Positions 1 through 64,000 of a DNA stretch of 64,000 nucleotides are shown in pieces. Positions within the stretch are counted from its first letter, which is position 1; each line of letters opens with the position of its first letter. Position numbers and translations under genes: made by a program. The notes below the pieces were generated by a model that did no database searches, was not told the origin of the DNA, and saw nothing but the letters and a program-made list of their open reading frames with translations. Source of the DNA: Pseudovibrio exalbescens (GTDB lineage Bacteria; Pseudomonadota; Alphaproteobacteria; Rhizobiales; Stappiaceae); contig NZ_JAQZAJ010000003.1 in NCBI RefSeq assembly GCF_028737195.1, positions 124,001-188,000 of the forward strand, in the 5' to 3' direction.

Positions 1-729
1 AAGTGGTGCGATGACTACACTGTGGTCGCGCTGAACTACTACACGCACCTGACCAAGCAGCAGCTTGAAGATGGGTTGAGTAGCGTACGGGCTTTCAAGC
101 TTTATCTTTTTGAGCGTGTCGCCGAGATTCGCAGGTCGCCCGGTGACAACCTGTTGAGCGAGTTGGTTCTGGCGGAGCGGGACGGCCATGTCCTTTCCGA
201 AGTCGAGCTGCTGGCGAACACCATTTTGCTGCTGAATGCAGGAAATGAAACGACAACGGCACTCTTGGGAAATGGTCTGAAGCTGCTGATGGACAATCCT
301 GCGCAGTTTCAGGTGTTACGCGAACGGCCCGAGCTGATTCCGAACGCCATCGAGGAGTTTTTGCGTCTCGACAGCCCCGTGCAGTATGTGGGCCGGGTTG
401 CCAAGGAAGACGTGCGTTTGGGTGACACGACGATCGCAAGGGGAGAGTTGGTGCTTGTGATGCTTGGTGCGGCGGGACGCGACCCGGCTTTGCTGGATGA
501 ACCGAACAAGCTGGATGTGACGCGCACGCACGACCATCATTTGGCGTTTGGCACGGGGCACCACCTTTGCGCGGGTGTTCAACTGGCCCGTATGGAAAGC
601 CGCATCGCCTTTGAAGAACTGTTGAAGATGACCAGCCGCATAGAGAGTTTGCCGGGGGAGTTGCGGCACAGTGAGAACTTCAGTCTGCGCTGCTACAAAT
701 CGCTGCCAGTCCGGCTGGTGGCAAGGTGA
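1..729 (+). CDS. Cytochrome P450, C-terminal part (5' end outside window)
   Basis: The reading frame is open from base 1, so the gene starts upstream and about 242 C-terminal residues are visible. Three P450 signatures appear in the right order: the I-helix oxygen-activation motif AGNETT (about nt 238-255), the K-helix ExxR as EEFLR (about nt 352-366), and the heme-ligand loop FGTGHHLCAG with the proximal Cys codon near nt 568. Members of this family are soluble heme-thiolate monooxygenases fed by ferredoxin or flavodoxin. The compact form without a membrane anchor resembles bacterial class I CYPs. The substrate cannot be told from this part. The convergent speE gene ends 50 bp downstream. 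Confidence 0.93.
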   Translation, partial: KWCDDYTVVALNYYTHLTKQQLEDGLSSVRAFKLYLFERVAEIRRSPGDNLLSELVLAERDGHVLSEVELLANTILLLNAGNETTTALLGNGLKLLMDNPAQFQVLRERPELIPNAIEEFLRLDSPVQYVGRVAKEDVRLGDTTIARGELVLVMLGAAGRDPALLDEPNKLDVTRTHDHHLAFGTGHHLCAGVQLARMESRIAFEELLKMTSRIESLPGELRHSENFSLRCYKSLPVRLVAR

Positions 730-778
730 GGGACGTACAGGCTCTGGCAGTCAAAGCCTGTACGCAATATCAGCGGCC

Positions 779-1648
779 TCAAGCGGCGGCTTTTCCGTCC
801 TTCACAGCGTCCAAGATGAACTTGGGCAGGGCAAAGGCCGCCTGATGAACCTCAGGCGTGTAGTAACGGGTTTCAATACCCGCTTGCGCAAAGCGCTCCT
901 CCAGCGTGCTCAGCGGCACGCGGCGCAGCGTCTCGTCATCTGTGGCCCAGCCAAGGGTCATGTGACCACCGAAATACGTCGGAATGGCCGCTACGTAGGC
1001 GTAGGCATCATTATAGATGCGAGCAAAGCGCGAGATGCTGTCCACCAGCTCCTGACGCTGCAGGAACGGCACGCCGTTCTGGGTGACCAGAACACCGCCC
1101 GGCTTCAAGGTTGCATGCACATCGCGGTAGAACTCCTCGGTAAAGAGCACTTCGCCGGGGCCATGGGGATCGGTTGAATCAACCATGACCACATCGAAAC
1201 GCTCTTCTGTTTCCTTGAAGTAGCGCGCACCATCGGTGATGACGAGATTGAAGCGCTCATCATCGACAACGCCAGTGTTGAACGCGGAGAAGTGTTCAAC
1301 GGAGAAGTCGACGACGGACTGATCGATCTCGATCTGTGTCAGCTTTTCGATGGTCTTGTGCTTGAGTGCTTCCTCAGCCATGCCGCAGTCGCCGCCGCCA
1401 ACAATGGCGACGTGCTTGGCGTTGCCATGCGCCAGAATGGGCACGTGGCTCATCATCTCGTGATAGATGAACTCGTCTGAGGTGGTTACCTGTGTAACGC
1501 CATCGAGCATGAGCACCCGGCCGAACACCGGATTGTCGAAGAGCACCATGTCCTGATGCTCTGTCTTTTGCTCAAAGATGATGTTGTCGGCCCGAAAGGA
1601 GACCTGTACGCCCTCGTAAAGCGTCTCCTCAAAGTACTTCCTGGTCAC
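779..1648 (-). CDS. speE: Spermidine synthase (polyamine aminopropyltransferase)
   Basis: Transfers the aminopropyl group of decarboxylated SAM to putrescine in the cytosol. The 289-residue protein has the family's usual length. It shows the SAM-binding loop VGGGDCGMAEE (usually GGGDGG; here a Cys replaces one Gly) and the active-site segment DSTDPHGPGEVLF. The start is GTG (CAC at 1646-1648), directly abutting the TAA stop of speD, so the two are almost certainly cotranscribed and translationally coupled. The partner supplies the decarboxylated SAM, making this a two-gene spermidine module. Confidence 0.95.
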   Translation of the reverse strand: MTRKYFEETLYEGVQVSFRADNIIFEQKTEHQDMVLFDNPVFGRVLMLDGVTQVTTSDEFIYHEMMSHVPILAHGNAKHVAIVGGGDCGMAEEALKHKTIEKLTQIEIDQSVVDFSVEHFSAFNTGVVDDERFNLVITDGARYFKETEERFDVVMVDSTDPHGPGEVLFTEEFYRDVHATLKPGGVLVTQNGVPFLQRQELVDSISRFARIYNDAYAYVAAIPTYFGGHMTLGWATDDETLRRVPLSTLEERFAQAGIETRYYTPEVHQAAFALPKFILDAVKDGKAAA

Positions 1649-2173
1649 TTAGTTGACCTCCTTGCCGCGCAGGAGTTCGTTGACTTCGGCTCGCTCGGCC
1701 GCGAAGGCCTGCTTGAGAATGTCAACGCAGACTTCTGGCTTTGCATCGCCGCACATGAACACGTCAAAGGCGGCGTAACCACATTCCGGCCAGGTGTGCA
1801 CTGAGATATGGCTCTCAGCCAACACGGCCACCCCACTTACTCCAGTGGGCTCAAAAGGATGAAGATGAATATGCAGCAGCGTTGCGCCTGCAGCATCAAT
1901 ACAGCGCTTCAAGGTTTCCTCTATGTATGCCTGATCGTTGAGACGCTTGGCATCATAAAGGTCGATAATCAAATGCGCACCAGCGCACTGAACACCATCA
2001 CGTTCAATGAAGTGGTCCAGTCGATTATCATCGTTGCCTGTAACACCGGCAACAAGCTTAGAGTTTTCTTCCTTTTGGGTGGTGCTTCTTGGCTCAATCT
2101 TAGAAAGGGGCGTGTCTTTTGCCCAGCGAGCCTCCAAGTCCATCCCCAATTGAAAGAGGGCGTCGTGAGACAT
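1649..2173 (-). CDS. speD: S-adenosylmethionine decarboxylase proenzyme, class 1 type
   Basis: Makes decarboxylated SAM for SpeE. The 174-residue proenzyme contains AESHISVHTWPE; the Ser in ESH is where the chain cleaves itself to form the pyruvoyl cofactor, and HTWPE is the family signature. A charged, low-complexity N-terminal extension of about 50 residues precedes the conserved core, longer than in minimal homologs of 120-130 residues. The stop abuts the speE start with no gap. The gene belongs to the small SpeH/SpeD type rather than the 264-residue E. coli form. Confidence 0.93.
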   Translation of the reverse strand: MSHDALFQLGMDLEARWAKDTPLSKIEPRSTTQKEENSKLVAGVTGNDDNRLDHFIERDGVQCAGAHLIIDLYDAKRLNDQAYIEETLKRCIDAAGATLLHIHLHPFEPTGVSGVAVLAESHISVHTWPECGYAAFDVFMCGDAKPEVCVDILKQAFAAERAEVNELLRGKEVN

Positions 2174-2308
2174 GGCGCTCTCCCCAACCAGTAGATGTAC
2201 CCCGGATCATTCCGGTCCGGCCTCTCTATAGAAAATCACCTATGATTACAATGATGAATATTCTGAGTGCTCGCATTACACGTGCACAGGTGCAAAAACG
2301 CGACACAA

Positions 2309-2338
2309 AGAAAAGGCCCTCAAAGGGAGGGCCTTTTG
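2309..2338 (-). terminator. Rho-independent terminator after the SIMPL gene
   Basis: Stem AAAAGGCCCT (2311-2320) pairs with AGGGCCTTTT (2328-2337) around a 7-nt loop. It lies 5 bp past the stop of the leftward SIMPL-domain gene, and the U-rich side works for the minus strand. Confidence 0.8.
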
Positions 2339-2342
2339 ATGA

Positions 2343-3077
2343 TTATTGTTCCAGCTCAATGGTTAAGACCACATTCGCGGAAAGCTGTTCTTCGCCAGCC
2401 GAGATGGGCGCAGCCTTGTCCATTGCTGCCCGCGCCATGTACATAACTTCTGGACGCGGGTAGTTGCCGGAGCCGCTTTCATTGATGGTGAGGATATCAC
2501 CAAGTTCAACGCCTGCGGCCTCTGCGTAAAGTTTTGCCTTGCGCAGGGCGTCCTTTACGGCCATCTGACGGGCCTCATCCAGCTTCTCCTCAGGTTCGGA
2601 AACCACAAAGCTGATCTGACCCACGCTGTTGGCACCTGCATCAACCATGGAGGTGAGCAGAGCTCCCAGTTTGCTGACATCGTCGCTGGCCACTTCCACG
2701 CCGTTGCTGACACGGTAAGCCACAATCTGTGGCGCTTCGCCGTTTTCGCGTGACTGCCTTGAGTTGTCGTAGACCGGGTTGATGCCAAAACCGGAGGTCT
2801 GGATGTTCTTGTCTTCGATACCTGCGGCCTGAATTTGTTCGATGAGTGCTTTGACCTGCTGTGAGTTCTCAGAGAGGGCCTCTTGAGCGGAGGCTTTCTG
2901 GGTGACAACACGGGAGACCACGATGGCACGGTCTGGCACCACACTGACGCTTCCCGAGCCGGAAACCGTGATGGTGTGGGTGTTGCTGTCTTGCGCCATG
3001 GCTGGCAGGCTGGTGGATACAACGCTAAGTGCAAGAACTGAAACAAGGCCAAGACCTGCGAGCTTCTTAAAAGACAT
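2343..3077 (-). CDS. Periplasmic SIMPL-domain (DUF541) protein
   Basis: A 244-residue exported protein of the SIMPL/DUF541 family, related to E. coli YggE and Brucella BP26. It has an N-terminal signal peptide (MSFKKLAGLGLVSVLALS, then cleavage near AMA-QD). The conserved core begins HTITVSGSGSVSVVPDRAIV, followed by repeated 'A...ALxALxxAGI' and 'KAKLYAEAAGVELGDI' elements. I chose the start at 3077 because CGGAGGA sits just upstream and the signal peptide follows at once; a start at 3161 would add an unlikely leader. YggE-like proteins are linked to lowering oxidative stress, but no biochemical activity is established. A terminator follows directly. Confidence 0.88.
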   Translation of the reverse strand: MSFKKLAGLGLVSVLALSVVSTSLPAMAQDSNTHTITVSGSGSVSVVPDRAIVVSRVVTQKASAQEALSENSQQVKALIEQIQAAGIEDKNIQTSGFGINPVYDNSRQSRENGEAPQIVAYRVSNGVEVASDDVSKLGALLTSMVDAGANSVGQISFVVSEPEEKLDEARQMAVKDALRKAKLYAEAAGVELGDILTINESGSGNYPRPEVMYMARAAMDKAAPISAGEEQLSANVVLTIELEQ

Positions 3078-3168
3078 TTTTAGTCCTCCGTGAAATGCTG
3101 GAGTTTGTGGCAGTTGCCGTTGATGCGAGAGAACGGGAGGAATGCGGCAGCACTCAGGCAAGGCCTTG

Positions 3169-4245
3169 TCAATTCAGCGGTTTTGTCTTGTCCTCTAGCA
3201 GTATGGGCTCGCCGACCTCACCGTTTCCGGAGAACAGGATGGCGATGGGTCGCGATGCCGGGAACTGCGCACACACCATGATGATGAATACCATCAGAGG
3301 TACACATAGCACCATTCCGATGACGCCCCAAATCGAGCCCCAGAAGCTCAAGGAGATGATTATCACCAGGGGCGAGATGTTCAGACTGGTGCCCATGAGG
3401 CGGGGGTCGAGAATGCTGCCAAGGACGAACTGAATGAGGCCCAAACCGATGGCGACGATCAAGAAGTTGCTCAAATTGTCAAAGAACACCAGTGCGAACA
3501 TGCTGGCGAAGACAACGGCGATCATGGAGCCGATCGTTGGGATGTAGTTCAGCAGGAACGTTATGAAGCCAAACAGCTCGGCGTAGGGCAGTCCGACCGC
3601 CTTCAGCAGGAAGTAGGTGAGAAACCCTGTGGCCAGACTGATGGCGGTCTTGATGCCCACATAGTGGCGCATGCGCTGGCCGATCTCACGGCGAATGCCG
3701 AGGGCAAGGCGTGCGCGCTCGGGGCGGTCGAAGAAGGCTTCGATCTTGCGGTCAAAGGTGCTTTCTTCGAAGATCATGAACAGCACATAGACGAAAATCA
3801 GTGTGCTGGAACCTGCAATTGTCGTCAGTACGCCGGCAGCGGCGGAAATTGTCTGGCCAATGGAGAAGTTGGGCAGCACATCAGAAAGGCCGATGGGGTC
3901 ATCCAGTTTCAGCTGGGTGGAAATGGTGAGGAACACCTCATCCAGACGGCGCTGGTAGAGCGGAGCGTCGGCGGCCATTTGCTGAAGGCTGGTGGAAACG
4001 ATGTCGAAGACGAACTTGCCAGCGACCAGCATCAGGCACAACGACACCACAATGCCTAATGGGCGCGGCACAAGGCGGCCCAGATAAGGAACGGAGCGAA
4101 CGGCTTCTGCCAGAGACGAGATCAGGTACCACAGGACGGAGGCGATGATTAGCGGGATGAGAATGGATCTGCCGATGACCAAGAGCCACCCGATCAGCAT
4201 GACGAGAATGAGGGCGAGTGTCAGTTTTAGCAGAGTGCTATTCAT
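3169..4245 (-). CDS. AI-2E family (PerM/TqsA-like) transporter
   Basis: A 358-residue inner-membrane protein with hydrophobic segments at about residues 6-40, 60-85, 140-165 and several between 205 and 335, the AI-2E/UPF0118 pattern. Family marks include the N-terminal 'LIPLIIASVLWYLISSL' helices and the C-terminal 'GSILDPRLMGTSLNISPLVIIISLSFWGSIWGVIGM' region, where G-x-SLxxSP and WG..WG are typical. Members export autoinducer-2 or other small molecules, or act as ion antiporters; the substrate cannot be predicted here. It lies 91 bp upstream of the SIMPL gene on the same strand, so the two may share a transcript. Confidence 0.9.
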   Translation of the reverse strand: MNSTLLKLTLALILVMLIGWLLVIGRSILIPLIIASVLWYLISSLAEAVRSVPYLGRLVPRPLGIVVSLCLMLVAGKFVFDIVSTSLQQMAADAPLYQRRLDEVFLTISTQLKLDDPIGLSDVLPNFSIGQTISAAAGVLTTIAGSSTLIFVYVLFMIFEESTFDRKIEAFFDRPERARLALGIRREIGQRMRHYVGIKTAISLATGFLTYFLLKAVGLPYAELFGFITFLLNYIPTIGSMIAVVFASMFALVFFDNLSNFLIVAIGLGLIQFVLGSILDPRLMGTSLNISPLVIIISLSFWGSIWGVIGMVLCVPLMVFIIMVCAQFPASRPIAILFSGNGEVGEPILLEDKTKPLN

Positions 4246-4483
4246 TTCAGGTACCTGCGCGGGCGGAGCGTTATGGCTTGGAACCTAGGGAGGACCTCCA
4301 AGATATGCAACTATTTGAGCATGGAGAGGATGAACGTCCTGCATCCACAATGCAAATGAAGAGCTTGGCTTGCATCTTCTTGCAAACACAGATTTCAACA
4401 GAAACCCACGCTTGCGCAAAAACCTGTTGTAACTAGGGTGTTTACTCGGTGAGCCAGGTTGGTATAGGAAAAGCATCTGGTAA

Positions 4484-4560
4484 GGGCCTGTAGCTCAACT
4501 GGTTAGAGCCGTCCGCTCATAACGGACTGGTTGGGGGTTCAAGTCCCTCCGGGCCTACCA
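4484..4560 (+). tRNA. tRNA with CAU anticodon, probably tRNA-Ile2 (lysidine-34)
   Basis: A complete 77-nt cloverleaf: acceptor GGGCCTG/CGGGCCT, D stem GCTC/GAGC, anticodon stem GTCCG/CGGAC around CTCATAA (anticodon CAT), T arm GGGGG-TTCAAGT-CCCTC, and encoded ACCA. The body resembles alphaproteobacterial tRNA-Ile2, in which TilS converts C34 to lysidine to read AUA. Elongator tRNA-Met shares the anticodon, so the identity is inferred. The acceptor begins with a G-U pair. No integrase or att-like repeat is seen next to it. Confidence 0.9.
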
Positions 4561-4931
4561 CCTTCCCATTGCGGCGTTGAAAATGCTGCTTGATGCCCTC
4601 ACTACTACCCCCGACATACGAGACTTGAAGAGCTGGGAGCTTTGTCGCGGTTCGGATGCTGTTTGTTGTTGCGTCAGCCACAGCGCCATGGTGAGCGGCT
4701 GTGCCAAGGAGTGAGCCGTTGCTCGATGCGGTGCGATCTCGCTCCGTCAGCTTGCCAGCCCACAGTGGTACACAGCGGGCTTATCGCAGCCAGGTTTGCC
4801 GGACAGATACAGCTGGAAAACAAGGCTTGCTCAGGAGGGACGGGGCGGGCTGGTTTGCCTTTGGAGGCTCTTTCAATAGCAACACGCCCGGATGGGGCGT
4901 GTTGTGCTGTGCGTCTGGCAAGAGGGGCTCG
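4561..4931. other. 371-bp intergenic stretch after the tRNA
   Basis: No convincing gene. The only structure seen is a perfect 9-bp inverted repeat, AACACGCCC (4881-4889) and GGGCGTGTT (4895-4903). It lies 29 bp past the leftward membrane-protein gene and could act as its terminator or mRNA-end hairpin, although no clear T run follows on either strand. Confidence 0.5.
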
Positions 4932-5444
4932 TTACTGCGCTTTTTTTCGCTCTATCACGTCAAGCACGGCGACCATGACGATGCCGTAGAGCACATGGCC
5001 AACGAGGGCCACCCAAGCGATGCCGGTGAAATTCAGGAAAAACGGCAGGCCTGCGATGAACGTGATGCCTCCGATGGCGAAAAGCCAAAGGCCAAACCCG
5101 TAGATTGCAGAGGGCAGGAACCAATGGGTGTTGCCGATGATCTTTTGCCAGATTGGGGCAAAAATGTACATCCAGCCGATTGGGTAGCCGATCAGACCGA
5201 CCAAGTAGAAGTGAACGAAATAGCCTGCAAACGCGTTGTTTGGTAGGCCCAAGCTGCCAAGCAGGCTTTGCGCCAGTCCGTGTGGGGAAAGATTGGCAAA
5301 GCCCAAGCCGGGGCTGACGATCTGGCCCCAGAAGTCGAAGGCAATCGTGGCAACGAAGCCTGAAATGAACATCAATCCCAAGGTGTCGACGTTCATTTTG
5401 GGCAGTGTTGCGGTGAGGGGGCGTTCAGAAGTCAAGGCAAGCAT
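4932..5444 (-). CDS. Conserved four-helix membrane protein, function unknown
   Basis: A 170-residue hydrophobic protein with four predicted helices (about residues 18-38, 66-88, 99-124 and 131-160) and a short basic C-terminus ending in ERKKAQ. I chose the start at 5444 (MLALTSERPLT) because AGGAGA lies 9 bp upstream; longer frames add a proline-rich, unlikely leader. I cannot name a characterised family. The conserved-looking aromatic/Gly segments (GYPIGWMYIFAPIWQK, HWFLPSAIYGFGLWLFA) suggest a small integral membrane family. It is 67 bp downstream of, and on the same strand as, the LysR gene. Confidence 0.75.
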   Translation of the reverse strand: MLALTSERPLTATLPKMNVDTLGLMFISGFVATIAFDFWGQIVSPGLGFANLSPHGLAQSLLGSLGLPNNAFAGYFVHFYLVGLIGYPIGWMYIFAPIWQKIIGNTHWFLPSAIYGFGLWLFAIGGITFIAGLPFFLNFTGIAWVALVGHVLYGIVMVAVLDVIERKKAQ

Positions 5445-5511
5445 GGGCTTTCTCCTGGGGCGTTGAGGGGGAGTTATGGGCGTTGATGGGGCTTCGTGTT
5501 GCGACACCGCT

Positions 5512-6435
5512 TCAGGCGGTGTCCGGGACCACGGCTTTTTTCTGCTGATGGGGTTTTCCGAATTCGCTCCAGTCAATCGATCGGCACAGACGCACGAACA
5601 GGTCCACCACGGGTGTGTGGCGTCGTCCTCTCTTGGTTATGACGGAAACGGTGCGTTCGATATCCGGCTCGACAAGCGGCCTTTTTTGCAGTTGAGGATG
5701 AGATGCCAGACTTTTCGGCATGACAGCGCAGCCAAGTCCGGCAATGACCATCGCCTGAATCCACGACTCGTGTTCGCTCTTGAAGCGCTCGTCAACAGAC
5801 CCGTCGTCCTTGAAGCCGGCAGCCTCCAGGAAAGTCAGGTATTCGCAGTTGATGCGTTCCAGATAGCGCTCCCCGTCAAGGGCCTTTAGAGGCACATTGT
5901 CCATTTGCGCAAAGCGGTGGCCTTGCGGAAACGTGATGACATACTTCTCGGTGAAAAGCGGTGTGGCTGACAGATCGTCCGCATACGTGGGCAGAGCGGC
6001 CAGAGCGATGTCGATCTCGCCGTCCTGAAGCATATCCACCACCTTCTGGCCTGATCCTTCTCGCAGGCAGAGCTTAAGCTCCGGGGCCTCGCGCTGGAAG
6101 AAGTCGATCAGGCTCATGAGACTTTCGGGCGCGATCGTGCACATGCAGCCGAGCGTAAGCGTGGAGTTTCGAAGGTTTTGAAAATCCAGCGCATCTTTCT
6201 GGGCGAACTCAGTCAATGCCAGTGCCTGCTCCAGCCGGGGGTGGATCGCGCGGCCAAGCTCGGTGAGGTGGGTTCTGCGGCCCTCCCGGCGGAACAAGGG
6301 GCCGCCGAACTCATCCTCCAGTTTTCGTATGGCCTTGGTCAGAGACGGCTGAGAAATACCGCATTGCTCTGCAGCCCGCGTGAAGTTGAGCGTTTCTGCA
6401 ACGGCTACAAAATATCTAAGTTGATGCAACTCCAT
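5512..6435 (-). CDS. LysR-family transcriptional regulator
   Basis: A 307-residue LTTR. The N-terminal winged helix-turn-helix (MELHQLRYFVAVAETLNFTRAAEQCGISQPSLTKAIRKLE) is followed by a substrate-binding-type effector domain. It is transcribed away from the secreted cupin gene, the classic LTTR arrangement, so the cupin and YHS genes are likely targets. An inverted repeat CTATGA-N15-TCATAG (6489-6515) in the shared upstream region is a candidate site. The effector is unknown; the recognition helix resembles CbbR/BenM-type members. Confidence 0.92.
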   Translation of the reverse strand: MELHQLRYFVAVAETLNFTRAAEQCGISQPSLTKAIRKLEDEFGGPLFRREGRRTHLTELGRAIHPRLEQALALTEFAQKDALDFQNLRNSTLTLGCMCTIAPESLMSLIDFFQREAPELKLCLREGSGQKVVDMLQDGEIDIALAALPTYADDLSATPLFTEKYVITFPQGHRFAQMDNVPLKALDGERYLERINCEYLTFLEAAGFKDDGSVDERFKSEHESWIQAMVIAGLGCAVMPKSLASHPQLQKRPLVEPDIERTVSVITKRGRRHTPVVDLFVRLCRSIDWSEFGKPHQQKKAVVPDTA

Positions 6436-6488
6436 CGGGCTTTTCCGTTTATTGCTTTCACCAAGATGACTTTAAGTCAGAATGAATA

Positions 6489-6515
6489 CTATGAACCATT
6501 TCGAATGTCTCATAG
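6489..6515. promoter_or_regulatory. Candidate LysR operator between divergent genes
   Basis: CTATGA (6489-6494) and TCATAG (6510-6515) form a 6-bp inverted repeat around a 15-bp AT-rich spacer. It sits 54 bp upstream of the LysR start and 118 bp upstream of the cupin start. LTTR sites often contain such interrupted dyads. This is inference from position and symmetry only. Confidence 0.4.
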
Positions 6516-6632
6516 ACAGTGTGCATGAAACCTATAGATCCAAAGTACCTTATATTCTCCTTCCGCAAAGGTAATATGCTCTCAGCGGCCATGAAGCGCC
6601 GGGATAAATCACTGGACTAGTGGAGACATATA

Positions 6633-7148
6633 ATGAGAAGCCCCGCCCTTGTTCTTGGAATTAGCCTCGGCTTTAGCGCCGCGTTTGCGACCACAACCGC
6701 CCATGCCGGGCAGTGTCCGCCCGAGCATGTTCTGACGGAGCCGCGCGATGTTGAACGGATTGGCACGAAGTGGCTGACACGCGAAATCATCGCCAATGTC
6801 AAACTGGCTGGCTGGCGCGACATGGGCGACTTCATGTTGCGTCAGCGGCGTCTCGAGCTTGCGCCCGGTGGCACGGTCCCAACGCACAGCCATGCTGACC
6901 GTCCGGCGATCGTGTTTCTGGCAAAGGGCACCGTGACCGAACACAACAGCTTTTGTGCCGTCCCCATCGTTCACCATGCAGGAACGCCTTCCGAGGAGTT
7001 CGGCGTCGGCTTCACCCATTGGTGGGAAAACACCGGGGATGAAACCGCAACCTTCATCTCCACCGATGTGGTGCCGTTTCCTGCCGACGGTGAGCCCTAC
7101 TACGGCTGGGAGCGCGGGGTGAGCCCCGAAGAGCAGTACGGCCAGTGA
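6633..7148 (+). CDS. Secreted cupin-domain protein
   Basis: A 171-residue protein with a signal peptide (MRSPALVLGISLGFSAAFATTTAHA) and one small beta-barrel cupin domain. Cupin motif 1 is visible as ELAPGGTVPTHSHADRPAIVFLAKG, with two His (HSH) as probable metal ligands; the second motif (HWWENTGDETATFISTDVVPF) keeps one His. It is therefore probably a periplasmic metal-binding cupin of unknown substrate. It is divergent from a LysR gene and 198 bp upstream of an exported YHS-domain protein. The pair may form one LysR-controlled envelope function, which is inference. Confidence 0.82.
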   Translation: MRSPALVLGISLGFSAAFATTTAHAGQCPPEHVLTEPRDVERIGTKWLTREIIANVKLAGWRDMGDFMLRQRRLELAPGGTVPTHSHADRPAIVFLAKGTVTEHNSFCAVPIVHHAGTPSEEFGVGFTHWWENTGDETATFISTDVVPFPADGEPYYGWERGVSPEEQYGQ

Positions 7149-7346
7149 TGCAGCTCCCGATCCAAGTATGGCGCTTGCTTCCCGTAACGTAATTGTCAGG
7201 CGTCCGCGATCAATCAAGTCTGGTTGATTTTCCGAGCTGCACCTAAGGTCATGCGGTGCATTGCTCCGGTCGACTTGCCAGAGTTCAAAGTCCCAAACGT
7301 GTCGACCCACCCCATGGTGGCAACGAAAAACAAGAGGAAATGTACG

Positions 7347-7832
7347 ATGAGGAAGTTCTTTATTGCTGCAGGTTTGTCTGCGGCCCTTCTGGCCGGTTAT
7401 GTCGCGCTACCGGCATTTGCCTTCGATGAAAACTCCAGTGCGGCTGTGAACGTTGATGAGAGCGGCCTCGGCCTGCGCGGCTTCGACCCGGTTGGTTACT
7501 TTGAAGCAGGGAAGCCGACCAAGGGCTCTGCTGATGTGACTGCAGAGCATAACGGCGTGACCTATCACTTCGCCTCTACGGAAAACCGTGATCTGTTCAC
7601 GGCCAATCCGGCGAAGTACGCCCCGCAGTATGGCGGGTTTTGCCAGATGGGCGCAGCGCTGGGCAAGAAACTGGACGGTGACCCCGCTGTGTGGCGCGTC
7701 GATGGCGACATGCTTTTTGTCTACGCCTACCCGGCGGCCAAAGAAGGGTTCGTGAAGGATATCCCGGGCAACACCCAAAAAGCCGATACAAACTGGCCGC
7801 AGATCAAAGACAAGGCTCCGAAGGACCTTTGA
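7347..7832 (+). CDS. Exported YHS-domain protein
   Basis: A 161-residue protein starting MRKFFIAAGLSAALLAGYVALPAFA, a clear Sec signal peptide. The mature part carries a YHS-type domain: 'LRGFDPVGYFEAGKPTKGSADVTAEHNGVTYHFASTENRDLFTANPAKYAPQYGGFCQMG'. The start at 7347 is set by AGAGGAAA just upstream; the frame is open earlier, but that would bury the signal peptide. YHS domains occur in metal-related proteins and in many uncharacterised periplasmic proteins next to redox or cupin genes. The Cys in GGFCQMG may be a metal or disulfide residue. The function is not established. Confidence 0.88.
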   Translation: MRKFFIAAGLSAALLAGYVALPAFAFDENSSAAVNVDESGLGLRGFDPVGYFEAGKPTKGSADVTAEHNGVTYHFASTENRDLFTANPAKYAPQYGGFCQMGAALGKKLDGDPAVWRVDGDMLFVYAYPAAKEGFVKDIPGNTQKADTNWPQIKDKAPKDL

Positions 7833-8017
7833 TCTACTCCCTGATTTGCTGCGGAGTGAAACAACACAGGTCTCTCCGCGGCTTTTCCGCCATGAACGTT
7901 ACGTGTTTCTCTTCGAGACAGATCGACGAGACGTTTTTCCCGCGCGCTTTTGAGCAGACGTAGCTTGGCGGCATTGAGGCCTGTTTTCCCAACAACACAC
8001 TGAAAAAGGTTTCTCCC

Positions 8018-8800
8018 ATGACCCTTTCTGGAAAAACCGTTCTCGTTACTGGATCCTCCAGCGGTATTGGCCTTGGCATTGCCGAGGGGCTTGCGAAAGC
8101 GGGCCTGAATGTGATGATGAACGGCATCGAGCCAGCCGAGGCCGTTGAGGCAGAACGTGCGCGTCTGGAAGCGCTCGGTTCCAAGGTACGGTATACCTCT
8201 GCAAACCTGATGGATCCTTCTGAGGTCCGCGGATTGGTGAAAGCAACAGAGGATGCTTTTGGCCGGGTTGATGTTCTGGTCAACAACGCCGGTATCCAGC
8301 ATGTTGCCCCGATCGAAGAGTTTCCGGAAGACAAATGGGACGCGATCATCGCGCTCAATCTGTCGAGCAGCTTCCATGCCATGAAAGCGGTTGTTCCCGG
8401 CATGAAAGCCCAGGGATGGGGACGGGTGGTCAACATCGCGTCCGCCCATGGTCTTGTCGCATCGCCCTTCAAGTCTGCTTATGTGGCTGCAAAACACGGC
8501 GTCATTGGGTTGACCAAAACCGTTGCGCTGGAAACCGCCGAAGCGGGAATAACCGTCAATGCCATCTGTCCCGGCTACGTACTCACCCCTCTGGTTGAAA
8601 AGCAAATTCAAGACACAGCCAAGGCACGGGGCATTTCCGAGGAAGAGGTTAAACGGGACGTGCTGCTTGCGGCACAGCCAACCAAGCAGTTCGTTTCAGT
8701 AGAACAGCTGGCTGGCACAACGCTGTTCCTGTGCTCCGATGATGCCGCCTCCATTACCGGGTCTGCGATACCGGTTGAGGGCGGTTGGGTTGCGCATTGA
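8018..8800 (+). CDS. bdhA: 3-hydroxybutyrate dehydrogenase
   Basis: NAD-dependent oxidation of D-3-hydroxybutyrate to acetoacetate, part of the polyhydroxybutyrate cycle. The 260-residue classical short-chain dehydrogenase has the Rossmann motif TGSSSGIG (residues 11-18), NNAG (89-92), and the catalytic Ser142, Tyr155 and Lys159 in SAHG...SAYVAAKHG. Family-specific stretches such as HVAPIEEFPEDKWDAIIALNLSS, AKARGISEEEVKRDVLL and QPTKQFV match BDH1-type enzymes. The patatin gene starts 23 bp after the stop, and this bdhA-patatin pairing recurs in alphaproteobacteria. Confidence 0.95.
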   Translation: MTLSGKTVLVTGSSSGIGLGIAEGLAKAGLNVMMNGIEPAEAVEAERARLEALGSKVRYTSANLMDPSEVRGLVKATEDAFGRVDVLVNNAGIQHVAPIEEFPEDKWDAIIALNLSSSFHAMKAVVPGMKAQGWGRVVNIASAHGLVASPFKSAYVAAKHGVIGLTKTVALETAEAGITVNAICPGYVLTPLVEKQIQDTAKARGISEEEVKRDVLLAAQPTKQFVSVEQLAGTTLFLCSDDAASITGSAIPVEGGWVAH

Positions 8801-8823
8801 ACTTGCTGCGAAAGGAACAGGGA

Positions 8824-9894
8824 ATGGCGCGACGCCCAACGATCGAAAAAACCGTTAATCTGGCTCTTCAGGGAGGCGGGGCGCATGGCGCCTTCACCTG
8901 GGGGGTATTGGACAAGCTGTTTGAGGATGACCGGATCTGGATCCAGTCGATTTCGGGAACTTCTGCCGGTGCAATGAACGCCGTTGTGGCAGCGCAAGGC
9001 ATGTATAACAACGGTGCCATCGGTGCCCGCAAGGCGTTGAGAGCGTTTTGGAAGGACGTTAGCGATGCCGGTCGCATGAGCCCGTTGAAGCGGACGCCAA
9101 TTGATCTGATCCTTGGTCAATGGAGCCTTGATTATTCCCCCGGCTATTTGATGATGGATCTTTTGAACCGGGTGGCATCGCCCTACGATACCAACTTGTT
9201 CAACTACAATCCGTTGCGAAAACTGGTCGAAAAGCATGTGGACTTTGGCCAGATTGGCGTCGAGGACGACTCGTTCACGTTGTTTATCTCTGCAACCGAT
9301 GTGGAGACCGGACGGGTGCGCATCTTTCGCCGGTCGGAGTTGTCGGTCGACGTCATTCTGGCCTCCGCCTGCCTGCCCTTCATGTTTCAAGCGGTTGAAA
9401 TTGACGGACGTCACTATTGGGACGGTGGCTACATGGGCAACCCGGTCCTGTCGCCCTTTGCCGATCACAGTCCTGTCGACGACATTGTCATTGTCCAGAT
9501 CAACCCGATTGTGCGCGAGGGTATCCCGGTCACGGCCCGTGAAATCCTGAACCGCGTTAACGAGATCAGCTTCAACGCTTCGCTGCTGCGCGATTTGCGG
9601 GCGATTTACGAGAAGAACGTTCTGATCGACAGCGGCGAACTTGATGCTTCCCGCCATCGTCGCATGCGCGTGCACATGATTGAGGCACGCAAGCGCATGC
9701 GCCCGCTGGGCGCTTCCTCCAAACTCAATACGGAGTGGGCGTTTCTGGAGCATCTGTGCGACATCGGACGGGATGCGGCCGGTACATGGCTCACCAACAA
9801 CTATGAGCATCTGGAAAAACGCGAAACGCTGAACCTTGGTGAGATGTTCGCCAATATTGGCAGCAAACCGGTTGGCGCTTGCCCAGAAATCTAG
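8824..9894 (+). CDS. Patatin-like phospholipase next to bdhA
   Basis: A 356-residue alpha/beta serine hydrolase with the oxyanion loop QGGGAHGAF (residues 16-24), the nucleophile elbow GTSAG (Ser47) and the dyad Asp in DGGYMGNP. The start at 8824 (MARRPTIEK) follows AAAGGAACAGGGA; an earlier in-frame start would overlap bdhA. No signal peptide is seen, so it is probably cytosolic or membrane-peripheral. Beside bdhA it may release hydroxybutyrate or fatty acids from storage lipid or polymer, but that role is inferred only from context. The MFS gene follows after 9 bp. Confidence 0.92.
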   Translation: MARRPTIEKTVNLALQGGGAHGAFTWGVLDKLFEDDRIWIQSISGTSAGAMNAVVAAQGMYNNGAIGARKALRAFWKDVSDAGRMSPLKRTPIDLILGQWSLDYSPGYLMMDLLNRVASPYDTNLFNYNPLRKLVEKHVDFGQIGVEDDSFTLFISATDVETGRVRIFRRSELSVDVILASACLPFMFQAVEIDGRHYWDGGYMGNPVLSPFADHSPVDDIVIVQINPIVREGIPVTAREILNRVNEISFNASLLRDLRAIYEKNVLIDSGELDASRHRRMRVHMIEARKRMRPLGASSKLNTEWAFLEHLCDIGRDAAGTWLTNNYEHLEKRETLNLGEMFANIGSKPVGACPEI

Positions 9895-9903
9895 GAAACC
9901 CGC

Positions 9904-11136
9904 ATGACCAGCAATCTTGGTACCGCAATTCTCATGGGGCCCACACCGGTTCTAGATGACGCGCCCTCTGAGAAACGTCATGAGGTCATGATGAGGGCGC
10001 TTGTGATCGCTCTCATTGCGTTTCTCACCTTGATTGACCTTTTTGGCTCACAGGCCTTGTTGCCGACTTTGGTCGCGCACTACCAGGTGTCGCCAGCCAC
10101 CATGGGGTTCGCGGTCAATGCAAGCACGTTTGGCATGGCAATTGCCGGGCTGTGTGTGGCTCTGTTTTCAAACCGGATCGATCGCAAGCTTGGGATCTGG
10201 CTGAGCTTGATCCTGCTGGCCATACCGACCTTTCTGCTCGGGTTGACGGAAGATTTGACTACCTTTGCGCTTTTGAGGGTGGTTCAGGGGTTTTTCATGG
10301 CAGCTGCGTTCACGCTGACCCTGACGTATCTTTCGGAAATCTGCACAGTTACGGCGGCAAGCGGTGCCATGGCTGCCTACATCACCGGCAATGTGGCCTC
10401 CAATCTGTTCGGCCGCCTTCTTGCTGCCGGTGTTGCTGACAACATTGGCCTTGCCGAGAGCTTTTATGCCTTCGCAGCGTTGAACCTTGCGGGGGCAGGG
10501 TTGGCGATCTGGTACTTCGGTCTGCGAGATGGCTCCCGGCCTGAACAGCAGGCGGGCGGCATGTCGGTGTGGCAAGCTTGGGCCGACCATTTCGCGAACC
10601 CCAAACTTCGCGCCAGTTTTGCCATCGGCTTTATCATTCTGTTCGCGTTTGTGGGCACCTTCACCTATGTGAACTTCGTGCTGGCGGAAGATCCATTTGA
10701 GCTGCCCCAAGCTTACATTGGACTGATCTATTTCGTGTTTCTGCCGTCCATGCTGACCACGCCGATTGCAGGCGGCATTGCCAGAAAGTACGGCGCGCGC
10801 GCGGTCTTCTGGGCTTCCATTCTGGTGAGCATGGCGGGACTTTTGATGCTGTTGACGCCGTCTCTCGTGCTGGTGCTGGTTGGGCTTGCGCTCATTGGCG
10901 TTGGGCTGTTTTTCGGGCAGGCCGCTGCCACCGGCTATGTTGGACGCACGGCAACCCATAGCCACGCTGCCGCCAATGGCCTTTATCTTACCAGCTATTA
11001 CGTGGGTGGATTGGCAGGTGCCTTCTTGCTCGGACAGCTGTTTGTTTTCGCGGGCTGGCTGGCGGTTGTGCTGTTTCTGCTAGCAGTTCTGGCGGCCGCG
11101 CTTGTTTTGGGGCGCGATCTGAAAGAGGCCACATGA
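9904..11136 (+). CDS. MFS transporter
   Basis: A 410-residue protein with about 12 hydrophobic helices and a central cytoplasmic loop (DGSRPEQQAGG, about residue 215). The loop 2-3 motif of the major facilitator superfamily appears as 'LFSNRIDRKLGIWLS', and the fifth-helix region has 'TAASGAMAAYITGNVASNLFGRLLAAGVAD', similar to YnfM/AraJ-like efflux members. The start is preceded by AGGAAACCCGC. Its 3' end overlaps the MscS start by 4 bp (ATGA), implying one operon from bdhA through mscS. The substrate is unknown. Confidence 0.9.
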   Translation: MTSNLGTAILMGPTPVLDDAPSEKRHEVMMRALVIALIAFLTLIDLFGSQALLPTLVAHYQVSPATMGFAVNASTFGMAIAGLCVALFSNRIDRKLGIWLSLILLAIPTFLLGLTEDLTTFALLRVVQGFFMAAAFTLTLTYLSEICTVTAASGAMAAYITGNVASNLFGRLLAAGVADNIGLAESFYAFAALNLAGAGLAIWYFGLRDGSRPEQQAGGMSVWQAWADHFANPKLRASFAIGFIILFAFVGTFTYVNFVLAEDPFELPQAYIGLIYFVFLPSMLTTPIAGGIARKYGARAVFWASILVSMAGLLMLLTPSLVLVLVGLALIGVGLFFGQAAATGYVGRTATHSHAAANGLYLTSYYVGGLAGAFLLGQLFVFAGWLAVVLFLLAVLAAALVLGRDLKEAT

Positions 11137-13352
11137 CCAAAATCCGAGCCTTCGCTTTCCTTGTCCTCTTTGTCCTTGCGCCGCTGAACTCCGTTTGGGG
11201 GGCAAAGGCTCAGTTCGTGGGAGCTGCGACGCCGGAAGCGGCGCAAGCCGTTGAACTGCCGACGACACTGTCACCAGAGGACGTGGACAGCTTGCTGGCG
11301 CGCTTAACCGATGCACAGATACGTGAGTTGTTGCGCAGCGAACTGGCGCGCCGGGCTCAGGAAACCAGTGAGGTTGGGCCAGAGGGGCCGGGCGCGCTGG
11401 ACGCCGCGGCGGTCCGCCTCAATGCAATGTACGCCGAGATTGCGGAGCGCCTGCCGCGCTGGAGCGTGGCCATTGCCAACATAGAGGACAGGCTTCCGCA
11501 GGTGCGTGAACGTCTGGAGCTGGCCCAATATGGCGTCGCCGCCATGATTGGTGCGGCTCTTTTGCTGGTTGCCGTTGGCATCGGTGCAGCGATTGTTGTG
11601 AGCCGCGCGCTGGCTCCCGCTCGGGCTTTCTTGCACAGGCCGCCAGACTTGATCGGGTATTGGAGCCGTTTGGGGCGCACCGTGGCGCTTGGGGTACTGG
11701 AGCTGTTGCCGGTCGGCGCTTTTGTTCTTGCAACCAGAGCTGCGGGGGGATTCCTAGGCGACGCACTGGGTCCGCTGGAAGGTGTGGTCTGGATCTACCA
11801 TGCTGGCGTTTCCACCGGGTGGGGCTTTTTGATCCTTGTTCGCCGCGTTTTCTCGCCGGATGTGCATGAGATCCGCATTGCACGGCTTTCTGATGATGAT
11901 GCAACGTCACTCTATCATCTCTTGAAAACCGCAACCTACATTGCCGTTTCCGGCTGGCTTTTGGCCGGGTTCTTTCCAAACCTTGGGTTTGGCTTTCCTC
12001 CGGCACTTGTTACCGTGGCGCTGACGGGCACGGTTGTTGCTGTCCTTTTAGCCAAGGCCCTGTTTTCGAACAGAGTTTACATCGCGCAGCGGGTGCAGGA
12101 GTTGTTGTCTGGAAAAGTGGGGCCTCCCGGCGCCGTGGCCTATTCTGTGCCCGCCATTGCCGGGCTCTATCTCCTTGTCAGTTGGCTATACTGGCTTGCT
12201 CACTGGCTGGAACGCGGCCAGCATGAGTTGGCAGGTCCGATTGGCGGCTTGTTCGCTCTTCTGGCGCTACCGGTTGCGGATCGGGCTGGCATCGAAATGA
12301 TCGGCGGTGCGGTGCGCAGCGACAGTGATACAGCTGACCGACTACGCCATGTCATGCTGGGGGCCTGGCGGTCGCTCATCACAGTGGTGGCGATTTACGT
12401 GATCGTGCGGCTGTGGGGGCTGGATCTATTGGTCTTTGCCAAGGGGCCGGGGGCACCGGTTTGGGCCTCTACGCTTTTCGACATCACCCTTACACTGCTG
12501 CTGGGCTATCTGGCTTGGCGGCTCATCCGGGCCGCACTTTATCGCGAAGAACAGGCCGGGGACGGCGGTGAAGATGGTGACCCCATGGCACCGGCGGCCT
12601 CGCGCTTGAGCACGTTGACGCCACTGTTTCGGAGCATTCTCCTCGTGATCCTGACGGTTGTCGTCACGATGATCATCTTGTCGTCCATTGGCGTCGACAT
12701 CGGTCCGTTGCTGGCCTCCGCCGGGATTGTCGGTATTGCCATCGGCTTTGGTGCCCAAACCCTTGTGCGGGACGTGTTTTCGGGGATCGTTTTCCTGATT
12801 GATGATGCCTTCCGAATTGGTGAATACATCGAACTTGATCAAGGCGTGAGAGGGGCGGTTGAATGGATTTCCTTCCGCTCGCTGATCCTGCGCCATCACC
12901 GCGGGCCCGTCATCACCATTCCTTTTGGTGAGATGAAGATGGTTACCAATCACACTCGAGACTGGGTGATCTACAAGATGTCCTTCCGACTGGAGCCGGA
13001 CACGGACCCGAAGGTGGTCAAGAAAATCGTCAAAGCCGTTGGGCAGGAGTTTCTTGAAGATCCCGAGCATGGGCCGAAGTTCATCGAACCTTTGAAAAGC
13101 CAAGGTGTTCTCAGCATCGACGATGACAGTGCGCTGATCATCCGGGTCAAGTTCAAGTGTTACCCCAAGACGCAGTTCGTGCTGCGGCGGGAAATTTATC
13201 ATCGGCTCCGCGAGGTGTTCGCGGAAAGCGGCATCAAGTTCGCGCGCAAGAAGGTTGAAGTGATTGGGTCCTCCCCCATCGAGGCGGCGGCCGCTGAGGC
13301 CGTTCTGGCTGACCAGACTGCGGCCACAGCCAAGCAAGGGGATATCCGCTGA
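11133..13352 (+). CDS. Large mechanosensitive channel (MscS family)
   Basis: A 739-residue protein with a signal peptide (ending VWGAKA), a periplasmic helical region, about ten membrane helices, and a C-terminal MscS core. The pore helix and beta domain are clear: 'IVGIAIGFGAQTLVRDVFSGIVFLIDDAFRIGEYIEL', followed by 'RGAVEWISFRSLILRHHRGPVITIPFGEMKMVTN'. The C-terminal tail carries the usual alpha/beta end. It resembles the large MscS-like (YbdG/YbiO/MscK-size) channels of proteobacteria that open on hypo-osmotic shock. It overlaps the MFS gene by 4 bp. A second protein of the same type is encoded at 42727-45081. Confidence 0.93.
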   Translation: MTKIRAFAFLVLFVLAPLNSVWGAKAQFVGAATPEAAQAVELPTTLSPEDVDSLLARLTDAQIRELLRSELARRAQETSEVGPEGPGALDAAAVRLNAMYAEIAERLPRWSVAIANIEDRLPQVRERLELAQYGVAAMIGAALLLVAVGIGAAIVVSRALAPARAFLHRPPDLIGYWSRLGRTVALGVLELLPVGAFVLATRAAGGFLGDALGPLEGVVWIYHAGVSTGWGFLILVRRVFSPDVHEIRIARLSDDDATSLYHLLKTATYIAVSGWLLAGFFPNLGFGFPPALVTVALTGTVVAVLLAKALFSNRVYIAQRVQELLSGKVGPPGAVAYSVPAIAGLYLLVSWLYWLAHWLERGQHELAGPIGGLFALLALPVADRAGIEMIGGAVRSDSDTADRLRHVMLGAWRSLITVVAIYVIVRLWGLDLLVFAKGPGAPVWASTLFDITLTLLLGYLAWRLIRAALYREEQAGDGGEDGDPMAPAASRLSTLTPLFRSILLVILTVVVTMIILSSIGVDIGPLLASAGIVGIAIGFGAQTLVRDVFSGIVFLIDDAFRIGEYIELDQGVRGAVEWISFRSLILRHHRGPVITIPFGEMKMVTNHTRDWVIYKMSFRLEPDTDPKVVKKIVKAVGQEFLEDPEHGPKFIEPLKSQGVLSIDDDSALIIRVKFKCYPKTQFVLRREIYHRLREVFAESGIKFARKKVEVIGSSPIEAAAAEAVLADQTAATAKQGDIR

Positions 13353-13683
13353 TCCCTTGAGAAGCTTCCGGTGACGGTTGCCTGCCCGCTGGTTGGGCCG
13401 GCATATGGGTGGGGTGTCGGCAATCCTTGTCTACGGCCTTGGCGCTGTCTTCAACCATTCAGGGCAGATGCCCTTGCGCACGATCTGTGGGAAATCGATG
13501 CTCATTTTGCGCATGGTGTGCGCTTTACTCTGACCTTGCGTTAATTTTTGGTAGGAAAGGGCAAAGGTAACGTTTCCGTCATAATCGTGACATTGCTTAT
13601 ACGTAATTGCCTATAGGCAACCATGGCGCGCGTTACGCAGCGATATGGGGACCGATATTAAATCCAAAAACTGGGTGAGTGGC
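13353..13683. other. 331-bp upstream region of phoX
   Basis: No gene is apparent between the MscS stop and PhoX. The stretch becomes AT-rich towards its right end and carries the possible Pho box listed separately. No clear terminator was seen for the upstream operon. Confidence 0.5.
13576..13593 (+). promoter_or_regulatory. Possible Pho box upstream of phoX
   Basis: CCGTCAT-AATC-GTGACAT (13576-13593) matches the PhoB direct-repeat consensus CTGTCAT-N4-CTGTCAT at 11 of 14 repeat positions with the right 11-bp period. It lies about 90 bp before the better PhoX start, and TATACG and TATAGG hexamers follow. PhoX genes are commonly PhoB-activated, so the placement makes sense, but the second half-site is weak. 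Confidence 0.45.
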
Positions 13684-15573
13684 ATGACTGAGCAGAACAG
13701 GAAGGACCTGTCCTTCGATGAGTTTGATGAGGTACACAACAACCGCAATGTGACGATTGAGTTTGACGACGTAGTCGATCGCGCTCTCTCACGCCGCGGC
13801 TTCCTTGGTGGTGCGCTGGCCATGAGCACCGCAAGCTTTATTCTGGGTGCAGGCGCTTTCGGTTCATCCAAAGCTCAGGCAGCTACCAACCGCTTTGGTT
13901 TCACGCCAGTTGAGGCAACCACTGCGGACACCATCACCCTTCCAGAAGGCTACAGCTGGCACCCAGTTGCCACCTGGGGCGAGCCAATGTTCTCCGACGT
14001 GCCAGAGTTCGACCACGTCACTCGTGGTACAGCCGCCACTCAGGCCCGTGCGTTCGGTGACAACAACGACGGTATGGCGCTGTTCTCCAAAGACGGACGT
14101 CACATTCTGGCGGTGAACAACGAATACACCAACCGCGACATTCTTTGGGAAGGTGGCGTACCTGCCGATGCAGATGCCATTCTGAAGGGCAAGAACGCCC
14201 ACGGTATCTCTGTTGTCGAGATCGCTCAGAACGACGGCAAGTGGTCCATCGTCAAGGACTCCGAGTTCAACTTCCGCATCACGCCAGACACGGAAATGGA
14301 GATCACCGGTCCTGCACGCGGCCATGATCTATTGAAAACCGCTGCTGATCAGACCGGCACCAAGTCTCTTGGCACATGGAACAACTGTGGTAACGGCCGC
14401 ACTCCATGGGGCACCTACCTGACCTGTGAAGAGAACTTCAACGGTTACTTCTCTTCTTCCGACAAGGAACTTGAGCTGGATCCGGCGCTGAAGCGCTACG
14501 GCATCAACCATGATGACTGGGGCTATGGCTGGGCGCAGATCGACGAGCGCTTTGACGTTGCAAAGCATCCGAATGAGCCAAACCGCGCGGGCTACGTTGT
14601 CGAAATCGATCCAATGGATCCAACGGCAACACCGAAGAAGCGTTCTGCTCTTGGCCGCTTCAAGCACGAAAACGCTGAGCTGGTTGTTGCAGACAATGGC
14701 CACGTGGTTGTCTACCTTGGCGATGACGAGCGCGGCGAGTTCCTATATCGCTTCGTTTCTGAAGGCAAATACGATCCAAACGGTGACAATTCCAACCTTC
14801 TGGAAAACGGCAAGCTCTATGTTGCCAAGTTCCATGATGACCTTTCCGGCGAGTGGCTGGAGCTGACCCCAGAGACAACCGGCATGGCGTCTCAGGCGGA
14901 AATTTCCATTCACACCCGTCAGGCTGCTTCTGCTGTTGGCGCAACGACCATGGACCGTCCTGAGTGGGTTGCATCCAACCCGAACAAGGCTGAAGTCTAC
15001 TGCTGTCTGACCAACAACAAGAACCGTGGCGTGAAGCCAAACGCTGGTGGTGACCCAACCCCAGTCAACGGCCCGAACCCACGCGAAGCCAACAAGTACG
15101 GTCAGATCGTGCGCTGGGCTCCAGAAGGCGGCGACCACACTGCGACCGGCTTTGGGTGGAACCTGTTCGTTCTGGCTGGTAACCCGACCGTTCACGAGGG
15201 GCCAAAGGCTGGTTCTGCAAACGTGAATGCTGGCAACATCTTCAACTCACCAGACGGTCTGTCCTTCGACAGCCGCGGATTCCTCTGGATCCAGACCGAC
15301 GGTTCCTACTCCAACGCGGACGATTTCGCGGGCATGGGCAACAACCAGATGCTGGTTGGCGACACCGAAACCGGTGACATCTTCCGCTTCATGGTTGGTC
15401 CAAAGGAGTGTGAAGTTACCGGCGCGACCTGGTCTGAAGACAAGAAGACCATGTTTGTGGGCATTCAGCACCCGGGCGAAAAGGGCGACAGTGTCTTCCC
15501 TGGTGGCGAAGGTACACTGCCACGCTCTTGCGTGATTGCAATCACCAAGGACGACGGCGGCCTGATGGGCTAA
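13684..15573 (+). CDS. phoX: PhoX-type (DUF839) alkaline phosphatase, Tat-exported
   Basis: A 629-residue secreted protein of the PhoX/DUF839 family. An N-terminal twin-arginine signal (SRRGFLGGALAMSTASFILGAGAFG, mature from about AQAATN) follows a charged n-region. Family elements include NNEYTNRDILWEGG, GTWNNCGNGRTPWGTYLTCEENFNGYF, HGRCGR-like AELVVADNGHVVVYLGDDERGEF, and CCLTNNKNRG. Characterised PhoX enzymes are Ca/Fe-dependent phosphomonoesterases. An ATG at 13645 would add 13 residues; 13684 has slightly better upstream purines. Codons are strongly biased (Pro mainly CCA), unlike neighbours, which suggests high expression. A terminator follows. Confidence 0.9.
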   Translation: MTEQNRKDLSFDEFDEVHNNRNVTIEFDDVVDRALSRRGFLGGALAMSTASFILGAGAFGSSKAQAATNRFGFTPVEATTADTITLPEGYSWHPVATWGEPMFSDVPEFDHVTRGTAATQARAFGDNNDGMALFSKDGRHILAVNNEYTNRDILWEGGVPADADAILKGKNAHGISVVEIAQNDGKWSIVKDSEFNFRITPDTEMEITGPARGHDLLKTAADQTGTKSLGTWNNCGNGRTPWGTYLTCEENFNGYFSSSDKELELDPALKRYGINHDDWGYGWAQIDERFDVAKHPNEPNRAGYVVEIDPMDPTATPKKRSALGRFKHENAELVVADNGHVVVYLGDDERGEFLYRFVSEGKYDPNGDNSNLLENGKLYVAKFHDDLSGEWLELTPETTGMASQAEISIHTRQAASAVGATTMDRPEWVASNPNKAEVYCCLTNNKNRGVKPNAGGDPTPVNGPNPREANKYGQIVRWAPEGGDHTATGFGWNLFVLAGNPTVHEGPKAGSANVNAGNIFNSPDGLSFDSRGFLWIQTDGSYSNADDFAGMGNNQMLVGDTETGDIFRFMVGPKECEVTGATWSEDKKTMFVGIQHPGEKGDSVFPGGEGTLPRSCVIAITKDDGGLMG

Positions 15574-15598
15574 GCTGCTTTCCTGATTTGGAAAACGG

Positions 15599-15626
15599 AA
15601 ATGGGGAGCGTTGGCTCCCCATTTTT
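15599..15626. terminator. Terminator between convergent phoX and the CelD-like gene
   Basis: A perfect stem AAATGGGGAGC / GCTCCCCATTT with loop GTTG and a following T run on the plus strand. It ends phoX transcription and may also serve the leftward gene, since the opposite side begins with A residues. Confidence 0.88.
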
Positions 15627-15661
15627 GTTGGTCCCCTGATTGGTTTAAAGGCGGCTTTCAG

Positions 15662-17326
15662 TCAGTTGATGCGGTTGTGGCTGCGGGTGATGTTTAGCGG
15701 CAGCTTGGGACGCAAGCGTGTTCCCAGAGACAAATCCAGACTGCTCGCTTTTGGCGTGGCCGCGCCGAACAGCTCCAAAGGGCGCAGTCTGCGCAAAGCT
15801 GCAGTGGCCCGATTGACCAGCCGTTGCTCTGTTGGTGTTTTCGGCAGAACCGCGAGAACTGCCTTGTAGGCCTCCGCTGCTTCATCGCGCAGGCGCAGGG
15901 CCACGAGCGTGTCGGCCAGATGAGAGCGGATAGCAATGTTGTTCGGGTCCAGCTCCAATGCTTGCCGGAACGCAACTTCCGCCTCGATGAAATCTTGAAG
16001 CGCCAGATGAGACTGACCGAGGCGGGTCCATCCTCTGGGGTTGTCTGGAGCGCAGTGGGTCATGCGCGTGAACACCTTGGCGGCTTCTTCGTAGTTGTTC
16101 TCCAGTACGAGAAGCTGGCCGAGCATGTAAAGGGCACTCGATACCTCCGGCTGGGTTTCCAGCACTTGCTCCAGCCCGGCGCGCGCGCGCGTGAGGTTTT
16201 TGGCCTTGAAGTCTTCGGTGGCCTTTTTCAAAACGCCTGAGACCGAGCGAGGGTCCAGCTTTCCAGAAAAGTTCTTGCTGTTGGGCGTGTTGAACTGACG
16301 GCAGATGAGCAAGCGGTCTTTGGCCCCATAGGAGTACTTGTAGGCCTCGTTGCCGCGCAGGAAATCATAGGTTTTGAGGCCCTTGCTGATGGCCCACTCA
16401 ATGGACGCGCCATGGAGGATGAGGCCGGGAGGCGGTCCGCTCCATGTCTCGTCGCGGCCTGCAAGATAAAACAGAAGCGATTTGCGGACAGGGTCGATGA
16501 AGCTGGCCAACCCGCCAACGGGACGGTCCTGGTGCCAGAGCATTGGCATGAAGAGCTGGCGATATCGGAAGGCAAGAGTGAGCATGTGTCGGTGGTTGCG
16601 GACCAATATGTCGACGTTGCGCCCCTTGCGCTCCGCCCATTTGTCCCGCCAAAAACCCATGAGAACGTCGAGATGCTGGTTGAAGGTCTCTTCCGTGGGG
16701 ATGGTAAACGAGAGGTCCGGATCGTCTTTTGCCTTGCGCATGAAGCGGCGCAATTTCTGCCGGGATTTGCTGCTCATGCATTGGGACAGATAGTCCTCGA
16801 AGGTGTCAGGAAGTTCCGTCACAGGGCAGACCAGATTGTTGATGTTGTCGCGGGTGTTGGTTCGGCTAAGGTCAGTAGGATACACCTTTCGCTTCATGAT
16901 CGGCGCTGTGAGTTGGGCCACCCGCTCTGGCGAACAGGCGAGGTTCTCCAGCTGAAGGCGAGCCCAGTCCATGTTGGCAAGCTTTTGGCCCATAGCGGGG
17001 AGGGCCTCATTGTCATGAGCCGGATCGCAGATGAAGCCGGTATAGTCCGCTGCAAAGTTCCCCGCCATGCAGATGTCGTTGTAATAGGCGTTGTTGGCCT
17101 TGTTGTAGCGGGTGCGGATGCGCATGGGAAAGAGCGCGACATAGGCAGAAGACGCAGTGGGCCGGGCACCCAGAATGAAGATGTTGCTGCCGGACTTCAG
17201 GTGCAGCATGTGCACCCATTGCCAACTCAAGAAGTATTGGGCCTCTATGTCCTTGCTGTAGATCTCGTTCCAGTTTTCTCTCAGGGACTTGAAGGCGTCG
17301 AGCCCTTCAATCACATCTACCTGCAT
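15662..17326 (-). CDS. CelD/BcsL-like GNAT acyltransferase with C-terminal TPRs
   Basis: A 554-residue fusion. Residues 1-350 match the FemAB/CelD-type GNAT fold (Acetyltransf_6): N-terminal 'FKSLRENWNEIYSKD...FLSWQWVHML', central 'SSKSRQKLRRFMRKAKDDPDLSF', and 'PVGGLASFIDPVRKSLLFYLAGRDETWSGPPPGLILHGASIEWAISKGLKTYDFLRGNEAYKYSYGAKDR'. Residues about 370-510 form three to four tetratricopeptide repeats (for example 'GWTRLGQSHLALQDFIEAEVAFRQALELDP'). Such acyltransferases modify extracellular polysaccharide or other envelope amines; the target here is unknown. No polysaccharide genes are adjacent. Confidence 0.83.
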   Translation of the reverse strand: MQVDVIEGLDAFKSLRENWNEIYSKDIEAQYFLSWQWVHMLHLKSGSNIFILGARPTASSAYVALFPMRIRTRYNKANNAYYNDICMAGNFAADYTGFICDPAHDNEALPAMGQKLANMDWARLQLENLACSPERVAQLTAPIMKRKVYPTDLSRTNTRDNINNLVCPVTELPDTFEDYLSQCMSSKSRQKLRRFMRKAKDDPDLSFTIPTEETFNQHLDVLMGFWRDKWAERKGRNVDILVRNHRHMLTLAFRYRQLFMPMLWHQDRPVGGLASFIDPVRKSLLFYLAGRDETWSGPPPGLILHGASIEWAISKGLKTYDFLRGNEAYKYSYGAKDRLLICRQFNTPNSKNFSGKLDPRSVSGVLKKATEDFKAKNLTRARAGLEQVLETQPEVSSALYMLGQLLVLENNYEEAAKVFTRMTHCAPDNPRGWTRLGQSHLALQDFIEAEVAFRQALELDPNNIAIRSHLADTLVALRLRDEAAEAYKAVLAVLPKTPTEQRLVNRATAALRRLRPLELFGAATPKASSLDLSLGTRLRPKLPLNITRSHNRIN

Positions 17327-17497
17327 CCCACTATCCTATTTTTGTTTTTATTAGTGGCGCCCTGTCAGTTTTAGTTAGGACTTGATTAAACTTATTCTCT
17401 ACTTTTTACGTTGCGTCAACCCGCTCCATGCGCCCTATGGTTAACGTCGCCCGGCTTTGCCTTGGGGACATCGGAGTGCTTCAAACAGCCTACGGAC

Positions 17498-17528
17498 AAA
17501 AAGAAACCCCGCACCGAAGTGCGAGGTT
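17498..17528 (-). terminator. Terminator after the pirin gene
   Basis: CCCCGCAC (17507-17514), loop CGAA, GTGCGAGG (17519-17526). On the minus strand this reads as a stem with a UUCG tetraloop followed by a U-rich tract, 32 bp beyond the pirin stop. Confidence 0.85.
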
Positions 17529-17559
17529 CAAGGGTCGTCAGGGGGGAGAACCCTATTAA

Positions 17560-18276
17560 TTACTGAGGGATGAATTCGAAGAGAATAACTTCGGCATCCT
17601 CGCCGTTTGTCAGCTTCACTTCACCTGCGCCATAGATCTGGGCAGCGTCGCCGCCGGTGTAGCTTTCGCCGTTGATCGTGACTGTGCCGCGTACCACATG
17701 GATGTAGGCGGAACGGTTGTTCTTGAGCTCATGGCTTACCTGCTGCTCACCGCTCAGCTCTGCGGCGTAAACATCCGTGTGAGAGTTCGCCAGCAGGGAC
17801 CCTTCACGCCCATCATGGGACAGGAACAGCTTCAGCTTGCCATCACGGTCCCCGGGCGCAAAATCGAAGGTGTCATAGCGCGGCTTGGTGTTTTCCTTGG
17901 CAGGCACAAGCCAGATCTGGAGGAACTTGACCGGGTCCTTGTCAGAGGCGTTGAACTCGGAGTGATAGACACCGGTTCCTGCGCTCATGTACTGAACACC
18001 GCCACCGTGCACCACGCTGCCATTGCCAATGGAATCCTTGTGTTCCAGGCCACCGGACTGGACATATGAAAAGATTTCGAAGTTCTGGTGCGGGTGGGTT
18101 GGGAAGCCCCCGCGAGGGGCAACGTAGTCATCGTTGATGACCCGCAGGTTTTCAAACTGAATGTTGTTCGGATCGAAGTAGCTGCCAAAGCTGAAGCTGT
18201 GCGCAGACTTCAGCCAGCCCATGTCTACATAGCCGCGGCTGGAAGCAGGCTTCTTTGTGATTGTCAGAGTATTCAT
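17560..18276 (-). CDS. Pirin-family bicupin protein
   Basis: A 238-residue protein with the pirin signature GFPTHPHQNFEIFSYVQSGG and the second ligand site GTGVYHSEFNA; the His, His, His, Glu ligand set of pirins is present. Pirins are cytosolic Fe-binding bicupins. Some are quercetinases and others act as redox-dependent regulators, and the sequence does not decide which. The start at 18276 (MNTLTITKKPA) follows a perfect AGGAGGT; a longer frame to 18321 lacks such a site. A terminator follows, so the gene is probably monocistronic. Confidence 0.92.
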   Translation of the reverse strand: MNTLTITKKPASSRGYVDMGWLKSAHSFSFGSYFDPNNIQFENLRVINDDYVAPRGGFPTHPHQNFEIFSYVQSGGLEHKDSIGNGSVVHGGGVQYMSAGTGVYHSEFNASDKDPVKFLQIWLVPAKENTKPRYDTFDFAPGDRDGKLKLFLSHDGREGSLLANSHTDVYAAELSGEQQVSHELKNNRSAYIHVVRGTVTINGESYTGGDAAQIYGAGEVKLTNGEDAEVILFEFIPQ

Positions 18277-18569
18277 GGCTTTACCTCCTGTGGAGTGGCT
18301 CAATTCGTTTTCTGACAGCAAATGTAACTGTTATTCCTGAGGGAACAAGTTGGCCTGAATTGATCATACTGTTCGCAATTATTGAACGATCTTGGTGGGG
18401 TGCGGCGCCGGCGTGGCGGTGCAGCTTTGGCGTTTAGAGAAAGCGTGCGCTGCAAGTCCTTGTTGGTAACCCTGTGAAACCTTTGGATAGCTGGCTTGGC
18501 ATTAAGACAGTACACCGCCTCGCTCTTTAGGCTGGCACTGTTGAGTATCGAGTCGGACACACATCATCC

Positions 18570-19808
18570 ATGACACTAAGAGTGCTTCACACGGCAGACT
18601 GGCATATCGGCCAAACGCTGAACGGCTGGTCGCGTACCTTTGAGCATCAAGCGTTTTTCAAGCAGCTTACAGAGCTGGTGAAGGCGCATGATGTGGATGC
18701 ACTGGTGATGGCCGGGGATGTGTTCGACAATCAGAACCCTTCGGCAGATGCAACACGCCTATTCTATGAGGCGCTGGCGGAGCTGCGGGAGGTGAACCCG
18801 CAGTTCATTTCCGTGATTACTGCTGGCAATCATGACCCCGCAGGGCGCATTGAGGCCCCCGGTGTGCTGTTTGAGCGGATCGGGGTTCATGCGCTCGGCA
18901 TGGTGCACCGGCACGATGAAGCGCTTGATGTGGACCGGCATTTGGTCCCGCTTACCGGAAAGGACGGGCGGGTTGAGGCCTATGTGCTGGCCATTCCGTT
19001 TCCACGCGCTTCTGATTTACCTCGGGTTTCTGAGGAGGGGGAAACGGAAGGCTCTGTGGTCGTGCGGGCTGTACGAGCGCTGTATGAGGATGCGGTTGCA
19101 AGGGCGCGGGAACGGATTGCTGATGCGCCCCTTATTGTAACGGGCCACCTTCATGTATGGGGAGCGGAAGAGTCGGAAGGCGCGGAAAGGCGCATTCTGG
19201 TGGGCGGCGAGCACGCAATCCCCCATAGTGTGTTTGACGAGAGCCTTGCCTACGTGGCGCTGGGCCACCTGCACAAGCCTCAAAAGGTGGGGCGTGAGAC
19301 GATCCGCTATTCCGGGTCGCCATTCCCGATGTCGGTTACCGAGCAGGCCTACCAGCACGGTGTTGTGCTGCTTGAGGTCGACGGCGACAAGGTGACGTGG
19401 GAGCGCTTGCCCTTGGAGCGGCCGGTGCCGTTTTACCGCCTTGGCAAGGGTGAGTGCCTGCAGCTGGACGAAGTTCCCGGGGCTCTGGACGCGCTCGGGT
19501 TGGATGAAGACTTGCCGATTGACCAGCGCCCGTTCGTGCATGTTGACCTTAAGCCACAGGTGTCTGGTGCAGGTTTGCGGGCCGAGCTGGACCGCTTGCT
19601 GAAAGGCTATCCGGTGCGGGCGGCCGGGCTTTCTGTTGTCAGAAAGGACCGATCTGCCCCTGAAATAACCGAGGCGGAAGCTTTGGTGCGGCTCCACGAG
19701 CTGGAGCCGGTTGACCTGTTCAAGACAGCTTTCGAGGCGGCGCATGGTGTTGCGCCAGAGGCCTCACATTTGGAATTGTTTCACCGCGCTGCGGCGGAGA
19801 TTGAGTAA
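18570..19808 (+). CDS. sbcD: SbcD-type exonuclease subunit
   Basis: The nuclease subunit of the SbcCD (Mre11-Rad50-like) complex, which cuts DNA hairpins and protein-blocked ends. The 412-residue protein contains all calcineurin-like phosphoesterase motifs: HTADWHIGQ, GDVFDNQNP, AGNHDPAG, GHLHVWG and GHLHKPQ, holding the two Mn ions. The start ATG at 18570 places MTLRVLHTADWHIG in the family position although no strong Shine-Dalgarno is seen. The stop TAA is immediately followed by the ATG of sbcC, so the two are translationally coupled. Confidence 0.96.
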   Translation: MTLRVLHTADWHIGQTLNGWSRTFEHQAFFKQLTELVKAHDVDALVMAGDVFDNQNPSADATRLFYEALAELREVNPQFISVITAGNHDPAGRIEAPGVLFERIGVHALGMVHRHDEALDVDRHLVPLTGKDGRVEAYVLAIPFPRASDLPRVSEEGETEGSVVVRAVRALYEDAVARARERIADAPLIVTGHLHVWGAEESEGAERRILVGGEHAIPHSVFDESLAYVALGHLHKPQKVGRETIRYSGSPFPMSVTEQAYQHGVVLLEVDGDKVTWERLPLERPVPFYRLGKGECLQLDEVPGALDALGLDEDLPIDQRPFVHVDLKPQVSGAGLRAELDRLLKGYPVRAAGLSVVRKDRSAPEITEAEALVRLHELEPVDLFKTAFEAAHGVAPEASHLELFHRAAAEIE

Positions 19809-22800
19809 ATGCGTATCCTATCCATTCGCGGTGAGGGGCTTGCGAGCCTTGCTGCGCCCTTTGAAATTGATCTGGAGGCCGAGCCGCTGCGCGGTGCGGG
19901 CCTGTTTGCGATCACCGGTGAAACCGGGGCGGGCAAATCCACCATCCTTGATGCCATGTGTCTGGCGCTGTTTGGCAAATGCCCGCGTTTGACCAGTGAT
20001 GGCAGTGACGAGAGCGTGCCGGATGTGTCGGGTGACACGTTCCGGGAAAAAGATCCCAAATCCGTTTTGACCCGTGGTGCGATCAACGGCCATGCAGAAG
20101 TGGATTTCGTTGGCGTTGACGGAGAGACCTACCGCTCACGGTGGATGGTTCGCCGGGCACGCGGCAAGGCCTCTGGCCGGCTGCAGAACGTGGACCGCAG
20201 TTTTTTACGCGTGCGCGATGCAAAGACCATGGAAAGCGGCATTAAGAACGTGGATGCCGCCGTGGAGGCTCATCTGGGCCTGAACTATGATCAGTTCCGC
20301 CGCACGGTGCTGCTGGCGCAGGGCGACTTTGATGCCTTCTTGCGCGCCAATGACCGGGAGCGGGCAGCGCTTCTGGAGAAGATCACCGGCACCACCATTT
20401 ATCGGCAGATTTCGGAGAAGGTGCATCAAAAGCACAGCGAGGCCCAAGACGCGGTGCGCGAGCTGGAGGTTCAGGCTGGTACCATTGGCCTGCTGGATGA
20501 GGACGATCGAAAGGGGCTGGAAGCGGAAAAGGCGCAGCACGACACCGACCTTGCCGCCCTGCAGGCGGAACTTGCCAAAACAGAGGCTGTGCTTGGCCAC
20601 TTGACCCGCGTTGAAACCGCTCGTCAGCAGCTTTCCAATGCGCAGGATGCATTCTTGAAGCATCAGGAGGCCTATGCCCAAGCAGCGGATCGTCGGTCGC
20701 TCAGGGATCAGTTGGCGCGTATCGGCCGGGTTGAACCTTCTGCTGCCAATGTGGAGAGGGCGCAGGAAGCGCAAGCCAAAGTAACGCAGGATCTGGAGAA
20801 AGCTCTTCAGGAACTGAGCGCGAAAGAGGGCGAGGTGGCGACGGCGGTGGCTGCAGAGACCGAAACCGCGGATCAGTTTGCCCAGCTTGAAAAGGAGTTG
20901 GAAGCACTCAACCCGCAATGGGTTAAGGCCTATCAACTTGATGAAAAAATCGAGCAGTCGCAGCAAAACGTGACCCAGATGGCTGGCGAGCTTTCGAAGG
21001 CGCAGCAACAGTTTGCCGAGGTGCAAAAGGAGCTGGAACGCGCGCAAAAGCAGCGTGAAGAAAAGGCCGCGCTGAAGGCCAAGCTCCAAGAGCAGCTTGC
21101 GCGATTGCAGCCGATTGCACCGGTTGCTGCCAACCCTGAGCCCGTGCTGGGGGACTTGGCGCAGTATGGTGAACTCAAACACAAACTGGCGGAACGCACG
21201 ACACGGGCCGAGAGGGCGCAGGAGAAGCAGCGGGAACTGGCTGCGATTGAAGCGTCGCTTAGTGAAGAACTCACCAAGCTTGGAACGGAGTTGGAGGCGG
21301 CGGAAACCAATGCTGCCGAGCTGCGGAAAACAACCAGTGGGTTTGATCCGGCTGCCAATGCAAAGGCACGGGAGGCCTTTCAGGAAGTGGCACGGGCAGT
21401 GAAGCGCCTTGGTGATGAACAGGATGCCGTTACCCGTGTCTCGCGCCAAGTGCATGCCGATGAAACACAAATCACGCAACTTGAGGCGCAGGTCAAAGCC
21501 TTGACCGCCAAGCGCGAGGCGGAAGGCGTGCGCCTTGAAGAGCGCAAGAGGCAAGCAGAACAGGCCAAGCAGGCTGCGGCTTTGGCCGACCTTGCCCAAG
21601 ATCAACATGCGGCCCGGCTGAGGGCTGAACTTGCGGCAGATGAAGCGTGTCCTGTGTGCGGCAGTACGGAGCACCCGTTTGCAGACCATGAGGATGGCGA
21701 CCTTACAGCGCTCTTTAAGGAACTGACCGAGCAACGCGCGGCGACACAGCAGAAGCTGCAGGAAAGCCAGCAAACGCTTGAGACGCTTCGCGGCGATGAA
21801 CATCGTTCCACGGTTGAGCTGAGGGTGCAGCGGGAAGCGCTCACCACGCGTCTAGAAGAGCGCCGCCGCACGGAGACAGCGCTTGAAACCTCTTGGCAAA
21901 CTCTTGAAAAAGCAGCGCAAGACGCTTTTGCCGACCGGGAGGACAAGCCGGACTTGGGCCCAACAGCGCAAGAGACCGATCTGAAGGCGCTTGAAAGCAA
22001 GGTGGGCACTTGCCTGGGGGAGCTTGAGGCGTCTTCCAGCCATTACTATGCGCAGATGCGCAAGTTGGAAGACGCGAATACTAAGGTCTTGTCCCTTCGC
22101 CGTACCCGCGAGCAAAAAAGGGAAGAACATGGGGCAAAAGCGAAGGCGCTTGCTGAGCTCAATTCGGCTGCTGCGGTTGATGAGACGGAAAAGCAAGGCT
22201 TGGCAGGCCAGCTTGAGGCGCTTCGTGGGCGTTTGCTCACCGCGCTCTTGCCCTTCAACCTGACAGAAGAAGCGCTTGAAGCGGACGTTTCGGCTGTGGC
22301 GCGTGAGGTTGAGCTGAAGTGCCGTCATTTCCGCGATGCCAGTGCCAAGGAAAAGCAGGTGGAGGGCGAGCTGCAGGAACTTGTCGCAAGCCTGAGCCGT
22401 TCGGAGGAACGTGAGGCGAGCCTTCAAGCCACTGTAACGGCACTGCAAGACAAACACAGCGCGTTGACCCAGTCGCTCGAAACCTTGCGGGCGGACCGCC
22501 TGCAAATTCTGGGGGGCGTGCCGACGGAGCAGCACGAGAAAACGTTTCGGGCCAAACATCAGGCGGCCCGCGATGCAGCTGGCGCGCGCAAGGATGAGCG
22601 GTTGAGCTTGGTGCAAGAGCAGGTGGCGCTTCAGTCTACGGTGACTGGATATCGCAGGCAGCAGGTTCAACAGGCTGAGGTGGTGGAAGCCGCAGAAGCA
22701 GCATTTGCCGCAGCGCTCGTCGAGCACGAAGTTGAAGCCGATCAATTCGCTCTGCTGCGCGTTAGAGCGCGGGAGGAGCTGGCCGGACTGGAGGACGAAC

Positions 22801-23573
22801 TGCGCGCTCTTGATGAAGCGCTGAAGACGGCGCGTGAGACCGTGTCCTTGCGGGAAAAAGATCTGGCGGCGACCGAGCCGGAAAAGGCCGAAGGGGTGGA
22901 ACGTCCTGCCCTTGAAGCTGCTGTTGCTGAGCAACGTGAGAATTCGCAGAAGCTGAGCGAGAGCATCGGCATGCTGCGCCAGAAACTGGAAGATGATGAC
23001 AAGGCGCGCGCCAAAGCCGCGCACATGCAGAAAGCCATTGAAGAGGCGCGCAACCATGCCGACCAGTGGGGCGCTGTTTCAACGGCCATTGGCTCAGCCA
23101 ATGGCGACAAGTTCCAGCGCATTGCGCAGGGTGTGACCCTTGGCTTGTTGGTGGAACTGGCGAACAAGCAACTCAAGCAGCTCAAGCCGCGCTATCGTCT
23201 GGCCCGCGCAGACAAGGGGCTCGGCCTTTTGGTTCTGGATCTGGACATGGGCGATGCGCCGCGCTCAACACGCTCCTTGAGTGGCGGTGAGCGTTTCCTT
23301 GTATCGCTTAGTCTGGCGCTGGCGCTTTCCTCCCTTGAAGGGCGTCAATCCTTCGTGGATACGCTCTTCATTGATGAGGGCTTTGGCTCCTTGGATGGCG
23401 AGACGCTGGATGTTGCTATTGATGCGCTGGAAATGCTGCAGGGGCAGGGCCGCAAGGTGGGCGTTATCAGCCACGTTGAGGCGATGAAGGACCGTATTCC
23501 GGTTCAAGTGCAGGTTCAGCGGCAAGGTGGGGGACGCAGCCGCGTGGCTGTGGTGGCACCTTCGGGCTGGTGA
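19809..23573 (+). CDS. sbcC: SbcC-type ATPase subunit (Rad50-like)
   Basis: A 1254-residue SMC-like ATPase. Walker A is GETGAGKST near residue 38. A very long heptad-rich coiled coil fills the middle, broken near residue 613 by the zinc hook CPVCG. The C-terminal lobe has the ABC signature RSLSGGERFLVSLSLALALSS and Walker B TLFIDEGFGSLD, then the His switch VISHVEAM. The length is above E. coli SbcC (1048) because of the extended coil. The Ala/Glu/Gln-rich arms create long open frames on the opposite strand that are artefacts. Its stop abuts the stop of the convergent Amt-GGDEF-EAL gene with no intergenic DNA. Confidence 0.96.
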   Translation: MRILSIRGEGLASLAAPFEIDLEAEPLRGAGLFAITGETGAGKSTILDAMCLALFGKCPRLTSDGSDESVPDVSGDTFREKDPKSVLTRGAINGHAEVDFVGVDGETYRSRWMVRRARGKASGRLQNVDRSFLRVRDAKTMESGIKNVDAAVEAHLGLNYDQFRRTVLLAQGDFDAFLRANDRERAALLEKITGTTIYRQISEKVHQKHSEAQDAVRELEVQAGTIGLLDEDDRKGLEAEKAQHDTDLAALQAELAKTEAVLGHLTRVETARQQLSNAQDAFLKHQEAYAQAADRRSLRDQLARIGRVEPSAANVERAQEAQAKVTQDLEKALQELSAKEGEVATAVAAETETADQFAQLEKELEALNPQWVKAYQLDEKIEQSQQNVTQMAGELSKAQQQFAEVQKELERAQKQREEKAALKAKLQEQLARLQPIAPVAANPEPVLGDLAQYGELKHKLAERTTRAERAQEKQRELAAIEASLSEELTKLGTELEAAETNAAELRKTTSGFDPAANAKAREAFQEVARAVKRLGDEQDAVTRVSRQVHADETQITQLEAQVKALTAKREAEGVRLEERKRQAEQAKQAAALADLAQDQHAARLRAELAADEACPVCGSTEHPFADHEDGDLTALFKELTEQRAATQQKLQESQQTLETLRGDEHRSTVELRVQREALTTRLEERRRTETALETSWQTLEKAAQDAFADREDKPDLGPTAQETDLKALESKVGTCLGELEASSSHYYAQMRKLEDANTKVLSLRRTREQKREEHGAKAKALAELNSAAAVDETEKQGLAGQLEALRGRLLTALLPFNLTEEALEADVSAVAREVELKCRHFRDASAKEKQVEGELQELVASLSRSEEREASLQATVTALQDKHSALTQSLETLRADRLQILGGVPTEQHEKTFRAKHQAARDAAGARKDERLSLVQEQVALQSTVTGYRRQQVQQAEVVEAAEAAFAAALVEHEVEADQFALLRVRAREELAGLEDELRALDEALKTARETVSLREKDLAATEPEKAEGVERPALEAAVAEQRENSQKLSESIGMLRQKLEDDDKARAKAAHMQKAIEEARNHADQWGAVSTAIGSANGDKFQRIAQGVTLGLLVELANKQLKQLKPRYRLARADKGLGLLVLDLDMGDAPRSTRSLSGGERFLVSLSLALALSSLEGRQSFVDTLFIDEGFGSLDGETLDVAIDALEMLQGQGRKVGVISHVEAMKDRIPVQVQVQRQGGGRSRVAVVAPSGW

Positions 23574-26500
23574 TCAACCCGTGGAGGCGAGTTTCTTGCC
23601 TTCTTTGCCTCTGTTGTTTGCCTCAGGGCGGTTTTCTTCAAGTCGCTTTGAAACTTCATTGAGCACAACAATGTACTCGTTGAGCTGGCCGCCATCCCGT
23701 TCGTGGATGCCTGCCAGCAGATCTTCAGGCGAAAGCGGTGCTGGTCGGCCAATGAGATAGCCCTGAACTTCGTCGCAGGCTTCATTACGTAGCAGCTCCA
23801 GCTCGGGCTCTGTCTCAACACCTTCAGCAATGACTTCCATGCCAAGGGCCTGACCCAAGTCGATAACCGCGCGGATGATTGCTGCAAGACCTGGTGTCGC
23901 GGTTGCGCCGCTAACAAAGCTGCGGTCGATCTTCAAGCGGTCAAACGGGAAGCGGCGCAGGTAACTCAAAGAAGAATAGCCCGTGCCGAAATCATCAAGG
24001 GCAATGCGAACACCGCGCGCCTTCAACGTCTTGAGGGTTTCCAGAGCGCGTCGATCATCATGCAGCAGCACGCTTTCGGTCACCTCAAGCTCAAGCCGTT
24101 GAGGGGCAAGGCCACTTTTTTTCAACGATTGTTCAACATGTTGCAGCAGGTATTCGTCTGCAAACTGAACGGCACTGAGATTAACGCCGACGCGGTATTT
24201 CGAAGGCCAGCTGGCCGCGTTGCGGCACGCTTCTTCCAGCACCCAGCGGCCGATTGGAATGATCAAGCCGCTTTCCTCTGCCACCGGTATAAAATCCGTC
24301 GGGCTCACAAAGCCTTTTGTTGGGTGGTTCCAGCGCAGCAACGCCTCATAGCCCACGATGCTGCGGTCACTGGCCCGCGCCTGCGGCTGGAAGAAGAGCT
24401 GAAACTCTTGGTTGCGGATTGCCTTGCGCATGTCCACTTCCAGCACCCGACGTATGCGGAGGGCGGATTCCATCTCGGATTCGAAAAAGCGGAAGGTGTT
24501 GCGCCCCTCTTCCTTTGCCTTGTAGAGCGCAATATCGGCATTTGCGAGCAGCATGTCCGGGTCCAGCCCGTTGTCGGGAGAAAGGGCGATGCCAATGCTG
24601 GCGCTGGTACGGATCGTGATGTCTTCGGTGACAGAAACCGGCTTTGAGAGCATTTCGAGAATGCGATTGGCGAGGAGGCCGACCTCTGCCTTCGTCTTCA
24701 GATTGACCTGGATAATGGCGAACTCATCGCCGCCAAGGCGGGCGCAAGTATCTGCATGACCGATGCAGGCGTTCAGGCGCTTGGACACGGTCTGGATGAA
24801 CTTGTCACCGGTGGGGTGGCCGTACAGATCGTTGATTTCCTTGAAGCGGTCGAGGTCGATCATCATGATGGCCACAAGGCCTGTTTTCGCTCCGCGGTTC
24901 TCTACTGCCGTTTGGAACCGTTCGCGGAACAGGGTCCGGTTTGGCAGGCCGGTGAGGATGTCATGCTGGGCAAGATGCAAGATCTCCGCTTCGGCCTTTT
25001 TCTGCTGGCGTATATCGCGAATTGCCGAAAGGCGGAAGACAATACCATTCAGCTCCAGCGGGCGGGCGCGAATTTCAACCGGGATGCGCTCCTCAAGCTT
25101 GCTGATGATCATCGTCTGGTAAGGTGCCTGATGGGTGTTTTTCAGGGCACGTTCCGTGATCTTGATGTGGTCTGGTGCAATGAAGTTCAGGATCGGTTTG
25201 CTGATCAGCTCGTCTTCGGAGCGGCCAATCAGCTCTTGAAACGCCTTGTTGCACTCAATGATGCGGCCATTCTTGGAGATGACCAAACCTTCGAAGGTAC
25301 CGTCTGCGAAGACCTTGAGTTTTTGAAAGTCCGCGCTTTCTGTATCCTTGGAGCTTGAAAAGGCCCGGCGATCTTCCGCCGTTTGGAACCTTTCAACGAG
25401 TTCGTTAACCTGGCTGGTAATTCTTGCGTGAATGTCTCCGTGAGGGATTTCAAGTTGGCGGACATTGTCCATGTCACCATGAAGGACTTCCTCAAGTGTC
25501 TGCTCAATGATCGCCAGTTCGCCCCGGTTGTCTTCTTCGGCTGAACCGTCGTCTTTCTGTAGCCCGAGTTTCACCATGCCGAAGCGATCAAGCGTGGTGA
25601 AGAGAATAAACCCTGTGCCAAGCACCCAGGCTGCGTTGGTGAGGACGCCCAAGATCTGAGCGCCCAGCTGGGCATCACGTGTTACAGCTTCGAGGGTGAA
25701 GGACGGGATGATGACGGAGATTGCGACCGAGCCCAATGCAGCAACACCGGCGTAAGCCATGTGGCTTGCTGCTAAACGATTGAAGCCATACACCTTGTTG
25801 GCGTAGTAGAATATGAGGAAGAAGCAGGCTGCGCCCAGTATGCCCGTCAGCGTTGCGGCGGCGGAGGTGATCAATTCCGGAGCGGCTGACGAGAACGTGA
25901 GACCGCCCATGATGCCGAGCAGGATATTGGCAAGAAACGGCAGGTCGCGGCGAAACCGGCCCAACAGCGCGCCTGTCAGGGCGCCAAACAGGGCCGCGTT
26001 CAGCGTGTTGTAGACGATCATGGGCACCAGGCCCGAGAACAATTTCACTGACCCGATGTTTAGGCCAGCCCAGCCTATGATGATCAAGAGGATGCCGGCT
26101 AGAATGGGTACTGCGTTACGCTCCCAATCCACTTCAAAACCATAGGCTCGCGCAGGGCCGATCTTGGCGCGGCCCGTTGCGATTTGTGCGGCCAAAGCAA
26201 ACAGCGGTGCGGTCATATGGATGACCGTGATGCCGGAATGGTCGATGAAGCCGATGGAAGACAATGCCCCCTGGCCCAAGCTTGTTGCGGGAATGCCCCA
26301 CACCCAGTGAGCGTAGACCGGATAAACAATGATCGCGAGCACTGCGGCGGTTATCAAGTGCCCCTTGAAGGTGAGCATGCGTGCAAGCGGTATGTAGGTA
26401 AACAGAACCACAATGCCGCAAAGGACAGTCTGAAATGCTTGGGCTGCCAGAGCACGATCAGAAATGCTGTGCATGAACATCAGGGATGGGTCAAACCCAA

Positions 26501-26861
26501 ACCAGCCAGACTTGGTTGGGCCGAACGCGATCATGAAGCCAATGGTGGTAAAACAGGCAACCCCAACGGCGAATACTGCAATGGCGCGTGTGATTACAAC
26601 ATTCAAGTCTCGGCCTGCGCTGGAGGCACCAAAAATGAAGAAGAAACCGAGCGGGGTCATAAAGGCCATGGCTGCGGTTGCCATGGGCCAGAGCTGCTCG
26701 AGGCTAGCGAGTGTGCTGAAGGCGGGGGCAACAACGCCAGCATATTCTGAGGCAGAGGGAAAGGTGCTCGCGAGCTCAAACATGGGGTGGGACAGTGCCC
26801 CGACAGTCGTCGCCAAACTGCCCACGATAAACGTTAGGCAAGTTTGAATGAGTGCCCGCAT
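23574..26861 (-). CDS. Ammonium transporter (Amt) domain fused to PAS-GGDEF-EAL
   Basis: A 1095-residue fusion. Residues 55-430 form an Amt/Mep/Rh-type domain with about eleven helices: FQT (Phe gate, about 143), HWVWG (185-189), FIDHSGITVIHM with Asp207 and pore His215, GWAGLNIGS (263-271), and the second pore His367 in ASHMAYAG. Residues 515-620 form a PAS domain. The GGDEF domain (about 632-795) has an intact GGDEF at 710-714, but GHAD stands where the RxxD inhibitory site should be. The EAL domain (about 800-1050) has EALLR (839-843), EVTES, DDFGTGYSS (956-964) and AEGVETE, so phosphodiesterase residues are intact. It is probably a membrane sensor coupling ammonium to c-di-GMP turnover. 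Amt domains fused to signalling domains, such as histidine kinases, are known. Confidence 0.93.
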   Translation of the reverse strand: MRALIQTCLTFIVGSLATTVGALSHPMFELASTFPSASEYAGVVAPAFSTLASLEQLWPMATAAMAFMTPLGFFFIFGASSAGRDLNVVITRAIAVFAVGVACFTTIGFMIAFGPTKSGWFGFDPSLMFMHSISDRALAAQAFQTVLCGIVVLFTYIPLARMLTFKGHLITAAVLAIIVYPVYAHWVWGIPATSLGQGALSSIGFIDHSGITVIHMTAPLFALAAQIATGRAKIGPARAYGFEVDWERNAVPILAGILLIIIGWAGLNIGSVKLFSGLVPMIVYNTLNAALFGALTGALLGRFRRDLPFLANILLGIMGGLTFSSAAPELITSAAATLTGILGAACFFLIFYYANKVYGFNRLAASHMAYAGVAALGSVAISVIIPSFTLEAVTRDAQLGAQILGVLTNAAWVLGTGFILFTTLDRFGMVKLGLQKDDGSAEEDNRGELAIIEQTLEEVLHGDMDNVRQLEIPHGDIHARITSQVNELVERFQTAEDRRAFSSSKDTESADFQKLKVFADGTFEGLVISKNGRIIECNKAFQELIGRSEDELISKPILNFIAPDHIKITERALKNTHQAPYQTMIISKLEERIPVEIRARPLELNGIVFRLSAIRDIRQQKKAEAEILHLAQHDILTGLPNRTLFRERFQTAVENRGAKTGLVAIMMIDLDRFKEINDLYGHPTGDKFIQTVSKRLNACIGHADTCARLGGDEFAIIQVNLKTKAEVGLLANRILEMLSKPVSVTEDITIRTSASIGIALSPDNGLDPDMLLANADIALYKAKEEGRNTFRFFESEMESALRIRRVLEVDMRKAIRNQEFQLFFQPQARASDRSIVGYEALLRWNHPTKGFVSPTDFIPVAEESGLIIPIGRWVLEEACRNAASWPSKYRVGVNLSAVQFADEYLLQHVEQSLKKSGLAPQRLELEVTESVLLHDDRRALETLKTLKARGVRIALDDFGTGYSSLSYLRRFPFDRLKIDRSFVSGATATPGLAAIIRAVIDLGQALGMEVIAEGVETEPELELLRNEACDEVQGYLIGRPAPLSPEDLLAGIHERDGGQLNEYIVVLNEVSKRLEENRPEANNRGKEGKKLASTG

Positions 26862-27235
26862 TTCAAACCCCCGAAGCGAAACATCTGGTTTCGGCGCAGT
26901 AATTATTATTTGCCACTTATATTACAGTGGTAGATAGTACACAGTCTCTTTAAATTTCTTTACTTTTTTATCTGTGACAGTTTTTTGTCGGTGCGATTTT
27001 CAGGCGGTTTCCCTACAGGAAAAGCAAAGGGAAACGCCAAGTGTGCTTAATGAACTGATAAAATGCAATTTTATGGGATCTATTCATAACCAGTTGCCCC
27101 TACCTGAAAAACTCAGGCGCGAATCCCATTCCTTAAACAAGTTCACAGTCAAAAGCGTTAGACTTGCGACTAGTTCACAAAATCAACCCAGTTTGATGAC
27201 GAAGCACAGAATTCGTGTCAGGGCCAAGAATAAAA
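26862..27235. other. 374-bp AT-rich divergent intergenic region
   Basis: Separates the leftward Amt-GGDEF-EAL gene from the rightward HAD-like gene and must hold both promoters. An interrupted inverted repeat is visible: GTTTCCC (27007-27013) and GGGAAAC (27029-27035), flanked by GGC/GCC. No short gene is convincing. Confidence 0.5.
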
Positions 27236-28126
27236 ATGAAGTGGGCAGCTTTTTTTGCAACAGGCGCAATAGCCGTTATGCAACCCACAGGGGTGGAGCA
27301 TACGGAAATACTTGGATCATGGCAGGCCGAGCAGGTCCGTCATCGATTGATCGAGTTCGTGGAGCGCACGACGCGCGCCGGGTCAGCCGATTACCTTGAT
27401 ATCGACATGCGCCTTGCTGTGATTGAGGCAGATGGCTTCTTGTGGGGCCCGCACGTGGGGCCTTCACCCGTTCCGGCCACAACAAAGGGCCTTCAACCAG
27501 AGGCGAGAGCCACAGACTTGCTTCAGGAGGTCCGGCTCTCTTCTTACCGTGAAAACGTTCTTCAGCGCTATCTGGAGCAGGAGCACTTCGGCAGCTCTGA
27601 TGCGGTCTTGGTGCGAAATGAGCGTGCAGCGGAATTGATCGCATTCTTGCGTTCACGAGACTATCAGGTCTTGATCGTTACCAACACTGAAGCAGAGCTT
27701 GCCCGCTATCTTGCGAAGTCGCTCTATGAAATGCCACGGTCCACGGTGGTAGGGCCACGTGTCTCTCTGCGGTTCGCAGGGAAAGCGGGCGGTGTCTTGA
27801 TGACCCGCGAGCTTCGCGGCACTTCGGCGGCTTCCGTGCGCGATGTTGGTCTTGCTCATATTTCCGAGGTTTACAACCGTGCCGGCATGCGGCCGGTGAT
27901 GGCTGTTGGGCAATCGGGCACGCTGGAGGCCTTTCAACGATGGATGGCAGATCTCAAGAAGCCTGCGTTGACCTTGGCCTTGGAACCTTCAACGGAGGAG
28001 GGATTGGTTGATACTTGCGTCGGATTAATGGAGGGCGTTGCGCGTGACGGTTTTGGGGTGGGGGGTGCCTGTACTGTTTCCGAAGGCCTTATTGCGCGCG
28101 CTGAAAGCTTGAAGGATGAACTCTAG
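27236..28126 (+). CDS. HAD-fold protein lacking catalytic aspartates
   Basis: A 296-residue protein, with a possible N-terminal signal or anchor (KWAAFFATGAIAVMQ), that follows the phosphoserine-phosphatase-like HAD layout. Motif I reads AVIEADGFLW (residues 61-70) where active members have D-x-D-G-T-L-W, so the nucleophile Asp is Glu. Motif II is VLIVTNTEAEL (145-155). Motif IV reads AVGQSGTLEAF (223-233) where GDSxxD is expected, so both metal-binding acids are gone. It is probably a non-catalytic HAD relative; the binding role is unknown. The ATG at 27236 is preferred over a GTG at 27215, but neither has a strong ribosome site. Confidence 0.65.
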   Translation: MKWAAFFATGAIAVMQPTGVEHTEILGSWQAEQVRHRLIEFVERTTRAGSADYLDIDMRLAVIEADGFLWGPHVGPSPVPATTKGLQPEARATDLLQEVRLSSYRENVLQRYLEQEHFGSSDAVLVRNERAAELIAFLRSRDYQVLIVTNTEAELARYLAKSLYEMPRSTVVGPRVSLRFAGKAGGVLMTRELRGTSAASVRDVGLAHISEVYNRAGMRPVMAVGQSGTLEAFQRWMADLKKPALTLALEPSTEEGLVDTCVGLMEGVARDGFGVGGACTVSEGLIARAESLKDEL

Positions 28127-28293
28127 TTTATTGGCGGCGTGCAGCCCCAGTTTTGTTTTGGTTTAACTCTAGCCTACCTCTGATCTTCAACGCAGCGGCG
28201 CAGAATTTCTTGTGCGCGGTGGAATTTTTAAGAAAATTCAATGGAAGCGGCAATAATTCTTGAGATATGTCAATGTGTCAGCATTATGAAGCC

Positions 28294-28386
28294 GGTATAT
28301 CTCTAATCAGCTTCGGCTGACACTCGGATGGGGGAGTGTCAACTCCTTGGGCGCACCCGCTTTAGCGGAGTGCGCCCCTTTTTATT
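28294..28386 (+). ncRNA. Candidate small RNA ending in a strong terminator
   Basis: No gene occupies 28127-28423. A sigma70-like promoter (TTGAGA at 28260-28265, CATTAT at 28282-28287, 16-bp spacing) would start a transcript near 28294. The RNA would contain TCAGC-UUCG-GCUGA (28307-28320) overlapping a perfect 8-bp stem TGACACTC/GAGTGTCA (28318-28341) with a G-rich loop, then single-stranded AACTCCTT, then the terminator stem. The pyrimidine AACUCCUU could pair with ribosome binding sites. The alternative is a 3' UTR of the HAD gene. Confidence 0.45.
28349..28386 (+). terminator. Strong Rho-independent terminator
   Basis: GGCGCAC-CCGC / GCGG-A-GTGCGCC with a UUUA loop, followed by CCTTTTTATTT. 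It ends either the candidate sRNA or the HAD-like gene transcript. It faces the 3' end of the convergent LysR gene at 28424. Confidence 0.88.
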
Positions 28387-28423
28387 TCAGGCTTACCTAT
28401 TGGAAATATTGGTGTTTTCCGGC

Positions 28424-29371
28424 TCATGAGGCACTGCTTTGTGCTGCTTCAGGGTGTTTGCGCAAAGCTGCCTGAGTCTTTTGTCCTTCCGAGAGCAGCC
28501 AGCCGATGAACTTGTCACAGGCCTCTGCATTCTGGGGCTGATCCGACTTGAGAACTTCATATCCGCCTGAGACTTTCACGAAACCGAGCGGCGCGATCAG
28601 GTTGCCCAGCTCCAGATCCTGCGCAACCAAGGCTTGCGAGGCCATGGCAAGGCCAATGCCGGAGACCGCTGCCTGGAGGCAAAGGAAGAAGTGCTCGAAG
28701 CGGATTGCCTGATGTTTGGGCAATGGGCCATCCAGTCCCATCCACTCCTGCCAGTCTTCCCAAGCGTTTGGGACTGTATCTGAGTGAATAAGGGTTGTTT
28801 GCAAAAGTTCCTGCGGCGCCATGCCCTCGTGGATCCCATGGGTTTGCGCGAACGACCGGTTGCAGACCGGGCCTATGCGGTCATCCATGAGCGGAATGTG
28901 GCCCGCGCCGCCCAGCTCGCCCCCGGTTCCGCCCCAGCGAATGGCAACATCCGAGCGGCCTGTCATCTCCTCCACTTGGGTGGAGAGGGAAAGCTGAATC
29001 TTGATCTTGGGGTGCTGGTGGTAAAACGTCATCAAGCGCGGCACAAGCCAGCGCACCGCTACGGTTGAGCCGCACGCCACGACTAGAGGCTTGCCTTTTC
29101 GCTTCTCCTGCAGGTCTTCCAGTGTGCTTGAAATGTCGTCAAATGCAGCTGACAGGCGCTTTGAGAGTACGCGCCCTTCATCTGTGAGTTCCAGAAGGCG
29201 GCCACCGCGGACAAAAAGCGGGTAGCCCAGCTCCTCCTCCAGCTGTTTGATCTGACGGCTCACGGCGCCATGGGTGCGGAACAACTCCTCAGCGGCGCGA
29301 GACATATTCAGGTGACGAGACGCGCTTTCAAAGGCCCGCAGGGCTGTCAGAGAGGGGAGAGGCGCAGACAT
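28424..29371 (-). CDS. GcvA-like LysR transcriptional regulator
   Basis: A 315-residue LTTR. The N-terminal domain 'LPSLTALRAFESASRHLNMSRAAEELFRTHGAVSRQIKQLEEELGYPLFVRGGR' is the GcvA/AmpR-type winged helix. The effector domain contains 'DVAIRWGGTGG' and 'EHFFLCLQAAVSGIGLAMASQALV', also typical of the GcvA subgroup. It is divergent from a DUF1127 gene across 185 bp, which is a plausible target. The glycine-cleavage genes that GcvA controls elsewhere are not in the window, so the target set is open. Confidence 0.92.
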   Translation of the reverse strand: MSAPLPSLTALRAFESASRHLNMSRAAEELFRTHGAVSRQIKQLEEELGYPLFVRGGRLLELTDEGRVLSKRLSAAFDDISSTLEDLQEKRKGKPLVVACGSTVAVRWLVPRLMTFYHQHPKIKIQLSLSTQVEEMTGRSDVAIRWGGTGGELGGAGHIPLMDDRIGPVCNRSFAQTHGIHEGMAPQELLQTTLIHSDTVPNAWEDWQEWMGLDGPLPKHQAIRFEHFFLCLQAAVSGIGLAMASQALVAQDLELGNLIAPLGFVKVSGGYEVLKSDQPQNAEACDKFIGWLLSEGQKTQAALRKHPEAAQSSAS

Positions 29372-29556
29372 AAGTGAAACCCGTATTGTGAGGTATGCTC
29401 ACAGTATTGATTGAATATTTCGATTTTATGACAAAAAGTCTGCACGTATATAGGGAAACAGAGAGCACTGAGTACACCAAAGCTTAGCTGTTTCAGAACC
29501 CCAGCGGACCGGGGCGGTCCGAAGAAGAGCAGACCAACAAAAACAAGAGGGCAGTA

Positions 29557-29742
29557 ATGTCTATGATCACTTTTGGCGGCACTCGCCTGTTTGAAATGCT
29601 TTCCACCTGGAATGGGCGTCATGCCGAACGCGCAGCCATGCGCTCAGAACTTGCCTCCATGGATGAAGCGGTTATCCGCGATCTGGGCTTCACACGCTCG
29701 CAGCTGAAGGCACTGGCGAACAAACCATTCTGGCGCGCCTGA
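29557..29742 (+). CDS. DUF1127 small protein (YjiS-like)
   Basis: A 61-residue protein with the DUF1127 core 'LSTWNGRHAERAAMRSELASMDEAVIRDLGFTRSQLKALANKPFWRA'. The run 'R.EL..MdD..L.DIG.sR.qi..' is the family hallmark. Short DUF1127 proteins occur in many copies in alphaproteobacteria; some affect small-RNA turnover, phosphate or carbon metabolism, or motility. The ribosome site is weak (AAGAGGGCAGTA upstream). A terminator follows at 29770-29805, so it is a single-gene transcript. Confidence 0.9.
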   Translation: MSMITFGGTRLFEMLSTWNGRHAERAAMRSELASMDEAVIRDLGFTRSQLKALANKPFWRA

Positions 29743-29769
29743 AGGCCCTGCACATGTTCCCATTGATTT

Positions 29770-29805
29770 GAGAGCTCGCTTCAGACAGAAGCGGGCTCTT
29801 TTTGA
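29770..29805 (+). terminator. Terminator after the DUF1127 gene
   Basis: AGAGCTCGCTT and AAGCGGGCTCT pair with one T-G mismatch around CAGACAG and are followed by TTTTTG, 28 bp past the DUF1127 stop. Confidence 0.8.
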
Positions 29806-29859
29806 TTAAAAGCAAGGCCTGTGAGATTTGTAAAGCATGGGTGCCTTAATGCGCTGCCC

Positions 29860-29920
29860 GGAAAACCCCCAGAAACCTAACGGGTTTTCCATGGGGTCCA
29901 CGTTATGCATTGCCCCATGG
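29860..29920 (+). promoter_or_regulatory. Two adjoining hairpins in the ettA leader
   Basis: GGAAAACCC (29860-29868) with GGGTTTTCC (29882-29890) is a perfect 9-bp stem. CCATGGGG (29889-29896) with CCCCATGG (29913-29920) is a perfect 8-bp stem. The two overlap by 2 nt and sit 73-133 bp before the ettA start, after the DUF1127 terminator. They could form a regulatory leader, or the first could be a weak terminator. Confidence 0.45.
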
Positions 29921-29992
29921 CGTGCCTTCCGTTATGAGTGCTCTCCAGAGATTTCTAGTTTTTGCGAACAATTCAGGAGATGTAGGCACCCA

Positions 29993-31642
29993 ATGGCGCG
30001 CCAATTCATCTATCATATGCACGGGGTTTCCAAAGCCTACGGTGCAAAGAAAGTCCTCGACAACATTCACCTGTCTTTCTACCCAGACGCCAAGATCGGT
30101 ATCCTCGGTCCTAACGGTGCGGGTAAGTCGACCCTTTTGAAGATCATGGCGGGTCTGGACAAGGAATACACCGGTGAAGCCTGGGCCGCAGATGGGGCCA
30201 AGATCGGCTACCTGCCTCAGGAACCGCATCTGAATCCAGACAAGACCGTTATGGAAAATGTCATGGAAGGCGTTGCCCACAAGCAGGCCAAGCTGGACCG
30301 TTATAATGAGCTGATGATGAACTACTCGGAGGAAACTGCCGAGGAAGGTGCTCAGCTCCAAGACGAGATCGACGCACAGGACCTGTGGAACCTGGAAAGC
30401 CAGGTCGAGATGGCAATGGAAGCACTGCGCTGTCCTCCATCTGATGCGGATGTGACCAACCTTTCTGGTGGTGAGCGCCGCCGTGTTGCTCTGTGTAAGC
30501 TTTTGCTTTCCGAGCCAGATCTGCTGCTGCTTGACGAACCGACCAACCACCTGGACGCTGAAACCGTTCACTGGCTTGAACGCCACCTGCGTGAGTTCAA
30601 GGGTTCTGTTCTGATCATCACCCACGATCGCTACTTCCTCGACAATGTGACAGGCTGGATTCTTGAGCTCGACCGTGGTCAGGGCATTCCATACGAAGGC
30701 AACTACTCCGTTTATCTGGAGAAGAAAGAAAAGCGTATGGAACAGGAAGGCCGCGAGAACATGGCTCGCTCCCGCGCGATCAAGCGCGAGAAGGAGTGGA
30801 TGGGCATGTCTCCGAAGGGCCGCCAGACCAAGTCAAAGGCACGTATCAAGGCCTATGACGATCTGCTGGCCGCACAGGAAGAGCGTATGCCGTCCATTGA
30901 GCAGATCATGATCCCGGTTGGAGAGCGCCTCGGTGCGAACGTGATCGATGTTGAGAACGTGTCCAAGGGCTTTGGCGACCGCCTGCTCATCGAAGACCTG
31001 TCTTTCAAGCTGCCTCGCGGTGGTATTGTTGGTGTGATCGGTCCGAACGGTGCGGGTAAGTCTACCCTCTTCAAGCTGCTGACCGGCCAGGAAAAGCCAG
31101 ACAGTGGCAGCGTAACGCTTGGTGACCGCGTGCACCTTGGCTACGTTGATCAGTCTCGTGACAAGCTGGATGACAGCAAGACCGTATGGGAAGAAATTTC
31201 CGAAGGCGCTGAGGTGATCTACCTCGACGGCAAGGAAATCAACTCCCGTGCCTACTGCTCTTCCTTCAACTTCAAGGGGCCTCAACAGCAGGCGAAGGTT
31301 GGCGACCTTTCAGGTGGTCAGCGTAACCGCGTCCATTTGGCGAAGGTTCTGAAGTCTGGCGCAAACGTTCTGCTGCTCGACGAACCGACTAACGACCTTG
31401 ACACTGAAACGCTTGCGGCTTTGGAAGATGCCCTTGAAAACTACGCCGGTTGCGCTGTGGTTATTTCGCACGATCGTATGTTCCTTGACCGTCTTGCAAC
31501 ACACATGCTGGCCTTTGAAGGTGACTCCCACGTTGAGTGGTTTGAAGGTAACTTTGAAGACTACGAAAAGGACAAGGTGCGCCGTCTGGGTGCTCATGCA
31601 GCAGACCCAACCCGCATCAAGTACAAGCCGCTTACCCGCTAA
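29993..31642 (+). CDS. ettA: Energy-dependent translational throttle EttA (ABC-F)
   Basis: A 549-residue ABC-F protein that binds the ribosomal E site and gates the first elongation steps according to ATP/ADP. There are two ABC domains without membrane segments: Walker A GPNGAGKST twice (near residues 40 and 352), signatures LSGGERRRVAL and LSGGQRNRVHL, and Walker B LLLDEPTNHLD and LLLDEPTNDLD. The linker between the domains carries the KGRQTKSKARIKAYDDL segment and the N-domain has the EttA arm. The sequence follows E. coli EttA closely to its C-terminal KRIKYK-like end (TRIKYKPLTR). I start at 29993 (MARQFIYHMHGV) behind AGGAGA. Codon bias is strong, indicating high expression. Confidence 0.96.
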   Translation: MARQFIYHMHGVSKAYGAKKVLDNIHLSFYPDAKIGILGPNGAGKSTLLKIMAGLDKEYTGEAWAADGAKIGYLPQEPHLNPDKTVMENVMEGVAHKQAKLDRYNELMMNYSEETAEEGAQLQDEIDAQDLWNLESQVEMAMEALRCPPSDADVTNLSGGERRRVALCKLLLSEPDLLLLDEPTNHLDAETVHWLERHLREFKGSVLIITHDRYFLDNVTGWILELDRGQGIPYEGNYSVYLEKKEKRMEQEGRENMARSRAIKREKEWMGMSPKGRQTKSKARIKAYDDLLAAQEERMPSIEQIMIPVGERLGANVIDVENVSKGFGDRLLIEDLSFKLPRGGIVGVIGPNGAGKSTLFKLLTGQEKPDSGSVTLGDRVHLGYVDQSRDKLDDSKTVWEEISEGAEVIYLDGKEINSRAYCSSFNFKGPQQQAKVGDLSGGQRNRVHLAKVLKSGANVLLLDEPTNDLDTETLAALEDALENYAGCAVVISHDRMFLDRLATHMLAFEGDSHVEWFEGNFEDYEKDKVRRLGAHAADPTRIKYKPLTR

Positions 31643-31662
31643 GCGACTTATATTCCTGACTG

Positions 31663-31693
31663 AAAGGCCCGCTCTTGCAGCGGGCCTTTTTTG
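31663..31693 (+). terminator. ettA terminator (left copy of a repeated terminator)
   Basis: AAAGGCCCGCT-CTTGC-AGCGGGCCTTTTTT, 20 bp past the ettA stop. The segment from GCCCGCTCTT onward recurs almost exactly at 32853-32879 with one substitution and one T fewer, so the two terminators bracket the AT-rich island. Confidence 0.92.
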
Positions 31694-31873
31694 CTGTATC
31701 CAATTGTCTCGACATCTCGCGGAGATATTTGATTTTAATTAAATAAATTCACTTTTAGTTACTTCGATTGTGTGTAAGCATATATCATGAGATCAAAATT
31801 CATAATTCAATCCAAGATAAAACATATATTTATTATAGATTTATATTATCTGAAGATGAGACTTTAGTCTTTT

Positions 31874-32599
31874 ATGCCAGCAAGTGTTCAAGCGTTTTCC
31901 CTAGTTTTACTTATATTCCCGGGTGTTCTTTCCTACGCTTCAATGTGCTTTTTCTTGAACTCGAAGATTAGGCCCAGTAAATTCGAGGCAATATCTCTAA
32001 TTGGTATTTTTCTCGTATTGATAATATATTTATGTAATGTTATTTCAACGTTTTTACCTTATTTTGAAGGCGCTTTTTTTCTTAAAAATAATGAAACTTT
32101 GGATAAATATATAAACGATTTTTCCATTTGGCCATTTGTGATTGCCGTTCTTGTTGGTTACGTGGCTTCTGTTTTTCCCAACTCTGGTTATTTTTACGAT
32201 GCTCGAAAGAAGATTGCCCCTCGCATTCCTCAGTGCGTAAGGGGTTTATTCGCTTCCATTTTTGGTTTCAAAAGTAGAAAATCTTTGCAGTTCCCATGGG
32301 AGGTCGTGTTTAACGAGAACAAAAATCGATTGTGGTTGACCGTGAGATTCCAAGATGGCACAGCGCTGACGGGTTCCCCTAAATATTTTTCTGATGACTG
32401 GAGAAGTGAAATACATCAGCTGTATTTAGAAGAATGTGTTTGGTATGTCCCGAAAAAACAAATGCACTCTTTTGTCAATTCAACTGAAGATGAATACATT
32501 AAGAAGCCCGCTTCTTTCGTTTTATTGAGAGAATTAAGTGCTGTTGTTGCGATTGATATGTTCGTAGACGGAGTTTCTTCCGAAGATTTGAGAGAGTAA
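31874..32599 (+). CDS. DUF6338-like membrane protein
   Basis: A 241-residue protein with three N-terminal membrane helices (about residues 5-27, 40-62 and 87-106) and a soluble C-terminal domain. 'FSLVLLIFPGVLSYASMCFF' near the N-terminus and 'WLTVRFQDGTALTGSPKYFSDDWRSEIHQLYLEECVWY' in the soluble part fit my recollection of the DUF6338 family, whose function is unknown. The gene is AT-rich and uses rare codons relative to neighbours, indicating transfer. No good ribosome site is seen before ATG 31874. It is directly followed by a 60-residue protein, probably its cotranscribed partner. Confidence 0.68.
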   Translation: MPASVQAFSLVLLIFPGVLSYASMCFFLNSKIRPSKFEAISLIGIFLVLIIYLCNVISTFLPYFEGAFFLKNNETLDKYINDFSIWPFVIAVLVGYVASVFPNSGYFYDARKKIAPRIPQCVRGLFASIFGFKSRKSLQFPWEVVFNENKNRLWLTVRFQDGTALTGSPKYFSDDWRSEIHQLYLEECVWYVPKKQMHSFVNSTEDEYIKKPASFVLLRELSAVVAIDMFVDGVSSEDLRE

Positions 32600-32600
32600 A

Positions 32601-32783
32601 ATGATGGTGAATGATAGAGACAATACCCGTGGCCAGTCCAGCCAGAACCAAGAGAACGACAACAACAGGAAACAGGAACAGCTTAATGAAGAAGCTGGGG
32701 TTAGTAATTCTAATATAGATAGAGTTATTAAACGTTCAACCAGCGAGAGCAAGATTCCGAGCGGTGGGCGTCCTAAGCCGTAG
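32601..32783 (+). CDS. Small disordered hydrophilic protein
   Basis: A 60-residue protein starting one base after the DUF6338-like stop, with GAGAG just upstream of ATG. It is almost wholly Asn, Gln, Arg, Glu and Ser, without hydrophobic segments (for example QSSQNQENDNNRKQEQ), ending SGGRPKP. I do not recognise it. Tight coupling to the membrane-protein gene and the shared island suggest the two act together. Confidence 0.55.
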   Translation: MMVNDRDNTRGQSSQNQENDNNRKQEQLNEEAGVSNSNIDRVIKRSTSESKIPSGGRPKP

Positions 32784-32805
32784 CTCATTTGGCGTATTGG
32801 AGGCC

Positions 32806-32845
32806 TCCATCGCGCTAACAACTTCCCTAAGAGTAGCGCGATGGA
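32806..32845. repeat. Perfect 12-bp inverted repeat
   Basis: TCCATCGCGCTA (32806-32817) and TAGCGCGATGGA (32834-32845) form a perfect dyad with a 16-nt loop just inside the right terminator copy. It could be an mRNA-end hairpin, a recombination arm or a remnant of the insertion. Confidence 0.7.
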
Positions 32846-32852
32846 AATAGTA

Positions 32853-32878
32853 GCCCGCTCTTACAGCGGGCCTTTTTG
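32853..32878. terminator. Right terminator copy between convergent genes
   Basis: GCCCGCT-CTTAC-AGCGGGC followed by CTTTTT on the plus strand. It serves the small island gene and perhaps the leftward GH64 gene, which ends at 32889. It nearly repeats the ettA terminator. Confidence 0.88.
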
Positions 32879-32888
32879 CGTGGTGACG

Positions 32889-34355
32889 TCATGGATGGGG
32901 TGGGGGTTTTGCGCCACTCTGCCATTTCAGGTTCGCGCCCCAGGTTAGATTGGTGTAGCCCTTGGGTGCCTTGTCCGAGGATTTAGGCGGCTTGGAGCCA
33001 TCAACCCAGATGTGATGACCCGTCAGGCATTCGCCTTCAACGACGTCGCCATTCTTGATCCAGATGTAGTGATTTTGGTGCTCGCTTTTTCCAGTGAACT
33101 CCATTTTCGTCCATTCAGTCAGGTAAGGCAGGAAGCCGCCGTAAGCACCTTGTTCACTTGGCTCGTAGGTGAAGCCGTTGATCTTTATTGACCCGAGGTG
33201 ATCGCTGCCTGTGCCAATGCCAAACTGATAGAGGCCTGCAATGGGTTGTACCGGGTACTCCTCATAGTAGCCCGTCTGTGTATCCTGCAAAACATGCAGT
33301 GTGACTGGCTTTGTCGCATCCGCCCGTATCAATGTCTTCAGGTTGCCATCCGCATAGGAGAAGCCGTAGGAGTTGGTGTATTGATGAATTACTTCAGCAT
33401 ACTGATTGCCGCCATACTCGAAAGGCTTCATTCCTGTGAAGTATTCACTGTCGTTGGGGCCGTTCTCACTGAAGTAACCCTCATTGAAACCTACGAGGAT
33501 GTTTCGGATGACGGAGTTCAAGATCTTCTTTAGACCTGCATGTGGGTCGTTATTATTTACGGGTATGTTGAAAGGCTCGGGCTTGCCATTGTAGAGATAA
33601 GTGCCGCCCGCACATTGGTATAGGGTCTTTGTAGTAAGGTTCTTGTCGTCAATGGTGATCGTGTTGCCATTGCCGTCCTTCAACTCCATCACGTTGTTGT
33701 TTTTGTTCTTGGCAGGATCGGTGAACTGCCCTTTGAAGGTCACGGCGCTCTTCCCTTTGGGTGCGTCGGAGGTGATGGACACTGGCGCGTTGGCCTCGCA
33801 TAAACGCTTGATGTATGGTGCGAAGGATGCGTAACTTTCTGGCGCGTGTATGGGCGACAAGACCTTAATGTATCCGTTTTTGCAATGCACCTTAGCCTTA
33901 ACGGGCCGTTCCTTGGTGAAGATCTTCTCTAGCGCGTCAATCAGTGAGTGCTCCTGAGGGTCTTTCTTTGGGGCCTTCATGGGCAACAGGGTTCCGAGGC
34001 TAAATGGCTTGCCATTTTCGCTGCCAGTCAGGGCAAGTGGCAGGCCTGTAATGTCCACATTGGTAAGATTGATCCAAAGGGTGCCGTCCTTTTCGGTTTT
34101 GGTGAACTCAATCCAACCAAAATAATGATCGTCATCCAGATTTGGCGCGGGGGAAACGGGCCCAACGCTGACATAAAGGCGTGCAGCTGTGATCGTCTCA
34201 AAGCTCACTACGGTGTCCTTGGACAGCTTTGTGGGTTTGTTGAGCTGTATGGCGTGTTTTGGCTGTTTCCCTTTCTCCATGTTCTTTGCCGTCAGCAGGA
34301 CATAGATTTCATCATCGGTTCTGTTGTTCTGAATGGTGATGGTGGTTTGGGTCAT
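32889..34355 (-). CDS. GH64-like beta-1,3-glucanase family protein
   Basis: A 488-residue protein resembling GH64/thaumatin-fold beta-1,3-glucanases: 'FGWIEFTKTEKDGTLWINLTNVDITGLPLAL' matches the W-E-F-T...VD..GLP block, followed by 'ILSPIHAPESY..FAPYIKRLCEAN', 'LYQCAGGTY', 'LKKILNSVIRNILVGF' and 'YAEVIHQYTNSYGFSYAD'. GH64 enzymes release long oligosaccharides from laminarin or fungal wall glucan. The start at 34355 (MTQTTITIQNN) follows AGAGGAAAA; no signal peptide is visible, which is odd for such an enzyme. The assignment rests on motifs I recall, so the family is likely but the activity is not proved. Confidence 0.68.
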   Translation of the reverse strand: MTQTTITIQNNRTDDEIYVLLTAKNMEKGKQPKHAIQLNKPTKLSKDTVVSFETITAARLYVSVGPVSPAPNLDDDHYFGWIEFTKTEKDGTLWINLTNVDITGLPLALTGSENGKPFSLGTLLPMKAPKKDPQEHSLIDALEKIFTKERPVKAKVHCKNGYIKVLSPIHAPESYASFAPYIKRLCEANAPVSITSDAPKGKSAVTFKGQFTDPAKNKNNNVMELKDGNGNTITIDDKNLTTKTLYQCAGGTYLYNGKPEPFNIPVNNNDPHAGLKKILNSVIRNILVGFNEGYFSENGPNDSEYFTGMKPFEYGGNQYAEVIHQYTNSYGFSYADGNLKTLIRADATKPVTLHVLQDTQTGYYEEYPVQPIAGLYQFGIGTGSDHLGSIKINGFTYEPSEQGAYGGFLPYLTEWTKMEFTGKSEHQNHYIWIKNGDVVEGECLTGHHIWVDGSKPPKSSDKAPKGYTNLTWGANLKWQSGAKPPPHP

Positions 34356-34384
34356 GGCTTTTTCCTCTTTGGCGCATAAAGACA

Positions 34385-34407
34385 AAGGCGGAGCTTGGCT
34401 CCGCCTT
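34385..34407 (-). terminator. Hairpin between the GH18 and GH64 genes
   Basis: A perfect 10-bp stem AAGGCGGAGC / GCTCCGCCTT with a 3-nt loop lies in the 65-bp gap of the leftward pair, followed on the minus strand only by TGTCTTTAT. It may be a partial terminator setting the GH18:GH64 ratio, or an mRNA-stabilising end. Confidence 0.6.
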
Positions 34408-34420
34408 GAGAGGTTTTGGT

Positions 34421-35341
34421 CTATTCCGCGGCTTGGGTTGAGGTGCTGGAAGAGCCGGCCTCGATGGCTGAGTTCATGGCTTCGATCCAGCTCAGAACAT
34501 TGTCTGAAGACGATGCGCTGGTCGCAAATTGCCAGCCCATGACGCCGCCGAAGTCGGATCCCAGCTCCTTGGCGAGCGGCGTGACCACATAGCTTGCCAG
34601 ATCATCGTCATCGAGGTAGCCACTGCTCGCATTGTCTGAAGTGGTTGGCTTGCCAACGAGCATTTTGCTGACATCGAGGCCTTGAGCCTTGATGCCCATG
34701 ATGCTGGAGGGGAACACTGAGCTGCCGGTCAGTCCGGCTACCTTTTCTTCCTCATCGGAGCCAGAGCTGCCGACGTACCAATCGTTGTTGTAGTACTGGA
34801 TGTTGAAGAGATCGATATTGTCGCCCGCGTTCTTGGCGATTGTGCTGTAAATATCTAGATCGCTGCCCGTGTAGAAATAGGGGCATTGTGGAGCGTGGGT
34901 GATGAAGTTCTGAGAACTTGGCAAGGCGGACTTCAGAGCGCTTGAAAGGTCTAGAAGGAAGGTGGTCGGGTCGTAGCTGCCATCTGAAATTGCGCCTGTG
35001 TCTTCCCAATCGATGTCGACGCCGTCGAAATTGTACTTTTCAACGAAGGCGGCAATCTGTGAAGCGAAGCTGCTGACATCGGATGCCGCCGCTTTCCAAG
35101 CGCTGGACGCAAAAACTTCGCCGCCCACAGAAACCAGAACCTTGCGCTTTCCATTCTCCTTGGTGCTGGAGATGATGGAGGGATCCTGCACGGCCGCTTG
35201 AAGCGGATAATCCATCTGCAAAGTTGAGCCGTCTTCGGAGTATAGGAAGGCCTGAATGGCAATGGTGCAGGAACTGCCGATCAACCCGGTGATGGGAACG
35301 TTGGTGTTGTCTGCATAGATGACGATCTGAGATGAGGACAT
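34421..35341 (-). CDS. GH18 chitinase-like glycoside hydrolase
   Basis: A 306-residue single-domain GH18 barrel. The catalytic strand motif FDGVDIDWE (Asp106, Asp109, Asp111, Glu113) is complete, and the SxGG motif is present as SVGG (71-74). The barrel end contains GGVMGWQFATSAS. GH18 members cleave chitin or related GlcNAc polymers using substrate-assisted catalysis. The N-terminus (MSSSQIVIYADNTNVP) has no signal peptide, and no carbohydrate-binding domain is present; the Ser/Thr-rich C-terminus could be a linker or export tail. The ribosome site AAGGAGAAGAACG is strong. It forms an operon with the GH64-like gene. Confidence 0.87.
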   Translation of the reverse strand: MSSSQIVIYADNTNVPITGLIGSSCTIAIQAFLYSEDGSTLQMDYPLQAAVQDPSIISSTKENGKRKVLVSVGGEVFASSAWKAAASDVSSFASQIAAFVEKYNFDGVDIDWEDTGAISDGSYDPTTFLLDLSSALKSALPSSQNFITHAPQCPYFYTGSDLDIYSTIAKNAGDNIDLFNIQYYNNDWYVGSSGSDEEEKVAGLTGSSVFPSSIMGIKAQGLDVSKMLVGKPTTSDNASSGYLDDDDLASYVVTPLAKELGSDFGGVMGWQFATSASSSDNVLSWIEAMNSAIEAGSSSTSTQAAE

Positions 35342-35598
35342 CGTTCTTCTCCTTTTTGGGTCGTAATGACCTAAACGGAGTGACGATTCTTAATGCAGGT
35401 CGTGAGGGGAGAGCGAGGCGATTTAGGCGGCATTGTCACCCCTCGGTAAATGGCCCCACGATACTTTGACTACAAAAAACTGCGTATAAGGTTCAATTCT
35501 GCGGGGTGCCTCTACGTAGATGTGCGCAATTGCCGCATTGCTTGAGAGCGTTCTTTGATAAATATCAAATTCAAATAATTCTAATTAGCAGGTTCCCC

Positions 35599-35850
35599 AT
35601 GAGTGTAGTCGAAGAAAGCGCGCTTGAGCGCGACCCATTATTTATGCGCCTCCTGTTCCTTGTGCCGGTCATCGGTTGGCTTTTCCGCGATGCCGTTCAT
35701 GGCAAGAGCGACGCGAAGTACTATTTTTGCGCCAATTTCTTTGTGATTTGGGGGCTTGCGATCATCTTCTTCGGTTATCCGGCCATTATTGTCCCCGCGC
35801 TTTGCCTGGTTTTCCTGGCCTTTACGTGGATCGTGGCCGTTTGCCGCTAA
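35599..35850 (+). CDS. Small two-helix membrane protein
   Basis: An 83-residue protein, MSVVEESALERDPLFMRLL..., with membrane helices at about residues 15-30 and 42-80 (the last long stretch may be two). The start at 35599 follows AGCAGG; the frame is open further upstream without a good start. I do not recognise a family. Its stop overlaps the stop of the convergent DUF2293 gene by 4 bp (CTAA). Confidence 0.62.
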   Translation: MSVVEESALERDPLFMRLLFLVPVIGWLFRDAVHGKSDAKYYFCANFFVIWGLAIIFFGYPAIIVPALCLVFLAFTWIVAVCR

Positions 35851-36188
35851 CAAGATTTGTTCGGGGCGAGGGGCTCCTGCCCCTTGTCTGTCATAAGCTC
35901 ATCTTCCGTGATGAGCATGCCCCATTGATCCAGCACGTCGAGCATCTCCGGCAGGACACAGTAGCGGGCCGCATCGCGATCCATCCCTTCATCCATTAGC
36001 GTGTCGTAGTCGGTGTAGTTGTGCCGAACGTGGGTAAGCGCACAAAGCTTGAGCGATATCGCAGGGGGCAGGTGGCGCAAATGGTGGGCATTGGCCATTT
36101 CCTTGATGTCTTGGGCGTCAGCATATGGCACGTGCGGTAGCAAGGTTGCCAGCGCGGTCGCCATGTCTCGCTGCCGTTTGGTTGCCAT
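35847..36188 (-). CDS. DUF2293-domain protein
   Basis: A 113-residue protein whose centre matches DUF2293: 'ALTHVRHNYTDYDTLMDEGMDRDAARYCVLPEMLDVLDQWG' against the A-H-x-R-H-x-x-T-D-Y-D...R-x-x-A-R pattern. The function of the domain is unknown. AAGGACGG precedes the start. It lies 42 bp after the stop of the GGDEF gene on the same strand, so cotranscription is likely. The conserved HxRHxxTxYD suggests a metal or nucleic-acid site, but that is inference. Confidence 0.75.
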   Translation of the reverse strand: MATKRQRDMATALATLLPHVPYADAQDIKEMANAHHLRHLPPAISLKLCALTHVRHNYTDYDTLMDEGMDRDAARYCVLPEMLDVLDQWGMLITEDELMTDKGQEPLAPNKSC

Positions 36189-36230
36189 TTCCGTCCTTCA
36201 TGCCCGTGCTCTGCGCCAATGGGCGTGTCG

Positions 36231-38474
36231 TCAGTGCGTGCCAGTTCCTTGCGCGATCGAAGGTGCAGCCGCCCCATTAATATTCCATTGGGGGCACAGG
36301 TTCAGCAAGTGCCCCAATGATACCGCATGAGCACTTCCACCGCGCTGGCCGAGCATGCCGCCTAGTTGGTCAAATGTCCATTCCTGAACGTCGCTGCGCA
36401 GGTTCGTTGCGACAATGGACAGATTCAGGTTTCGGGCAACGCCAAAGCCAGAGGCAAGTAGCAACCGGCCATTGCGCTGGCTGGAAAGCTGCTCGATGAC
36501 TTGGGCATCCATCTTCAAGAACCGCAGGTTAAGCTTGCTAAGATAGGACAGGGAGGCGATGCCGGAGCCAAAATGGCTGAGGCAAATGCCAAAGCCCATT
36601 TGACTGACGTCTTGAAGGCGCTGAACCACACCCATGTGGTTGCGCGGCGTGATCTTGCTTTCGTTGATCTCAATGGTGATGCGCTCGCGGGCAATACCTG
36701 CATGGTCTGTCAGTTCAACGAGTGTGCTAAGAAAACTGGACCGGAAAAGAGCCTGAAGTGGTGTGGTGACAGTGACGTTCTCGAACGGGAATTGATCGGA
36801 ATCCAGACGCTTGATGTCCGTGATGGTTTGCTCCAACGCCAATGCATGAAGGTCTGCAATCAGACCGTAGTCACTCAGGCTGTCGTAAAGTCCCCCTTCG
36901 CGGCTTTGTCGTCCGCCCAGCTTGGGAAGGCAGGGCTGAGCGGCCAGATGCCTGATCTCATTGGTCTGCAGGTCAATGATGGGGCTGTAAGCCAGTTCGA
37001 TGCGACGCGTTTCCACGGCACCTCGGGCCCGCTCCGCGATGGTGGCCGAGCGGTCGAGCCTTTGTTGCATGCCCTCTGAGAACAGCTTGGTGCAATTGCG
37101 CCCCTTGTTCTTGGCGGAATAGAGGGCAACATCGGCGAAACGGATCAGATCCTTGGCGTTATCTGCATGGCGCGGATAACAAGCGGCACCAATGCTGACG
37201 CTTGGGTGAATGAGCTGGTCTCCCAGCTTGACGGGCGCTTTAATGAGTTCCGGCAGGTCCTTGATGGTCTGCTGCAGTTCGGCGCAAGTGATGGGCTCCA
37301 GTAGCACTGCGAACTCATCCCCGCCGAGGCGGGCCACCAGATGGCCGTTGTCTTCGAGTCTTTTCAAGCGGTTTGCGACTTCCTTCAAGAGTGCATCGCC
37401 AAACTCGTGACCCATGGTGTCGTTGACCAGCTTGAGGTGGTCCATATCTACCATCAGCAGGCCTATCTCATGAGACTGTTCAGCTGCTCGCGTAAAAGCG
37501 CGCTCTACGCGTTTGTCAAACGCGAGGCGGTTGTGCAATCCGGTCAGCTTGTCGGTGACGGCCAATTGCCGAACCTCTGCTTGCTGTTGCAGCTGCGAGG
37601 TCACGTCCATGATTGAGATCAGCCACGCGTCCTCCGAGCCATTGCGCGTGCGAGATACGCGCAGCTCATGCTCCGCGGTGGACGGGCCGCGCACCTTCAA
37701 GGTCGCCCCTAGCTGGCAGGTGCAGTGGCTTGTGAGTTCGTCGAACTTGTCACTCAGCTGGTCACCGCTTTCGATTTCGTAGATCTGGGCGAGGGTCTCG
37801 CCGCGTGCGCTAATGCCTTCTTCCTTGAAAAGGCGGCGGGCAGCCCGGTTGATCTGAGAAATCTGCAACTCATCCGTCCACACCAAAAGGGTGGGGCAGG
37901 GGTGGTCCTCAAAAGGGAATTGCTGGCGGTCTCGATCGCATGGAGCGGTTGTTTTTGCACTGCCGAGCGATGCAGGCATCACCCCCTTGCGTGGGGTGCC
38001 GAGTGTGAAACTCGGCTGCGGCTTTCGGGGCTCAATCTGGTTAGTTGAGCCGAGGCCGGACAGGTTGGCGGATATGGCCTCTGCGAGCCTGCCCAAATAG
38101 GCCAAGGGCTTGTCGTCAAGGGCGAGGCCGTCTTCTGCCGGCAGCATGACAAGGGCGCCGATAATTTCATCATCAAAGCTAATCGCGGCTGCCGCCTCAA
38201 TGCGATCATTCGGCAGGCTTGCACGGGAGAGTTTGACGGCTCCCTGCCTGGTGTCGAGCGTATCTCGTAGCCAGACCAGCGGGGCCCTTGCGGTGATCAT
38301 GGACTGATCTGGTGCCAGAATCCGCCAGGTAGAAAAGCAGATAAAGCGCACAGGCTTTTCATAGAACAACTCGAGAGTCTGCAAAGCGGTGGCCATGAAC
38401 TCCCAGTCATGCAGCCACGGCAGTTGCTGCGCCACGCTATAAACGCTGCGGGACCTTTCGGCGACTCTTGTCAT
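36231..38474 (-). CDS. GAF/PAS-like GGDEF protein with degenerate EAL domain
   Basis: A 747-residue cytosolic protein. Residues 20-140 look like a GAF-type sensor and 190-298 a PAS domain. Residues 300-465 form a GGDEF domain with intact ARLGGDEFAVL (384-388); no RxxD inhibitory site stands at the usual spacing. Residues about 470-725 keep an EAL-like fold but not its catalysis: the EAL position reads HLAAQP, DDFGTGYSS became LSHFGSGIASLSYL, and AEGVET became VATNLRS. It is therefore probably a diguanylate cyclase with a binding-only EAL remnant. AT-rich upstream DNA separates it from a divergent SufR-like gene. Confidence 0.88.
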   Translation of the reverse strand: MTRVAERSRSVYSVAQQLPWLHDWEFMATALQTLELFYEKPVRFICFSTWRILAPDQSMITARAPLVWLRDTLDTRQGAVKLSRASLPNDRIEAAAAISFDDEIIGALVMLPAEDGLALDDKPLAYLGRLAEAISANLSGLGSTNQIEPRKPQPSFTLGTPRKGVMPASLGSAKTTAPCDRDRQQFPFEDHPCPTLLVWTDELQISQINRAARRLFKEEGISARGETLAQIYEIESGDQLSDKFDELTSHCTCQLGATLKVRGPSTAEHELRVSRTRNGSEDAWLISIMDVTSQLQQQAEVRQLAVTDKLTGLHNRLAFDKRVERAFTRAAEQSHEIGLLMVDMDHLKLVNDTMGHEFGDALLKEVANRLKRLEDNGHLVARLGGDEFAVLLEPITCAELQQTIKDLPELIKAPVKLGDQLIHPSVSIGAACYPRHADNAKDLIRFADVALYSAKNKGRNCTKLFSEGMQQRLDRSATIAERARGAVETRRIELAYSPIIDLQTNEIRHLAAQPCLPKLGGRQSREGGLYDSLSDYGLIADLHALALEQTITDIKRLDSDQFPFENVTVTTPLQALFRSSFLSTLVELTDHAGIARERITIEINESKITPRNHMGVVQRLQDVSQMGFGICLSHFGSGIASLSYLSKLNLRFLKMDAQVIEQLSSQRNGRLLLASGFGVARNLNLSIVATNLRSDVQEWTFDQLGGMLGQRGGSAHAVSLGHLLNLCPQWNINGAAAPSIAQGTGTH

Positions 38475-38804
38475 TTCTGCTCTCTGATAATTTAGTAAAA
38501 CTTGCTTGGGTTTGCATTATAGTAATTTGTTGTTTGTTGACCTCTTGATTGTGTGTCTACCCTAAAGATTTGAAGGGCTACTGGTCGCCGTATTCAGTAA
38601 GTTTTACATGGTTATAAAAAGCAGTCTGGGGATAATCACAGGAAATTACCCTTCGGAATGCAGTGAGATCATCAGGAGGGTGTTGTTTTAGTCGGCGCTT
38701 TTTTGGCAATGCATGAGATGAGTGGATTTTTGTGATTGCTGCAGGTGATATTTTGAAAAGTATTATATTTCCAAATTGACGTTTTGCATTATATATAAGG
38801 AGCT
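38475..38804. other. 330-bp AT-rich divergent promoter region
   Basis: Lies between the leftward GGDEF gene and the rightward SufR-like regulator. A TATATAAGGAG stretch immediately precedes the rightward start and supplies its ribosome site. No gene, clear dyad or terminator was found. Confidence 0.5.
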
Positions 38805-39452
38805 ATGAATGAACGCACGAAAAGCCGCCTCCTATATGCGCTGAAGTCTCGTGGTCCGCAAACCTCTGCGGAGCTCGCGAAGGGTCTTGGTGTGACCACA
38901 GTTGCCATCCGACAGCACCTTGACGGGCTTTCGGAGGATGGGCTGGTGGCCTTTGAGGATATCAAAGGATCTGTAGGGCGGCCCAAGCGGGTGTGGTCCT
39001 TGTCAGATAAAGGCAATAGCCAGTTTCCAGACAATCACAGCAACCTGATGGTCGAAATGCTGGATGGCATTCGTGAAATTTATGGCGACAGCGGTATTGA
39101 GAAGCTGATTGAGCGCCGGGAAAATACGGCCCGCGCCCAGTATTCTCAGGCACTTGATGGTGTGGAGGGGTTGCCCGACCGCCTTAATGTGTTGGCAGAT
39201 CAGCGCAGCCGCGAAGGCTACATGGCTGAAGTGGCGCCGGTGGGGGATGGGAGCTACCTGCTCATAGAGAACCATTGTTCCATCTGTGCGGCGGCGGCCA
39301 AATGTCAGGAGTTCTGTCGCTCAGAGCTGGACATTTTTCGTGAGATGCTAGGTCCGGAATGCTCTGTTGTGCGAGAAGAGCACATTGTCTCGGGGGCACG
39401 ACGGTGTACTTACCGGGTGCGGCCGATCCGTGGATCAGGTGAGGCGGGATAA
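38805..39452 (+). CDS. SufR-like helix-turn-helix regulator with C-terminal Cys cluster
   Basis: A 215-residue regulator. The N-terminal winged helix (residues 5-68: 'LLYALKSRGPQTSAELAKGLGVTTVAIRQHLDGLSEDGLVAF...GRPKRVWSLSDKG') is of the SufR/DeoR-like type. The C-terminal domain carries Cys158, 161, 167, 171, 186 and 201, resembling the Fe-S-binding region of SufR. It is probably an iron-sulfur or redox-sensing repressor. AAGGAGCT precedes the start. No suf genes are in the window, so its targets are unknown. The 3' end overlaps the convergent LuxR gene by 18 bp. Confidence 0.82.
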   Translation: MNERTKSRLLYALKSRGPQTSAELAKGLGVTTVAIRQHLDGLSEDGLVAFEDIKGSVGRPKRVWSLSDKGNSQFPDNHSNLMVEMLDGIREIYGDSGIEKLIERRENTARAQYSQALDGVEGLPDRLNVLADQRSREGYMAEVAPVGDGSYLLIENHCSICAAAAKCQEFCRSELDIFREMLGPECSVVREEHIVSGARRCTYRVRPIRGSGEAG

Positions 39453-40067
39453 CAGGATCGCCAGTTCTAGGCGGCTGTTCACGTTCAACTTCGCGTAGAT
39501 GTTCTTGCGGTGGGTGCGCAGTGTGTTGTGTGTGATGCTCAGCGTTTCGGCAATCTGCTGTTCTGTTTCCGTGCCTGACAAATGCTCCAACACGGAAGCC
39601 TCTCGCTCGGTCAGATAGAAGATCCGCGCGGCCCTCAGGATCTTGACTGACCAATCGGCCTCCAAATCGGTGATGAACATAAGGATGCGGCCTGCGCTTT
39701 CATCACGCTGGCGTGCGCCGACAACCTCAATATGAAGCGGGCGTAGAAACTCAGTTTCGCGGCGAATGACAAATTCGCTGGCTTCGTTGCTGCCCTCTTG
39801 TTCAGTTGCCTTGGCCAGTGCGGCCAGAAGCTGTTTTTGTGCAGCTTGTTCGACCAGCTCCACTTTGCCCAAGAACAGCCGAAAGTAGTTGGCGTTTGTC
39901 AGCAGATTCGTTGCCGTTGCGTTGACTGCCGTAATGGTGGCGTCGGCTTCCAGCAACACCACGCCGCGATTCAGCCGGTCCATCGTGTCAAACAACACTT
40001 CCATTTCCCGCGGAGGTGCGTTTAGCGCAGAAGAACTAAGCTTTTCGGTGGTGTTTGAAGGCAACAT
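39435..40067 (-). CDS. LuxR-type regulator with PAS-like N-terminus
   Basis: A 210-residue protein. The C-terminal LuxR/GerE helix-turn-helix is clear: 'FYLTEREASVLEHLSGTETEQQIAETLSITHNTLRTHRKNIYAKLNVNSRLELAILL' (about residues 145-205). The N-terminal part has the pattern of a PAS-like sensor ('LNRGVVLLEADATITAVNATATNLL'). No receiver domain or autoinducer-binding domain is recognisable, so it is an orphan regulator. It converges on, and overlaps by 18 bp, the SufR-like gene, so antisense interference is possible. Confidence 0.87.
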   Translation of the reverse strand: MLPSNTTEKLSSSALNAPPREMEVLFDTMDRLNRGVVLLEADATITAVNATATNLLTNANYFRLFLGKVELVEQAAQKQLLAALAKATEQEGSNEASEFVIRRETEFLRPLHIEVVGARQRDESAGRILMFITDLEADWSVKILRAARIFYLTEREASVLEHLSGTETEQQIAETLSITHNTLRTHRKNIYAKLNVNSRLELAILLSRLT

Positions 40068-40201
40068 CTAAACTAGAGCTTTCAGGTCCGCTCCGCTGCG
40101 GGCCGAGTGTTTAATTGGCTTTTCAATTTAAAGATGGCGAGAATTGGTACAACACTTTCGCCCGATCAGCAAAATCCCATAGCCGCTATTTCAAGTGTAA
40201 A

Positions 40202-41110
40202 TTAATTTTCGTCAAGAATTTTTTCGTCGTACTTGCTGCGAATGATCCGTTGAAGCTGTTCGAAAAGGGCTGCGCGGGGAGACGACTTTCGCCAGATCAG
40301 GCCAACTTGCCGAGAGGGTTGTGGCTCCTCAAACCGCAACAGAGCGACTCGCTCATCATTGACTTCGGCTGGGATGCAAATCTCCGGCAAAATGGTGACT
40401 CCGTATCCATTGGCAACCATTTGCATGATGGTTGCGAGGCTGGTGGCGCCCAGGCCATCGCCAAATTTTGGAGACCAGTTCCCGCAGAAGTCTAGGGTTT
40501 GAGCGCGAAGGCAATGTCCTTCCTCCAACAACAGCATCCTGTCGAAATCGAGCGCGATCGGTTTGATGCGCCGCCGCTCGTCGAGATCCGGCGCGTTCTG
40601 AGTGGCGAGTAGGAACCGGTCAATGAACAACGGCCTTTGTTCAAGCTCCGGATCATCGATGGGTAGCGCAAGAATGACAGCGTCCAGCTCTGAGTTCTTG
40701 AGTTCCTCAACCAGAGTGTCGGTCATGGTTTCGCGAAGCCGCAACTCAAGGTCGGGAAGCTCGTCTGCGATTGCAGGCAGAATGGAGGGGAGCATGTAGG
40801 GCGCAAGCGAAGGAATGATGCCCAGATGAATGGCACCGCCATAGGCGTTTTGAGCCTGTTGTGCGTAGTCCTCCAGGTCTTTGATCTGACTGAGTATCTC
40901 TGCTGCGCGCCGAGCGACAACCTTACCCTCGGGTGTGAGAGCGCAGGTTTTTGAGGAGCGTTCTACCAGCGTGAGGCCCAGCGTGGTTTCCATGTCGCGG
41001 ATTTGCATGGACAGAGCGGGTTGGGAGATGGCGGCGGCCTCAGCTGCTTGCCCAAAGTGCTGAGTCTGTGACAGATGCCAAAAGTAACGGAGTTGTTTGA
41101 GTGTAATCAT
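40202..41110 (-). CDS. oxyR: Hydrogen peroxide-sensing regulator OxyR
   Basis: A 302-residue LysR-family protein that activates peroxide-defence genes when oxidised. The DNA-binding domain begins MITLKQLRYFWHLSQTQHFGQAAEAAAISQPALSMQIRDME. The redox pair is intact: Cys200 and Cys209 in EEGHCLRAQTLDFCG, matching E. coli OxyR Cys199 and Cys208 in spacing and context. No catalase or peroxiredoxin gene is adjacent. The next gene (DUF2336) is on the other strand across about 400 bp. Confidence 0.94.
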   Translation of the reverse strand: MITLKQLRYFWHLSQTQHFGQAAEAAAISQPALSMQIRDMETTLGLTLVERSSKTCALTPEGKVVARRAAEILSQIKDLEDYAQQAQNAYGGAIHLGIIPSLAPYMLPSILPAIADELPDLELRLRETMTDTLVEELKNSELDAVILALPIDDPELEQRPLFIDRFLLATQNAPDLDERRRIKPIALDFDRMLLLEEGHCLRAQTLDFCGNWSPKFGDGLGATSLATIMQMVANGYGVTILPEICIPAEVNDERVALLRFEEPQPSRQVGLIWRKSSPRAALFEQLQRIIRSKYDEKILDEN

Positions 41111-41509
41111 TTAATCAGTATAGCTTATGAAGATATCGATGAAAGGATGCTCTTTCTTATCGAGAAGATTTTGGATCGGCAATGGCCAGAGTTGAGACCT
41201 CTCGCCCTCATGGAAAAGTGTGCCACTAGTTGAGGCGGTCCAATGCCGGCTAAAAGTTGTCTGCTAAGCAGAGTACACCGTTCCTATCATGGTGGAACGC
41301 AAGGGAAATCCTCGTCTGGCGCTAAGTGCGCGGGATGGTTGGTGTGCTGATGGGGAGCTGGTAAGCCTCTCATATTAAGAGCTTTTTAACACTAACAAAA
41401 AGCTTTGGTTCAAAACTGCAATTTATTCAAAACATAATCCGCTGAGATATTTTTTCTTCAGGCGCGCGTGATAATTTTAAGAAAATTTGTGAGAGATGGT
41501 GCTTCGTAC
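41111..41509. other. About 400-bp region between oxyR and the DUF2336 gene
   Basis: No gene found. One perfect 8-bp inverted repeat AGCTTTTT (41380-41387) / AAAAAGCT (41397-41404) lies near its right side. It resembles a bidirectional stem without a clear T tail and may be a regulator site for DUF2336. The rest shows no obvious structure. Confidence 0.5.
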
Positions 41510-42595
41510 ATGTCAGTCATGACTAAATCGAACTTAGTTGATTTCGACGCCCTGGCGGCTGAGAAGGATGAAAAGCGTCGCAGCGAGCTTGCACGGCACG
41601 TGGCGTTTTTGTTCTCACGAACATCAGAGCGGTGCTCTGATGAGCAGATTGCTATCTATGACGATGTGATGGTGCGGCTCTCTTCGATGATTGAGCAGCA
41701 AGCCCGCGCTTATTTGTCAGAGTGTCTGGCGGAGTTGCGCCGTGCGCCAGAACAAACAATTCGGTTGCTGGCAGAGGACCATATTGAGGTCGCTGCCCCA
41801 ATCCTGAAGTCTTCAACGGTTCTTCGAGATCTTGATCTGCAAAACATTGCGAACAAGGCCACCAATGATCACCGATTGGCGATTGCGCAGCGGTCCATTC
41901 TGCCCGAAAGCGTGACCAGCATTCTTGTTTCCAAGGGCGACACTCCGGTCAAACGCACAGTCGCTGCCAATGCGGGAGCCCAGCTCAGTCATGACAGTGT
42001 GGACGATCTCATTGGGGACGCGGAGAGTGACGAGCTTTTGCAGCAAGCCTTGGGAAATCGGGAGGATCTTGTCGAAAGCCAGATCCAGCAGTTGATCGAA
42101 GTTGCCAGTGAAGAGGTGAAGATCCAGCTTCTGCAAAAAGGCCGCATGGAAGAAGCAGGGCGGTTGTCGCAGGCCGCTAACGTGGCAGCAAGCAAGCTCA
42201 GCAACGAGTTCTGGCTGGGGCGGTATGACTTCGAAACTGCAGAAGGTAAGGTCTATGCCATCGCCCGGGAGGGGCGTCTGGGAGAGCAGCAGCTACGCCA
42301 GTTCGCAGAGGAAGACCGTTTTCCTGAAGCTGTGGCAGCGTTTTCAGTTCTTGCCCGTTTGGGCGCGGAAGAAGCCCGGCATTGGATGGTTCGCCCGGAT
42401 ACTGAACCCTTCATCATTGCCTCCAAATCAATTGGATTGTCACTCATGACAGTTCGTGCGCTTCTTGCCATTGGCCCTTGGCGCTACCGCCTCTCCAAGG
42501 TCAAGCGCGAACATGCGCTGGAGTTGTTCCAGCAGTTGTCCTTGAAAGAGGCAACACGCATGTTCAGTATTTGGGGAGAACGAAAACTGGATTAA
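41510..42595 (+). CDS. DUF2336-domain protein
   Basis: A 361-residue helical protein of the DUF2336 family, common in alphaproteobacteria and without known function. Family marks are helical repeats: 'RRSELARHVAFLFSRTSERCSDEQIAIYDDVMVRLSSMIEQQARAYLSECLAE', '...ENTIRLLAEDHIEVAAPILKSSTVLRDLDL' and 'RLAIAQRSILPESVTSILVSKGD'. The layout suggests HEAT-like alpha repeats and a cytosolic scaffold. The start is uncertain: ATG 41510 and 41519 are both plausible, and a GTG at 41468 gives a longer protein. Confidence 0.85.
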   Translation: MSVMTKSNLVDFDALAAEKDEKRRSELARHVAFLFSRTSERCSDEQIAIYDDVMVRLSSMIEQQARAYLSECLAELRRAPEQTIRLLAEDHIEVAAPILKSSTVLRDLDLQNIANKATNDHRLAIAQRSILPESVTSILVSKGDTPVKRTVAANAGAQLSHDSVDDLIGDAESDELLQQALGNREDLVESQIQQLIEVASEEVKIQLLQKGRMEEAGRLSQAANVAASKLSNEFWLGRYDFETAEGKVYAIAREGRLGEQQLRQFAEEDRFPEAVAAFSVLARLGAEEARHWMVRPDTEPFIIASKSIGLSLMTVRALLAIGPWRYRLSKVKREHALELFQQLSLKEATRMFSIWGERKLD

Positions 42596-42726
42596 AGACG
42601 CGCTTTATCTTTCTGGTTCTGAGCAGCATCAATACGCTTAATGCGGTTTCTTATTTTAGTAGTAAAGAAACTGCATAGGTGTATTTTGGTATTTCTAGTT
42701 GCCTGAGTTGTTACCGGGAGGAAGTC

Positions 42727-45081
42727 GTGTCCTTATTCTGTTTGCGTTCTGGGAGAGATGGTTTCGCCCTGCGCAATGAGCGTTGTTCATTTTCGCGCTC
42801 TGTTGTTCTCGCTTTTGCTTTCTTGTTCGCACTCTTGTTTCTGGCGGTCTCCCCGAGTTCAGCGCAGCTCAACCTATTGCTCAACAAACAGCAGGAACAA
42901 ACAGAGGCCAGCACATCAGCGCCAGCCACAGCGGCCTCGGAAAGTCAATCTGTGAGCTCTTCCATGCAGCATGCGGAGGAGCTTTCGATGGAAGCCGCCT
43001 ACGCCTTTGAAGAAGAGTTTCGGGGCCTTTTGCTTGAGCTGAGAGACGCTCCGCAGCAAGTCGCAAGCGCAATCATGCGGGTGAACCCCGATGGTCGGAC
43101 CGGTTGGATCTACTGGGCGATCGGCATTGCGTTGGCGGCCATCATTGTCGGGTACTTTGTTGGCAATTCCCTGCAGCGGTGGGGCAAGCTGAACTTTCTA
43201 GACCTTTATTCCAAAAGCCCAGACGCGCGAACGGAGAAGATCGGCTTTCTTCTGACACGGGCAATAATGATGTCGCTCGCCGTGCTGACAAACGCTGTTG
43301 TCTCTGGCGTCATCATTCTTGCTCTGTCCAATGGTCACCCGGCGACGCGTATGACAGCCATGACCATTTTGCTGGGTTATCTGTTGTTCCGGGGCATTAA
43401 CATCGTTGCGTACAGCGTGCTCGCGCCCCGTTATTCGGGCTATCGTATGGTGCCCATTGAAGATCATGTGGCCAAAGGGCTTTATCGATCCTTCATGGCT
43501 GCGGTGCTGGTTACGGCGGTTGCATTGAGCGTTTGCATGTGGTTGGGCCAGATTGGTGTTGCCACAGCCGCGCACAAGGCAGCCCTCATACTGACCGCCT
43601 TGCTGGCCGCTGTTCTTTTGAGTGTCGTCGCGTTGATGTTCCGACAAGCGATTGGGCGTGCAATCAGCGGAGAGGCTTCCGGGCACGAGAACCCGGCTAA
43701 ATGGCGCATGATGCTTGGCCGTTTCTGGCACATTCCGGCTTTGGTCTATTTTGCTTTTGCGTTTTTAAGTTCCATGCACCGGGTTGTTCTGGAGTTGCCG
43801 TCGCAGCTCGGACTGGTGATTGCGCCTATTGAGGCAGCACTCGTTGCGATGCTGGCCTATGGATTGCTGATCCTGTTGAATGACCGGGTCTTGTTGCCCC
43901 GACGCGACAGACCAGAGGCGGTCGACAGACTGGTCGTTGCCATGGAGGAGGAGGCTGCGGCCAAGGGCGAGCAAGTGGATGCCGATGAGTTGAGGGCACA
44001 GGCGCGAGCTACAGCCATGGAACAAGAACACGCCCGCGAGCCTTATCGTGATTTGGTCGACCACGGTGCCCTGATTCTGATCGTGCTTATTGGCTTTGGT
44101 TGGCTGTTTGCACGCTGGGGCGTCTCCATTGTTCAAGATGATACGTTTATCGGCAGTTTCTTTGAAATCTTTATGGTCATGTTTCTTGGCTACATGTCCT
44201 ATCGGGCAGTGGCCTTGCTCATCGACACGCAGATGGAAAAAGAGGGCGGTGGCAACGGCAATGAGCCGGGCGAGAGTGAAGTGGGGGGCGCGGGTGAAAG
44301 CCGAATTGCAACCCTGTTGCCGATCTTCCGCAACTTCCTGCTGATTACCATCGTGGTGATTTCTGTGATGGTGGTTCTGTCGGAGCTGGGTGTCAACATT
44401 GCTCCACTGTTCGCCGGTGCTGGTGTGGTTGGTCTGGCCGTTGGTTTTGGTGCTCAAACGTTGATCCGAGACATCTTCTCAGGCGCCTTCTTCCTCATTG
44501 ATGATGCGTTCCGTAAGGGGGAGTACATTGACATTGGCGAAGTGAAGGGCACCGTCGAGAAGATATCGATCCGGTCCATGCAGCTGCGTCACCACAACGG
44601 GCCGCTTAACACCGTGCCGTTTGGAGAGATTCAGTTTGTAAAGAACTTCTCCCGCGATTGGGCCATGATGAAACTGGCGTTCCGTGTGACCTACGATACG
44701 GACGTTGAAAAAGTGCGCAAGCTGATCAAGAAGTTTGGTCAGAGCCTGCTGGAGCACCCGGACTATGGGCCGAAGTTCCTGCAACCGGTAAAGTCACAGG
44801 GCGTAACGGCGCTGGAAGATTCAGCCATGATTGTGCGCGTGAAGTTCATGACCAAGCCGGGTGACCAGTTCGAGTTGCGCAAGGTGGTCTATGCCGGAAT
44901 TCGCGACATCTTCGCCCAAGAGGGCATTCATTTTGCCCACCGGGAGGTGAAAGTTCGTTTGTCCGATGAAGATCAGACACGGGAGCTCACCGAAGAGCAG
45001 AAGCGGGCGATCGCCGGCGCGGTTTTGCCTGCGGTTGAAGAGCAGCAGTTGAAACAAGCTGCCGGTGGAGATGACCGCTGA
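42727..45081 (+). CDS. Large mechanosensitive channel (MscS family), second paralog
   Basis: A 784-residue protein with a signal peptide (RSVVLAFAFLFALLFLAVSPSSA), a Ser/Gln-rich periplasmic start, about ten membrane helices and a C-terminal MscS core: 'VGLAVGFGAQTLIRDIFSGAFFLIDDAFRKGEYIDIG' and 'KGTVEKISIRSMQLRHHNGPLNTVPFGEIQFVKN'. I prefer the GTG at 42727 because GGGAGGA is 5 bp upstream, giving MSLFCLRSG. It closely parallels the channel at 11133-13352, so the two are paralogs differing mainly in their sensor regions. A terminator follows. Confidence 0.93.
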   Translation: MSLFCLRSGRDGFALRNERCSFSRSVVLAFAFLFALLFLAVSPSSAQLNLLLNKQQEQTEASTSAPATAASESQSVSSSMQHAEELSMEAAYAFEEEFRGLLLELRDAPQQVASAIMRVNPDGRTGWIYWAIGIALAAIIVGYFVGNSLQRWGKLNFLDLYSKSPDARTEKIGFLLTRAIMMSLAVLTNAVVSGVIILALSNGHPATRMTAMTILLGYLLFRGINIVAYSVLAPRYSGYRMVPIEDHVAKGLYRSFMAAVLVTAVALSVCMWLGQIGVATAAHKAALILTALLAAVLLSVVALMFRQAIGRAISGEASGHENPAKWRMMLGRFWHIPALVYFAFAFLSSMHRVVLELPSQLGLVIAPIEAALVAMLAYGLLILLNDRVLLPRRDRPEAVDRLVVAMEEEAAAKGEQVDADELRAQARATAMEQEHAREPYRDLVDHGALILIVLIGFGWLFARWGVSIVQDDTFIGSFFEIFMVMFLGYMSYRAVALLIDTQMEKEGGGNGNEPGESEVGGAGESRIATLLPIFRNFLLITIVVISVMVVLSELGVNIAPLFAGAGVVGLAVGFGAQTLIRDIFSGAFFLIDDAFRKGEYIDIGEVKGTVEKISIRSMQLRHHNGPLNTVPFGEIQFVKNFSRDWAMMKLAFRVTYDTDVEKVRKLIKKFGQSLLEHPDYGPKFLQPVKSQGVTALEDSAMIVRVKFMTKPGDQFELRKVVYAGIRDIFAQEGIHFAHREVKVRLSDEDQTRELTEEQKRAIAGAVLPAVEEQQLKQAAGGDDR

Positions 45082-45105
45082 CATCAATCTCATGCGTGAA
45101 TAATG

Positions 45106-45135
45106 GCGCGGGGCCGTTGGTCCCGCGCTTTTTTT
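45106..45135 (+). terminator. Terminator after the second mscS
   Basis: GCGCGGG (45106-45112) with CCCGCGC (45122-45128) and a long T run (TTTTTTTTT), 24 bp beyond the stop. Confidence 0.92.
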
Positions 45136-45207
45136 CGCTGTAGCCGGAGCGGGTGCAACACAGAAACGATTTTTTACAGCGGTAGCGCACTTGGAGTAAC
45201 TTTTTCC

Positions 45208-45236
45208 TTGCACGTATAAAGATATCTTTATATCAA
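45208..45236 (+). promoter_or_regulatory. Promoter with 18-bp palindromic operator before the ArsR-metF-metH unit
   Basis: TATAAAGATATCTTTATA (45215-45232) is a perfect palindrome. It sits between a TTGCAC -35 (45208-45213) and a TATCAA -10 (45231-45236, 17-bp spacing), so a bound repressor would block RNA polymerase. It lies 38 bp before the ArsR-type regulator start. Sites of this AT-rich GATATC type are, as I recall, those of SAM/SAH-responsive ArsR regulators of methionine genes. Confidence 0.72.
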
Positions 45237-45270
45237 CTTATCCAGTGAGTGTAAGGGACAGGTTGAAGCG

Positions 45271-46299
45271 GTGATTGAGAGCGTACGCCCCAACAACAAT
45301 CGTAGAGCTGGAGTGGATGAGCTGGTGGCTTGCCTGCGGGCTTCCGGTGAGACCACCCGTATACGGCTGCTTGCCCTGCTCAAGGAAGGGGAGCTGACGG
45401 TTAAGGATGTGACCAGCATTCTCGGCCAAAGTCAGCCTCGCATCTCTCGGCACCTCAAACTTCTTTCGGAGGCGGGCATTATCCAGCGTTATCCAGAGGG
45501 CGCGTGGGTATACTACCGTCTGGGAGATAGCGGCAGTGCAGCGGTTGCTCGCACGATCCTCTCCCATGCCGATCCTGATGATCCGGTCCTCGCGGCTGAT
45601 CGAGAGCGCCTTGAGGCGCTGCGCCGGGCCAAGGCTGAGGAGGCTGCGGCCTACTTCGCATCACGCGCTGACAGCTGGGATCAGGAGCGCAATCTTCATG
45701 TGCCTGACGCTGCTGTTGAAGCTGCGATGCGCAAGGCGGTTGGTTCGAAGCCTTTCGACAGTTTTCTAGATCTGGGCACAGGGACTGGCCGCCTGCTGGA
45801 CCTTTTTCAGGATCAGTACAGCCGTGGTATTGGCATCGATGCCAGCCAGAGCATGCTTTCTGTTGCCCGCGCCAACCTTGCCAAGGCTGGCGTCAACAAC
45901 GCTCAGGTGCGGCAGGGGGACATCTATGCGCTGCCAATCCCGCCACGTTCAACCGATGTGGCTGTGATCCATCAGGTTTTGCATTATCTGGAAGAGCCGT
46001 CCCGGGCAATCACAGAGGCTGCTCGCACGTTGCGCCCCGGTGGGCGCTTGCTCCTCGTGGACTTTGCGCCGCACGATCTTGAGTTTCTTCGCGAAAAACA
46101 CGCGCACCGCCGTCTCGGTTTTTCCCATGAGCAGGTGGCGCGCTGGTTGGATGATGCCAACCTCGACCTTGTGAAACAGCAGGACCTTTGCCCCGAAGAA
46201 GGCAAGTCCGAACAACTGACAGTAACCCTTTGGCTGGCGCAGGACCGACGCATTGCAACGGACCTTCCCGTAGCCGACCCTACCCAGGAGCTTGCGTAA
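45271..46299 (+). CDS. ArsR-family regulator fused to a SAM-dependent methyltransferase domain
   Basis: A 342-residue fusion. Residues 10-100 are an ArsR-type winged helix ('ETTRIRLLALLKEGELTVKDVTSILGQSQPRISRHLKLLSEAGIIQRYPEGAWVYYRL'). Residues 125-330 are a class I methyltransferase with motif I FLDLGTGTGRLLDLF (about 165-179), 'GIGIDASQSMLSVARANL', and 'DVAVIHQVLHYLEEPSRAITEAARTLRPGGRLLLVDFAPHD'. Position before metF and metH and the palindromic operator suggest it senses SAM or SAH to control the methyl cycle. GTG at 45271 starts it. The methyltransferase may be a sensor rather than an enzyme; this is inferred. Confidence 0.9.
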   Translation: MIESVRPNNNRRAGVDELVACLRASGETTRIRLLALLKEGELTVKDVTSILGQSQPRISRHLKLLSEAGIIQRYPEGAWVYYRLGDSGSAAVARTILSHADPDDPVLAADRERLEALRRAKAEEAAAYFASRADSWDQERNLHVPDAAVEAAMRKAVGSKPFDSFLDLGTGTGRLLDLFQDQYSRGIGIDASQSMLSVARANLAKAGVNNAQVRQGDIYALPIPPRSTDVAVIHQVLHYLEEPSRAITEAARTLRPGGRLLLVDFAPHDLEFLREKHAHRRLGFSHEQVARWLDDANLDLVKQQDLCPEEGKSEQLTVTLWLAQDRRIATDLPVADPTQELA

Positions 46300-46301
46300 C
46301 A

Positions 46302-47231
46302 ATGGCTGATCTTGATCCGGGCCGCCGCTATAGATTGAATGGCGCCTCAGATATCGCCGTATCCTTTGAGTTTTTTCCGCCTAAATCGGAAAAGATGGAG
46401 CAGACTCTCTGGAACTCCATTGAGCGTCTTGCCCCTTTGCAGCCTGACTTTGTCTCGGTGACCTATGGTGCTGGCGGCTCTACCCGTGAGCGCACGCACT
46501 CCACTGTTGAGCGGCTTGTGCAAGAGACCAACCTGAAACCGGCAGCGCACCTGACTTGCGTGGACGCCACCAAGGCAGACGTGGATGAGGTCATCCGCGC
46601 CTATTGGGATGCGGGTGTGCGCCACATCGTGGCCTTGCGCGGGGACCCGGCAGCAGGTGTGGGTGAGAAGTATGTGCCCCATCCTGAAGGGTATCAGAAC
46701 ACGGCTGATCTGGTCGCCAGCATCAAGCGCATCGGTGATTTTGAAGTCTCGGTTTCGGCTTATCCGGAACGACATCCGGAAAGTCCCAGCTGGGAGGTGG
46801 AGATGGATGTCTTGAAAGCCAAAGTGGATGCGGGTGCCACGCGCGCCATGACCCAATTCTTCTTCAACAACGACGATTACCTTCGGTATGTAGACCGTGT
46901 GCGTGCAGCAGGTATCGACATTCCAATCGTGCCGGGCATTGTGCCGGTGACGAGCTTCAAGGGTATTTCCGGCTTTGCATCCAAGACAGGTGCGTCTGTT
47001 CCGCAATGGCTGGCCCGCCGCTTTGAGGGCTTGGATGATGATCCCAAGACCCGAGAGCTGGTGGCGGCGGCTGTAGCTGCCGAGCAGGTGCTTGATTTGG
47101 TCGATCATGGTGTTAGTGAGTTCCACTTCTACACCATGAACAAGGCAGATCTTGTCTACGCCATTTGCCATATGCTGGGTTTGCGTGATGCAACCCAATC
47201 GTCCCAATCTACTGCGTTTGCCGCGGCCTGA
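46302..47231 (+). CDS. metF: 5,10-methylenetetrahydrofolate reductase
   Basis: Makes 5-methyltetrahydrofolate, the methyl donor for MetH. The 309-residue FAD-dependent TIM-barrel protein has 'VSFEFFPPKSEKMEQTLWNSIERL', 'SVTYGAGGSTRERT', 'HLTCVDATKADVDEVI', 'HIVALRGDPA' and 'FFFNNDDYLRYVDR', matching MetF. I chose the ATG at 46302, 2 bp after the previous stop and behind AGGAG; an upstream in-frame ATG would lie inside the ArsR gene. It sits between the regulator and metH, so the three form one transcript. Confidence 0.96.
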   Translation: MADLDPGRRYRLNGASDIAVSFEFFPPKSEKMEQTLWNSIERLAPLQPDFVSVTYGAGGSTRERTHSTVERLVQETNLKPAAHLTCVDATKADVDEVIRAYWDAGVRHIVALRGDPAAGVGEKYVPHPEGYQNTADLVASIKRIGDFEVSVSAYPERHPESPSWEVEMDVLKAKVDAGATRAMTQFFFNNDDYLRYVDRVRAAGIDIPIVPGIVPVTSFKGISGFASKTGASVPQWLARRFEGLDDDPKTRELVAAAVAAEQVLDLVDHGVSEFHFYTMNKADLVYAICHMLGLRDATQSSQSTAFAAA

Positions 47232-47261
47232 TATTACGAAGAAACCAGAAAAGCAGATAGA

Positions 47262-50200
47262 ATGAGCATTTCCGCCAGTCCCAAAAAATCCGATGTGTTC
47301 AAGACACTGAGTGACGCTGCCAAAGAACGTATTCTGGTTCTTGATGGCGCGATGGGAACCATGATTCAGGCCTTGAAGCTGGATGAAGACGGCTATCGCG
47401 GGGAACGGTTCAAGCAGTGGCACATGCCGCTGCAGGGGAACAACGACATGTTGGTCCTCACCCAGCCGGATGCCATCCGCAAGATTCACTTCCAGTACCT
47501 GGAAGCTGGTGCGGACATTGTTGAAACCAACACGTTTTCCTCCACCAGCATCGCGCAGGCCGACTACGGCATGGAAGAGTTCGTTTATGAACTCAACAAA
47601 GAAGGGGCGCGGCTTGCAAAAGAAGCTTGCGAGCAGATGCTGGCCATTGACCCTTCTCGCCCGCGCTTCGTCGCAGGCGGCCTTGGTCCGACCAACCGGA
47701 CGGCCTCGATCTCGCCAGACGTGAACAACCCTGGTTTTCGTGGGGTGACCTTCGATGAGCTGCGTATTGCCTATGCGGAGGCGGTGCGCGGCCTGATGGA
47801 TGGCGGCTGCGATCTCATTCTTGTCGAGACGATCTTCGACACATTGAACGCCAAGGCGGCGCTGTTTGCCATCGATGAGGTCTTTGAAGAGAAGGGCGTG
47901 GCGCTGCCTGTGATGGTGTCCGGAACAATCACCGACCTTTCCGGACGTACACTCTCTGGTCAGACCCCGGAAGCATTCTGGAACTCCATTCGTCACGCCC
48001 GTCCGTTTACCGTGGGCTTGAACTGTGCGCTGGGCGCCAAGGAGATGCGCGCTCACGTGAGTGAAATCTCCCGTGTTGCGGACACTCTGGTGTGCGCCTA
48101 CCCGAACGCGGGCCTGCCGAACGAGTTTGGCGAGTATGATGAAAGCCCGGAATACATGGCGAGCTTGCTCAAGGAGTGGGCTGAATCCGGCTTGATCAAC
48201 GTGGTGGGGGGGTGCTGCGGGACCACACCTGCGCACATCAATGCGGTGTATGAGGCGGTGAAGGACATTGCCCCGCGCACAGTGCCGGAAGTTGATCGCT
48301 TGATGCGCCTCTCGGGCCTCGAGCCCTTCACGCTGACCAAGGAAGTGAACTTCGTCAACGTAGGTGAGCGCACCAACGTGACCGGTTCAGCCCGGTTCCG
48401 CAAGCTCATCAAGAATGGGGATTACGCGACCGCTTTGGATGTTGCGCGCAGCCAGGTGGAAAACGGCGCGCAGATCATCGACATCAATATGGATGAAGGC
48501 CTGCTCGATAGTGAGGAGGCGATGGTTACCTTCCTCAACCTGCTGGCGGCGGAACCGGATATCGCCCGCGTGCCGATCATGATCGACAGCTCCAAGTGGA
48601 CCGTGATTGAGGCGGGCTTGAAATGTGTTCAGGGCAAGCCGGTGGTGAACTCCATCTCCCTCAAAGAGGGGGAAGAAGCCTTCCTTGAACATGCCCAGTT
48701 GGTCCGGCGTTACGGTGCGGCTGTGGTGATCATGGCCTTTGATGAGACCGGGCAGGCCGATACCTTTGAGCGAAAGATCGAGATTTGTAAGCGCAGCTAT
48801 GACACGCTCGTAGAGAAGCTGGACTTCCCGCCGGAAGACATCATCTTTGACCCGAACATCTTTGCGGTTGCCACAGGTATTGAGGAGCACAACAACTACG
48901 GCAACGACTTTATCAACGCGACCAAATGGATCTCTGAGAACCTGCCGCACGCGCACATCTCTGGCGGCGTGTCCAACCTGTCTTTCTCGTTCCGCGGCAA
49001 TGAGCCTGTCCGTGAGGCCATGCACTCCGTGTTCCTGTACCACGCCATTCAGGTTGGTATGGACATGGGCATTGTGAACGCTGGTCAGCTGGCTGTTTAC
49101 GACAACCTGCCGGGGCAGCTGCGTGAACTCTGCGAAGATGTGGTGTTGAACCGCCGCGACGATTCCACGGATCGCCTGCTGGAAGTGGCCGACACGTTCA
49201 AAGGCAGTGGCGGCAAGAAGCGCGAAGTCGACCTGACTTGGCGTGAAGGCCCCGTGGAAAAGCGGCTCGAGCACTCGTTGGTTCACGGCATCACCGATTA
49301 CATTGTCGAAGACACCGAGGAAGCGCGGTTGAATGCCAAGCGCCCACTGCACGTGATTGAAGGTCCGTTGATGGACGGCATGAACGTTGTGGGTGATCTG
49401 TTCGGCGCGGGCAAGATGTTCCTGCCGCAGGTGGTGAAATCCGCCCGTGTGATGAAGGCCGCTGTTGCCCATCTTATGCCGTTCCTTGAAGAGGAAAAGC
49501 GGCTGCTTGGCCTCGATGAGAAATCGGCCAATGGCAAAATTCTCATGGCAACTGTGAAGGGCGATGTGCATGACATCGGCAAAAATATCGTCGGTGTGGT
49601 GCTGCAGTGTAACAACTTCGAAGTGATCGACCTAGGTGTGATGGTGCCGACCTCAAAGATCATCGAGAAGGCCAAGGAGCATAAGGTGGACATTATCGGT
49701 TTGTCCGGCCTGATCACGCCTTCCTTGGATGAGATGTGCCATGTGGCCAGCGAAATGGAGCGTGAAGGCCTTGATATGCCGTTGCTTATTGGCGGCGCGA
49801 CCACGTCGCGTGTTCATACGGCGGTGAAGATCCATCCAAATTACAATCGCGGTCAGGCGATCTATGTGACTGATGCAGGCCGTGCCGTTGGTGTGGCCTC
49901 GCGCCTGATGGCAGAGGGACAGCGGGATCCATATTACACGGAGATCCGCGAAGAGTATGAGAAGATCGCCGATGGACATGCGCGCTCGCGGAACCAGAAG
50001 GCGCGCACCACGCTGGCTGAAGCTCAGGCAAACGCCTACAAGCCGACTTTTGAAAACCACCGTCCGGTGAAGCCGTCGTTCCTTGGCACCAAGACCATCG
50101 AGAACTTCCCACTGGAAGAACTGGTCCCGTACATCGACTGGACGCCATTCTTCATGACATGGGAGATCAAGGGCACCTATCCCTCGGTCTTGACTGATGA

Positions 50201-51008
50201 TCGATACGGTCCGGCGGCCCAGGCGCTCTACAACGATGCTCAGGAGATGCTCAAGGAGATCGTGGAGAAAAAGCTGTTGCAGGCCAATGGTGTGGTAGGT
50301 TTTTGGCCGTGCAGCCGTGAGGGTGACGATATCATCGTCTATGAAGACGAGAGCCGCGAGAAGGAGCTGTCACGCTTCTTCACCATCCGCCAGCAGATGT
50401 CTCGGACCAGCTCCGACCGCAAGAATTTGGCGCTTGCCGACTTCATCGCGCCGGCCGAGCTGGGTATCGACGATTATATTGGCGGGTTTGCGGTGACCTC
50501 TGGCCACGGCGAAGAAAAGCTGGCCGAGTATTACGCCTCACAAGGGGACGACTACAACAAGATCCTCAGCCAAGCGCTGGCGGACCGCCTTGCCGAAGCT
50601 TTCGCCGAGAAGATGCACCAGATGGTGCGGACCGAGTTCTGGGGCTACGCTCCTGATGAGGCGCTGAGCAATGAAGAGCTGATTGGCGAGAAGTATGATG
50701 GCATTCGTCCTGCGCCGGGCTATCCTGCTCAACCAGACCACACCGAGAAGGAGACGCTGTTCAAGCTGCTCGATGCCACGAACCAAACCGGGATCACGCT
50801 GACTGAGAGCTTTGCCATGTGGCCGGGCTCTGCGGTGTCGGGCCTCTATTTTTCCCATCCGGAGAGCCATTATTTTGGTGTTGGCAAGATCGAAGAGGAT
50901 CAGGTAGTCGACTATGCGCGGCGCAAAGGCTGGGATCTGGAAACCGCCGAGCGCTGGCTTGCGCCGATCCTGAACTACATTCCAGCACGGCGAGAAGCCG
51001 CAGAATAG
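47262..51008 (+). CDS. metH: Cobalamin-dependent methionine synthase
   Basis: Transfers the methyl group from methyl-THF to homocysteine through cobalamin. All four modules are in order in 1248 residues: homocysteine domain with Zn ligand cysteines (LNCALG near 252 and GGCCGTTP near 316), pterin domain ([14 protein letters not shown] and [12 protein letters not shown]), cobalamin domain with the axial His in [11 protein letters not shown] (near 770) and [13 protein letters not shown], and the activation domain ending with [16 protein letters not shown]. coli MetH has 1227 residues. It follows metF by 30 bp, and a terminator comes after it. Confidence 0.97.
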
Positions 51009-51040
51009 CGCCGTTTTTGGCCTCATATTCAACAGCATCA

Positions 51041-51074
51041 AGAGGGTGGTCCTGCGGGGCCGCCCTCTTTGTTT
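51041..51074 (+). terminator. Terminator after metH
   Basis: AGAGGGTGG with CCGCCCTCT (one G-U pair) around CCTGCGGGG-type loop DNA, followed by TTGTTTG. It ends the regulator-metF-metH transcript 33 bp past the stop. Confidence 0.8.
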
Positions 51075-51200
51075 GTCTAGCAACTTTTACTCAGTTGCTG
51101 AATGCACTGTTCACAATAACTGCTCTAATCATTCTGAAATTTGTGCGTATGTTAACTCTCGAAACGAACAAGGGACGCCTTGGACAGGCGAGAGAAAACA

Positions 51201-51797
51201 ATGGCTGACACACTGAAAATCCTCTCTGTAGAGTCTTCTGCACAGACTGCTGGTTCTGTTACTCGCAAGCTTTCCAAGCAGTTGATCGAAACTCTTTCCG
51301 GGAAAAATGGCGGTGCTGAAGTAGTGGTGCGTGACTTGAACCAACCACTCGAGTTCATCGACGAAACATGGGTAGGGGCGAACTACACGGCTCCCGAGCA
51401 GCGCTCTGAAGAGCAAAAGGCCCGTTTGGCGCTTTCCGACAAGCTGGTAGCTGAGTTGCAGGCTGCTGATGTGATTGTCATCGGCTCCCCAATCTACAAC
51501 TTCTCGGTTCCTGCCACGCTCAAGGCATGGATCGATCTGGTTGCCCGCGCTGGCGTGACCTTCCGCTACACAGAAGCTGGCCCAGAAGGCCTCTTGAAAG
51601 GCAAGAAGGCATACGTTCTGGTCGCCTCTGGTGGTGTGCCATTGGGCTCTGGCTTTGATTACAACAGCCCTTACATCCGCCAGTTCCTTGGCTTCATCGG
51701 CATCACAGATGTTGAGTTCATTGCGGCGGACGGTCTGATGACCAAGGGTGATGAGGCTGTCTCTGCGGCTGAAGCAGCTATCAAGGCTGTTGCCTAA
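51201..51797 (+). CDS. azoR: FMN-dependent NADH-azoreductase
   Basis: A 198-residue flavodoxin-fold protein of the AzoR family, which reduces quinones and azo compounds with NADH in two-electron steps. Motifs include the N-terminal FMN loop 'SVESSAQTAGSVTRKLS', 'VIVIGSPIYNFSVPATLKAWIDLVARAGVTFRYTEAGPEGLLKGKKAYVLVASGG' and 'FLGFIGITDVEFIAADG'. Codon bias is strong (Pro CCA), implying high expression. It starts at ATG 51201 with only a weak AGAG upstream. A terminator follows; the gene is single. Confidence 0.93.
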   Translation: MADTLKILSVESSAQTAGSVTRKLSKQLIETLSGKNGGAEVVVRDLNQPLEFIDETWVGANYTAPEQRSEEQKARLALSDKLVAELQAADVIVIGSPIYNFSVPATLKAWIDLVARAGVTFRYTEAGPEGLLKGKKAYVLVASGGVPLGSGFDYNSPYIRQFLGFIGITDVEFIAADGLMTKGDEAVSAAEAAIKAVA

Positions 51798-51819
51798 GCC
51801 GCTCTGGCACAAAGCAAAC

Positions 51820-51856
51820 AAAAAAAGGCGGTCCCAAGTGGGCCGCCTTTTTTGTT
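51820..51856 (+). terminator. Terminator after azoR
   Basis: AAAAAAGGCGGTCCC-AAGT-GGGCCGCCTTTTTT with a T/C mismatch; symmetrical A and T tails make it work from either side. It is 22 bp past the azoR stop. Confidence 0.9.
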
Positions 51857-51911
51857 TCAAACGAGTGCCTCAGGCTATGAAGCCTTGAGCATTTACAAGG
51901 GCTTTACTCGA

Positions 51912-51995
51912 TCACACAATTCCCAGGATGATGGCTCCCAGAAACAGGAAAGTGAGAGAAATAGCGGCGATGTTGATGCTCTGACTGACGCTCAC
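51912..51995 (-). CDS. 27-residue single-helix membrane protein (candidate)
   Basis: A GTG at 51995 (CAC at 51993-51995) is preceded by an excellent GGGAGG site at 6-bp spacing and encodes MSVSQSINIAAISLTFLFLGAIILGIV, here 27 residues with one membrane helix (about 8-26). An in-frame ATG at 52010 would add five residues but lacks a ribosome site and would include the GGGAGG as coding. Nothing else occupies the space. The function is unknown. Longer upstream frames look non-coding. Confidence 0.5.
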   Translation of the reverse strand: MSVSQSINIAAISLTFLFLGAIILGIV

Positions 51996-52336
51996 GTTTT
52001 TGCCTCCCATCGGCTGTTTGTCCGTGAACTCTATGTGACAATGCGGAGAGGGCAAAGCAAAAATATTACAGGTGAGACTAAAAAAGCAGAAAACTGTGCC
52101 GTAGCCCGACGAAACAAACCGGTGAGATTGGATTGTTTTAATTCTAAACAGCGGTGCGAAATCGCCATTAATCAAAAGGTTAGTGGGCTTTCGTCTAGCT
52201 CGATTTCTCAAGGTTGACCGAAGAATGCGGCAGGGTGTCGCAATTTTGCAAATTTGAAAGCGCTCCCTGAATTATCTCAGGGGAATTTTTACGTTTTGTG
52301 AAGAATCGGGGATACGGGACTGCAGGTTTATTGAAT

Positions 52337-52368
52337 GCAAAAAGGCCCCGCCGGGGGAGTGCGGGGCA
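52337..52368 (-). terminator. Terminator after the BA14K gene
   Basis: GCCCCGC (52345-52351) with GCGGGGC (52361-52367), and A residues to its left giving a U run on the minus strand. It is about 28 bp past the BA14K stop. Confidence 0.85.
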
Positions 52369-52395
52369 AGTTTGCAGAAGGTCAGGAACTGAAGC

Positions 52396-52878
52396 TTACT
52401 GGCAGAAGCGGGTTGCCCCTGAGTAAGCTGTAAAGGTACCGGTGCTGGGGTTGAAGCTGCGGTACTTGGATGCGCAATAGGAATACCATTCGGAAGTCCA
52501 AGGCTGCGGGCGATAAGTGTGCACCGGTGCGCGGTATACTGGCTGTGGTGGATGATATGCCGGCGGAGGTGCAACATGGCGGGGCTGGTTGGCGGCCCCT
52601 GCGATGATTGCGCCTGCGGCCAGACCAATCACGCCAATGGCCAGTGCTTCACCGCCGCTAATGCCCTTGCGCTTGTGATGGTGGTGGTGATGGTGCACGT
52701 GCTTGCGGCCATGATGGCGACCGTAGTGACGGCCGTGGTGACGACCACCAACCTTGATGATTTCTTCCTGATAGGTGCTCTTGTAAACGGTACGCTGATA
52801 CTGCCCTGCTTGAGCTATAGTTGGTACCATCAGGCTGCCTGCCAATACGATGGAAAGGATGCGACCTGCGATTTTCAT
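52396..52878 (-). CDS. BA14K-family exported His-rich protein
   Basis: A 160-residue protein with a signal peptide (MKIAGRILSIVLAGSLMVPTIAQA), a His/Gly/Arg tract including seven consecutive His (about residues 46-70), a short glycine-rich membrane segment (GEALAIGVIGLAAGAIIAGAA), a Pro-rich linker, and a C-terminal BA14K domain 'WYSYCASKYRSFNPSTGTFTAYSGATRFC'. BA14K proteins were first known as Brucella immunogens with lectin-like activity; their cellular role is not settled. The His tract may bind metal. A terminator follows. Confidence 0.87.
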   Translation of the reverse strand: MKIAGRILSIVLAGSLMVPTIAQAGQYQRTVYKSTYQEEIIKVGGRHHGRHYGRHHGRKHVHHHHHHHKRKGISGGEALAIGVIGLAAGAIIAGAANQPRHVAPPPAYHPPQPVYRAPVHTYRPQPWTSEWYSYCASKYRSFNPSTGTFTAYSGATRFCQ

Positions 52879-53136
52879 TGGGCTCTCCGTTCAAACCGAA
52901 CTCGTTTCTGTTGAGACCCAATTAATCAAAGTGCCGCTTAACCATCCCTGAGAGGGGCGTTCATATTCCATTCATGTTTGATGTGAGGTCTAAAGACAAA
53001 TTATTTCAATGGGTTAATTCAGATGTATTGCTGATCTTTTTTGTTAATGCGGTCAGAATCATGAAGATTGGCTTGCTGCTTTATATATGAGTATTGTATT
53101 CGGGTTTATCTGCTGGGGACGGGGAGTCAAAGCGCC

Positions 53137-53892
53137 ATGACGAAAAAGACTGAGGTAATCCGCGAGACCGATGATGAAGCCCGGCGGTTGGCGCAAACGC
53201 TGGTGCGCACTGCCCGGTTTGGTGCGCTTTCCTTGTTGGACAAGGCCTCTGGTGCTCCGGGGATAAGTCGCGTTGGCGTCTGCGCAGATGTAGGCGGTGC
53301 GCCTTACATTCTGACCTCCACCTTGTCCGCTCACACGCAGAACCTTTCTGCCAATCCGGTGGGGGCATTACTGCTTGGCGAACCGGGCAAGGGCGATCCA
53401 TTGGCCCATCCGCGCATCAGTGTGTCCGGGAGCTTTGCCCAAGTGGATCGTGGCAGCGAGCTGCATCATTTGCTGCGGGCGCGCTACCTTTTGCGGCACC
53501 CCAAAGCCGAGCTGTATGTGGACTTCGCTGATTTTGCATTCTTTTGCATGAAAGTCGAAGGTTCTGCGCTGAATGGTGGTTTTGGAAAGGCGTATGAGCT
53601 GGGTGCGGAGGATCTTCTGGAGGACACCACCATCCTGGAGGGTTTTGGCGAGCAGGATGCCGCTGCAACCCGCCACATGAACGAGGACCATCGGGATGCG
53701 GTGGGTCTTTATGCCACTCGGCTCTGCGGGCAGGCGGAAGGGCCATGGCGACTTGCCGGCATCGACCCTTCCGGCATGGATCTGGCGCTTGGCGAGCGTG
53801 TGGTCCGATATTGGTTTGATGAGCCGCTTTCAGCTGATGAGGTAAAATCAACCCTGATCACGCTGGTGCAAAAGGCGCGGGCCACAGAGTGA
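53137..53892 (+). CDS. HugZ-like pyridoxamine-phosphate-oxidase-fold protein with DUF2470
   Basis: A 251-residue protein. The N-terminal split-barrel ('DDEARRLAQTLVRTARFGALSLLD...GVPRVGVCADVGGAPYILTSTLSAHTQNLSANPVGALLL') is the PNPOx-like FMN/heme fold. The C-terminal 'AATRHMNEDHRDAVGLYATRLCG' block is typical of DUF2470 at the HugZ C-terminus, where a His can ligate heme. HugZ members are heme oxygenases or heme-binding proteins; whether this one degrades heme is unclear. The start at 53137 follows GGGGAG at longer spacing; an earlier in-frame ATG at 53068 lacks a site. Confidence 0.85.
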   Translation: MTKKTEVIRETDDEARRLAQTLVRTARFGALSLLDKASGAPGISRVGVCADVGGAPYILTSTLSAHTQNLSANPVGALLLGEPGKGDPLAHPRISVSGSFAQVDRGSELHHLLRARYLLRHPKAELYVDFADFAFFCMKVEGSALNGGFGKAYELGAEDLLEDTTILEGFGEQDAAATRHMNEDHRDAVGLYATRLCGQAEGPWRLAGIDPSGMDLALGERVVRYWFDEPLSADEVKSTLITLVQKARATE

Positions 53893-53913
53893 GCGCGGCC
53901 CGGCATCCGGTCC

Positions 53914-54570
53914 TCAACCGGCGGGGAAGTAGGTGATCGGGTCCTCAGGCTTCCATGGCTTCCACTTGGTGCCGAAGACCTGTGCAAATTCCGGGGTGCC
54001 CATGCGATCTTCCAGCCACTGTTGCACCCGCTTGGGGGCGGAGATGGTGAACCGCTCCTTGTCAGCGTTGCAGAACTGGCGCACGAACGGGAACAAGGCT
54101 TGATCGGCCAGCGCTGGTCTGCCGCCAAACAGGTAGCTGCTTGCTTCCAGCCGCTGTTCCAGCTTGCCAAGCTCCTGAATGGCAGCGGCATAATGAGTGT
54201 CTGGATCTGCGCCTTCATAGCGGGTTGCATATTTGTAGCGGTCCAGGTGGTGCTTGAACGGGCCGTCCATCTCCACAATCAGGGCCAGCATTTCGTCCAG
54301 CGCCCCTTCCTCCGGCGTCAACCAGCCCTGCGGGTCGTTGCGGCGCAGCGCCCACAGCATGATGTCGAGGCTTTCCTCGATCACCGTGCCGTCTGCCAGT
54401 TGTATGACGGGTACAGTTCCTTTTGGCGAAATCTCCAACATGTGGGCAGGTTTGTCCCGCAGAACGATTTCGCGCAGCTGGCAGGTGGTGTTGCTGGCAA
54501 CCAGCGCCAAACGGGCGCGCATGGCATAAGGGCAGCGGCGGAAAGAATAAAGAAGGGGCTCGCTCGGCAT
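53914..54570 (-). CDS. Glutathione S-transferase-like protein
   Basis: A 218-residue cytosolic protein. The thioredoxin-fold start 'LYSFRRCPYAMRARLAL' has a CPYAMR active site like glutaredoxin-2 and omega-type GSTs. The cis-Pro loop is GTVPVIQLADGTVIEESLDIMLW (VP, and ES for the gamma-glutamyl site). The C-terminal half is helical. The Cys suggests thiol-transferase or dehalogenase-like chemistry rather than classic conjugation. The ATG at 54570 and a GTG at 54573 are both possible. It follows a thioesterase gene on the same strand by 31 bp. Confidence 0.88.
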   Translation of the reverse strand: MPSEPLLYSFRRCPYAMRARLALVASNTTCQLREIVLRDKPAHMLEISPKGTVPVIQLADGTVIEESLDIMLWALRRNDPQGWLTPEEGALDEMLALIVEMDGPFKHHLDRYKYATRYEGADPDTHYAAAIQELGKLEQRLEASSYLFGGRPALADQALFPFVRQFCNADKERFTISAPKRVQQWLEDRMGTPEFAQVFGTKWKPWKPEDPITYFPAG

Positions 54571-54601
54571 CACTCAGATTGGCTTTTGGATGCGGCGCTG
54601 A

Positions 54602-55183
54602 TTACGCCGCTTTCATGGGTTCGGTGGCTTCCTGTCTGTCATAGGTACGTAATTCACCTTCCGCATTCAAGAAGGCTTCAATGTGGGGCTGCAAGCTTGG
54701 GGATTGTTCGTTCATGCCGATTTCCTCCATGAGCTGCGCCATGGGCACAAACTTGCGGGCGTCGCGGTCGTAAAGACCGACGCGCACCAAAGCACTAGCC
54801 GCCAGAATGCCTTTCTTGGGGCCGCTGCGGAACCGAAACCGCTGCTCGATGACGCTGGTTTCCTCATTCCAGTACACGATGCGGCTTTCCAGCGTGAATG
54901 GCTCGAACAGCCGGATTTCCTTGCGAAACCTGATCTTGGCCCCTGAGACCACTGGCATCCACTTGTGACGCATGACCGCTTTCCAAAGGCCGGTACGCAC
55001 CATGAGGTCGAGGCGGCCCAGATCCATGAAGGTGAGGTACTGGCCGTTGTTGAGATGCACATTGGTGTCGATGTCTGACAGGTGAACGCGGTAGTTCAGG
55101 GTGGAAAGGTCCGTGCCGGACTTCAACCGCGGACGAAACGGCGTGAGGAGGAAGAAGAGGACGAGGCGAAACCAGAGGCGCAT
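54602..55183 (-). CDS. Hotdog-fold thioesterase (4HBT-like)
   Basis: A 193-residue protein with a hydrophobic N-terminus (MRLWFRLVLFFLLTPF, possibly an anchor) and a hotdog domain: 'YRVHLSDIDTNVHLNNGQYLTFMDLGRLDLM' carries the D-x-N-x-H-x-N-N catalytic pattern of acyl-CoA thioesterases. The later 'VVSGAKIRFRKEIRLFEPFTLESRIVYW' is also typical. The acyl substrate is unknown. It is likely in an operon with the GST downstream. Confidence 0.88.
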   Translation of the reverse strand: MRLWFRLVLFFLLTPFRPRLKSGTDLSTLNYRVHLSDIDTNVHLNNGQYLTFMDLGRLDLMVRTGLWKAVMRHKWMPVVSGAKIRFRKEIRLFEPFTLESRIVYWNEETSVIEQRFRFRSGPKKGILAASALVRVGLYDRDARKFVPMAQLMEEIGMNEQSPSLQPHIEAFLNAEGELRTYDRQEATEPMKAA

Positions 55184-55462
55184 GGCGATACTTTATTTTT
55201 CAAAGTTCTAGGGAGGATTGATCCGCATTTGTGGCATGCACACACCGCTTTCACAAGCGGCCTCTTGGTCTGAGTTTCTGCCGAGTGTGGTGGCAGGCTG
55301 GTTGTGCCGCGCCGTTGCGCCCTGCCAGACAAAGGCCTGGGTTGTTGCGCTTTGAGCTGCGCGTGCCGCCCGCCGAGCTCCCTGAAATTTTGAGGGCAGG
55401 GATGTCAGGGAAGCGTCATTTGCTGGTCCTAGTGTAAGGCTAGATGGCAGATGGGGGGAGTG

Positions 55463-56581
55463 ATGCAAAGCTTCAAACTGACCAGCTGGAACATTGAGAA
55501 TGCCGACAAGTTGTTAGACGCGGTTGTTTCCGAAGACGAAAGTGTCAAGCGAAAAGCCTTGGTGCGGCTTGACGCGATCCGCGAAGAGATCGCGGAAATT
55601 GATGCGGATGTGCTGCAAATCTGCGAGGGGCCAAATGGCGAAGCGCGGGCACACGCGTTTTTTGACAAGGTGGCGCCGGACTATACGCTGGTGGTGCGGG
55701 GAACAGAAGATGCCAACGCCTACGGCATGAAGGGGGCTGAAGGCCCCTTTGGGCGGCAGTGGATCTGGTTCCTGATCAAGCAGGGCACGCCCATCTCCGG
55801 CCGTTTGCTGCATATTGATGCTTGGCAACAAATGACTGAGGCCAACTCTGGCGGTGCGCATAAAGAGGGCAAATGGGCCATCTCCTATCCGCGTCTTGTA
55901 GAGGATGAACTGCACTTCGACGTTGAGAACCAGCACAGCTACTGGCGCCACCCACAGGTGCTGCTCTTGGAGGTTGATGGTCACTTTTGCGAGGTGATCG
56001 GTCTGCACCTGAAGAGCAAGCACACCGGCACGGCCATTGAAGGGGATGTGAATGACGCCGCCTTCTTTGAAGATCGCCCCAAGCTGGTAGCAGAGCTGAT
56101 CAAGGACCGCACCAAGATCTCCACCGAGTGCGCTGATGTACGCCACTACATTGAGCAGCGTTTTGAGGCGGATGCGAGTGCCCCCATCATCATTACCGGG
56201 GACCTGAACGATGGACCGGGCAAGGAGCGGATCGAGCAGCGCTTCATGTATCACGACCTGTTGGGCGCCCTGCAGGGCGATGTGTTTTTCGCCCGGCGTT
56301 TCTTGAACCATGCCTTGTTCGATGTGGAAGAGGACGAGCGCTGGTCAGTCCATTTTCAAGACAAGCTCGACCCTGGTCGGAACCCACATATCTTGCTGGA
56401 CCACATTCTCTTCACGCAGAGCTTTACCGGCAATCCGAGGGTGGTGCCCTTCGCCTTCAAGGCCAAGCGTGGGGGCGGCAAGGTGGAGCACGAGGTCCAT
56501 CACCGGGTGACCGGACAGCGGCCCAAATATGCCATGACAAGCGACCATCGCCCGATCTCCATGGTGTTTGAACGCCGATAG
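55463..56581 (+). CDS. Endonuclease/exonuclease/phosphatase (EEP) family protein
   Basis: A 372-residue protein with EEP motifs in order: LTSWNIEN (metal-binding Asn), VLQICEGPNG (Glu), HLKSKHTG (about residue 180), ITGDLNDGPG, LLDHILFT, and the C-terminal SDHRPISMVF. It is a Mg-dependent phosphodiesterase of DNase I fold without signal peptide. The substrate (nucleic acid, phospholipid or inositol phosphate) is not decidable. The ATG at 55463 is chosen because GGGGGAG is 2-8 bp upstream. A short hairpin at 56709-56727 probably ends the transcript. Confidence 0.9.
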   Translation: MQSFKLTSWNIENADKLLDAVVSEDESVKRKALVRLDAIREEIAEIDADVLQICEGPNGEARAHAFFDKVAPDYTLVVRGTEDANAYGMKGAEGPFGRQWIWFLIKQGTPISGRLLHIDAWQQMTEANSGGAHKEGKWAISYPRLVEDELHFDVENQHSYWRHPQVLLLEVDGHFCEVIGLHLKSKHTGTAIEGDVNDAAFFEDRPKLVAELIKDRTKISTECADVRHYIEQRFEADASAPIIITGDLNDGPGKERIEQRFMYHDLLGALQGDVFFARRFLNHALFDVEEDERWSVHFQDKLDPGRNPHILLDHILFTQSFTGNPRVVPFAFKAKRGGGKVEHEVHHRVTGQRPKYAMTSDHRPISMVFERR

Positions 56582-56706
56582 CGGTGCTTTTTGTGCCTGC
56601 GCCCGATGTGCTTCGGGCGTTCCGTAAATTTTTTAGATGGCACAATTATTCGGTGATCTCTTGTAAGCGCCTGAGTCCTTCCCCATGTTCGCTGCGGTCT
56701 TAACAT

Positions 56707-56728
56707 CAAGCGCAAGAGGCGCTTTTAA
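56707..56728 (+). terminator. Short terminator before the CaCA gene
   Basis: AGCGC-AAGAG-GCGCT followed by TTT, 128 bp past the EEP stop and 15 bp before the CaCA start. The stem is short, so it may be leaky or a hairpin over the start. Confidence 0.45.
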
Positions 56729-56742
56729 AAAGTCTTCGCAAA

Positions 56743-57720
56743 ATGGTTATTCTACAACTGGTCGGGGGGCTGGTGCTGCTGCTTGTGGGCGGTGAAGCAC
56801 TGGTGCGCGGCAGTGTGGCTGTGGCCACCCGCCTTGGCGTTTCAAAACTCTTCATTGGCCTGACGCTTGTGGGCTTTGGCACCTCCATGCCGGAACTGGT
56901 CGCCAGCCTTCAGGGCGCGTTTGCCGGCTACCCCGGTGTTGCTGTTGGCAACATCGTGGGCAGCAACATCACCAATGTGCTGCTCATTTTGGGCACGTCT
57001 GCGCTCATCATGCCCATGGTGGTCAACAGGGAAGCGTTCCGCCGCGACGGGGCTGTTCTGGCGTTTGCCAGTCTTGTCTTGCTGGCTGTTGTGCTGAGTG
57101 GCTCCTTGTCTCGCCTTGCGGGTTTGGTGCTTGTTGGTCTGTTGCTGGCCTATACGATCTGCAGTTTCTGGGTGGAGCGGCGGGCGAAAACAGCCGCCAG
57201 CGCGGTGCATGAAGCTGAGGCGGACGAGCTGTCCGAGCCGCAGCTTTCTGTTGGCTGGGGCGCGGTTCTTTTCTTCGCTGGCGTAGGCGGCATTGTCTTT
57301 GGGGCGGATATGCTGGTCTCCTCCAGTGTGGATGTGGCAAAGCGCATTGGTGTTTCGGATGCGGTGATCGGCCTGACGTTGGTCGCCATTGGCACCTCCT
57401 TGCCGGAACTGGTGACATCGATTGTTGCGGCTGTGCGCGGACACGGCGATGTCGCCTTTGGCAACGTGATTGGCAGCAACATTTTCAATATCTTTGGCAT
57501 TGGCGGGGTTACGGCGCTGGTCGTTCCAATTCCTGTGCCTGCAGAGATTGCCGGGCTCGATATCTGGGTGATGGTGGGCACCGTTGGGCTCATGGCGGTG
57601 GCCTGCATAACCGGGTGGCGGGTGAGCCGCCGGGAAGGTCTGTTCTTCCTTGCCTGTTACGGGGGCTACTTGGCGTTGCAATTGACGCCGGGCCTGCGTG
57701 CGGCTTTGGGCCTCGCCTGA
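56743..57720 (+). CDS. Calcium/sodium antiporter (CaCA family, YrbG-like)
   Basis: A 325-residue membrane protein made of two inverted halves of five helices each. Alpha repeats are visible as 'LTLVGFGTSMPELVASL...VAVGNIVGSNITNVLLILG' and 'LTLVAIGTSLPELVTSIVAAVRGHGDVAFGNVIGSNIFNIFGIGG', which carry the G-T-S-x-P-E and G-N-x-x-G-S-N ion-site motifs. A central cytoplasmic acidic loop (about residues 140-160) separates them. It probably exchanges Ca2+ for Na+ or H+ at the inner membrane. The gene is single. Confidence 0.94.
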   Translation: MVILQLVGGLVLLLVGGEALVRGSVAVATRLGVSKLFIGLTLVGFGTSMPELVASLQGAFAGYPGVAVGNIVGSNITNVLLILGTSALIMPMVVNREAFRRDGAVLAFASLVLLAVVLSGSLSRLAGLVLVGLLLAYTICSFWVERRAKTAASAVHEAEADELSEPQLSVGWGAVLFFAGVGGIVFGADMLVSSSVDVAKRIGVSDAVIGLTLVAIGTSLPELVTSIVAAVRGHGDVAFGNVIGSNIFNIFGIGGVTALVVPIPVPAEIAGLDIWVMVGTVGLMAVACITGWRVSRREGLFFLACYGGYLALQLTPGLRAALGLA

Positions 57721-57791
57721 TAGTGTAGGGGGCGGCGGCCGGAGGGTCATGATTGGAGTATGCCTCCGCTTTCACCTAGCGAACCGATGGA

Positions 57792-57937
57792 GGTCATCCC
57801 GCACTTGATGCGGGATCCGGATGGGCTGTTCGTTCGGTCGCAAGGGATAATGGCTCTGGGCTCGCAATTGCTCGTGCTTTTTGCGCTGGATCCCGGATCT
57901 GCGTTTCGCTGTGCGCTCTACTTGTCCGGGATGACGG
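57792..57937. repeat. Interrupted palindromic repeat (GTCATCCCG type)
   Basis: The left arm GTCATCCCGCACTTGATGCG (57793-57812) is itself a hairpin and continues into GGATCC. The right arm carries GGATCCCGGATC and, at its end, CTTGTCCGGGATGAC. The outer GTCATCCCG/CGGGATGAC and inner GGATCC motifs are arranged as inverted pairs, the usual form of dispersed alphaproteobacterial intergenic repeats. It lies between convergent genes. Confidence 0.75.
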
Positions 57938-57975
57938 CATAGAGGATGATGGCAGAGAGGATGATGGTGGAGGGG

Positions 57976-58000
57976 AATGCCCGGAGTGTCTCCGGGCATT
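57976..58000 (-). terminator. Hairpin after the oxoprolinase gene
   Basis: A perfect 11-bp stem (AATGCCCGGAG / CTCCGGGCATT) with loop TGT, 25 bp past the leftward stop. The minus-strand continuation is C/T-rich rather than a pure U run, so termination may be imperfect. Confidence 0.55.
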
Positions 58001-58024
58001 CATGTCCTGTCGAGCCGATGGTTG

Positions 58025-61000
58025 CTAGGCCTTGCCCCAGCCGCCGCTGGTTGGGGTGATGACCGTGACGGCTTCGCCTGCTTCCAGCACTGTTTGGTCA
58101 CAGCCCTTCAGCGTTTCGACGGTGCCGTTCAGGCGGCGGACTTGTGTGCTGCCAATCTGACCATTCTCGCCGCCTTCCATGCCTTTCGGCTCGATCGTGC
58201 GGTGCGAGGAGAGGATGGCGCAGTCCATCTTGTCCAGGAAGCGGATGGTGCGTTTGGTGCCATCGCCTGCATGCCACTTGCCCTTGCCGCCGGACCCTTT
58301 GCGGATGTGGAAGTCTTCCAGCAGCACCGGATAGCGGAACTCCAGAACTTCCGGATCCGTCAGGCGGGAGTTGGTCATGTGGACATGAACACCATCCGTA
58401 CCGTTGAAGCCGGGACCTGCCGGGGAGCCTGAACACAGGGTCTCATAGTACTGATAGGTCTCGTTGCCGAAGGTTAGGTTGTTCATGGAGCCTTGGGAGT
58501 TGGCCATGGCGCCAAGAGCGGCAAACAGCGCGTTGGTCACGTGCTGGGAGGTCTCCACGTTGCCTGCGACAACGGCAGCGGGATAAACCGGCCGCAGCAT
58601 GCAGCCTTCCGGCAGGATGATTTTGATGGGGCGCAGGCACCCTGCGTTCATGGGGATGTGACCTTCCACCATGACGCGGAAGCAATAAAGCACGGCGGCG
58701 CGGGTCACCGGTTCGGGCGCGTTGAAGTTGTTCTCCTTCATGGCGCTGGTGCCGGTAAAGTCGACGGTGGCTTGACGCTTTTCCTTGTCGACGGTGATCT
58801 TGACCTTGATGATTGCGCCCTGATCGGTCGGGTACTCGTAGGCGCTGTCTGACAGGGCCTCGATGACGCGGCGCACGCTTTCTTCGGCGTTGTCCTGAAC
58901 GTGGCCCATATAGGCCTGAACGGTTTCAAGACCGAAGTGGGTGGTCATCTTGCGCAGCTCTTGAACGCCCTTCTCGTTGGCGGCGATCTGTGCCTTCAGG
59001 TCCGCCACGTTCTGGTGCACGTTGCGCACCGGATAAGGGTGTTCGGTCAAGAGCTTAACGAGCGCGTCTTCCCGGAACGTGCCTTGATCGACCAGCTTGA
59101 AGTTGTCGATGAGGACGCCCTCTTCATCCACCTTGGTGGCAAGCGGGGTCATGGAGCCGGGGGCGGAGCCGCCCACATCAGCATGGTGACCACGGGAGGC
59201 AGCCCAGAACAGAATCTCCTTGCCTTTCTCATCAAAGACTGGGGAGACCACGGTGATGTCCGGCAAGTGGGTGCCGCCATTATAGGGCGCGTTGAGGGCG
59301 AACACGTCACCCGGTTTGATCTGGCCGTTGTTGAGCTTGATCACGGCCTCGACTGAGCGGTCCATGGAGCCAAGGTGTACGGGCATGTGCGGGGCGTTGG
59401 CCACAAGCGCGCCGTTTTGGTCGAAGACGGCGCAGGAGAAATCCAGTCGCTCCTTGATGTTGACGGAGTAAGCGGTGTTTTGCAGGGTCACGCCCATCTG
59501 CTCGGCGATGGACATGAAGAGGTTGTTGAACACCTCCAGCATGACCGGATCGGCGGTGGTGCCGATGGCTTCCGCCTGGCGCAGCGGAACAACGCGGGTG
59601 AGGATGATGTGATCCTTGGCGTTGATGGCAGCTTGCCAGCCCGGCTCCACCACCACAGTGGCGTGGGGTTCCATGATCAGCGCCGGTCCGGAAATGGTCA
59701 TGCCGGGCAGGAGAGCGTCGCGTTTGTAAACATTGGCCGCCTGCCAATCGCCATCGGAGAAGAAGCGGGTTGCCTCTGAAGGTTCAGGAGAGTTGGAGGC
59801 AAGGGTGAGGTCCGGTTCGGTGAGGCCCGCGCCGCCGCCGACGGCCTCTACTTCCAGTGCCTCAACGACGATGCCCTTGTTCTCATAGGCAAAGCCGAAC
59901 TGCTTTTTGTGCGCTTCGGTGAACTCGGCAATCATGCCATCGCGGTCGCCATCCAGCATGGCTACAGGCAAGGGGGTGTCGGTGCCATCGTAGCGCAGGT
60001 GGACACGTGGCAGCAGGGTGATTGCATCGGCGGCAACGCCTTGTCCTTCCACCTCGGCGCGCGCGTCTGCGGCAAGGTCGTCTTTGAGCGCGGTGAGAGC
60101 GGCAAGCTGGTCGGTTTCAAGGGGCTTGACGACCGCCTTCTGACGGGTGGCACGAATGTCGGCAAGGCCCATGCCGTAAGCGGACAGAATGCCGGAAAGG
60201 GGGTGAACGATCACCGTCTTCATGCCAAGGCTGTCGGCGACAAGGCAGGCGGCCTGACCGCCCGCGCCGCCAAAGCAGGTGAGGGCGTACTCGGTGACGT
60301 CATAGCCACGCTGAACGGAGATCTTCTTGATGGCGTTGGCCATGTTCTCAACGGCGATCTTCTGGAAGCCTTCGGCTACCTGTTCGGCTGAAAGGCCATT
60401 GTCGATCTCCTCGGCAAGGGCGGCAAAGGCGGCGCGAACCGCGTCTTCATCGAGCGCTTCGTTCTGATCGGGACCGAAGATCTTCGGGAAATAGGAGGCC
60501 TTGAGCTTGCCGGTCATGACGTTGGCGTCGGTGACGGTCAGCGGGCCGCCGCGTCGGTAGCACTTGGGGCCGGGGTTGGCACCAGCCGAATCCGGGCCGA
60601 CCTGAAAGCGTCCATCCTTGTAGTGAAGAATGGAACCGCCGCCTGCGGCCACCGTGTGGATCATCATCATGGGCGCGCGCATGCGCACACCGGCCACTTC
60701 GGTTTCAAAGGCGCGTTCGTATTCCCCGTCGAAGTGGGAGACGTCGGTGGACGTTCCGCCCATGTCAAAGCCGATGACCTTTTCAAAGCCCGCCATTCGG
60801 GAGGTTTCCACCGCGCCTACAACACCGCCAGCCGGGCCGGAGAGAATGGCGTCCTTGCCCTGAAACAAGGAAGCGTCGGTGAGCCCGCCGGAGGACTGCA
60901 TGAACATGAGGCGGCAGTCCGAGTTTTGGATGTCCAGCTCGCCTGCGACCTGCTCCACATAGCGGCGCAGAATTGGCGAGAGATAAGCGTCCACCACGGT

Positions 61001-61624
61001 GGTGTCGCCGCGGCCCACCAGTTTCATCAGCGGGGAGACTTCGTGCGAAACGGAGATTTGCGGAAAGCCGACCTTCCTGGCGATTTCAGCAAACTGCTTC
61101 TCGTGCTCGGGGAATGCATAGGAATGCATGAGAACGATGGCGATGGAACGAATGCCGTCGTCGAACGCGGCGCGCAGGTCTTTTTCGACCGCGGCAAGGT
61201 CTGGCGCAACTTCAACGGTGCCATCGGCGCGCACACGCTCTGCTGCCTCGATCACCTGATCGTAGAGGAGTTCCGGCTTGATGATTTCCTTGGCGAAAAT
61301 GTCCGGGCGGGCCTGATAGCCGATTTCCAACGCATCGCGGAAACCTTGGGAGATGAGCAGCAGCGTGCGGTCGCCTTTGCGCTCAAGCAGCGCGTTGGTG
61401 GCAACCGTGGTGCCCATTTTCACGGTTGCAATGTTTTCTGAAGGAATGCGCTCGTTCTTGCCGATGCCCATGAGGTCGCGAATGCCCTGAATGGCGGCGT
61501 CCTTGTAGGCCTCCGGATTTTCAGAGAGGACCTTGTGGGCCTGTAGTGTGCCGTCGGGCTTGCGCGCAACGATATCGGTAAAGGTGCCGCCACGGTCTAT
61601 CCAGAAATCCCATTTGGCTGTCAT
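58025..61624 (-). CDS. 5-oxoprolinase / hydantoinase A+B fusion
   Basis: A 1199-residue ATP-dependent amidohydrolase containing both halves. HyuA: '[15 protein letters not shown]' nucleotide loop, '[16 protein letters not shown]', '[12 protein letters not shown]', '[10 protein letters not shown]'. HyuB starts near residue 690: '[37 protein letters not shown]', '[19 protein letters not shown]', and '[48 protein letters not shown]'. Full-length fusions of this kind open 5-oxoproline (to glutamate) or hydantoins; I cannot decide the substrate. The start at 61624 (MTAKWDF) follows AGAGGG. It is divergent from a TRAP importer with shared operators. Confidence 0.93.
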
Positions 61625-61692
61625 GATCATCCCTCTGTCTATTTGGCTGCCGCGTTGAGCGGGCGGGTATGTATTTTCCGCAATGCTGACAT

Positions 61693-61714
61693 TTTATCGA
61701 TAAATTGTCGATGA
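61693..61714. promoter_or_regulatory. Operator copy 1 near the oxoprolinase gene
   Basis: TTTATCGATAAA (61693-61704) is a perfect palindrome, and TCGATAAATTGT (61697-61708) plus GTCGATGA extend it. It lies 69 bp upstream of the oxoprolinase start. It shares 12 bp with copy 2 on the other side of the region. Confidence 0.6.
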
Positions 61715-61945
61715 CTTTTTCGCGTTTTTTTGCGATCTGGCGAATTTCCGGCCTCAGGCCCTGTTGATTAGATGTGCTCGAAAATGACCAGAATGGAAGG
61801 ATTTTTCTGATTCTTGGCAATTATCAGTATGACTGGTGCATTTGGTTTTGCAAAAGTTTCAAACAGGGGGTGGCGCCGGGAACTGGTATATCTAACAGTA
61901 GCTTGGCGGCTCATTTTAGCAGGCTAATCAATATTGATATTGATA

Positions 61946-61964
61946 ATTTGTCGATAAATTGTTG
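61946..61964. promoter_or_regulatory. Operator copy 2 near the TRAP genes
   Basis: AATTTGTCGATAAATT (61946-61961) is a near-perfect palindrome about a TCGA core and contains TCGATAAATTGT (61951-61962), identical to copy 1. It lies 116 bp upstream of dctP. GntR-family regulators often bind sites of this kind, but the regulator is not in the window. Confidence 0.6.
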
Positions 61965-62079
61965 CCGTATGTGTTTTTCCGGTCTACGCTGATCCGTAAT
62001 TGCACTTGCATGAGAAGCCTGAAGACTGGTCCACAGGTGCAATGATTGGGGAAAATGCCGCTTCCAAGAGGAGAACATC

Positions 62080-63078
62080 ATGCCGCACACCCGCTCGATC
62101 ACCAAGGCTGGATTCCATCTGGCCGCTGTTGCTGCACTCGGCCTTATGGGGCTGACTTCGGCTTCCGCGCAAACCAAATGGGAAATGCCGACGCCGTATG
62201 GAGACAGCAACTTCCACACGCAGAACATTGCGGCGTTTGCAGATGAGGTTGCCGCAAAGACCGATGGGTCTTTGACGATCCAGATCCATTCTGCCGGGTC
62301 ATTGTTCAAACATCCGGAAATCAAGAATGCCGTGCGAAAGGGGCTGGCCCCGATCGGTGAGGTGCTGGTTTCGCGTCTCTCCAACGAAGATGCCGTGTTT
62401 GGCGTGGATTCCGTCCCGTTCCTCGCGCCCTCCTATGATCAGGCGTGGGAGCTCTATCAGGCCTCCCGCTCTGCCATGGAAGAAAAGCTGGAAGAGCAGG
62501 GGCTTCAGCTGCTGTTTTCCGTGCCGTGGCCCCCGCAAGGCATCTTTGCCAAAACCGAGATCAGTGAGGGTGCTGACCTCAAAGGCCTGAAGTTCCGTGC
62601 CTACAATGCGGCGACCGAACGCATGGCGCAGCTGGCGGGTGCTGTACCAACTCAGGTGGAAGTGCCGGACATTCCAACCGCTTTCTCAACTGGCCGCGTT
62701 GAGGCGATGATCACATCCCCATCAACGGGTGCCAACTCGAAGGCCTGGGACTTCCTGAGCCACTATCACGATACGCAGGCCTGGTTGCCGAAGAACATGG
62801 TGATCGTAAGCCAGCGCGCGTTTGACCGTCTGAGCGAAGCAGAACAGGTTGCGGTGCTGGAAGCGGCTGCGGCAGCAGAACAGCGCGGCTGGGAAGCCTC
62901 CAAGCAGGAAACAGCAGCCAAGACCGCAATCTTGCAGGATAACGGCATCACCGTTGTTGCGCCAAGTGAACAGCTCCTTAGTGATCTGGCCGTGATTGGA
63001 GAAACCATGACGGCTGAGTGGAAAGAGCAAGCCGGAGATGCCGGCGCGGCCATTCTGGACGCCTACAAAAATCAATAG
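62080..63078 (+). CDS. TRAP transporter solute-binding protein (DctP)
   Basis: A 332-residue periplasmic binding protein. A signal peptide (MPHTRSITKAGFHLAAVAALGLMGLTSASA) precedes the DctP fold: 'KWEMPTPYGDSNFHTQNIAAFADEVAAKTDGSLTIQIHSAGSLFKHPEIKNAVRKGLAPIGEVLVS', then 'GLKFRAYNAATERMAQLAGAVPTQVEVPDIPTAFSTGRVEAMITSP'. The conserved Arg of 'KFRAY' normally binds a substrate carboxylate, which fits an organic acid such as 5-oxoproline. The ribosome site AAGAGGAGAACATC is strong. It is divergent from the oxoprolinase gene. Confidence 0.93.
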   Translation: MPHTRSITKAGFHLAAVAALGLMGLTSASAQTKWEMPTPYGDSNFHTQNIAAFADEVAAKTDGSLTIQIHSAGSLFKHPEIKNAVRKGLAPIGEVLVSRLSNEDAVFGVDSVPFLAPSYDQAWELYQASRSAMEEKLEEQGLQLLFSVPWPPQGIFAKTEISEGADLKGLKFRAYNAATERMAQLAGAVPTQVEVPDIPTAFSTGRVEAMITSPSTGANSKAWDFLSHYHDTQAWLPKNMVIVSQRAFDRLSEAEQVAVLEAAAAAEQRGWEASKQETAAKTAILQDNGITVVAPSEQLLSDLAVIGETMTAEWKEQAGDAGAAILDAYKNQ

Positions 63079-63086
63079 GAAATGGC

Positions 63087-63118
63087 GCACCGAGCTTTTG
63101 GTTCGGTGCTTCCTTCTT
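63087..63118 (+). other. Intercistronic hairpin between dctP and dctQ
   Basis: GCACCGA (63087-63093) with TCGGTGC (63103-63109), followed by the pyrimidine-rich TTCCTTCTTC. Such hairpins after binding-protein genes protect or partly terminate the message, giving more binding protein than permease. Confidence 0.6.
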
Positions 63119-63145
63119 CAGCATCTTGTCCGCTAGGGGGAACCG

Positions 63146-63703
63146 ATGCGAAAGGCATTAAACGCGCTTTATCAGGCGTCAACGATCCTTGCTGCCTGCT
63201 GTTTGGTGGGGATTGCAACACTTGTCGTTCTTCAGGTCGGCGGACGGCTGATTGATGGAGGACGGTCGCTCATCGGGCTTGAGCCTCTTGGGTTGCTGGT
63301 GCCCTCTCTGGCCGAAATCGCAGGCTTCATGTTGGTGGGCGCATCGTTTCTGGCGCTTGCGGGCACACTGCGCCGCGGCGACCACATTCGGGTGTCGATC
63401 TTGATTCAGGCGGTGCCAGCGAAAGTCGGGCGGTTTCTCGATGTGTGGGCACTGCTCGTTGGGTTTTGCCTTGCAACCTATTTTGCATGGCATGCAGGGC
63501 TGCTGGCCTATGACAGCTATGTCTATGACGAGGTGTCGTTCGGCATCATTCCCATTCCACTGGTTTATCCGCAAGCCGTGATGACATTTGGCATCGGCGT
63601 TCTTGCCATCGCGTTTCTGGATGATCTGGTGACCATGCTTTCCGGTGATGCGCCGAGCTTTGAGGCTGGCCATGCTGACGACATTGTAGAGGGGACGGAG
63701 TAA
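63146..63703 (+). CDS. TRAP transporter small membrane subunit (DctQ)
   Basis: A 185-residue protein with four membrane helices (about residues 10-33, 50-74, 90-110 and 135-160). 'LAEIAGFMLVGASFLALAGTLRRGDHIRV' matches the DctQ core (E...L...F.g.a...r.g.HirV). It supports the large DctM subunit and docks DctP. The start has GGGGGAACCG upstream. Its TAA overlaps the dctM ATG by one base (TAATG), so the two are translationally coupled. Confidence 0.92.
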   Translation: MRKALNALYQASTILAACCLVGIATLVVLQVGGRLIDGGRSLIGLEPLGLLVPSLAEIAGFMLVGASFLALAGTLRRGDHIRVSILIQAVPAKVGRFLDVWALLVGFCLATYFAWHAGLLAYDSYVYDEVSFGIIPIPLVYPQAVMTFGIGVLAIAFLDDLVTMLSGDAPSFEAGHADDIVEGTE

Positions 63704-64000
63704 TGGATCTTTCGTTCGTCGCGCTCTTTCTTGGCCTTGGTATGCTGGCCGCCCTTGCAACCGGGGTTTGGGTTGCTGCCTCCCTGTTTGGCGTTGCTTT
63801 GGTCACCATGATGGTACTCGTTTCTGTACCGGCAGGCACCGTGATGGCGACCACCGTGTGGGGGGCTGCCAATTCATGGGATCTGACCGCGCTGCCCATG
63901 TTCATCTGGATGGGGGAGATCCTGTTCCGGTCGCGGTTGTCTGAGGACATGTTTGCCGGGCTGTCGCCGTGGATGCGCAATCTTCCGGGGCGGCTGTTGC
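63703..64000 (+). CDS. TRAP transporter large permease subunit (DctM), 5' part
   Basis: Open to the window end; about 99 residues are visible: MDLSFVALFLGLGMLAALATGVWVAASLFGVALVTM... with the first two to three helices. 'AANSWDLTALPMFIWMGEILFRSRLSEDMFAGLSPWMRNLPGRL' is the conserved DctM block ('LPLFIlMGeil..sGl...m..' pattern). It starts inside the dctQ stop codon. This is the channel-forming sodium-coupled subunit of the importer. Confidence 0.92.
   Translation, partial: MDLSFVALFLGLGMLAALATGVWVAASLFGVALVTMMVLVSVPAGTVMATTVWGAANSWDLTALPMFIWMGEILFRSRLSEDMFAGLSPWMRNLPGRLL

Follow-up and report, generated by a model that had tools for sequence, protein, structure and literature searches.

An Amt-fold domain joined to PAS, GGDEF and EAL domains in Pseudovibrio exalbescens lacks the known ammonium site and is probably a repurposed receptor or scaffold

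Does an ammonium-transporter-like domain that is fused to a c-di-GMP enzyme still respond to ammonium? This question is raised by a gene in a stretch of 64,000 nucleotides from Pseudovibrio exalbescens (contig NZ_JAQZAJ010000003.1, positions 124,001 to 188,000; hereafter the window, whose numbering is used throughout). The gene occupies exactly 23574-26861 on the minus strand, as do all its features given below, and is a single uninterrupted open reading frame of 1095 aa with the order Amt-linker-PAS-GGDEF-EAL. Pfam matched Ammonium_transp, PAS_9, GGDEF and EAL, all above their cut-offs. A first-pass annotation, made from the sequence alone, had described an Amt-like domain joined to PAS, an intact GGDEF and an intact EAL, and the Pfam matches, the motifs and the one frame bear this out. 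The protein begins with a hydrophobic stretch before the first Amt helix (residues 1-50, 26712-26861), which forms a low-confidence helix in the model and may be signal-peptide-like. The Amt-fold membrane domain follows (residues 60-431, 25569-26684; Pfam E 2.4e-29, 102.7 bits against a cut-off of 23.2), and then a helical linker (residues 436-520, 25302-25556), which looks HAMP-like by eye and gave no HAMP match in Pfam. PAS, GGDEF and EAL are thus fused to the Amt part as outputs, the architecture of a receptor, and from the Amt fold they would lie on the cytoplasmic side.

The enzyme half appears complete in its motifs. Behind the PAS domain (residues 525-618, 25008-25289), the GGDEF domain (residues 631-788, 24498-24971) has its motif intact at residues 710-714, and the EAL domain (residues 810-1040, 23742-24434) has EALLRW at 839, NLSAVQF at 894, EVTES at 926, DDFGTGYSS at 956, LKIDRSF at 976, AEGVET at 1012 and QGYL at 1033. 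Catalytic motifs are therefore present in both domains, as in a bifunctional enzyme. The best PDB matches of this half were 4rnh (entry: Motility regulator), to which the catalytic motifs align, and 5m3c (entry: Diguanylate cyclase); we take these to be MorA and RmcA, respectively. Both MorA and RmcA have sensor domains other than Amt. The Arg of the RxxD inhibitory site, reported as lacking in the first-pass annotation, is indeed absent (GHAD, residues 701-704); this site is not required in all GGDEF-EAL enzymes, and because a missing RxxD Arg is a common state among GGDEF-EAL proteins, its absence says little about the window protein.

Amt receptors are already known in two forms, Ks-Amt5 with a histidine kinase and Sd-Amt1 with a GGDEF domain. 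Sd-Amt1 has a HAMP linker and is under ammonium control. The model of the window Amt part (pLDDT 75.7, eleven main helices by count) gave a Foldseek TM of 0.86 to Ks-Amt5 (PDB 6eu6, Kuenenia stuttgartiensis), and its best 50 matches were all Amt/Mep/Rh proteins. According to this prediction, the Amt/Rh fold is retained in the window protein, with the qualification that the input alignments of both structure models contained ordinary Amt domains. The structure prediction proposed as a check by the first-pass annotation came out as an Amt fold. Ks-Amt5, a sensor, and Sd-Amt1, a receptor, were the two solved structures nearest to the window Amt part, and the earlier assignment to a class of Amt domains that act as receptors for a fused output gains support from both. 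Sd-Amt1 of Shewanella denitrificans (PDB 8qj3, 8qj4, 8qpf; TM by target length 0.83-0.85) resembles the window protein in having a C-terminal GGDEF domain. However, its GGDEF lies at chain residues 463-630 and the chain stops at 644-661, so that there is no room for the EAL domain found in the window protein. Ks-Amt5 is the closest to the window Amt part by both sequence and fold and shares with it an Amt domain that serves as receptor for a fused output, although that output is a histidine kinase instead of PAS-GGDEF-EAL.

The residues that handle ammonium give a mixed picture. The authors of the Ks-Amt5 study proposed an internal two-ammonium site as the signalling trigger (PMC5764959). This site comprises Q24, E31, N47, D50, T51, T109 and T112, none of which is retained in the window protein. 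In the alignment, its Gln and Glu in the first helix are replaced by Pro70 and Phe77 (residues 70-77, 26631-26654), and further substitutions are Asn to Ala93, Asp to Val96, Thr to Leu153 and Ser to Tyr156. The Phe gate is lost as well, both positions being Leu (L147 and L267). These losses at the gate and at the two-ammonium site go beyond what the first-pass annotation had observed. On the other hand, the vestibule Trp and Ser and the Asp that characterize Amt transporters are present, as Trp188 (26298-26300; W144 in Ks-Amt5), Ser271 (26049-26051; S227) and Asp207 (26241-26243; D163), together with the first twin-His, His215 (26217-26219; H171). With these four residues retained, some ammonium binding is possible. 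Asp207 and the HWVWG (185-189) and FQT (143-145) elements, all listed in the first-pass annotation, line up with known Amt residues.

That annotation had also claimed a pore pair of His215 and His367, and only its first member stood. His367 (25761-25763) was rejected as the second twin-His (H326 in Ks-Amt5), since no aligner places it there and the nearest orthologue, that of genome G011, has Leu at this position. The column is occupied in the window protein by Tyr370 (25752-25754) according to MAFFT, by Ala according to phmmer and by Met368 according to hhalign. Tyr370 is favoured by a stretch without gaps that G377 and P386 anchor; G011 also has Tyr here, and from these alignments Tyr370 most likely replaces the second twin-His.

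In the related Amt receptors compared outside the genus, the same residues are kept. The Amt-GGDEF-EAL proteins of neighbouring genera have the domain order of the window protein and a similar length (1039-1138 aa), and in the two scanned with Pfam PAS was matched above the cut-off in L071 and below it in L069. Their Amt parts are 23-27% identical to that of the window (13 rows), and they keep the signalling and pore residues. In a comparison set of 39 such rows (L067-L073, L075-L080, L161-L186), the six signalling columns, both Phe-gate columns and that of the second twin-His were invariant in all 39, and the vestibule Ser was found in 38. The window protein keeps none of these nine columns, whereas of the other 84 invariant columns it keeps 45 (Fisher p 0.0027). 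Within helices 1-4 alone, 0 of 6 signalling residues were kept versus 12 of 34 neighbours (p 0.15). Because they are not significantly above those of their neighbours in this region, the signalling-residue losses are regional and may be by-products of general remodelling; the same control weakens the idea that the ligand residues alone were targeted. Signalling, gate and second-His residues are all kept in seven further Amt receptors, three of which are Amt-MCP proteins by Pfam. They are also kept, in contrast to the window protein, in Sd-Amt1, which has the signalling Q, E, N, D, T and S, the gate and the twin-His. The AmtB-type transporter in the window's own genome (L001), which adjoins a PII gene, belongs to the Amt family without an output domain; it keeps the Trp, the Asp, both His and both gate Phe, and has Ala at Q24 and Leu at D50.

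Inside the genus, the residue table covered eight proteins, with two broken frames (L090 of G006 and L086 of G030) excluded. None of the eight retains any of the six signalling residues, the first gate Phe or the second His; in the window protein and in G011 the second gate Phe is gone too. The protein of G011, read over its two pieces, retains W188, D207, S271 and His215. In contrast, the sister-species orthologues, which share the gene neighbourhood, have lost the vestibule residues and His215 as well (6/6 rows), and in the two sister-species proteins that were scanned Pfam detected no Amt domain.

Orthology of these genes is well supported. In the enzyme tree, from which L088 was omitted as too short, the genus proteins form one clade (support 100/100) that is sister to 13 other Amt-GGDEF-EAL rows. 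The gene is flanked in 8/8 genus loci compared by a convergent neighbour (19809-23573, plus strand), which we take to be SbcC-like, and, on its other side, by ettA, which encodes an EttA-like ABC-F protein (29837-31642, plus strand). Identity between the window protein and the sister-species orthologue L085 was 20% in the Amt part versus 73% in GGDEF and 76% in EAL. Stem branches carry 3.57 and about 6.6 changes per column in the Amt part (saturated), versus 0.51 and 0.13 in the enzyme. The case for a present-day speed-up specific to the Amt part within the sister species is weak: the bursts lie on the stems, and the Amt/enzyme dN ratios overlap (2.4-5.4 in 8 genus pairs and 0.8-6.5 in 9 other pairs). 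Exchange of the Amt part for another membrane domain is not supported either: when a genus-Amt profile was run against 71 other genomes of the family, 297 of the order and 385 of the class (overlapping samples, the last two including the window's own genome), no closer relative emerged outside the genus. There, the profile matched best (E about 1e-47 to 1e-41) to frames mostly of about 1077-1238 aa and about 780-870 aa, besides single frames of 607 and 928 aa. The listed frames also included further ones of 1083-1117 aa; the residue reading covered L191-L204, and the ammonium residues were kept in 14/14 of these Amt-receptor frames.

The altered Amt part seems to be kept by selection. Its dN/dS was 0.040-0.095 in the sister species, that is, outside the window lineage, with dS computable in 4 of 8 genus pairs and one low value (0.49, L087/L085) beside others near saturation (1.67-2.63). 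As both halves are far below 1, purifying selection appears to act on the altered Amt half in the sister species.

What, then, does the membrane domain do? We favour, at a probability of about 0.6, a repurposed Amt-fold receptor or scaffold in which the known ammonium site is out of use. The protein would be a c-di-GMP enzyme anchored in the membrane, with a receptor part that descends from an Amt-GGDEF-EAL ancestor of the ammonium-receptor type. In this genus the Amt domain lacks the two-ammonium site as well as the first gate Phe and the second twin-His, so that it most likely neither transports ammonium nor senses it in the manner of Ks-Amt5 and Sd-Amt1. The proposal of the first-pass annotation that ammonium may set the c-di-GMP level accordingly finds no support. 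The enzyme half is strongly conserved beside a membrane half that purifying selection appears to maintain in the sister species, and the altered domain would still be functional, receiving another signal or serving as a scaffold that holds and orients the PAS-GGDEF-EAL module. The ammonium response would thus have been lost and a signalling role retained, possibly with a new ligand. The window and G011 proteins would be a half-way form, with the inner site gone and the outer vestibule kept. A stronger version, that an ammonium-sensing domain was rebuilt to receive a different ligand in two steps that living species still display (half-way in the window and G011, complete in the sister species), with fold, place and enzyme unchanged, no ammonium residues left and strong selection, we put forward only tentatively.

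If the outer vestibule and His215 sufficed and the inner site were dispensable, the protein could still be an ammonium sensor, as the retention of these residues in the window and G011 and the Ammonium_transp score of the window domain would allow. We consider this rather unlikely, given that the lost site is the proposed trigger in Ks-Amt5, that six of its positions are kept throughout the 39 rows outside the genus, and that sister species carrying this conserved enzyme lack the vestibule residues too. Slightly less probable still is a passive anchor and oligomerization scaffold, with control through PAS or expression. The loss of ligand residues, the retained PAS domain and the very fast divergence on the stems agree with it; the dN/dS of the Amt part in the sister species indicates more constraint than it would lead one to expect, although an obligate trimer could impose this. 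A gene on its way out, its receptor role lost, might explain why we found no match in 7 of the 16 genomes of the genus, why G006 has its copy in two frames, why the EAL segment is missing from L088 of G005, and why G011, the sole close relative of the window lineage, carries an in-frame TAG. Such decay is improbable, since the window frame is intact over 1095 aa with all catalytic motifs, and simple decay of the Amt domain is opposed by the low dN/dS, with the saturation noted above.

Among the papers listed by literature searches, with most subscription journals outside their coverage, there was none evidently on an Amt-GGDEF-EAL protein or on an Amt receptor without its ammonium site. The consulted portions of PMC10433425, PMC2330054, PMC2907700, PMC12487129, PMC12918730, PMC7646526 and PMC2628731 describe no such fusion. 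Besides their role as transporters, Amt domains are known to act as receptors in two solved cases. The orthologue clade offers a natural series in which the site is kept, half lost and fully lost, beside an enzyme half that is 73-76% identical between the window protein and L085. With such a series one can ask what residues an Amt domain needs to act as a sensor and whether its fold can adopt a new signal. For this genus, the domain label "ammonium transporter, GGDEF, EAL" may wrongly suggest that ammonium controls c-di-GMP.

At 23574-26861, the minus strand holds a single open frame of 1095 aa, and plus strand frame 1 of the same stretch is broken by stops. Pfam matches over the curated cut-offs place Ammonium_transp at residues 60-431 of the minus-strand protein, PAS_9 at 525-618, GGDEF at 631-788 and EAL at 810-1040. 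These results bear out the fusion of an Amt domain to a PAS-GGDEF-EAL module described in the first-pass annotation, with the strand as an added detail. As also described there, the catalytic motifs of both GGDEF and EAL are intact, and the Arg of the inhibitory RxxD site is absent. Around this gene we observed a divergent 303-aa frame (27215-28126, plus strand) to which Pfam assigned no domain at E up to 0.001 and whose counterpart (46% identity) adjoins the nearest orthologue in genome G011, a match to Glycosyl hydrolase family 18 (34424-35341, minus strand, E 5.9e-20), and, about 9 kb away, a second PAS-GGDEF-EAL protein of 747 aa (36231-38474, minus strand). The whole genome has 11 GGDEF matches.

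The first-pass annotation had proposed predicting the structure of the Amt part, and an AlphaFold2 model of residues 1-520 (22 alignment rows, mean pLDDT 75.7) returned an Amt fold. Its top structural match was Ks-Amt5 (6eu6, TM 0.86 by target length), followed by Sd-Amt1 receptor entries and AmtB. The membrane domain is an Amt fold; since ordinary Amt domains were in the alignment, the model is not independent of the Amt family. In two sister-species proteins scanned with Pfam (L083 and L085), Ammonium_transp was not matched at E up to 0.01, and a model of L085 (pLDDT 69) still matched Amt structures, with TM 0.78 to 6eu6 and under the same caution about the alignment. In Sd-Amt1, which PDB titles describe as a receptor that has ON and OFF states, chain residues 463-630 form a GGDEF domain, and therefore the joining of an Amt receptor to GGDEF has a precedent. 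In Ks-Amt5 the output joined to the Amt domain is a histidine kinase; according to its paper, the kinase activity depends on ammonium, the protein does not transport efficiently, and Q24, E31, N47, D50, T51, T109 and T112 bind two ammonium ions (PMC5764959).

In order to read these positions we aligned the window protein with relatives from its genus, family, order and class. A search of 87 family genomes gave 37 of the 39 Amt-GGDEF-EAL proteins, from 36 genomes, and two other families gave one each; their enzyme half was recognised by alignment, with Pfam used in two only. All 39 keep the signalling-site Q, E, N, D, T and S, the two gate Phe, the twin-His pair and the Trp and Asp, and 38 keep the vestibule Ser. 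The same residues are kept in seven further Amt receptors, of which Pfam identifies three as Amt-MCP. Because most of these 46 receptors were found with ordinary Amt-receptor queries, we also read 14 loci from among the matches of the altered profile outside the genus, and all 14 keep every one of these residues. The same genome's own transporter, which adjoins a PII gene, keeps the transport residues and has Ala for Q24 and Leu for D50. Among the Amt receptors read, three proteins of 811-815 aa (L074, L081, L089) join an Amt domain with all signalling residues to an MCP signalling domain and are candidate ammonium chemoreceptors; L081 comes from a genome of the window's genus for which the search gave no Amt-GGDEF-EAL gene. 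Four others (L187-L190, 818-928 aa) keep the signalling residues and gave no GGDEF-EAL match.

In the window protein the signalling-site positions are P70, F77, A93, V96, L153 and Y156, and the gate positions L147 and L267. Of the pore pair His215/His367 claimed earlier, His215 stands; His367 was aligned to the second His by none of three aligners, which differ there by up to three residues (Tyr370 in MAFFT, Ala in phmmer, Met368 in hhalign), and G011 has Leu at 367. The MAFFT stretch to P386 is gap-free against L071, a relative outside the genus with the site kept, and matches G377 and P386, so the alignment favours Tyr370 at the place of the second His; G011 has Tyr there as well. The same nine positions are lost in G011, whose Amt part is 49-50% identical over two pieces split by one TAG. 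The window protein retains H215 and, in the outer vestibule, W188, D207 and S271, and it may answer to ammonium through that vestibule; in six sister-species proteins (L082-L085, L087, L088) all four of these residues are lost in addition, and the second gate Phe is retained. Of 93 Amt columns invariant across the 39 rows, the window protein keeps 45: none of the nine columns for the signalling site, the gate and the second His, versus 45 of the 84 others (Fisher p 0.0027). Within helices 1-4 the contrast was not significant (0/6 versus 12/34, p 0.15), which indicates that the first bundle changed as a whole. Nor was it significant in L085, where most invariant columns are lost.

The enzyme-half tree grouped the window protein, G011 and the sister species included (L088 was too short) as a single clade (100/100). 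Its sister group is the set of 13 Amt-GGDEF-EAL rows in the tree (100/99), and the two groups jointly are set off from the remaining GGDEF-EAL proteins there (99/97). The Amt tree gave the same grouping. An SbcC-like gene adjoins the gene, and an EttA gene lies on the opposite side, in all eight genus loci compared (L066, L082-L085, L087, L088, L090). Stem lengths were 3.57 (genus) and about 6.6 (sister species) for Amt, saturated values that mean just "very fast", and 0.51 and 0.13 for the enzyme. The window protein and L085 share 20% identity in Amt, 38% in PAS, 73% in GGDEF and 76% in EAL. Outside the genus Amt conservation equals that of the enzyme, with 12 other rows 59-75% (Amt), 57-74% (GGDEF) and 55-70% (EAL) identical to L071.

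By NG86, dS of the Amt part was computable for four of eight genus pairs, and their dN/dS was 0.040, 0.064, 0.067 and 0.095; dS was low only for the first of these (0.49; the others 1.67-2.63) and saturated in the remaining four pairs. Nine pairs outside the genus gave 0.058-0.242. The altered domain is therefore probably maintained by selection in the sister species. It occurs in 9 of the 16 genus genomes, two of the nine split or interrupted (G006, G011), and in none of the genomes searched outside the genus; the other seven have neither form, and no genus genome has a site-kept Amt-GGDEF-EAL protein. Copies of the gene are interrupted by one TAG in G011 (L066), split over two frames in G006 (L090) and broken into several fragments in G030 (L086). 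In the G005 orthologue (L088, 2968-6105, minus strand) about 50 EAL residues are missing, the NLS motif among them, and its phosphodiesterase half is probably inactive.

The earlier suggestion that ammonium directly sets c-di-GMP level here is not supported, as the inner two-ammonium site positions are replaced. In the most economical account, an Amt-PAS-GGDEF-EAL protein of ammonium-receptor type would have been inherited in the genus, its inner ammonium site would then have been lost, and the altered Amt part would have been retained as a remodelled receptor or as a scaffold for the c-di-GMP enzyme. That ammonium sets c-di-GMP is still a good hypothesis for those relatives in which the site is retained.
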